DNA from: a virus
Strand: one strand, 5' to 3'
Virus record (IMG/VR): IMGVR_UViG_3300030117_003590
Span: 1-20,365 of that record
DNA length: 20,365 nt
A model generated the notes under the pieces. That model worked only from the letters and a program-made list of their open reading frames with translations, searched no databases and was not told the DNA's origin. Positions 1 through 20,365 of the stretch are shown here, in pieces (positions within the stretch are counted from its first letter, which is position 1; every line of letters starts with the position of its first letter). The position numbers were made by a program, and so were the translations under genes.

Positions 1-531
1 TCAGCTTGGTATATTTATTCAAAGGCGTTAGGTGCAACTAAAACAATTAGATTAAATGAAAATTTTGCTTCGGCTACAGATGATATATGGCAAGATACAG
101 CACCATCTTCAACTGTATTTTATTTGTCACAGGACACAGCAACAAATCAGAGTAGTCAAACTTATATTGCTTACTGTTTCAGCGAAGTAGCAGGGTATAG
201 CAAGGCTGGGTCATATACAGGCAACGGATCAACTGATGGAACCTTTGTTTTCACCGGTTTTAGGCCACGTTTTTTATTACACAAAGATAGTAATTCTACT
301 GAACAATGGCAGATAAAAGATACAACTAGAGATATAGATAACCCTGCGACTTTAGTTTTGCATCCAAATTTAAATAATGTTGAAGCTGATAATGGGGCAA
401 ATGCTAGGGTGGATTTTCTTTCTAATGGATTTAAAATAAGGACTAGTGACGGAAGTCATAACACATCTGGAAACACTTATATTTATTTAGCATTTGCAGA
501 ATCACCTTTCAAATACTCTAGAGCGAGGTAA
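1..531 (+). CDS. Tail-side / host-contact protein, C-terminal part (5' truncated)
   Basis: The reading frame is open from the first base of the window to the TAA at 529-531, so this is the last 176 residues of a longer protein whose start lies outside. A TTG at 124 could be taken as a start, but coding continues upstream of it. The visible part is rich in Ser, Thr, Asn, Gly and aromatic residues, as expected for beta-rich phage tail proteins. It ends with YIYLAFAESPFKYSRAR, a C-terminal pattern I associate with a repeated domain in marine phage tail or host-contact proteins. It is followed 9 bases later by a tail-fibre-assembly-like gene, which fits the end of the structural operon. Exact function is unknown. 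Confidence 0.75.
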   Translation, partial: SAWYIYSKALGATKTIRLNENFASATDDIWQDTAPSSTVFYLSQDTATNQSSQTYIAYCFSEVAGYSKAGSYTGNGSTDGTFVFTGFRPRFLLHKDSNSTEQWQIKDTTRDIDNPATLVLHPNLNNVEADNGANARVDFLSNGFKIRTSDGSHNTSGNTYIYLAFAESPFKYSRAR

Positions 532-540
532 ACTATTACT

Positions 541-1116
541 ATGGCATTTAAATTAGACGGAAACCCATTAGCAGTTGATGTGGCATTTAGTCACAACAAT
601 ATAAACTACCCTGCTAACTGGTTAAGACTATCAACAGCAGACGAGAAAAAAGCTCTTGGTATTACTGAGGTAGAAGATCCTGACACTTACGACTCACGTT
701 TTTATTGGACGGATGGAACTGCAAAAGCAGTTGATGATGTAAATGCTACATATTCTGAAGATGATCCTGATGGTAATTATAAAAAAGGCGATTTAATGAA
801 AGATGAGGACGGTAATCAAGTTGTTATTTTAGGTGTAAAATCACAATTAAAAGCAAGAGAAAAAAAAATTGCTAAAAGTTTATTAGATAATTATGATTGG
901 CAAGTTGTAAGAAAGGCTGAGAAAGATATTGCAATGGATTCAGATGTGGTTACATATCGTGATGGAATACGCACAGCTTATACGACACGCAAAACAGAAA
1001 TTGATAATTGTGCAGATACAACAGCTTTGGTTACTTTATATGCCATAACTTATGATTCAGATGGAAAATTTGTTAAATTTAATATGACACAATATCCAAC
1101 AGACCCTAATTCATAA
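541..1116 (+). CDS. Tail-fibre-assembly-like protein (DUF4376-like)
   Basis: A 191-residue soluble protein with no signal peptide or membrane segment. The N-terminal half holds short beta-type segments with FSHNNINYPANWLRLSTADEKKALG, which looks like the start of tail-fibre assembly proteins. The C-terminal half (about residues 95-160) is helical and charged, with KAREKKIAKSLLDNYDWQVVRKAEK, and recalls the DUF4376 region that follows tail fibres in many phages. It lies directly after the truncated tail protein and shares one base with the next gene (TAATG at 1114-1118). Known relatives help fold or attach fibres; here that role is inferred from position and pattern only. Confidence 0.55.
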   Translation: MAFKLDGNPLAVDVAFSHNNINYPANWLRLSTADEKKALGITEVEDPDTYDSRFYWTDGTAKAVDDVNATYSEDDPDGNYKKGDLMKDEDGNQVVILGVKSQLKAREKKIAKSLLDNYDWQVVRKAEKDIAMDSDVVTYRDGIRTAYTTRKTEIDNCADTTALVTLYAITYDSDGKFVKFNMTQYPTDPNS

Positions 1117-1289
1117 TGAATTTAGAACAAAGAAAAGAACAACTAATTAAAGAAAACCAAGAAGCTATTTCTGAATATGAAAAGGCAGTTCAAGCCGCAA
1201 ATATGTTTAAAGCAAAAGCGTTTTCATGCCAAGAAAGATTAAAAGAAATAGAAATGCTTATTGTTGAAAGTAAAGAAAAAACTATTTAA
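1116..1289 (+). CDS. Small helical protein of unknown function
   Basis: A 57-residue ORF whose ATG overlaps the stop of the preceding gene by one base (TAATG), a translational coupling pattern used repeatedly in this genome. The product is almost entirely charged helix, starting MNLEQRKEQLIKENQEAI, with a heptad-like spacing of Leu/Ile and Ala suggesting a short coiled coil. No catalytic motif is seen. Its 3' end overlaps the tail of an antisense small membrane-peptide gene by eight bases. Function not recognised; by position it belongs to the late structural operon. Confidence 0.6.
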   Translation: MNLEQRKEQLIKENQEAISEYEKAVQAANMFKAKAFSCQERLKEIEMLIVESKEKTI

Positions 1290-1413
1290 TTTTTTCGTGC
1301 ATTTGTCTTGTCATCATACCCATAGTGACGTAAAGAGGACTTAAGGCTACAATAAGAAGCAAAACGACTATGCTCATTAATGAGCAAGCTTTAATTATTT
1401 GTTCTTTAACCAT
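1282..1413 (-). CDS. Small single-span membrane peptide on the opposite strand
   Basis: A 43-residue ORF from ATG at 1413 to TAG at 1282-1284. It has an N-terminal charged stretch (MVKEQIIKA), one strongly hydrophobic segment (about residues 14-29, SIVVLLLIVALSPLYV), and a Met-rich basic tail ending TRQMHEKIK. It could also start at the Met at 1377, giving 31 residues. The shape is that of a tiny type I or II membrane protein. It is the only minus-strand gene inside the tail operon, and its ATG shares two bases with the ATG of the plus-strand gene at 1412. No ribosome-binding site stands out, so this call rests on the protein pattern. Confidence 0.45.
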   Translation of the reverse strand: MVKEQIIKACSLMSIVVLLLIVALSPLYVTMGMMTRQMHEKIK

Positions 1414-1639
1414 GTTCCAAAAAATTTCTAATATTTTATCAATTTTATCATTTGTTCTTATAAGTACAACTTTAGGAGCATCGTACTTTGGATATAAATA
1501 TATAACTTCGCCACAATTTAAAACAAAAATGATGAATGAGGTTCTTGAAAATGTCCAAAATTTAATACCTAAAATGTTAGATAATGAAATTCCAGATGTA
1601 ACAGGACCATCAATTATGTTATTAAAAGAAAATAAATAA
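1412..1639 (+). CDS. Small membrane-anchored protein
   Basis: A 75-residue protein beginning MFQKISNILSILSFVLIS. It has an N-terminal transmembrane helix (about residues 8-30, ending near YFGYKYI) followed by a soluble tail (about 45 residues) with FKTKMMNEVLENVQNLIPKMLDNEIP. The ORF is open to an upstream ATG at 1370, but the Met at 1412 gives the more natural start, so I prefer it. There is no clear Shine-Dalgarno sequence. The stop at 1637-1639 is followed at once by the TTG start of the next gene, so the two are likely translated together. I remember similar proteins beside tail genes of marine phages, but no function is known to me. Confidence 0.6.
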   Translation: MFQKISNILSILSFVLISTTLGASYFGYKYITSPQFKTKMMNEVLENVQNLIPKMLDNEIPDVTGPSIMLLKENK

Positions 1640-2278
1640 TTGGAAATTCCAGAAATTGTTATTCCTGAAATACCAGTAATTCATATACCTACAACAAACC
1701 AAAGTTTAAATATAGTTTTGCCTAGAATTGATATGGCTGGCTGTATAAAGACTCATAGGGATGTCTCTGTTAAAAATACACAGATCATATTTGATGATGT
1801 AAATGGTTCTTTCTATAGCTGTCCAGCAGGGCATATAATCCCATCTTATATCCCAATAAACTATGACCCTAAAAAATTAGATTATATACAAGAAGAAACT
1901 AAACCTACAATAAATACACCTGATCCACCACCTAGAGAAAATCCAGTCATTCCACCTAATAAAGAAAATGATATTGTTTTATTAACAGATTGCCCTGACC
2001 CCAATTCCAACAGAAGAATTGGGGATTATGCTAATGATAAAAAGTTAGAGAGGATTGTTGCTTTTGAAAGAGATAGCGAGGGCATCTGCCAAACAATCTA
2101 TGAACCAGTTCCTTTTCAAGAACAGTACATACCGCCAGTTAGTCTTATTATTAATACTGTTGTCATTGGTCTGGTCGCTGGTGGCTCTGCGGTTCTTGTT
2201 CCTATAATTCAAGGTTTAGCAAAAACAGCTATGAAAAAATTAGGTAAAAAATTTGTTAAAGAAACTACTCAGGATTAA
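1640..2278 (+). CDS. Proline-rich protein with C-terminal membrane helix
   Basis: A 212-residue protein starting with TTG immediately after the stop of the upstream gene. The N-terminus is a run of Ile/Pro/Glu repeats (EIPEIVIPEIPVIHIP), followed by a region rich in Cys and Pro, then a Pro-rich linker (about residues 92-110, TPDPPPRENPVIPP). Near the C-terminus a hydrophobic helix (about residues 167-195) precedes a basic tail (KKLGKKFVK). This suggests an extended rod anchored in a membrane. No catalytic motif is seen. Its last 14 bases overlap the end of the minus-strand secreted-protein operon. Function unknown; its position implies a late or virion-associated role. Confidence 0.65.
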   Translation: MEIPEIVIPEIPVIHIPTTNQSLNIVLPRIDMAGCIKTHRDVSVKNTQIIFDDVNGSFYSCPAGHIIPSYIPINYDPKKLDYIQEETKPTINTPDPPPRENPVIPPNKENDIVLLTDCPDPNSNRRIGDYANDKKLERIVAFERDSEGICQTIYEPVPFQEQYIPPVSLIINTVVIGLVAGGSAVLVPIIQGLAKTAMKKLGKKFVKETTQD

Positions 2279-2867
2279 TTTCGTGAGCATGAGGAATTAC
2301 TTGATTAGGTTTAGGTTCTAAATATATATCAGCACATAAACCATAAAAAGGACTATCTTCATGCACTCGTACACCGTTAGCTAATAAATTTCCACATTCA
2401 CGAATACGAGCAATCTGCCAATCTAATCTCTTGTTTTCTAATATCTGTTGCTGTAACTGTACTTGCGTTGTAGCTGCTGTTTCACAAGTAGATTGCAATG
2501 ATCTATCAAGTGGGATTGTAAAATTTAAACTAAAACCTGTATTTATTGCAAAACTATCTTTATTTGTTCCTGAATAATTTTCCTGAAAAAATAAAATATC
2601 TCCCGGATTATCTGGAACTCCATCATCATTAGCATCTGTCGGATCATAATATGGTGTCTCATAAAAATGATCAAAAGGTTTTCTATAATTAGCACCAAAA
2701 GTTATAAATGGAGAAAATGTTAGAGTTGCACCCTGACAAACAATATTATTTCCAAACTGGTTAGTAGTCATATTGCCTGTTAACGATTGGATTGCCATGT
2801 TTGTAACTGAACCATTATTAGATTGACTTACAGCATTAGCCAAAGCATTTGTAGGTGCAAATGCTAT
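2265..2867 (-). CDS. Secreted/cell-envelope protein with no normal start codon (start uncertain)
   Basis: The frame encodes a protein-like sequence of about 195 residues after a signal-peptide-like cleavage region (FAPTNALA|NAVS). It has NNIVCQGATLTFSPF, a calcium-loop-like DPTDANDDGVPDNPGD, and a Cys-containing helical C-terminus (ENKRLDWQIARIRECGNL). The family in related marine phages, as I recall it, is a separate secreted protein downstream of the gene at 2864-3283. Here no ATG, GTG or TTG precedes the signal region in this frame; the first ATG inside is at 2798, after it. The coordinates begin at an ATA that overlaps the upstream TAG stop. Explanations are an ATA start, a -1 frameshift from the upstream gene, or a one-base error or decay. 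Confidence 0.55.
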   Translation of the reverse strand: MAFAPTNALANAVSQSNNGSVTNMAIQSLTGNMTTNQFGNNIVCQGATLTFSPFITFGANYRKPFDHFYETPYYDPTDANDDGVPDNPGDILFFQENYSGTNKDSFAINTGFSLNFTIPLDRSLQSTCETAATTQVQLQQQILENKRLDWQIARIRECGNLLANGVRVHEDSPFYGLCADIYLEPKPNQVIPHAHEINPE

Positions 2868-3283
2868 TGGGAAAAGACAGATGTAGAAGTAATTACAGAT
2901 TCGCTTTCTATATTTCTTTGTATAACTGTTATATTTTGTAAGCCAGCCCCATGATATGTTTCTGTGAATTGAAAAGTATCTCCAACAATTGTATAGTTTG
3001 GTTTTTGTTCTAAATCTAAACCTGTCCATGTATATACAGTTCCGTCTATAGTTTCAGTAATATTTGTGGGAGGTGGAGTAATACTGTCACCATCCATAGA
3101 AACCCCAACACCTGTAACTGTATATTCATATCCTGTGGCATAGTCAAAACTGGTAATTGTTTCTGATATAGAAGTGGTTGTATTAGTGGTGCTTGAAACC
3201 GTTCCTGTTGTAAAAGCTGGTGTAATAGGTTGTGCATTAACTGGTATGACATAAAAAAATAACAGTAGTAAAAGTTTTTTCAT
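2864..3283 (-). CDS. Secreted Ser/Thr-rich protein with signal peptide
   Basis: A 139-residue protein with a classical Sec signal peptide (MKKLLLLLFFYVIPVNAQ, cleavage probably after NAQ or VNA). The mature part is rich in Thr, Ser and Ile with little charge, as in beta-sheet surface proteins, and contains TYTWTGLDLEQKPNYTI-like segments. It is the second of three secreted products in a row, starting three bases after the stop of the gene at 3287-3772. Its own stop overlaps the 5' part of the next frame. I recall this pair as conserved neighbours in marine phage genomes, without a known function. Confidence 0.65.
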   Translation of the reverse strand: MKKLLLLLFFYVIPVNAQPITPAFTTGTVSSTTNTTTSISETITSFDYATGYEYTVTGVGVSMDGDSITPPPTNITETIDGTVYTWTGLDLEQKPNYTIVGDTFQFTETYHGAGLQNITVIQRNIESESVITSTSVFSQ

Positions 3284-3286
3284 TCA

Positions 3287-3772
3287 TCAGTTAGATGTGA
3301 CAGAGGTGACAAAACTACCTGTTGTAATTGAACCCGCACCGCCAGAATCTAAATCTGTAATTGTATGATCTGAACCAATAGTGACATCAAATCCTGTTCC
3401 TGAACCTGCTTCAGTTGATATAACACTACCAAAATTATTAACTTCACCTACAGCTAAATCACCACTTTGCATAGTATCTGGTTGTAATAATGATTCTGTT
3501 ATAGACCAGTTTGTAGCATCTGTATTTATAGAATATTGCCCTGCATCAAAAGTTACTGCATTAGTTGTTGAGTTGACAGTAAATCCACCCAACTGATCTC
3601 CTGTATTTGAAGTTCCAACATTTGTACCTGATGCAGAATAACTACCGCCTAACCTTTCAACTTGAGACCCAGCAGCATTAACTTGAATCTGTACGCTTGT
3701 CATCATGCTAGACGTTACATCTGCATAGCTTGCAGATGGAAAGAGAAATAAAATAGGAATAAGTCTTTTCAT
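3287..3772 (-). CDS. Secreted Gly/Ser/Thr-rich surface protein
   Basis: A 161-residue protein with a Sec signal peptide (MKRLIPILFLFPSASYAD, cleavage likely after SYA). The mature chain is very rich in Gly, Ser, Thr, Asn and Val, has no Cys, and carries GxG-type turns (TEAGSGTGFDVTIGSDH), the composition of secreted beta-rich proteins. It overlaps the upstream small membrane protein by four bases (ATGA) and is followed after three bases by the next secreted gene, so the four minus-strand genes form one transcription unit. Function unknown; export to periplasm or outer surface of the infected cell is inferred from the signal peptide. Confidence 0.65.
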   Translation of the reverse strand: MKRLIPILFLFPSASYADVTSSMMTSVQIQVNAAGSQVERLGGSYSASGTNVGTSNTGDQLGGFTVNSTTNAVTFDAGQYSINTDATNWSITESLLQPDTMQSGDLAVGEVNNFGSVISTEAGSGTGFDVTIGSDHTITDLDSGGAGSITTGSFVTSVTSN

Positions 3773-4008
3773 TTGATACCTACTTTGTTGTTTTTATTAT
3801 CTACTATACTGTCTTTTTTCTTTTTTATCTGAAAACCGAGTGATGCAGTCGAAGCTGAAAAAATCGAAGCTATAAATGTTGGGTCAAAATCTACTATTTT
3901 TTTGCCAGATGGCGGTTCATAATATGAGAGAGATAATAGCGTTGCCGACCAAAGAAGTACACAAACTTTGACAATGGTTTCGACTCTACTAGGTTCTTGA
4001 TCTTCCAT
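3769..4008 (-). CDS. Two-helix membrane protein (possible holin)
   Basis: A 79-residue protein with an acidic N-terminus (MEDQEPSRVE), a first hydrophobic helix (about residues 12-30), a short loop (EPPSGKKIVDFDPT), a second amphipathic or hydrophobic helix (about 44-60), and a Lys-rich C-terminus (KKKKDSIVDNKNNK). Two helices with a basic tail is the usual plan of class II holins, but many other phage membrane proteins look alike and no endolysin is seen in this window. It is the first gene of the secreted-protein operon and overlaps the next by four bases. The gene pair at 4073-4476 is transcribed divergently from it. Confidence 0.5.
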   Translation of the reverse strand: MEDQEPSRVETIVKVCVLLWSATLLSLSYYEPPSGKKIVDFDPTFIASIFSASTASLGFQIKKKKDSIVDNKNNKVGIK

Positions 4009-4020
4009 AAAAAATAAAGA

Positions 4021-4052
4021 CTCTTGTTTAATACTAGCATTTTAGCTATGTT
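4021..4052 (+). promoter_or_regulatory. Possible promoter for the 4073-4476 gene pair
   Basis: A TTGTTT (-35 like) at 4024-4029 is followed after 17 bases by TATGTT (-10 like) at 4047-4052, upstream of the ATG at 4073. It lies in the short gap between divergent genes. Both boxes are imperfect matches to sigma-70 consensus, so this is weak. Confidence 0.3.
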
Positions 4053-4072
4053 AGGAAAGAAAGACAAAAATC

Positions 4073-4228
4073 ATGCTTGCAATTTTAAAACCAATAGTTT
4101 TGTTGTTTGTTAAAAGTTCGGCTTTCAAGCGCTTTATTATAGAAATTTTAGAAGTTTTAGCAAAACAAACAAACAATGAGTTAGATGATAAAGCGGTTGC
4201 TTTAATAAAATCCAAATTACTAACATGA
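4073..4228 (+). CDS. Small helical protein of unknown function
   Basis: A 51-residue ORF (MLAILKPIVLLFVKSSAFKR at the start). The first third is hydrophobic and could touch or enter a membrane; the rest is a charged helix (EILEVLAKQTNNELDDKAVALIKSKL). Its TGA overlaps the ATG of the next gene (ATGATGA at 4225). I associate this small gene and its partner downstream with cyanophage-like genomes, but no function is known to me. Confidence 0.5.
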   Translation: MLAILKPIVLLFVKSSAFKRFIIEILEVLAKQTNNELDDKAVALIKSKLLT

Positions 4229-4476
4229 TGAATTTTTTTACTGTGTTAATAGAACCATTACCTATTGAAGTTCAATTATCAACGGAATTAAAAATTCGAG
4301 ACATAGAAAACTGCCAAGACATAGAAAAACTAAAAGACTATGCCATAGCAATTACTAAACAAAATGCTAACCATGATTATATTCTTGGTGCAGCATTAGG
4401 TAAAATTGTAGAACTAGAAGAACAAATACATTTTAGACCTAGTAAGATAAGAAAATTTTTAAAGAAATTTTCTTAA
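4225..4476 (+). CDS. Small helical protein, weakly NblA-like
   Basis: An 83-residue protein, alternatively starting at the second Met (4228). The core LPIEVQLSTELKIRDIEN..., followed by a second helix (KDYAIAITKQNANHDYILGAAL), has the two-helix outline and several positions (LS-x-E-x-x-IR, then Q and an acidic residue before a final Leu pair) of NblA, the small adaptor that directs phycobilisomes to Clp proteolysis in cyanobacteria. The C-terminus adds a basic tail (RPSKIRKFLKKFS) that NblA lacks. This is a remembered pattern match, not an alignment, and the resemblance is weak. Its stop is in a hairpin and overlaps the convergent gene by four bases. Confidence 0.55.
   Translation: MMNFFTVLIEPLPIEVQLSTELKIRDIENCQDIEKLKDYAIAITKQNANHDYILGAALGKIVELEEQIHFRPSKIRKFLKKFS
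4449..4474. terminator. AT-rich hairpin between convergent genes
   Basis: Arms AAGAAAATTT (4449-4458) and AAATTTTCTT (4465-4474) form a perfect 10-bp stem with a six-base loop, placed at the ends of the convergent genes 4225-4476 and 4473-4763. It lacks a GC-rich stem and a long T run, so it is at best a weak bidirectional terminator. Confidence 0.35.
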
Positions 4477-4763
4477 AACTCATCGTTTTCAGATTCGCTT
4501 TCTTGCTTAGGTTTATAATCAGAAATAACCATTTTCATGTATTGATTTCCGCTACCTGATTTAGCCGGAATCATATTTGCTCTAACTTTGATACAATCTT
4601 TACCTCCGTAACCTGATACTTTATTCTTTTCGTCTACTGCAAAGTCGTAAAGTTTAAAGATTTCATCAATTGGGATTTCTGAAACTGCCCAATATTTGTG
4701 ATTTGCTCCGTCAGGCTGACAGTTAAACCACAGCGAAAATTTGTTAGTTTGTGTTTGTGCCAT
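4473..4763 (-). CDS. Small acidic-tailed protein, possibly single-strand DNA binding
   Basis: A 96-residue protein of mixed beta character with aromatic residues spread through it (FSLWFNCQPDGANHKYWAVSE, YDFAV, YGGKD, YMKMVISDYKP) and a short acidic tail ending ESESENDEF. A beta-rich aromatic core plus an acidic, Phe-ended tail is what SSB-type proteins have. It lies downstream of the ERF recombinase in the same operon, where phages often carry an SSB. I cannot see a convincing OB-fold motif, so the role is an inference. The first 20 bases overlap the small RHH-like gene upstream. Confidence 0.5.
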   Translation of the reverse strand: MAQTQTNKFSLWFNCQPDGANHKYWAVSEIPIDEIFKLYDFAVDEKNKVSGYGGKDCIKVRANMIPAKSGSGNQYMKMVISDYKPKQESESENDEF

Positions 4764-4905
4764 TGATTTCTGGGTGTGAATTAAGTAGTTGAATGATTGC
4801 TGAATTTTTATTCAGATTATTTTCTTTGCAGTATTTCCAAAATTTACTGTAAAGGTTGGGTTGAAGCTTTGCAGTTATGACATAAGCATTATAAGCAGAC
4901 TTCAT
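4744..4905 (-). CDS. Small ribbon-helix-helix-like protein
   Basis: A 53-residue ORF from ATG at 4905, overlapping the TGA of the ERF gene by four bases (ATGA), to TAA at 4744-4746. The sequence AYVITAKLQPNLYSKFWKYC followed by KENNLNKNSAIIQLLNSHP has the order strand - helix - turn - helix of RHH (MetJ/Arc) DNA-binding proteins: an alternating beta strand, a Pro, a helix, then N-x-S-A as the second helix cap. It is short but complete for the fold. It could be an autoregulator or a dimerising accessory protein. The 3' end overlaps the next gene by 20 bases in another frame. Confidence 0.45.
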   Translation of the reverse strand: MKSAYNAYVITAKLQPNLYSKFWKYCKENNLNKNSAIIQLLNSHPEINGTNTN

Positions 4906-5636
4906 ACCATAAACTTTCTGATATATGCTTCATGTTCTTTAAATTCAATATCAGTTGCAAGAACTTTATCCTTTGACGGAAAATATGTCTTTTTAAAGTT
5001 TTTCATAATGTCCGCTTTGTCAGGTCTTGAATTTAATTCAGCACGAAGTAAGTCAAATTCATCTTGTGAAAGTTTTGTTTTACCTTCTGGGGCAAGAGTT
5101 GGTGTAACCTTTGAACCCGAGTTCAAGGAGGAGTTAGTGCTTTTTGGTTTTTTTGATTTACCAGTATTATCGGCATCAGCACATTTCTGACTAAAAGCAT
5201 CTGCTTCATCGTCAGCTTGTCCTAATCCATATGCAGCTAACAATAAATATCTTCTTGCATATGTAATAGCACTACCCATTTTATGGTAGATGTTTTGACC
5301 TCTTTGATTTTCTGTAATTATTGGAAGTCTTGAATCAATGAACTCGCCAGATTCGTGCATTAATCGACAGACCATCCAAATAATTGGTTGATCTTTTGCA
5401 TCTGTTGAACTTTGAATAATAAAAGTATGCGAAATGCCATGTTCCGTTGCAGGTGATACAGCTTGTTCTGCTTCAGCTAATGAAACATACGAGCCAAAGT
5501 TACCTGCGGCATCTCGGACTGCATTTGCGTAGACCTTTTGAAATTGTGCAAGAGCTTTAGCAAGTTTTGGTGTTGATTTTTTGATTGGTTCAGATTCAAC
5601 AAGTTTCCAAGTTTGCTCTTCATTTTGTTCAGACAT
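4902..5636 (-). CDS. erf: ERF-family single-strand annealing recombinase
   Basis: A 244-residue protein with the ERF signature: the N-terminal helix KSTPKLAKALAQFQKVY, then AEQAVSPATEHGISHTFII at about residues 56-74, and the hallmark MGSAITYARRYLLLAAYGLGQADDEADA at about 120-147. ERF proteins anneal complementary single strands during phage recombination and genome circularisation or concatemer formation. After the core comes a Lys/Ser/Thr-rich linker and a C-terminal helical segment. I chose the Met at 5636 because the 11 residues upstream run through a promoter-like AT-rich gap. It heads a unit with the RHH-like and acidic-tailed genes; a RusA resolvase lies further upstream. Confidence 0.85.
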   Translation of the reverse strand: MSEQNEEQTWKLVESEPIKKSTPKLAKALAQFQKVYANAVRDAAGNFGSYVSLAEAEQAVSPATEHGISHTFIIQSSTDAKDQPIIWMVCRLMHESGEFIDSRLPIITENQRGQNIYHKMGSAITYARRYLLLAAYGLGQADDEADAFSQKCADADNTGKSKKPKSTNSSLNSGSKVTPTLAPEGKTKLSQDEFDLLRAELNSRPDKADIMKNFKKTYFPSKDKVLATDIEFKEHEAYIRKFMV

Positions 5637-5654
5637 AAAAAATAAATATCGGCA

Positions 5655-5688
5655 ATTATAATATACCAATAAAACCTGTTAGTAACAA
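5655..5688 (-). promoter_or_regulatory. Promoter for the ERF gene
   Basis: On the minus strand TTGTTA (5683-5688) is followed after 17 bases by TATATT (5660-5665), which itself runs into TATAAT (5655-5660). It lies in the 66-base gap between galE and erf, the only gap in the minus-strand run from 7837 to 4473. No palindromic operator copy is present here. Confidence 0.5.
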
Positions 5689-5702
5689 CCTTTATTGATA
5701 TA

Positions 5703-6713
5703 TTATTTTGGTTTGTAAACATAGCCATTAGGAAACCTCTGTTGAAATTCCCATGCTGTGGCAATCATATAATCTAAATCATAATGATCAAATCTTAAAT
5801 CCATTGTTTCTCTTGCTTTTTGTACGTCAGCAACAGCAATTGCACAGTCTCCAAATCTGCGTGGAGCAAATTCATAAGGTATTTTTTTACCAGTAACTTC
5901 TTGAAATCTGTCAACAATTTCAAGAACACTATGTCCGTAACCTGTACCTAAATTGTAAACACTACATTCTGGTTGCAAATATTCAAGTGCAGCAACATGA
6001 CCATAAGCAAGATCTTCAATATGAATATAATCTCTTATTCCTGTGCCGTCGTGTGTTTCAAAATCATTTCCAAATATTTTTAATTTATCAAGTTTTCCTA
6101 TAGCAACTTGCGTTATATATGGCAAAAGATTATCTGGTATTTTCTTAGGACTATCGCCAAGATTTATGGTTGCACCAATAGGATTAAAGTATCTAAGTAA
6201 ATTAATTTGCATAGTTTGATCTGTTCTATACCAATCTTGTAAAATATTTTCTACAATTAATTTTGTTTTTCCGTAAGTACTTATGGGCTGTGTTCTGTGA
6301 GTTTCAGGTATAGGGTATTCCAATGGATTTCCATAAACAGCACATGAACTAGAAAAAATTAGTTTTTTACAACCAACTTTTTTCATTGCATTAAACAAGA
6401 TTATTGAGCAAGCAACATTATTAAAGTAATACCATAAGGGAATTTCTTCTGATTCAGGCACACACTTCCAACCTGCTAAATGAATAACAGCGTTAATATT
6501 ATATTTTTCTAATACCTCTACAACTTTAGGTAGATTAATAAGATTCTCATCAATAACAGTTACTTTACCTATAAGTCTTTCAAGCTCATGGACTGCAAAC
6601 ATAGTTGAATTAGCAAAATTATCAAGAATAATTGGTTTGTGTGCTTTTTTATAAAGTTCCGCACAAATATTTAGTCCTATGTAACCTGCACCGCCAGTAA
6701 CTAATACATTCAT
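5703..6713 (-). CDS. galE: UDP-glucose 4-epimerase
   Basis: A 336-residue short-chain dehydrogenase of the extended type, full length for GalE. The NAD-binding motif VTGGAGYIG is at residues 5-13, an IDEN (acidic) patch near 55, HLAGWKCVPES near 79-88 (the GalE AxKxVxES motif), SSSCAVYGNP at 121-130, and the catalytic YxxxK as Y147-GKT-K151. The ARRFGDCA segment near 280 fits the UDP-sugar binding loop (RRxGD). It would interconvert UDP-glucose and UDP-galactose. It overlaps the RusA gene by four bases, so it is co-translated with replication genes. In this genome it may supply the sugar nucleotide for the glycosyltransferase at 17721. Confidence 0.9.
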   Translation of the reverse strand: MNVLVTGGAGYIGLNICAELYKKAHKPIILDNFANSTMFAVHELERLIGKVTVIDENLINLPKVVEVLEKYNINAVIHLAGWKCVPESEEIPLWYYFNNVACSIILFNAMKKVGCKKLIFSSSCAVYGNPLEYPIPETHRTQPISTYGKTKLIVENILQDWYRTDQTMQINLLRYFNPIGATINLGDSPKKIPDNLLPYITQVAIGKLDKLKIFGNDFETHDGTGIRDYIHIEDLAYGHVAALEYLQPECSVYNLGTGYGHSVLEIVDRFQEVTGKKIPYEFAPRRFGDCAIAVADVQKARETMDLRFDHYDLDYMIATAWEFQQRFPNGYVYKPK

Positions 6714-7183
6714 AACTTAGTAATCCTAATCCAAGCACCTTGATGGGTGGTTTGTGATTCTTTTTTTATGTAAGTTTTACTTGCCTTAAGTTTTACAACC
6801 AAAGAATCATCTTCAAGAAGCATACCTCCACTTGGTACAGACAATCCATCAAGAGTAGATCTGCAAAGCTTGTCTATATCTCCGATAATTTTGCTTGAAG
6901 GAAATCTCGGTGCAGAAGATTTGACAAGATCTTTATTTTTACCAGTACCAAAATGTGCTTTTGGCCTATGAAATTGAAATCTTATATCTACTCTTACAGG
7001 GCAAGTTATTATCTTGCCCTCGTTTATTATTTGCTCAATACAGGCAGAAACTATTTGATTTCGCCACGGAGCTACAAATTGACTAGCTTCTCTCATTCCG
7101 TAGCGTGTTCTAATTTTGCTACCTTGTGCTGCAGGTTTACCAACTACTTTTATCAATAAATAACCCTTATCTTCTAGCTTCAT
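6710..7183 (-). CDS. rusA: RusA-family Holliday junction resolvase
   Basis: A 157-residue protein of normal length for RusA. It has GKPAAQGSKIR at residues 15-25, FHRPKAHFGTGK at 71-82, the catalytic stretch GDIDKLCRSTLDGL at 101-114, and LLEDDSLV at 122-129. The acidic residues D102, D104, D112 and D125/D126 match the metal-binding positions of RusA nucleases, which cut four-way junctions in replicating or recombining phage DNA. It overlaps its neighbours on both sides by four bases. Motif agreement is strong, so the assignment is firm at family level. Confidence 0.9.
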   Translation of the reverse strand: MKLEDKGYLLIKVVGKPAAQGSKIRTRYGMREASQFVAPWRNQIVSACIEQIINEGKIITCPVRVDIRFQFHRPKAHFGTGKNKDLVKSSAPRFPSSKIIGDIDKLCRSTLDGLSVPSGGMLLEDDSLVVKLKASKTYIKKESQTTHQGAWIRITKL

Positions 7184-7494
7184 CTAGTCGTATCACCTTT
7201 TTTTTCTTTTGTAAGTAAGTATTCTTGCAGTTTTCTATTATTTATTAATTTTGGATTAGTCCAATTAACGTCATTTTTATCTGCTCGTGGTAACTTGGTT
7301 ATACTTTTATCTTTATTATTCTGTTGTGCTAGGTATCTTAGTCTATCTTTACAAAGAGCATAAACAAATTTCTGCCTTTTAGTGAAAGGAATACTTATAT
7401 CTTGTTGTTTAAGTCTTAATAAAAACAAGCGACATTTAGAATCGCTTGATGTATTAATTCTGTGAATCCACTTTCTTTTGAATTCTGAGTTCAT
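7180..7494 (-). CDS. Basic protein of unknown function
   Basis: A 104-residue, strongly basic protein with no signal peptide or membrane helix. It contains RINTSSDSKCRLFLLRLKQQ and KRQKFVYALCKDRLRYLAQQ, probably two helices, then a charged disordered tail. The many Lys and Arg residues suggest nucleic acid contact, but no motif is recognised. It overlaps rusA downstream and the small membrane protein upstream by four bases each, so it belongs to the replication operon. Confidence 0.6.
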   Translation of the reverse strand: MNSEFKRKWIHRINTSSDSKCRLFLLRLKQQDISIPFTKRQKFVYALCKDRLRYLAQQNNKDKSITKLPRADKNDVNWTNPKLINNRKLQEYLLTKEKKGDTTR

Positions 7495-7631
7495 TCTTTT
7501 AACTCATCACAAGCTAATTCTACCCCTGCATGGCAATCGGCAATAGTCATTTTTGTAAGAGAAGAATTTAATGTCACAAATAATGCCAATGGAAAGATGA
7601 CATATTGAAGAAGATAATAAGTTTTATTCAT
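7491..7631 (-). CDS. Small single-span membrane or exported peptide
   Basis: A 46-residue ORF beginning MNKTYYLLQYVIFPLALFV, a hydrophobic N-terminal segment that is either a membrane anchor or a signal peptide. It is followed by a short acidic tail with two Cys (ADCHAGVELACDELKE), possibly a disulphide pair if exported. The frame is open to 7715, but the Met at 7631 overlaps the stop of the upstream gene by four bases, the rule in this operon, so that start is preferred. Function unknown. Confidence 0.5.
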   Translation of the reverse strand: MNKTYYLLQYVIFPLALFVTLNSSLTKMTIADCHAGVELACDELKE

Positions 7632-7837
7632 AACCAACCTCTCTTGATTTGATATTTTTTGTGAGCACCGAACACCCTGCGGTGTAAAGATAAAGTGTTT
7701 CTGTGTGTCCCACATTCGTTGAAATCGCCACGAGCAAAAGCGTGTTGGTAGTTTTGATCAGCTTCTGCGATGTCAGCTTTTATTGCTTCGAGTTTGTCAA
7801 GAAGTTCAGATTTGTTTGAGTAATGAAGTTTCATCAT
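7628..7837 (-). CDS. Small helical protein, first gene of the rusA-galE operon
   Basis: A 69-residue protein; the ORF starts with two Met codons (7837 and 7834). It is helical and charged (ELLDKLEAIKADIAEADQNYQHAFARGDF), with a second His/Arg-rich half (THRNTLSLHRRVFGAHKKYQ). No known motif. It is the first gene after a consensus promoter overlapped by the palindromic operator at 7854-7870, and the genes downstream to galE are linked by four-base overlaps, so the operator probably controls the whole unit. Confidence 0.55.
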   Translation of the reverse strand: MMKLHYSNKSELLDKLEAIKADIAEADQNYQHAFARGDFNECGTHRNTLSLHRRVFGAHKKYQIKRGWL

Positions 7838-7853
7838 TTTGCTGGTAGTAAAT

Positions 7854-7884
7854 TAATTGTAATACAAATAAGGTCAATTGTCAA
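7854..7884 (-). promoter_or_regulatory. Promoter with palindromic operator (site 1) for the 7837-to-galE operon
   Basis: Minus-strand TTGACA (7879-7884), 17 bases, TACAAT (7856-7861): a near-consensus sigma-70 promoter. The -10 box is inside TAATTGTAATACAAATA (7854-7870), a copy of the repeated palindrome with one arm mismatch, so a protein bound there would cover the -10. Confidence 0.7.
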
Positions 7885-7886
7885 AT

Positions 7887-7917
7887 AAAAAGATTAGAGG
7901 TTATTTAGCCTCTAATC
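7887..7917 (-). terminator. Rho-independent terminator spanning a stop codon
   Basis: Arms GATTAGAGG (7892-7900) and CCTCTAATC (7909-7917) form a perfect 9-bp stem with an 8-base loop. On the minus strand it is followed by five T (7887-7891). The loop and 5' arm contain the end and TAA of the gene at 7901-8209. Confidence 0.8.
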
Positions 7918-8209
7918 GTTGGATTTTTGCACGAAGTACACGGACAGTTGTTTCATCGTAGAAGCCTTTAGATTCGATAGCCTCTCTTGGGCTTGTTTCA
8001 TCAGCAGCTTGTAAGTATTCCTCAACAGTGAAGTTTTTAACAAGAAAGTTAGCCCAAGTTCTCCAATTTTTCTTACCATACTTAAAGCGAGCGATAAATA
8101 CTTGGTCGTTTAAGTTGTTTCCGTACATTAAGTAGCCTCCGTGATAGCTAAATAAATCTTTGTGAAAGATGAAAGTTGGAGCCTGTTTTTCGAAAGTTGT
8201 TTGAGTCAT
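7901..8209 (-). CDS. Early protein of unknown function, single-gene unit
   Basis: A 102-residue protein with an aromatic N-terminal half (FIFHKDLFSYHGGYLMYGNN, FKYGKKNWRTWANFLVKNF) and a helical C-terminal half (EEYLQAADE..., VRVLRAKIQRLEAK). No known motif. It has its own operator-bearing promoter and its own terminator, so it is transcribed alone, probably as an early host-takeover gene. The ATG at 8209 follows GAGG at a usable distance. The strong dedicated control is the notable feature. Confidence 0.6.
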   Translation of the reverse strand: MTQTTFEKQAPTFIFHKDLFSYHGGYLMYGNNLNDQVFIARFKYGKKNWRTWANFLVKNFTVEEYLQAADETSPREAIESKGFYDETTVRVLRAKIQRLEAK

Positions 8210-8230
8210 TTGTGCCTCGGTTGTTTGGTT

Positions 8231-8304
8231 ATATTATTATTATACCAACAATTGTATTACAATTAAACCCTATTTACAAAACTGTAACAATTGTAATACC
8301 ATTA
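8231..8304 (-). promoter_or_regulatory. Promoter with paired palindromic operators (sites 2 and 3) for the 8209 gene
   Basis: Two palindrome copies, CAATTGTATTACAATTA (8249-8265, perfect 15-base core) and CAATTGTAATACCATTA (8288-8304, one mismatch), lie 39 bases apart centre to centre. Minus-strand TTGTAA (8274-8279), 17 bases, TACAAT (8251-8256) is a promoter whose -10 is in the first copy. A further TATAAT lies at 8239-8244, then the leader motif ATATAACC shared with other early promoters here. Confidence 0.65.
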
Positions 8305-8339
8305 AAAAAAGAGGCAAGTGCCGAGAAACTTGCCCCTTT
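8304..8339 (-). terminator. Rho-independent terminator
   Basis: On the minus strand GGCAAGT and ACTTGCC pair with an 8-base loop; the stem extends outward through a G-T pair, a G-C pair and A-T pairs, and is followed by a run of T (8304-8310 on the plus strand is A-rich). It would end transcription coming from the genes at 8413 and above. Confidence 0.75.
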
Positions 8340-8400
8340 CCGTGTGACGACAGAATCCCCAAGATTCTGTAGAGGTAAGGGTAACCACTCCCTTAATTCT
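8304..8400 (-). ncRNA. Candidate small RNA with three hairpins
   Basis: Between the stop at 8413 and the operator at 8304 the minus strand holds three hairpins in a row: TAAGGG/CCCTTA (8376-8381 with 8390-8395), ACAGAATC/GATTCTGT (8350-8357 with 8363-8370), and a terminator stem (8308-8339) followed by a T run. A TATAAT sits at 8401-8406 just upstream, so an independent transcript of roughly 90 bases could start near 8394. No good -35 is visible. It could instead be the structured 3' end of the mRNA of the 8413-9702 genes. Confidence 0.35.
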
Positions 8401-8412
8401 ATTATAATTGGT

Positions 8413-8634
8413 TTAATCGTGAAAACCAGTAATAAATGGACCTTCAAGAGTTTTTAATTCAGATTCTTGATTTTCTAATTCTGCAACAGTAAAAGGATCT
8501 AAAAATTTTTCAATAATGGTAATTTGTTTTTGTAGGTGTTCTAAATCCTTTTTTAATGGATCTTCAGTTTGATCATCAAGAAGTGTAGCTATTGAAATAC
8601 TTGCTTCTCTTAATGCTTTAAGTACTTCAGACAT
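8413..8634 (-). CDS. Small acidic helical protein
   Basis: A 73-residue protein made of two probable helices (MSEVLKALREASISIATLLDD and EDPLKKDLEHLQKQITIIEKFL), then an acidic segment ending GPFITGFHD. It resembles a short helical hairpin or coiled coil, with no catalytic motif. Its ATG overlaps the stop of the upstream small gene by one base (TAATG). Last gene before the terminator at 8304-8339. Function not recognised. Confidence 0.55.
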   Translation of the reverse strand: MSEVLKALREASISIATLLDDQTEDPLKKDLEHLQKQITIIEKFLDPFTVAELENQESELKTLEGPFITGFHD

Positions 8635-8789
8635 TAATGAACCTCAAAATTTGAAGCTTTTTTAATTTGTTCTTTCTGTTGATCTTGTTCTAGAACAAAT
8701 TGTTTCATTCGAGCTTGTCTGCCGAATTTGTCTAATGGGCTATAACCTTTGCCGTTAAGCCATTCTGCGTAGCGTTTCATTTGAGCCAT
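8634..8789 (-). CDS. Small basic protein of unknown function
   Basis: A 51-residue ORF from ATG at 8789 to TAA at 8634-8636. It begins MAQMKRYAEWLNGKGYSPLD and continues as a charged, Gln-rich helix (KQFVLEQDQQKEQIKKA). The start is supported by translational coupling to the next gene (one-base overlap) and by filling an otherwise empty 170-base gap between two minus-strand genes. No motif recognised. Confidence 0.5.
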   Translation of the reverse strand: MAQMKRYAEWLNGKGYSPLDKFGRQARMKQFVLEQDQQKEQIKKASNFEVH

Positions 8790-8807
8790 AATAAAAGTGG
8801 TAGCCAA

Positions 8808-9029
8808 TTAATCATACAAAAATTTCTCGTTTTGTAAACCATACTTCCTCATAAGTGCTTCAATAACATCTGCAGGCAAAAATTCTTGCAAGCATGGGTC
8901 AGACCAACCTAAAGGAGGCAACAAAACCATTTGGCTGTGCATATTCTCGTTTTTTCGCTGCCAATTAATCTCCCACAAAATACCACCACCTAGCAAAATC
9001 TCTGTATTAGGGCTTGCGAAAACTTGCAT
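8808..9029 (-). CDS. Small protein of unknown function
   Basis: A 73-residue protein with a Gly-rich N-terminal part (ASPNTEILLGGGILWEIN), a hydrophobic middle (MVLLPPLGWSDPCLQEFLP) and a helical end (ADVIEALMRKYGLQNEKF). No clear signal peptide or membrane segment. It lies 22 bases downstream of the PD-(D/E)XK nuclease gene in the same direction and is probably part of that unit. Function unknown. Confidence 0.5.
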   Translation of the reverse strand: MQVFASPNTEILLGGGILWEINWQRKNENMHSQMVLLPPLGWSDPCLQEFLPADVIEALMRKYGLQNEKFLYD

Positions 9030-9051
9030 GGGTTTATTTTTACTATATCAA

Positions 9052-9702
9052 TTAAAATTCTTCTTGCATCATTTTCCAAAAATCCAACTTGCTATGCCAA
9101 GCCTCAAGACAAGTGCTGACGTCTTGGTATTCTCCTACAACAGTTTTTTCTGGTCTACACCAAATGGTTCTACATTCATCAATCCAAACACCCATTTCAA
9201 TTAACATAGAAGCGTAAGCACCAAGTTGTTCATCCGTATTGTAAGCGTTAGCATTTTTGTTACTTTGTGTTTTAAGATCAACCAAAACATATTTATTAGT
9301 TCTTTGGTCATATCCAAAGGCATCAAAAGTACCAGCAATACCATTTTTTCTATCACATACAGTAAATTCTGTAGCAATAGGTTTAAAGTCTTGCGTTACA
9401 TATTGATGATCTAATAAAGGTTCAATCCAATTCCTATATTTTTCCCATTTTTTAATTTCATCTTCTCCGTATTCTTCGTGCTTTAACCAATGTTCAAAAG
9501 CCGAATGAACAGTAGTACCACGAGGTGCCCAGTATTTCTTTGTTCTTTCAATAGCGAGTTTCTTTTTTTCATCCATATTGAAACCAGTAATACCAGTTAC
9601 AGAATGGGTGAATATTTCGCCAGTAGGTTCCCATTTATATCTATGGGCTTCTTTATCAAAAATGATAGGTAGTGGTTTTAATTCTTGTAAGTCAGTTTTC
9701 AT
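9052..9702 (-). CDS. PD-(D/E)XK nuclease (RecB/Cas4-like)
   Basis: A 216-residue protein with the motif order of the PDDEXK_1/RecB-like family: RGTTVHSAFEHWL (residues 61-73, the GxxxH motif with H66), E112 in IATEFTV, GIAGTFDAFG (121-130) with D127, VLVDLKTQ (139-146) giving the D142-x-K144 pair, and EQLGAYASM (158-166), the Q-x-x-x-Y motif IV. Such phage enzymes act as exonucleases in recombination or in degrading host DNA. It starts one base after the stop of the replication ATPase and would feed single-stranded DNA to the ERF annealing protein encoded at 4902. Confidence 0.8.
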   Translation of the reverse strand: MKTDLQELKPLPIIFDKEAHRYKWEPTGEIFTHSVTGITGFNMDEKKKLAIERTKKYWAPRGTTVHSAFEHWLKHEEYGEDEIKKWEKYRNWIEPLLDHQYVTQDFKPIATEFTVCDRKNGIAGTFDAFGYDQRTNKYVLVDLKTQSNKNANAYNTDEQLGAYASMLIEMGVWIDECRTIWCRPEKTVVGEYQDVSTCLEAWHSKLDFWKMMQEEF

Positions 9703-9703
9703 T

Positions 9704-11236
9704 TTAATTGGTAGGTTTTAAGTTAATTTGCCAACGATAATGTTGAGCCGTCAAATGAGGAGATCCCATTCGGGCAATAGTTATATCTGATGGGTTAGAG
9801 CTATCAGCAATAACCCATCCATTTTGCCATTCTCCATCATCTTTTAATCTTTGCACTTTTATCCCATGCGTGGGGGTAGATAAATCGGGGGTTTTATGTG
9901 TTTTAAGGGTTTTAGTCTCATTAAAGTCATTAAAGTCATTAAAACCCCTGCTTAGTTCAGTCCCACGAGTAGGTCGAAATAGTGCAATTGGTCTACCTTT
10001 GCTGTTTTGATTTTTAACACCTTCTTGTTTTATAAGACCTTTTCGTTCTAATGCTTTTAATGTTCTTAATGCTTTATTAGAAGTAATGTTGAGTTGGTTG
10101 GAAATATCAAGCGTGCTTGTATATTTATCAGATTCAGCATTATTTATTATCAGATCATATACGTCACCTTGTCGCCCCTGAAGATTCTCTTCAACCTCAG
10201 CCATTCTTTCGGCTTGTATTGCAGAATCACCGTCTCCATGACTTATCCATTTATTGTCAGTAAGTTCTACAACAATTGAAGAACTTGCACCTCTACCCAT
10301 ACAGGAAACAGCAATTCTTTTATCTGATTGGGTACTTTGTTCTGCATTTTGTTTTAACCAATTCATTAAAATAGTTTGGTCAAAAGCTGCAGGTATTGCA
10401 GCACTACCACTTGAAGCCATAACTGCATTGCCACCAAATACAGATTTTGTAGTGTGGTGCAGCATTACGCCAGTAACACCATAATCTTCGGTTGCATCTT
10501 GTAGTTTTCTTATCGGTGCGGAAATTTCAGTTTTATTCTCATCAAGACCCATTTGAGCAGTAACCGATCTAAGGGTATCTACAAGCAATAAACTGTTTGG
10601 TCTTTTTTTGCATACAGATATTATTTTATCTATGCCCTCGTCATTTAACTGTATTCCAGAACCCTGTGACCATAAAGCTATACGTTTATCAATTTTTATT
10701 TTATTTTCTTCAGTTTTGTGACATAAACCTTCTCTTAAAAATAATTTAGCCCATTGTTTATTGCTTTGGTCATTTCCTACTATTATCAAATTATCAAATC
10801 TGTTTTTAATTGGTAAACCTAAAAATTCATTTTCTCCATTTAAAACTGCACCACAAACGCCAATAATAAGTGCAGATTTACCAACCTTTGGTAATGCAGA
10901 AATTAGATTCCAACTTTGGTACATTAATATCTCACCCCAAACCATTGCATCTTCGGTTATGTCAATTTCAAGATCTGAGGTAACAGGTTCGCTGATACCT
11001 AGTTTTGTACCCTGTGCTTTACAAATTATTCTGAAAGCAAAAGAAGAACTGATTGAATAATTAAGGTCTCTTTGTGTCCATAGTTTCAGAAGTTCAATCT
11101 GTCGAGTTATATCCTTTTCTGTTTTTATAACTTTGTCTGCGTATTGGTCTATAAGTTGTAGTTTTTGCAGATCTTCCCTGAGTATTAAGTCCTCGGGATT
11201 TACGGATTCGTTGAAGTCGGTTGGTGTAGAACTCAT
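9704..11236 (-). CDS. RecA-fold replication ATPase (RepA/AAA_25-like)
   Basis: About 510 residues; the start is uncertain (TTG at 11284, ATG at 11266 or 11236; I take 11236 to reduce overlap). The central domain has Walker A ALPKVGKSAL (about residues 114-123), Walker B SLLLVDTLRS (about 215-224), and a GVMLHHTTKS sensor-like motif (about 257-266), as in hexameric RepA-type helicases and related AAA_25 ATPases. After it comes a winged-helix-like segment (STLDISNQLNITSNKALRTLKALERKGLIKQEG), a low-complexity Asn/Asp/Phe repeat linker, and a C-terminal domain. It probably drives or loads onto the replication fork. The 5' end overlaps the gene at 11094-11522 out of frame. Confidence 0.75.
   Translation of the reverse strand: MSSTPTDFNESVNPEDLILREDLQKLQLIDQYADKVIKTEKDITRQIELLKLWTQRDLNYSISSSFAFRIICKAQGTKLGISEPVTSDLEIDITEDAMVWGEILMYQSWNLISALPKVGKSALIIGVCGAVLNGENEFLGLPIKNRFDNLIIVGNDQSNKQWAKLFLREGLCHKTEENKIKIDKRIALWSQGSGIQLNDEGIDKIISVCKKRPNSLLLVDTLRSVTAQMGLDENKTEISAPIRKLQDATEDYGVTGVMLHHTTKSVFGGNAVMASSGSAAIPAAFDQTILMNWLKQNAEQSTQSDKRIAVSCMGRGASSSIVVELTDNKWISHGDGDSAIQAERMAEVEENLQGRQGDVYDLIINNAESDKYTSTLDISNQLNITSNKALRTLKALERKGLIKQEGVKNQNSKGRPIALFRPTRGTELSRGFNDFNDFNETKTLKTHKTPDLSTPTHGIKVQRLKDDGEWQNGWVIADSSNPSDITIARMGSPHLTAQHYRWQINLKPTN
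9907..9947. repeat. Short direct repeats inside an inverted repeat (possible iterons)
   Basis: CATTAAAGT occurs at 9919-9927 and 9928-9936, with a third partial copy from 9937. The block is flanked by GGGTTTTA (9907-9914) and TAAAACCC (9940-9947). It encodes the repeated Phe-Asn-Asp linker of the replication ATPase. Phage origins can lie in such a place, but simple repeat expansion of a linker explains it too. Confidence 0.4.
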
Positions 11237-11522
11237 GTTCGGCTTTGTCTGGGTTGTATTGTTCATCTGAGGTATATACCCCAAGATTTTTTAGCTCCTC
11301 AAATGCTGCAGTTTGGCTATTATTACGAGGCTGTAATTCTTTTTCAAATTCATCTAACGCTATATCACTACGTTCTTTTTGCATTTTCGAATAAAATCCA
11401 AATGCAGCAAGTTCCCAGTTGAAATCAGCAGGTGGTAATGAATATGGTACAGATTTTAATCGTCTGTAACATTCTAATTCAACATCAAAGTCTGGTACAA
11501 AATCATTCTGAGGGTTCAACAT
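11094..11522 (-). CDS. Protein of unknown function upstream of the replication ATPase
   Basis: A 142-residue protein. The first 115 residues look coding: an acidic, aromatic N-terminus (DFVPDFDVELECYRRLKSVP), WELAAFGFYSKMQKERSD, and further acidic helices. The last 30 or so are basic (RRQSYKNRKGYNSTD), which may reflect the constraint of overlap, because its final 143-191 bases are also read in another frame as the start of the ATPase. No motif recognised. It overlaps the RHH gene by 20 bases upstream. Possibly a loader or partner of the ATPase, by position only. Confidence 0.55.
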   Translation of the reverse strand: MLNPQNDFVPDFDVELECYRRLKSVPYSLPPADFNWELAAFGFYSKMQKERSDIALDEFEKELQPRNNSQTAAFEELKNLGVYTSDEQYNPDKAEHEFYTNRLQRIRKSRGLNTQGRSAKTTTYRPIRRQSYKNRKGYNSTD

Positions 11523-11685
11523 AGCCTTTGGTTTTTAAGGTTTCTTCGATAATCTCATAAACAACTGTACTAATTGACTTTGATTCAGAATCAGCAAATT
11601 TAGTAAGTGCCGTGTTAATTTGAGGAGTAAGTTTGGCCTGTATGACGGAAGTTCGTAATACAGAACCTTTTGGTCTGTTAGCCAT
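11503..11685 (-). CDS. Ribbon-helix-helix DNA-binding protein (candidate early regulator)
   Basis: A 60-residue protein, MANRPKGSVLRTSVIQAKLTP then QINTALTKFADSESKSISTVVYEIIEETLKTKG. The order is a basic N-terminus, a short beta strand (VIQAKLTP), helix A, a turn with SKSIS, and helix B (TVVYEIIEETL), the plan of CopG/Arc proteins. These dimerise and insert a two-stranded sheet into the DNA major groove, often repressing their own gene. Its promoter contains two degenerate copies of the phage-wide palindrome (11703-11739), consistent with autoregulation. The ORF overlaps the next gene by 20 bases. Confidence 0.65.
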   Translation of the reverse strand: MANRPKGSVLRTSVIQAKLTPQINTALTKFADSESKSISTVVYEIIEETLKTKGYVEPSE

Positions 11686-11702
11686 AATAAAAGCAGGTTA
11701 TA

Positions 11703-11739
11703 TAATCATAATACAATAAAATTAATTGTAAACCAATTA
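11703..11739 (-). promoter_or_regulatory. Promoter with two degenerate palindromes (sites 4 and 5) for the RHH gene
   Basis: TAATCATAATACAATAA (11703-11719) and TAATTGTAAACCAATTA (11723-11739) match the palindrome at 14 and 15 of 17 positions; their centres are 20 bases apart. On the minus strand TTGGTT, 17 bases and TATTAT can be read as a promoter across the two sites, followed by the shared leader motif ATATAACC. Confidence 0.55.
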
Positions 11740-11778
11740 AAAGTGTTAAAATCAAATAATACTGAAATGAAAACCTTG

Positions 11779-12645
11779 TTAAATTAAGGGTTGACAGTTT
11801 TCAAAGACCTCTTTTTTTATATAAATTGATGGTCTGTTATTCCAACACTTAGTTTCATATTTCAAGTAGTTATATTTTTTCAAAGTTTGCCCAAACAATC
11901 GACTTATTTCTTTGGGTGTAAACATATTGCTTTGATCTCGGTATTGATCAAAATGCCCAGTACTGTCTGCATTAAAAGCGTTAGCACAAATAAGAATGGT
12001 TGGATTTGATATTTCTAACACCTCTTTCAAGTGTTCTACAGGTCTTTCAAAATGCTCAAAGTACTCACTAGCAAAAGCAATTTCTATACATTCTTTTTCA
12101 GTCTCACGTAAAGAATCAATTAGACTGTAAGAATAGGCTTTACTCAATGTCTCATTTAAAGTCCATTGGTAAGAATTTTTTACGTTTGTAGCAATAACTT
12201 TGTTGGGTAGTTTTTGTGTAAAAGCTACACTTGAAAACCCAATTCCGTTACCAAGATCCAAGACACTACCTTGACCTATATATTTTTTAAGATTAGGTAC
12301 AAGTTTGGTGTTAAATATGTCTTTGATATATTTTTTGGCATAATAATCAAAGCAAACCCAAACTTCAGACAAGTAAATTTTTTCTGAATAAACTTCATAG
12401 TCTGCATAACCTAGATTTCTAAGTTGGTGGTACCATCTTTTTTCTAAATCAAGTAGTTTCTGATGAGCTTTGTGGCCTTTTTTGGTGTTTTCTTTTATGC
12501 AATACAAAGTTTCTAGTGCAACTTGACCTATACTTTCTGAGTCTGTGATGTTACAGAAGTCTAGTAAATAACAAAAGTAACCAAGACTTGACCGACTTTT
12601 TAAAGCGGCCAAGTCCTGTACTGTTTTCAATTCCCCTGAAGTCAT
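11779..12645 (-). CDS. Class I SAM-dependent methyltransferase
   Basis: A 288-residue protein. The Rossmann glycine loop SVLDLGNGIGFSSVAF is at about residues 127-142, followed by VIATNVKNS (acceptor strand end) and SEYFEHFERPVEHLKEVLE near 193-211, which occupies the motif IV-post region of many small-molecule and RNA methyltransferases. No DPPY or NPPY is present, so a standard adenine-N6 or cytosine-N4 DNA methyltransferase is unlikely; no PC motif of C5 enzymes is seen either. An N-terminal helical domain of about 120 residues precedes the fold. It overlaps the DUF932 gene by four bases. The substrate is unknown. Confidence 0.75.
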   Translation of the reverse strand: MTSGELKTVQDLAALKSRSSLGYFCYLLDFCNITDSESIGQVALETLYCIKENTKKGHKAHQKLLDLEKRWYHQLRNLGYADYEVYSEKIYLSEVWVCFDYYAKKYIKDIFNTKLVPNLKKYIGQGSVLDLGNGIGFSSVAFTQKLPNKVIATNVKNSYQWTLNETLSKAYSYSLIDSLRETEKECIEIAFASEYFEHFERPVEHLKEVLEISNPTILICANAFNADSTGHFDQYRDQSNMFTPKEISRLFGQTLKKYNYLKYETKCWNNRPSIYIKKEVFENCQPLI

Positions 12646-13580
12646 GCTGTTGTTACAAGCATTTCAGATTCAAGGAAGTCAATAAAGCGTTTATTCATGT
12701 AAGCCCTAGATCCGTCAATTTGTGATTTAAAGGTTTTTTCATCCTTCACATCGTCAGCTTGGGTGCGATTATGTGAAGTGTACTGTGTCATTGCAGAAAC
12801 AAGACCCCAGACATTACCCTGCCTTGAAGTTAAATTACCGCCAATCAAACCGCCATCAAGTATATTGTGAACAGTTTTAGTACGAAGTTGCTCTAGCTTT
12901 TCATCATCAAAGAATTTTTGAACAGCATCCTTAGCTCTTTTTAGTTTGATTTCTGTGTTGATAAACTTGTCTTTCATGTCAGAATAAGCCTGTGATTCTC
13001 TGACCGCAGATTCAAGAACAGGTGCTACATCATCAAAAGTCATTTCCCTAAGATGGTTAAAAGCATTGTGCCTTTCTTTGATTTGTCTAGTCATTCCGTT
13101 GGTACAGATTAATTCATTAAAAAGTACCATCACCTTAGGTGCTCTTGATTCTCCGTAGTAGTCAGTTACAACCAACCAACTGTCAGTTTTGTCGCCTACC
13201 TTGTCGAAGTTGTTGTTTTGTATTTGGGTAAGTTTTGATGCCATGTAGAAAGTTTTACCTGCATCAAATGAACCGACAAGATCAAGGGATAATTCTTTGT
13301 TGCTTGCATCACAGAAATTACGGAAGTAATCAACAAAGACCTCAGGTTGAATACATTTTCTTCTTGAACCGAAGGTACCAAGAAGTCCGTCATTATCAGA
13401 TCTGTGCCAATGTTGAACCTCATTAAATGTTTTGCCTTTGTATTCATGTGGGACTCTAGTTACATCAAAGTTGCAACCGATAGATTTTAGAATGTCCTCG
13501 TTAGACATGAATGAGTGAACCTCTGCCGCAGTACCTCTGAAAAGTTTTTGGTCAGATTTAGTTAGTTTTGAAGTAGTCAT
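12642..13580 (-). CDS. DUF932 protein (phage/plasmid-like TIGR03299 family)
   Basis: A 312-residue protein with the features of the DUF932 family: an N-terminal region with FDVTRVPHEY and HRSDNDGLLGTFGSRRKCIQP, then VDYFRNFC, SLVG/SFDAGKTFYMASKL and a central VMVLFNELICTNGMTRQ, which is the family's characteristic LCTNGM-type stretch. A helical C-terminal half follows. The family is widespread on phages and plasmids; its biochemical role is not established to my knowledge. It is the first gene of a two-gene operon with the methyltransferase, driven by a promoter whose -10 box is inside a perfect operator palindrome. Confidence 0.8.
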   Translation of the reverse strand: MTTSKLTKSDQKLFRGTAAEVHSFMSNEDILKSIGCNFDVTRVPHEYKGKTFNEVQHWHRSDNDGLLGTFGSRRKCIQPEVFVDYFRNFCDASNKELSLDLVGSFDAGKTFYMASKLTQIQNNNFDKVGDKTDSWLVVTDYYGESRAPKVMVLFNELICTNGMTRQIKERHNAFNHLREMTFDDVAPVLESAVRESQAYSDMKDKFINTEIKLKRAKDAVQKFFDDEKLEQLRTKTVHNILDGGLIGGNLTSRQGNVWGLVSAMTQYTSHNRTQADDVKDEKTFKSQIDGSRAYMNKRFIDFLESEMLVTTA

Positions 13581-13604
13581 CTTCGTTGGTAGTTAATTAC
13601 ATTT

Positions 13605-13635
13605 TAATTGTAATACAATTATTAGACTTTGTCAC
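13605..13635 (-). promoter_or_regulatory. Promoter with a perfect palindrome (site 6) for the DUF932-methyltransferase operon
   Basis: TAATTGTAATACAATTA (13605-13621) is a perfect 8-1-8 palindrome. On the minus strand GTGACA (13630-13635), 17 bases, TACAAT (13607-13612) is a sigma-70-type promoter with its -10 inside the palindrome, the same geometry as at 7854-7884. Confidence 0.7.
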
Positions 13636-13659
13636 TATTTCAAGTAACACTCAGTAACA

Positions 13660-13950
13660 TTAAAGACCTCTTCTCCTGATCTCCGTTCTACTCATCACAT
13701 TTTCCTGTTTCTTGGTTTTTGCTCCATAGTTTCTTTTAGGACCACCTTTCTCGTGGTATCTCATTGCAGATGCAATTCTACATCTGTCAATTGCTTTAGC
13801 CCTTAGTTCATCGGGATCTGCAGAGGGTGTAATTATTTCAGCCCAATCTATAGGTTCATCCATATCTTGTTCAAGCCTTATGCTTAGTCTGTCAATTTCT
13901 ACCTTTGTAAGGTTAATGTATATGCGGGATAGGGTTGATTCTGAAGTCAT
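13660..13950 (-). CDS. Small basic protein of unknown function
   Basis: A 96-residue protein with a helical first half (INLTKVEIDRLSIRLEQDMDEPIDWAE), then DPDELRAKAIDRCRIASAMRYHEKG, and a basic, probably disordered end (PKRNYGAKTKKQENVMSRTEIRRRGL). No motif recognised; the tail suggests nucleic acid or protein contact. Its promoter lacks the palindrome found at its neighbours, and the ATG is only a few bases after the -10, so the message may be leaderless. Confidence 0.55.
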   Translation of the reverse strand: MTSESTLSRIYINLTKVEIDRLSIRLEQDMDEPIDWAEIITPSADPDELRAKAIDRCRIASAMRYHEKGGPKRNYGAKTKKQENVMSRTEIRRRGL

Positions 13951-13954
13951 GTCT

Positions 13955-13982
13955 GATATAATAAATATGAGTTAGTGGTCAA
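13955..13982 (-). promoter_or_regulatory. Possible promoter for the 13950 gene, no operator
   Basis: Minus-strand TTGACC (13977-13982), 16 bases, TATATC (13955-13960). The transcription start would fall at or next to the ATG at 13950, and there is no Shine-Dalgarno sequence. Confidence 0.4.
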
Positions 13983-14010
13983 ACTACTCTTGTTTGTTAG
14001 TTACTAAAGA

Positions 14011-14040
14011 AAAAGAGAAGGGTGGTAGCTTCTCTTTTTT
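14011..14040. terminator. Bidirectional rho-independent terminator
   Basis: Arms AAAAGAGAAG (14011-14020) and CTTCTCTTTT (14029-14038) with loop GGTGGTAG. T runs follow on both strands, so it can stop minus-strand transcripts from the 14125-15155 gene cluster. The rest of 13951-14124 holds the promoter above and no gene I can support. Confidence 0.75.
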
Positions 14041-14124
14041 TTGTATATTTGTAGGCGGTAAGGCGGTGGCGTGTTGCATTACTTACGCTTTAATGATAAC
14101 AATAAAACCTAGTCAACCTACATA

Positions 14125-14313
14125 TTATTGCCATTCTAATTTTTCAAGTTTTCTGTATCTCTGCCAATATAATTTCTTTTCAAAATCAACGTCAGCAGCA
14201 GTAATTCCTAAATGATAAGGTGGGTTTTGTAGCCAAAGTTTTTGTTTACGAAGCCATCTGCGAAGATCATTACGTTCTTTGCAGATTTTCATGTCAGTTT
14301 TAGTTAAGGTCAT
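14125..14313 (-). CDS. Small basic early protein
   Basis: A 62-residue protein (MTLTKTDMKICKERNDLRRW at the start), very rich in Lys, Arg, Trp and Tyr, ending KKLYWQRYRKLEKLEWQ. The ORF is open to an ATG at 14331, but that ATG lies in the -10 to +1 region of the promoter. The ATG at 14313 follows AAAGGAA and corresponds to the start used by the sister promoters, so it is preferred. No motif known; a small nucleic-acid- or polymerase-binding host-takeover protein is possible but unproven. Confidence 0.55.
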   Translation of the reverse strand: MTLTKTDMKICKERNDLRRWLRKQKLWLQNPPYHLGITAADVDFEKKLYWQRYRKLEKLEWQ

Positions 14314-14328
14314 TTGGTTTCCTTTGTT

Positions 14329-14403
14329 CATATTATTATTATACCATCAATTATAATACAATTAATGGTAGTTAATATAACTGTAACAATTGTAATATAA
14401 TTA
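14329..14403 (-). promoter_or_regulatory. Promoter with paired palindromes (sites 7 and 8) for the 14313 gene
   Basis: CAATTATAATACAATTA (14348-14364) and CAATTGTAATATAATTA (14387-14403), 39 bases apart centre to centre, exactly the spacing at 8249/8288. A TATAAT (minus strand, 14350-14355) is in the first copy and another follows about 11 bases downstream. The outer copy overlaps the stop codon of the gene at 14401-14610. Confidence 0.6.
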
Positions 14404-14610
14404 TTTAATCTTGTATTTTATACTTTCTACTGGATATCCTATAAATTTTTCAATTTTATTTTTAAGATCTCTTTCGTCTTTTGCTCTCCACCTTCTTAAA
14501 CATTTTCTGTGCAGTTCATATTCTTCTTGTCTAGTAAACTGTAATTCTGGTTCTCCATCTCCTACTTCACTTAAATACAAGTCTAAGTCGTAAACGTGAT
14601 AGCTAATCAT
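14401..14610 (-). CDS. Small early protein of unknown function
   Basis: A 69-residue protein with an acidic, aromatic first half (MISYHVYDLDLYLSEVGDGE) and a basic helical second half (LHRKCLRRWRAKDERDLKNKIEKF), ending YPVESIKYKIK. No motif recognised. Its start overlaps the gene upstream by eight bases. It is the last gene of the four-gene unit beginning at 15155. Confidence 0.55.
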   Translation of the reverse strand: MISYHVYDLDLYLSEVGDGEPELQFTRQEEYELHRKCLRRWRAKDERDLKNKIEKFIGYPVESIKYKIK

Positions 14611-14749
14611 TTTGATCTCCTACACATTCATCTTCTTCTACTACAAATCTTACATAACTTAAACCTTCTGTTTGTTGTACAAATTCAGCATTAAGATCAT
14701 AGCGCTTGCACAACTTGGTTATTAAGTTTTCAAGTTCACTTCTCCTCAT
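14603..14749 (-). CDS. Small early protein of unknown function
   Basis: A 48-residue ORF from ATG at 14749 to TAG at 14603-14605. MRRSELENLITKLCKRYDLN is a charged helix, followed by a beta-like stretch (EFVQQTEGLSYVRFVVEEDE). It overlaps the gene upstream by 14 bases and the gene downstream by eight, in different frames, which with an AGGAG-containing region before its start supports it as real. Function unknown. Confidence 0.5.
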   Translation of the reverse strand: MRRSELENLITKLCKRYDLNAEFVQQTEGLSYVRFVVEEDECVGDQND

Positions 14750-14915
14750 TTTTCTTCTCCAAGATAAGGTTGAAAATTGCATTTATTGCTTCTCCTTTTG
14801 TAGGAAAAGTATGTCTTGTTCTGTAATAAGCTGGACATCCGAATGGGTCGTAAATGTCAAACCCAGTACTAAATATTGAGTCGTTAATTGAATAACCATT
14901 AAGTTTTTGCCACAT
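14736..14915 (-). CDS. Small early protein of unknown function
   Basis: A 59-residue ORF starting directly after the stop of the upstream gene (TAA then ATG), MWQKLNGYSINDSIFSTGFD..., with an aromatic Gly/Pro/Cys-containing middle (DPFGCPAYYRTRHTFPT) and a helical end (GEAINAIFNLILEKKNEEK). The YRTRHTFPTKGEAINAI part resembles small phage proteins with a beta-hairpin followed by a helix, but I do not recognise the family. Confidence 0.5.
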   Translation of the reverse strand: MWQKLNGYSINDSIFSTGFDIYDPFGCPAYYRTRHTFPTKGEAINAIFNLILEKKNEEK

Positions 14916-15155
14916 TTATCTGTCCTCCATGTATTCATCATTAACAGCGTTTAATCTCTCGATAGCATCAGCAGTTGTGCCTTGCATTTCAACAAGATTA
15001 GTTAAACATTCAGTTAAAGCATCCTCTGCTGCCCATCCGTGCATTTCGCAGTAGGTGTTAACAAGCTTTTGGATTTGCTTTTTGTTTTCTTCACGTTCCT
15101 TGTCAAGTTCAATTTGGTGAAGATCATCTTGTGTTAGATGAGTGGTAGTGGTCAT
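14916..15155 (-). CDS. Small acidic helical early protein
   Basis: A 79-residue acidic protein (MTTTTHLTQDDLHQIELDKE at the start) that is mostly helix (REENKKQIQKLVNTYCEMHG, ALTECLTNLVEMQGTTADAIERLNAVNDEYMEDR). An in-frame ATG lies at 15191, but the Met at 15155 has a near-perfect Shine-Dalgarno AAAGGAGG six bases upstream, so it is the start. It is the first gene of the unit running to 14401 and is preceded by the densest operator cluster in the window. Function unknown. Confidence 0.6.
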   Translation of the reverse strand: MTTTTHLTQDDLHQIELDKEREENKKQIQKLVNTYCEMHGWAAEDALTECLTNLVEMQGTTADAIERLNAVNDEYMEDR

Positions 15156-15179
15156 AGTACCTCCTTTGGTTATATTACT

Positions 15180-15302
15180 ATTATACCTCAATTGTATTAC
15201 AATTACAACTCTTTGTAACTTATCTGTAACAATTGTATTATAATTAAAATGTTTCAGTTTGTTTACAATTGTATTACAATTAAATTAATTGTATTATAAT
15301 TA
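15180..15302. promoter_or_regulatory. Divergent promoter region with four palindromes (sites 9-12)
   Basis: Four copies: CAATTGTATTACAATTA (15189-15205), CAATTGTATTATAATTA (15230-15246), CAATTGTATTACAATTA (15266-15282), TAATTGTATTATAATTA (15286-15302). Centres are 41, 36 and 20 bases apart. Toward the left, minus-strand TTGTAA (15203-15208), 17 bases, TATAAT (15180-15185) drives the 15155 unit. Toward the right, TATAAT at 15295-15300 can serve the gene at 15347; its -35 is poor. The region controls both directions. Confidence 0.7.
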
Positions 15303-15346
15303 AATTGACGGGTAAAACCGTTGGAAACTTGAAAATTTTATTTATT

Positions 15347-15655
15347 ATGACTAAGCCGAGAAACTTAGACGAAGCTACTAAACTAGCTATCATTTACACT
15401 AGCGGTGGCGGTTCATCATGGGCTCAAGGTTCAGATGAAGATAATCATGTTCTGGCACTAAAGGCCGGTAAGCATTTCAAACAAGATTGGAAGCACATGT
15501 TTAAATTCAAAAAATCTGGCGAACAAAAGCTGTGTGTTCATCTTTATGACATATCAAAAGCCGAAGGTTGGTCTGCTGATTATTCTGGCAATGTAACTTG
15601 CCTTGAATCCAAAAAGGAATGCCCATATATTGAAAAAATATATGTAGTGGTTTGA
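15347..15655 (+). CDS. Small early protein of unknown function, single-gene unit
   Basis: A 102-residue protein (MTKPRNLDEATKLAIIYTSG at the start) with a Gly/Ser loop (TSGGGSSWAQGSDED), a basic aromatic middle (HFKQDWKHMFKFKKSGEQK) and three Cys in the second half (LCVHLYD, VTCLESKKECPYI). No catalytic motif seen. The frame extends to a TTG at 15305 inside the promoter, so the ATG at 15347 is preferred, although it lacks a Shine-Dalgarno sequence. It has operators upstream and its own terminator, like the 7901-8209 gene. Confidence 0.6.
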   Translation: MTKPRNLDEATKLAIIYTSGGGSSWAQGSDEDNHVLALKAGKHFKQDWKHMFKFKKSGEQKLCVHLYDISKAEGWSADYSGNVTCLESKKECPYIEKIYVVV

Positions 15656-15663
15656 TGCAAACT

Positions 15664-15684
15664 GCCTCCTTCGGGAGGCTTTTA
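15664..15684 (+). terminator. Rho-independent terminator with TTCG loop
   Basis: GCCTCC (15664-15669), TTCG, GGAGGC (15674-15679), then TTTT. A compact 6-bp GC-rich stem with a UUCG tetraloop directly after the gene at 15347-15655. Confidence 0.9.
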
Positions 15685-15685
15685 T

Positions 15686-15714
15686 TTGTCAACCAATTAA
15701 TTTAGTACTATGCT
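15686..15714 (+). promoter_or_regulatory. Promoter for the late/modification-packaging operon
   Basis: TTGTCA (15686-15691), 17 bases, TATGCT (15709-15714), between the terminator and the ATG at 15736. No palindrome copy is present, so this operon appears to be under different control from the early genes. Confidence 0.5.
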
Positions 15715-15735
15715 TGTGGTATTACATTTAACAGC

Positions 15736-16770
15736 ATGGTGGCAATTAAAAGTACTGAACTACCGATAAACGAACTAACGGAATATGAGAAAAACAGTAG
15801 AACCCATAGTGATGACCAGATTAAAGCTCTTGCAGAAGCCATAAAAAGATTTGGTTTTACTCAACCAATTATTTGTGACGAGTCAAAAGTCATACTTGCA
15901 GGTCATGGCAGATATATGGCTGCAAGGCAATTAGGATTAAAGGTCGTTCCATGTAGAGTAGTAACATCCTTAACAGACCAAGAAAAGAAAGCATACATTA
16001 TTGCTGATAATAAAATTGCAGAGATAAGCGAATGGCACGAAGGACATTTACTTGAGGAACTTAATGACCTCCAAGACTTCGATGCTGACGAAAGTTTGGC
16101 AGCATTATTTGATCTAAACACGTTTGTAAAGACAAAAGCACAGCAAATATCAATAGATAAAATAAAACCACATCCAAGAAACTATAAAATACACCCACCT
16201 GAACAACTAGAACATTTACAGCAATCAATCAAGGAAAATGGTATTTACAGGAATATACTTGTTGCCAATGATTTAACTATTCTTGCTGGTCATGGCATAG
16301 TCGAAGCCGCAAAGTTACTTGGGTTGACTTCTGTACCTATTTTGAGACTTGATCTCCCACCAAACTCCACCAAATCCATCAAAATTCTCACAGCCGATAA
16401 TGAAGTGACACATTTAGCAGAGACTAATATGCGAGAAATGAGTGAATTGTTGAAAGAATTGCTTGTTGAAGATGATTTGCTAGGAACTGGTTATGACAAA
16501 GACAAGATTGAAAACTTGCTGATGGTTTCTAGGTCAAAAGATGAAGTGAAAAAGCTAGATGATGAAGATTGGGGTAACTATATGGACTTTCAAGCTGTAA
16601 AACCTAATCCAAAACTGATAATTAACTTTGAAAACGAAAAAGATAGAGAAGATTTTGGTAAATTTATTGGTGCAGAACTAACAGACAAGACAAAATATAT
16701 ATGGTGGCCATTTAAAGAAAAGAAAAAATTTGCTCACCTTAACTACGTTGCAGAGGATTCTAATGAGTGA
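15736..16770 (+). CDS. Protein with two ParB/Sulfiredoxin-fold domains
   Basis: A 344-residue protein with two tandem ParB-like domains. Domain 1 (about residues 1-110): PINELTEYEKNSRTHS, then IKRFGFTQPIICDESKVILAGHGRYMAA with the GHGR motif at 56-59. Domain 2 (about 135-225): ISIDKIKPHPRNYKIHP, SIKENGIYRNILVANDLTILAGHGIVEAA with GHG at 185-187 but Ile in place of Arg. A C-terminal region of about 110 residues follows. The family binds nucleotides or DNA and can be a nuclease or NTPase; in phages such proteins recur beside base-modification and terminase genes. Its last eight bases overlap the radical SAM gene. Confidence 0.8.
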   Translation: MVAIKSTELPINELTEYEKNSRTHSDDQIKALAEAIKRFGFTQPIICDESKVILAGHGRYMAARQLGLKVVPCRVVTSLTDQEKKAYIIADNKIAEISEWHEGHLLEELNDLQDFDADESLAALFDLNTFVKTKAQQISIDKIKPHPRNYKIHPPEQLEHLQQSIKENGIYRNILVANDLTILAGHGIVEAAKLLGLTSVPILRLDLPPNSTKSIKILTADNEVTHLAETNMREMSELLKELLVEDDLLGTGYDKDKIENLLMVSRSKDEVKKLDDEDWGNYMDFQAVKPNPKLIINFENEKDREDFGKFIGAELTDKTKYIWWPFKEKKKFAHLNYVAEDSNE

Positions 16771-17728
16771 CTCATTCTTTGATATTAAAAACATTGAAGC
16801 TCTTTATAAAAGACCACCAGAAACTGACCCTATAGCTTGGGATGATTATATAAACAATCAAAAAGATGCAGAAACTTTTACTAGCGTTCCTGATGCACCA
16901 ATACAGATAGATTTTGAATTAAATGGTAGTTGCAATATGGCTTGTCCATTTTGTATTCATGGGATAGGTGGCGGTAGAACTGCTGAAAACATTGCATTAG
17001 ATACATATAAGAAACTCATTGATGAAGCTGCAGAAATGGGTACTAAATCGATCAAATTAAATTATATAAATGAACCATTACTAAGAAAAGACCTTGAGGA
17101 AGCAATAGCTTACGCAAGATCAAAAGGAATTATAAATATTTACTTTGTTACCAATGGTTCATTGTTAACCGAAAAAAGAATAGATGCTTTATTGCAAAGC
17201 GGTGTAACAAAAGTCTTTATCAGTATTGATGCAGCAACTGAAGAAACTTACAACAAGCAAAGAAAGAATGGTCTATACAAAAAAGTGGTTGAGAATGTGA
17301 AGAGGCTTGTAGAAAAGCGAGATCAGTTAGGAATGGAGTTTCCAAAGATAAGAGTTAGTTTTTTAAAAAATAAAATTAACGAACATGAAGCCGAACTGTT
17401 TGAACAGCAATGGATAGGCATAGTTGACGTAATAACATTTCAGACAATGAACAAAGTGCCGGGCATAGTAACTGGGTTAACTTTATTTGAAAACGAAAAG
17501 CCAAAGCCTTGTAGTTTTCCAAACAAGCAATTAGTTGTAGATAGTTCTGGCGATATACTACCCTGCTGTAAATTATGGGGCAAAGAGCTTTCTATTGGTA
17601 ATATTGCAGACATGACATTAAAAGAAGCATGGAAAAGTGGAAAAATGGAACAACTTAGGAAAGCCCACGCTGATAATAATTGGGAAATGATTTCAGCTTG
17701 CAGAAATTGTTTATACAATAATGAATAA
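16763..17728 (+). CDS. Radical SAM enzyme with SPASM domain
   Basis: A 321-residue protein. The radical SAM cluster motif CxxxCxxC is C57-NMA-C61-PF-C64, followed by GIGGGRTAENIALD, an NEP strand (LNYINEPLLRKD) and FVTNGSLLT (128-136), as in the MoaA/PqqE group. The C-terminal SPASM-type region carries C250, C268-C269, and C313/C316, ligands for extra iron-sulphur clusters. The fold reductively cleaves SAM to start radical chemistry on a peptide, sugar or base; the substrate is unknown here. ATG at 16763 is chosen because it overlaps the ParB stop. Co-transcribed with ParB and the glycosyltransferase. Confidence 0.85.
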   Translation: MSDSFFDIKNIEALYKRPPETDPIAWDDYINNQKDAETFTSVPDAPIQIDFELNGSCNMACPFCIHGIGGGRTAENIALDTYKKLIDEAAEMGTKSIKLNYINEPLLRKDLEEAIAYARSKGIINIYFVTNGSLLTEKRIDALLQSGVTKVFISIDAATEETYNKQRKNGLYKKVVENVKRLVEKRDQLGMEFPKIRVSFLKNKINEHEAELFEQQWIGIVDVITFQTMNKVPGIVTGLTLFENEKPKPCSFPNKQLVVDSSGDILPCCKLWGKELSIGNIADMTLKEAWKSGKMEQLRKAHADNNWEMISACRNCLYNNE

Positions 17729-18545
17729 AATTCTACCTAAATATCCAATATTTATACCAAGTCACAAAAGATCTGATGTTTGTCTGACTCCTAGATTATT
17801 TATGGAACATGGAGTTCCATTTAAACTTGTAGTCGATGAGACTGAGTATGAGAAGTATGAGAAGATATTCGGAACTGAAAGAATGTTACTTCTACCCTTT
17901 CTTAATGATGGAACATCTGCGCCACCTCGTTCTTGGATAACTGATTATAGTCGCAAGCAAGGAGATCATAGACATTGGCAGATAGATGACAATATAAGAT
18001 GGTTTTGTCATTTTAATGGCAGAACCAGAATACAGATACAACCAAATTTAGGTTTACGTCTTTGCGAAGAATTTTGTGACCAATGGAATAATGTTGGTAT
18101 TTATGGTCCATATTATTCTTTCTTGTCAAATGCAAGAATAACCCCTGTACCTTTCAGAAAAAATGTACATGTTTATTCGTGTATGTGTGTACTGAACAGT
18201 TTGCCTTTTAATTGGAGAGGCCCTTGGAATGAAGATGTAGATTTATGTCTGCAAACTCTTGCTCATAAATATTGCACTATTGGTACGACCTTTATAACTC
18301 AAGAAAAAATGAAAACTATGTCTATGAAAGGTGGTAATAGTACTGCTTATCAAAATCTAGATATAAGAGCATTTGGTTCTAGAGCATTACAACGCAGATG
18401 GCCTGACGTTGTAGAGCTTAAAAACAAATATGGCAGACCACACTTTCATATAAAAAACAACTGGCGTATGTTTAAAGATATACCATTAATTAAAGATCCT
18501 AATTACAAGCCAAAATCTTTTAGCATACAATTACAAGAAAAGTAA
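17721..18545 (+). CDS. TAGT-like glycosyltransferase (TET-associated glycosyltransferase family)
   Basis: A 274-residue protein. The N-terminus PIFIPSHKRSDV (9-20) and PFKLVVDETEYEKY (33-46) are the nucleotide-sugar side of a GT-A fold; HRHWQIDDNI (83-92) supplies a DxD-like motif (IDDN); VYSCMCVLNSLPFNWRGPWNEDVDLCL (151-177) has the WNED motif; MSMKGGNSTAY (200-210) and WPDVVELKNKYGR (227-239) complete the pattern. This order is the one I know for TAGT proteins, which attach sugars to oxidised pyrimidines in phage DNA. It overlaps the radical SAM gene by eight bases and ends one base before the terminase small subunit gene. Alternative: a glycosyltransferase for a virion or cell-surface target. 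Confidence 0.8.
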   Translation: MNKILPKYPIFIPSHKRSDVCLTPRLFMEHGVPFKLVVDETEYEKYEKIFGTERMLLLPFLNDGTSAPPRSWITDYSRKQGDHRHWQIDDNIRWFCHFNGRTRIQIQPNLGLRLCEEFCDQWNNVGIYGPYYSFLSNARITPVPFRKNVHVYSCMCVLNSLPFNWRGPWNEDVDLCLQTLAHKYCTIGTTFITQEKMKTMSMKGGNSTAYQNLDIRAFGSRALQRRWPDVVELKNKYGRPHFHIKNNWRMFKDIPLIKDPNYKPKSFSIQLQEK

Positions 18546-18546
18546 T

Positions 18547-18864
18547 ATGAAAAGATCTACTAAAAAAGAATTTGATGCAAGAGTCCGTAAAGTAGCAGGC
18601 TTAAAAGCACGAAATGCTAGTCGGTCTGAAATTGTGGCATATGGCACAAGGGAATGGGGGGTGAACAAAAGACAAGTTGATGTTTACTTGGCTGAGGCAA
18701 ATAAACTCATATCAATTGATTGGGAGATAGATAGAAGGCAATTTTCTGCAGATCTTTTATCACAATTAAGCACATTGGCACAAGACGCAAGAAGAAATGG
18801 TCAACCTCATGTAGCTTTGGGTTGTATAAATACTATGGCAAAGATAAGTGGTGTAGTTAAATGA
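18547..18864 (+). CDS. terS: Terminase small subunit (putative)
   Basis: A 105-residue helical protein directly upstream of the large terminase and overlapping it by four bases. The N-terminal half KEFDARVRKVAGLKARNASRSEIVAYGTREWGVNKRQVDVYLAEA has a helix-turn-helix outline (SEIVAYG...VNKRQVDVYL), the usual DNA-recognition part of small terminases. The second half is a helical oligomerisation-like segment (ADLLSQLSTLAQDARRNGQPHVALGCINTMAKI). Identity rests mainly on position and on this architecture. Confidence 0.7.
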   Translation: MKRSTKKEFDARVRKVAGLKARNASRSEIVAYGTREWGVNKRQVDVYLAEANKLISIDWEIDRRQFSADLLSQLSTLAQDARRNGQPHVALGCINTMAKISGVVK

Positions 18865-20201
18865 GCATCTTAGATATTCAAGAAGGGGAAATACTTGAAA
18901 GCGTTAGTTCATCAAATATTGACTGTGATGCAATACTAGAACAAATAAAAAGTGACTTACATCCCGGACAATTAGATTTTGTTAATGACCAAAATACTGA
19001 AATAATTGGATTATCAGCAGGTTATGGTGCAGGTAAAACTCGAAGTCTTTGTGCAAAAGCTGTACAGTTAGCTATAAGTAATCAAGGTTTCACAGGTGCA
19101 GTAATGGAACCGACTGCACCACTTATAAGAGATATTTGGCAGAATGATTTTGAAACATTTCTAGAAAATTATGGGATTCCTTATACAACAAGGCAATCTC
19201 CATTGCCTGAGTATTCTTTGCATTTACCAGATGGGGAGGCAAAGATATTATGTAGGTCGTTTGAGAATTGGTCAAGAATTATAGGTCTAAACTTAGCATG
19301 GGTTCTTGCAGATGAGATTGATACAGTAGCACCAAGCATTGCAGATCGTGCTTTTCCTCGTATTCTTGCAAGACTTCGAAGTGGGAATCAAAGACAGTTC
19401 GGTGTAGCGTCTACACCTGAAGGTTTTAGGTGGATGTGGAATACTTTTGGTAGTAATGAAGCTAAGAAAAAGACTGATAGACGATTAATAAAAATGAGAA
19501 CTTACGATAATCCACATTTACCTGCTGACTTTATTACAAGACTTGAAGAGAATTATGAGTCTGGGTTACTTCAAGCCTATTTGAATGGAGAGTTCTGTAA
19601 TATAACAACAGGGGTAGTCTACAGTCGCTTCGATAGATCTACTCATGTCATTGAAGAAAAGCCAAATATAGAAAACGAACCACTTAGAATTGGTATCGAC
19701 TTTAATATCGGGAATACTAATGCTGTAGTTGGTCTTGCTGTAGGTGATTCAATGACTATCTTTGATGAAATTAATGCTAGTTATGACACTGACACTTTGG
19801 CGAAAGAAATTAAGAACAGATATCCATTTAACAAAATTTATATCTACCCTGACGCTTCAGGCGGTAATAGAAGCACAAATGCTACAAAAACCGACATCCA
19901 AATACTTGAAAGCTACGGATTTGTTAATCAATCCGCAGCATCAAATCCACCGATAAGAGATAGAGTTAATTCTGTTCAGCGATTATTTCAAGATGGTAGA
20001 GGTAACATTAGATTAAAAATTCACAGTTCTGCAAAAAAATTAATCGAGTGTATAGAACTTCAAAGTTATACTGAAAAAGGAGACCCTGACAAAGAAGCTG
20101 GTTACGACCATATGGTAGATGCACTTGGTTACATTTGTTGGAGGTTGTTTAACCCATTACATATGGGTGCTGGTCGCAAAACTGGTGTTAGGCTTTATTA
20201 A
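18861..20201 (+). CDS. terL: Terminase large subunit
   Basis: A 446-residue protein with the full terminase set. ATPase: Walker A GYGAGKT (residues 54-60), Walker B WVLADEID with D151/E152, coupling motif GVASTPEG (181-188). Nuclease: GIDFNIGN with D280, YPDASGGN with D331, and GYDHMVDALGY with D416 and D420, the RNase H-like metal sites. The enzyme drives DNA into the prohead and cuts the concatemer. The first 30 residues form a short acidic extension before LHPGQLDFV. It is followed after about 40 bases by the portal gene. Confidence 0.95.
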   Translation: MSILDIQEGEILESVSSSNIDCDAILEQIKSDLHPGQLDFVNDQNTEIIGLSAGYGAGKTRSLCAKAVQLAISNQGFTGAVMEPTAPLIRDIWQNDFETFLENYGIPYTTRQSPLPEYSLHLPDGEAKILCRSFENWSRIIGLNLAWVLADEIDTVAPSIADRAFPRILARLRSGNQRQFGVASTPEGFRWMWNTFGSNEAKKKTDRRLIKMRTYDNPHLPADFITRLEENYESGLLQAYLNGEFCNITTGVVYSRFDRSTHVIEEKPNIENEPLRIGIDFNIGNTNAVVGLAVGDSMTIFDEINASYDTDTLAKEIKNRYPFNKIYIYPDASGGNRSTNATKTDIQILESYGFVNQSAASNPPIRDRVNSVQRLFQDGRGNIRLKIHSSAKKLIECIELQSYTEKGDPDKEAGYDHMVDALGYICWRLFNPLHMGAGRKTGVRLY

Positions 20202-20240
20202 AGAAAGCTATTACACTGTAATTAATTAAGGAGTTTAAAA

Positions 20241-20365
20241 GTGTACTCAGGTTATAACTATTACGACAGAGAGACAAACTCACAAGGGAAAGAAATAAAT
20301 GACCCTAATTCTATTTGGTTTCAGCAAGAACCTCATTGGATGCTTATAGAAGATTTATTAGGCGG
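20241..20365 (+). CDS. Portal protein, N-terminal fragment (DUF4055-like, 3' truncated)
   Basis: A GTG start with AAGGAG eight bases upstream opens a frame that runs off the window (41 residues visible). NDPNSIWFQQEPHWMLIEDLLGG resembles the start of DUF4055-type portal proteins, where an xDPNxxW segment precedes a WxLxxDLxxG helix. The position right after terL is where tailed phages carry the portal. The fragment is too short to go further. Confidence 0.6.
   Translation, partial: MYSGYNYYDRETNSQGKEINDPNSIWFQQEPHWMLIEDLLG

Follow-up and report, generated by a model that had tools for sequence, protein, structure and literature searches.

A phage galE gene follows the type of TAGT glycosyltransferase cassette within one phage family

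Within one phage family, the presence of a gene for UDP-glucose 4-epimerase (galE) follows the type of cassette that carries a TAGT glycosyltransferase gene. On balance we favour the reading that GalE makes the UDP-sugar donor which TAGT transfers, most likely to phage DNA, and that relatives use UDP-xylose made by a UDP-xylose synthase (UXS) for the same purpose. The window, the whole stretch of DNA analysed here, is a 20,365-base IMG/VR virus record from a marine phage and likely a fragment. Its features are collected in Table 1.

Table 1. Features of the window that bear on the proposed link between galE and TAGT.
Feature	Position	Strand	Basis
erf, single-strand annealing protein of the ERF family, next gene after galE	4902..5669	-	PF04404
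galE, UDP-glucose 4-epimerase, 336 aa	5703..6713	-	TIGR01179 score, PDB GalE matches, catalytic residues, dN/dS
ATGA overlap of rusA stop and galE start (translational coupling)	6710..6713	-	sequence
rusA-like Holliday junction resolvase	6710..7183	-	PF05866, phrog_140
RepA-like replicative helicase / AAA protein, early unit	9704..11284	-	PF13481; 34% to S-CBS3 'RepA'
ParB-like protein, type 1 cassette	15736..16770	+	PF02195, two stretches
Radical SAM / SPASM protein, type 1 cassette; may begin at an internal start	16730..17728	+	PF04055 and PF13186
TAGT glycosyltransferase, presumed consumer of the GalE product	17721..18545	+	PF20691; predicted model
terS	18547-18864	+	position and size; downstream of TAGT
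terL	18861-20201	+	phrog_2 terminase large subunit; synteny

The galE reading frame is on the minus strand, which the first-pass annotation had left unstated; the plus strand of the same segment contains 18 stops. Its product scores 383 bits against the NCBIfam equivalog TIGR01179 (cut-off 262.3), covering residues 2-330, and in a PDB search matches E. coli GalE structures over its full length (~302 bits, residues 1-331). The catalytic S123, Y147 and K151 (Ser and Tyr-x3-Lys) are invariant in 40 of 40 aligned GalE sequences, and the equivalents of E. coli S124, Y149, K153, K84, N179 and R231 are likewise identical across all 40. Pairwise dN/dS against six relatives was 0.055-0.18, and galE is, therefore, a maintained gene. 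Judged by its sequence, the segment encodes a complete GalE, presumably active as an epimerase, and the first-pass annotation was thus right to call the gene full-length and motif-complete. The protein is like E. coli GalE in its length, in exceeding the equivalog cut-off and in its catalytic and NAD-binding residues. It differs in being phage-encoded, between rusA and erf, and in having Ala in place of Tyr299.

The first-pass annotation had also read galE as translationally coupled to rusA. Indeed, the ATGA junction is kept in all 12 clade A members inspected (window counted). The minus-strand unit comprises the helicase, a PD-(D/E)XK nuclease, rusA, galE and erf, and the divergent plus-strand unit comprises ParB, the radical SAM/SPASM protein, TAGT, terS and terL. 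The distance of ~11 kb between galE and TAGT, and their location in opposite units, count against a link between them; the labels 'early' for galE and 'late' for TAGT are our reading of gene content and orientation. Between these genes, at 11779-12645 and adjoining DUF932, lies a weakly class-I methyltransferase-like gene, which we considered as a partner and rejected for its patchy distribution among relatives (matched in G004, G028, G029, G039 and G040; not listed in G005, G008, G009, G010, G030 and G041). When the window is compared with G039/G040, a small ORF (15305-15655 in the window; L062 2546-2872; L064 1134-1460) shows 94-95% identity, although its neighbours reach only ~70% and the ORF sits elsewhere in G039/G040; it is probably a recently moved gene. 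Eight relative loci were scanned for tRNA genes as host clues, and none was found.

The TAGT-like glycosyltransferase that the first-pass annotation had placed in the same genome as galE is indeed there, directly before terS-terL, and scores 103.8 bits against PF20691 (gathering cut-off 27.5). Its AlphaFold2 model (pLDDT 84.5) has glycosyltransferases as best Foldseek matches (E 1e-5 at best, with TM-scores of only ~0.4-0.5, so that a GT-A-type fold is a possibility), the best solved folds being polysaccharide and collagen glycosyltransferases; no sequence homology to any solved structure chain was found. In general Pfam scans of the proteins, no alpha-GT or beta-GT family appeared.

Two types of TAGT cassette lie before terS. 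Type 1 consists of ParB, radical SAM and TAGT1 (window, G004, G005, G008, G009, G028, G029, G030 and G035), and type 2 of UXS, ParB and TAGT2, without radical SAM (G039, G040, G041, G077, G078 and G087). The type 2 enzyme, encoded directly upstream of ParB-TAGT, is by its sequence a UDP-glucuronate decarboxylase, that is, UXS; the proteins of G039 and G077 match human UXS1 with 413 and 407 bits, respectively. The radical SAM gene was detected in 8 of the 30 records searched (window counted) but not in any of the six with a type 2 cassette; all fully covered type 1 cassettes contain it, and type 2 cassettes do not. The encoded protein may act on the sugar or on the base. In the open-licence PMC literature we found no relevant paper on a TAGT accompanied by ParB and radical SAM.

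Contigs of close relatives in IMG/VR encode GalE proteins of 79-99% identity (12 loci). Of 85 loci surrounding rusA and galE, 12 matched the window galE, every one from clade A, and 73 gave no match. Ten contigs cover the rusA-erf site as well as the cassette. In these, galE occupied the rusA-erf site in seven out of seven type 1 contigs (window, G004, G005, G008, G009, G030 and G010, the last counted as type 1 through its ParB, since its contig is cut short) and was absent from three out of three type 2 contigs (G039, G077 and G078).

This pattern does not simply follow the phage backbone. In a backbone tree (helicase and DUF932, 14 rows), G030, G029 and G028 group with G077 and G078 with a support of 100/100; in the TAGT tree this grouping is rejected (AU p ~1e-41). 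Between G030 and G077, identity is 83-90% for helicase, DUF932, ERF and TerL and falls to 39% for TAGT; the TAGTs of the window and G030 are 69% identical. The conflict between the trees, together with these identities, shows that cassettes have been exchanged between phages. On the backbone tree the cassette was swapped twice, and galE changed along with it in both independent contrasts, although with two contrasts only the independent-pairs test has no power and a sign test cannot reach 0.05.

The galE of G030 also lies between rusA and erf, in the orientation opposite to that of the window galE, and its product is ~40% identical to the clade A and window GalEs and ~50% identical to bacterial GalEs. 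Identity and orientation suggest that G030 gained its galE separately, which is likely; we did not adopt an independent gain as a firm claim, as a tree of 40 GalEs did not reject one common origin for the genes of clade A and G030 (AU p 0.22). A further relative, G119, bears a galE of the G030 type (85% identity), has a terminase of another type, and carries directly before terS a gene (L375 1-834) that we take, from its motifs, to encode a C5-cytosine methyltransferase. Neither a TAGT match nor radical SAM was found in its sequenced part, and the contig ends at this gene. G119 is thus a possible counter-example to the pairing of galE with TAGT, though TAGT could lie beyond the contig end.

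We also searched 41 rusA-relative records (40 from a rusA scan, and S-CBS3). TAGT was present in two of them (G077 and G078), which are also the sole carriers of a GalE-like SDR, namely UXS (Fisher p 0.0012, a value that ignores relatedness). No GalE-like gene was found in the 39 TAGT-less rusA-relatives, many of which are fragments and several of which end before the cassette is reached (G036, G037, G043 and G044, clade C by their genes, are examples). Five long records (G055, G062, G070, G073 and G074), however, contain both rusA and terL and neither TAGT nor a GalE-like gene. The first-pass annotation had named an outcome that would refute its proposal, namely that galE is just as frequent in relatives lacking any glycosyltransferase; within the family, this check did not refute it.

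We then looked at viruses at large. A TAGT profile scan of viral contigs gave at least 600 matching stretches, and 599 of 600 were confirmed. Among 46 diverse TAGT records searched (39 of 80 loci kept, and 7 phage records), a GalE-like SDR was present in 10, none over the GalE cut-off, and was not detected in 36; TAGT as such, therefore, needs no galE. Of the 10 SDRs, seven are encoded no more than 3.2 kb from TAGT (combined p 0.0007; leaving out G104, a near copy, gives 0.009), one of the seven records, G087, being a clade C relative of the window's own family; those of G115, G114 and W07 are far from TAGT and count against an association. Near TAGT, UXS was found in the unrelated phages G111, G103 and G118 (identity by PDB search) and also in G086 and G104 (blastp to clade C UXS), while in G106 a GalE-type epimerase takes its place. 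UDP-glucose dehydrogenase is encoded in four of the 46 TAGT records (G106, G111, G118 and Vibrio phage Kuja), each of which also belongs to the 10 SDR-bearing records (p 0.0013), and is nearby for two of the UXS genes near TAGT in unrelated phages. Tandem TAGT genes, or one protein with two TAGT stretches, were seen near ParB and SDR genes at L253 9123-10807 (G106) and L255 2924-4657 (G086). In the reverse direction, TAGT was found in 2 of 49 GalE-like viral contigs outside the window's family, and the other 47 show none. As a general sign of DNA glycosylation galE thus fails. The link between galE and TAGT drawn in the first-pass annotation does not extend to viruses at large, but it is probably right in this phage family, where galE tracks the cassette type in all 10 contigs.

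The 47 contigs without TAGT are what would be expected if galE were an auxiliary metabolic or host-surface gene, serving envelope glycans, receptor change or energy, and unrelated to TAGT. A marine survey, in the part accessible to us, also describes galE as a common viral gene and classes it as carbohydrate metabolism (PMC9301287). We nevertheless consider this explanation unlikely for the present family, as galE tracks the TAGT cassette type through two swaps, is placed between recombination genes, and has no second glycosyltransferase to serve among 25 further ORFs scanned in the near-complete relative G008, where the matches were to head, tail and other phage families (Pfam complete; for PHROGs, the best 25 of 80 families). 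Very unlikely, in our view, is that galE is neutral cargo whose match to the cassette reflects shared ancestry and two chance changes. Such a coincidence would be compatible with there being only two independent contrasts and with one origin of both galEs, but not readily with two galEs that differ so far in sequence and orientation at the same site, with the low dN/dS of galE, or with an alternative cassette that brings another UDP-sugar enzyme.

GalE and TAGT might also cooperate while differing from our preferred reading in the sugar or in the target. Tyr299 of E. coli GalE limits substrate size, and small residues at this site accompany acceptance of N-acetyl sugars; Cys is found there in 1lrk, the first-ranked structure in a PDB search with the window GalE. 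The equivalent residue is Ala293 in the window, Ala or Ser in seven clade A proteins and Thr in G030; the window GalE thus lacks the strict E. coli-type Tyr gatekeeper, which is a feature of the subtype and does not define the family. UDP-GalNAc is, therefore, as possible a product as UDP-galactose. These residues, and the UXS of relatives, which puts pentoses in play, would suit a GalE that acts chiefly on UDP-GlcNAc/UDP-GalNAc, or on host UDP-xylose/UDP-arabinose, with a product other than galactose. We regard this as rather unlikely. Small gatekeepers are widespread and say little about preference: Cys occupies the site in 28 of 32 bacterial relatives. In addition, phage UGDH was absent from the searched clade A records, in which the search for GalE revealed no second SDR. 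As to the target, the name TAGT derives from association with TET/JBP dioxygenases. TET/JBP (PF12851) was found in 1 of 42 records, an unrelated contig (the window record itself being only a 20-kb fragment), and in none of the 46 TAGT records, in a search where no positive control matched; thymidylate-synthase-type hydroxymethylase was found in none of 27 records, with 9 of 14 control genomes matched. We thus did not find either enzyme, in the records searched, as a source of an acceptor hydroxyl. This result, the location of TAGT beside the terminase genes in a late-looking unit, and the fold matches to polysaccharide and collagen glycosyltransferases would be consistent with a virion or host protein, rather than DNA, as the target. 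We find such a target improbable, as the TAGT of T2/T6, according to the accessible portions of the reports, acts on DNA, where it adds glucose to already glucosylated hydroxymethylcytosine (PMC13216743, PMC13390438).

The window TAGT shares with that enzyme, which forms gentiobiosyl-hydroxymethylcytosine, the Pfam family PF20691, over its cut-off. It differs in sitting in a ParB-radical SAM-TAGT cassette and in having neither TET/JBP nor a thymidylate-synthase-type hydroxymethylase found with it. Since the T2/T6 acceptor is already glucosylated, more than one kind of acceptor may be considered for the window TAGT.

Taking GalE as the source of the TAGT donor, which we prefer, the following scheme may be proposed. 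GalE would be made alongside the replication and recombination genes and would turn the host's UDP-glucose into UDP-galactose, or its UDP-GlcNAc into UDP-GalNAc. This GalE-derived sugar would be transferred by the type 1 TAGT, most likely to a modified base of phage DNA or, alternatively, to a sugar already present on a base, and the sugar on the DNA would shield it from host nucleases. In relatives that have the type 2 cassette, UDP-xylose from the phage-encoded UXS would be the donor. The gene identities in this scheme come from sequence, and the coupling, the conservation, the exchange of cassettes and the co-segregation were observed; we infer the enzyme activity, the donor sugar, the DNA acceptor, the timing and the protective role.

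Supply of an activated sugar by the phage itself has parallels. RB69-type phages, which make arabinosyl-hydroxymethylcytosine, need a donor that the host may not supply and, from what could be consulted of the source, are thought to carry genes for it (PMC6024577); they are alike in having phage genes for a DNA-sugar donor, but use another transferase and an isomerase and NTP-transferase for supply, where the window's family has GalE or UXS. Shewanella phage Thanatos has a deoxypentose, putatively xylose, on cytosine and encodes a UDP-xylose pyrophosphorylase, TH1_063 (PMC12838424). It is similar in its phage-encoded supply of activated sugar, but the route is by pyrophosphorylase and not by UXS or GalE, and TAGT is not named in the sections of that paper available to us. 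In the open-licence PMC papers, as far as their accessible text goes, we did not find a description of phage UDP-galactose or UDP-xylose supply paired with TAGT or with DNA glycosylation.

The co-segregation predicts that TAGT1 uses a GalE product and TAGT2 uses UDP-xylose. More tentatively, and with somewhat less confidence than we place in GalE as the source of the donor, the family may switch its DNA sugar by swapping matched sets, GalE with ParB-radical SAM-TAGT1 (galactose-type, ~11 kb apart) against UXS-ParB-TAGT2 (xylose-type), so that each transferase arrives along with its own donor supply, and solitary TAGTs of marine phages may often install sugars other than glucose. At least some viral galE genes, placed under carbohydrate metabolism in the part of the marine survey that we could consult (PMC9301287), would thereby obtain a functional reading. 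The pattern of galE and UXS among the relatives suggests that phages of this family encode the supply of the sugar with which they would coat their DNA.

Follow-up and report, generated by a model that had tools for sequence, protein, structure and literature searches.

TAGT proteins (PF20691) of phages T2/T6 glycosylate DNA (PMC13216743). In these phages, TAGT, a beta-glucosyl-HMC alpha-glucosyltransferase, adds a second glucose to glucosyl-hmC, with a hydroxymethylase and an alpha-GT also being encoded in the genome. TAGT genes are likewise found in phage hypermodification loci centred on TET/JBP. At the same time, TAGTs termed 'solitary' were counted in 288 of 753 phage genomes and considered potentially novel transferases (PMC13216743). 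ParB-domain proteins, in turn, are reported as frequent fusions and neighbours of phage DNA methyltransferases, and often accompany the CmoA-CmoX-CmoY carboxymethylcytosine system (PMC12783734). Finally, in mycobacteriophage Nigel, a gene annotated as ParB-like (although not confirmed by Pfam), a gene matching Tet_JBP (below the Pfam cut-off), terS and terL follow one another in overlapping layout.

In the marine phage sequence considered here (IMG/VR record IMGVR_UViG_3300030117_003590; the 20,365-base window corresponds to positions 1 to 20,365 of that record and is probably a fragment), the slot before the terminase genes is occupied by genes encoding a tandem ParB protein, a radical SAM enzyme and a TAGT. 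As in T2/T6, the TAGT belongs to the same Pfam/PHROG family and presents a predicted GT-A fold with a conserved Asp-Asp pair and a distal Asp, yet its partners are ParB, the radical SAM protein and a methyltransferase, and no hydroxymethylase was found. In comparison with Nigel, TAGT stands in place of the TET-like enzyme. Text searches revealed no paper describing a ParB-TAGT-radical SAM unit, although these did not cover the study in which TAGT systems were reportedly predicted (doi 10.1093/nar/gkt573). As such, the cassette appears to be an undescribed combination of known parts.

A conserved gene block next to the terminase genes

The arrangement proposed in the first-pass annotation, namely overlapping genes encoding a double ParB protein, a radical SAM/SPASM protein and a TAGT-like glycosyltransferase that run into terS-terL, was confirmed. 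On the plus strand, the ParB-encoding gene (15736-16770) ends at 16770, whereas the radical SAM-encoding gene (16763-17728) begins with an ATG at 16763, giving an 8-bp overlap. The same overlap separates the stop of the latter (17728) from the ATG of the TAGT-encoding gene (17721-18545), which is followed after a one-base gap by the putative terS (18547-18864, plus strand), itself overlapping terL (18861-20201, plus strand) by 4 bp. The predicted terL product matched Terminase_6N/6C (PF03237, 3.6e-07; PF17289, 1.9e-05) and phrog_2 (4.7e-39). By contrast, the putative TerS matched only an unnamed family (phrog_34910, 5.5e-31), such that its name rests on its position before terL.

To determine whether these genes form a unit, IMG/VR was searched with the radical SAM protein and then with an alignment of its homologues, yielding 63 unique contigs encoding this clade. 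In 49 of these, ParB and TAGT genes lie within 4.5 kb. Of the other 14, 12 are cut off close to the radical SAM gene, with seven of those still showing TAGT, and only two loci (L139 and L145) lack the trio with room to spare. Accordingly, 49 of 51 untruncated contigs carry all three genes. As many of the 63 contigs are close relatives, this count overstates independence. The stronger argument is one of diversity, since the orders ParB-radical SAM-TAGT, ParB-TAGT-radical SAM and radical SAM-ParB-TAGT all occur, and since the adjacent large terminases match Terminase_6, Terminase_3, TerL_ATPase/TerL_nuclease or GpA families. Moreover, whereas the 32 phage radical SAM sequences form one side of a fully supported branch against the cellular sequences, the TAGT tree is discordant. 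Divergent TAGT subtypes thus pair with a single radical SAM clade, so that partners have been swapped and still stay linked. The conserved linkage excludes chance. One close relative, a Maricaulis MAG contig (L076; 98% identical), was not taken as evidence of the host, being a short contig from a bin.

A fourth member of the set, not included in the first-pass annotation, is a predicted SAM-dependent methyltransferase encoded 3 kb upstream on the minus strand (11779-12645). This protein belongs to a compact family, with an alignment of 11 members showing invariant motifs, that was found in 14 of the 63 loci, a count lowered in part by truncation. The methyltransferase gene lies directly before that encoding ParB in loci L019, L032 and L033, between terS and terL in L013, and between the radical SAM and TAGT genes in L129. 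In L127, methyltransferase and TAGT are found in the same reading frame (650 aa; TAGT at residues 70-293, methyltransferase at about 490-585). The window's protein matched no DNA-methylase family, and a sequence search of the PDB gave only weak, generic matches. It is plausible that a small molecule or sugar is methylated, although this remains a prediction. A DNA N6/N4-methylase was found only in the record G020 and in that of a Porphyromonas phage, and is hence not part of the set.

Predicted activities of the encoded proteins

The ParB/Srx-fold protein matched ParB_N (PF02195, 3.2e-18) in two stretches, as well as phrog_620 (1.3e-78) and phrog_498 (4.1e-67), the latter a family of ParB-DNA methyltransferases. 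The two domains are 29% identical. The first contains the GHGR motif, whereas the second lacks the arginine (GHG[I/V/L]), both in the window and in all 14 complete two-domain relatives examined. No ParA partner was seen among the named genes.

The radical SAM protein matched PF04055 (6.7e-20) and SPASM (PF13186, 4.3e-14), the latter corresponding to a short, twitch-type domain. Cysteines 57, 61, 64, 250, 268, 269, 313 and 316 are invariant in 37 homologues, including cellular ones. The best match among solved structures by sequence was BtrN, the 2-deoxy-scyllo-inosamine dehydrogenase of the butirosin pathway (3.3e-23; about 20% identity), which shares the CX3CX2C core and the C-terminal 77 residues of which align without a gap, giving identical spacing of the four auxiliary-cluster cysteines. 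Unlike BtrN, the protein is phage-encoded and tied to a DNA-GT-type gene. An AF2 model (pLDDT 91) was next compared with solved structures. SkfB (Z 22.5, rmsd 2.8, 259 residues aligned), BlsE (Z 21.6, rmsd 2.9, 252 residues), MoaA (Z 21.0, rmsd 3.2, 250 residues) and BtrN (Z 20.8, rmsd 3.0, 232 residues) were all close, with several matches, including peptide maturases, tying with BtrN, such that structure alone does not fix the substrate. Still, BlsE and DesII, also sugar-acting, were among the matches. The closest cellular relatives found, from SAR11, a Rickettsiales bin, Prochlorococcus and an archaeal bin, are encoded in polysaccharide clusters right after a glucose-1-phosphate cytidylyltransferase gene (TIGR02623: 9e-114, over the cut-off, in locus L078; 4.5e-72 and 1.4e-68, under the cut-off, in L081 and L080, respectively; 2.8e-34 for part of a broken frame in L079). 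Together, this favours a sugar or nucleotide-sugar as substrate.

The TAGT assignment is the clearest, with PF20691 being matched over the entire profile (1-205 of 205; 1.6e-29; 103.8 bits against a cut-off of 27.5). R17, D89-D90, D172 and R239 are invariant in 30 homologues, although no stretch of the full TAGT alignment was sufficiently conserved for a conserved-block search. The AF2 model (pLDDT 89) adopts a GT-A fold, and the named best matches in the viral structure database BFVD are TAGT proteins, one of which is annotated as a beta-glucosyl-HMC-alpha-glucosyl-transferase. Against solved structures, the matches were generic GT-A enzymes, including peptide GalNAc-transferases (Z 14.0) and S-glycosyltransferases, while a sequence search of the PDB gave nothing useful. 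The fold, therefore, neither proves DNA as acceptor nor assigns the enzyme to polysaccharides. Placement of the glycosyltransferase among surface-polysaccharide enzymes and a lack of conserved linkage had been named beforehand as findings that would count against the proposed cassette, and neither was obtained.

With respect to sugar supply, a UDP-glucose 4-epimerase, GalE, is encoded on the minus strand of the window (5703-6713; TIGR01179, 9.1e-115, over the curated cut-off). As this gene lies 9 kb away on the other strand, its link to the cassette is only suggestive. An epimerase-family hit was also obtained in the contigs of four relatives (G001, G002, G003 and G005), and in locus L138, a gene encoding an NDP-sugar dehydratase/epimerase lies within the module, directly after that encoding TAGT.

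Enzymes that could generate a hydroxylated pyrimidine acceptor were next sought. TET/JBP (PF12851) was not detected in the window, itself probably a fragment, or in any of the module-bearing records searched, nor in G002, an apparently near-complete relative, with the Nigel match, under the Pfam cut-off, serving as positive control. Similarly, thymidylate-synthase-type hydroxymethylase (PF00303) was absent from 30 records, including the complete Lactobacillus c5 and jlb1, Nocardia NTR1 and haloarchaeal HHTV-2 genomes that were also covered by the TET/JBP search, whereas 9 of 14 control genomes were positive. C5-type DNA methylase (PF00145), part of the CmoX system, was absent from 22 records (10 of 14 controls were positive), as was PF13640. 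Finally, reading the ORFs of a 41 kb relative that starts and ends inside what looks like the same head gene, and so is probably nearly complete, revealed no evident hydroxylase. Either the acceptor is made by something unrecognised, a normal base is used, or DNA is not the target.

Inferred pathway and alternative readings

Conserved linkage of ParB, TAGT and a BtrN-like radical SAM protein in a mobile block next to terminase genes, often joined by one methyltransferase family, is what the analysis demonstrates, whereas the activities of the proteins, and DNA as their target, are inferred. With moderate confidence, the cassette is thought to direct sugar-tailoring hypermodification, most likely of phage DNA. 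In this view, ParB would bring the enzymes to DNA, TAGT would transfer a hexose (in this phage plausibly galactose, via phage GalE) to an acceptor on the DNA, the radical SAM enzyme would oxidise or epimerise a carbon of that sugar, as BtrN oxidises a secondary alcohol, and the methyltransferase, where present, would cap it. The product would shield DNA from host nucleases. None of the genes found, however, explains the acceptor on the base. DNA is favoured given the activity of T2/T6 TAGTs, the ties of the ParB family to DNA-modifying enzymes, the equivalent slot in Nigel and the constant placement before terminase genes across very different phages. The interpretation offered in the first-pass annotation, i.e., that the three proteins act in one pathway that decorates DNA just before packaging and protects it from host nucleases, without a TET/JBP, hydroxymethylase or DNA methyltransferase nearby, is supported only in part. 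The TAGT assignment, the conserved unit and the absence of detected TET/JBP, hydroxymethylase and C5-methylase held, while DNA as target, timing to packaging and protection remain inferences. The methyltransferase, the NDP-sugar genes and the wider distribution of ParB-TAGT pairs had been missed.

Of the two roles suggested there for the radical SAM enzyme, editing of the sugar is favoured over making of the acceptor. Activation of the thymine methyl group, or of another base position, would supply the missing acceptor source, yet ParB-TAGT pairs exist without radical SAM, so that TAGT does not need it there, and the nearest characterised and cellular relatives point to sugars, rendering this reading unlikely. 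It is also possible, although doubtful, that the radical SAM enzyme modifies the free nucleotide sugar before its transfer by TAGT, a variant of the favoured pathway with the steps in the other order. The cytidylyltransferase genes near cellular relatives and the NDP-sugar enzyme of L138 would fit such an order, but no cytidylyltransferase was noticed on reading the phage loci, without a profile search, and the pairing of both TAGT subtypes with one radical SAM clade fits either order.

A non-DNA target, such as a phage or host protein, RNA, or a surface glycan (for superinfection exclusion), is considered unlikely but is not excluded. GT-A folds are shared with peptide and polysaccharide transferases, radical SAM relatives are found in surface-polysaccharide loci, no acceptor-making enzyme for DNA was found, and the E. 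coli TAGT is termed 'GREB1-related' by PGAP, with human GREB1 reportedly glycosylating a protein. Against this stand the constant placement beside ParB and terminase genes across unrelated phages, the ParB ties to DNA-modifying enzymes (PMC12783734) and the grouping of this TAGT with phage TAGTs in the viral structure search. Co-inheritance in one phage lineage without a joint pathway is strongly disfavoured, despite the kinship of many contigs, given the four terminase types, the varied gene orders, the discordant trees and the TAGT-methyltransferase fusion.

ParB-TAGT pairs in cultured phages and E. coli prophages

Cultured phages gave no full cassette of this clade. Radical SAM hits there were distant, with that in Acinetobacter corresponding to a PQQ cluster. 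TAGT homologues in cultured phages did, however, reveal ParB directly followed by TAGT before the terminase genes in an E. coli phage, Nocardia NTR1, Lactobacillus c5 and jlb1, and a Porphyromonas phage, and some genes upstream of terL in HHTV-2. None of the cultured-phage or E. coli examples inspected carries the radical SAM gene, while one unannotated gut phage does, encoding a distant radical SAM protein lacking a SPASM match. Radical SAM thus looks like an addition to a self-sufficient pair, which argues against it making the acceptor.

A more far-reaching, tentative reading is of a DNA glycosylation pathway that needs no TET/JBP or hydroxymethylase, its ParB-TAGT core extending from haloarchaeal viruses to E. 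coli prophages, and to which marine phages have added radical SAM-mediated oxidation or epimerisation and methylation of the DNA-bound sugar. This would be a first radical-SAM-tailored DNA sugar. If correct, the cassette would add radical chemistry on a sugar to the set of phage DNA modifications, point to a sugar attachment that does not use the known hydroxymethyl route, and offer a handle on solitary TAGTs. At least 80% of the E. coli pair is present in 885 of 5,426 complete E. coli genomes. There, PGAP assigns the ParB/Srx-encoding gene as ynaK, with strain C600 retaining ynaK beside ydaY.

ParB and TAGT genes

Examination of E. coli prophages (loci L067, 5208-6921; L149, 5001-6717; and L150, 3501-4104) revealed a ParB (ynaK)-TAGT ('GREB1-related') pair before terminase genes, with at least 80% of the pair being present in 885 of 5,426 complete genomes. 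By contrast, strain C600 keeps only ynaK and ydaY, while in L149, the ParB gene is marked as a pseudogene, although TAGT is intact. In the ParB protein encoded in the window (15736-16770), the second ParB domain has lost the GHGR arginine, as is the case in all two-domain relatives examined, and some relatives (those of loci L121, L129, L138, and L144) show only this degenerate type. In locus L013, TAGT (7670-8505) is split into two frames, reflecting either a broken copy or a sequencing error. In mycobacteriophage Nigel (L155), gene 2 (776-1744), which sits between a gene annotated as ParB-like and terS, is annotated as a queuine tRNA-ribosyltransferase, yet only Tet_JBP was found in a Pfam search (4.3e-6, under the cut-off).

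Radical SAM genes in other settings

In surface-polysaccharide clusters of marine bacteria and an archaeal bin (L078, L079, L080, and L081), an uncharacterised BtrN-like radical SAM enzyme follows a glucose-1-phosphate cytidylyltransferase gene. In locus L139 (2159-5966), three radical SAM genes, one of this clade, were noted near tail-fibre-like genes, without ParB or TAGT. Finally, a radical SAM of this clade in locus L145 (4842-6083) carries an Acb2/Tad1 hairpin domain, such as occurs in anti-defence sponge proteins, at its C-terminus (PF24729, 3.8e-12), and is found next to a ParB gene and an N6/N4 DNA methylase.
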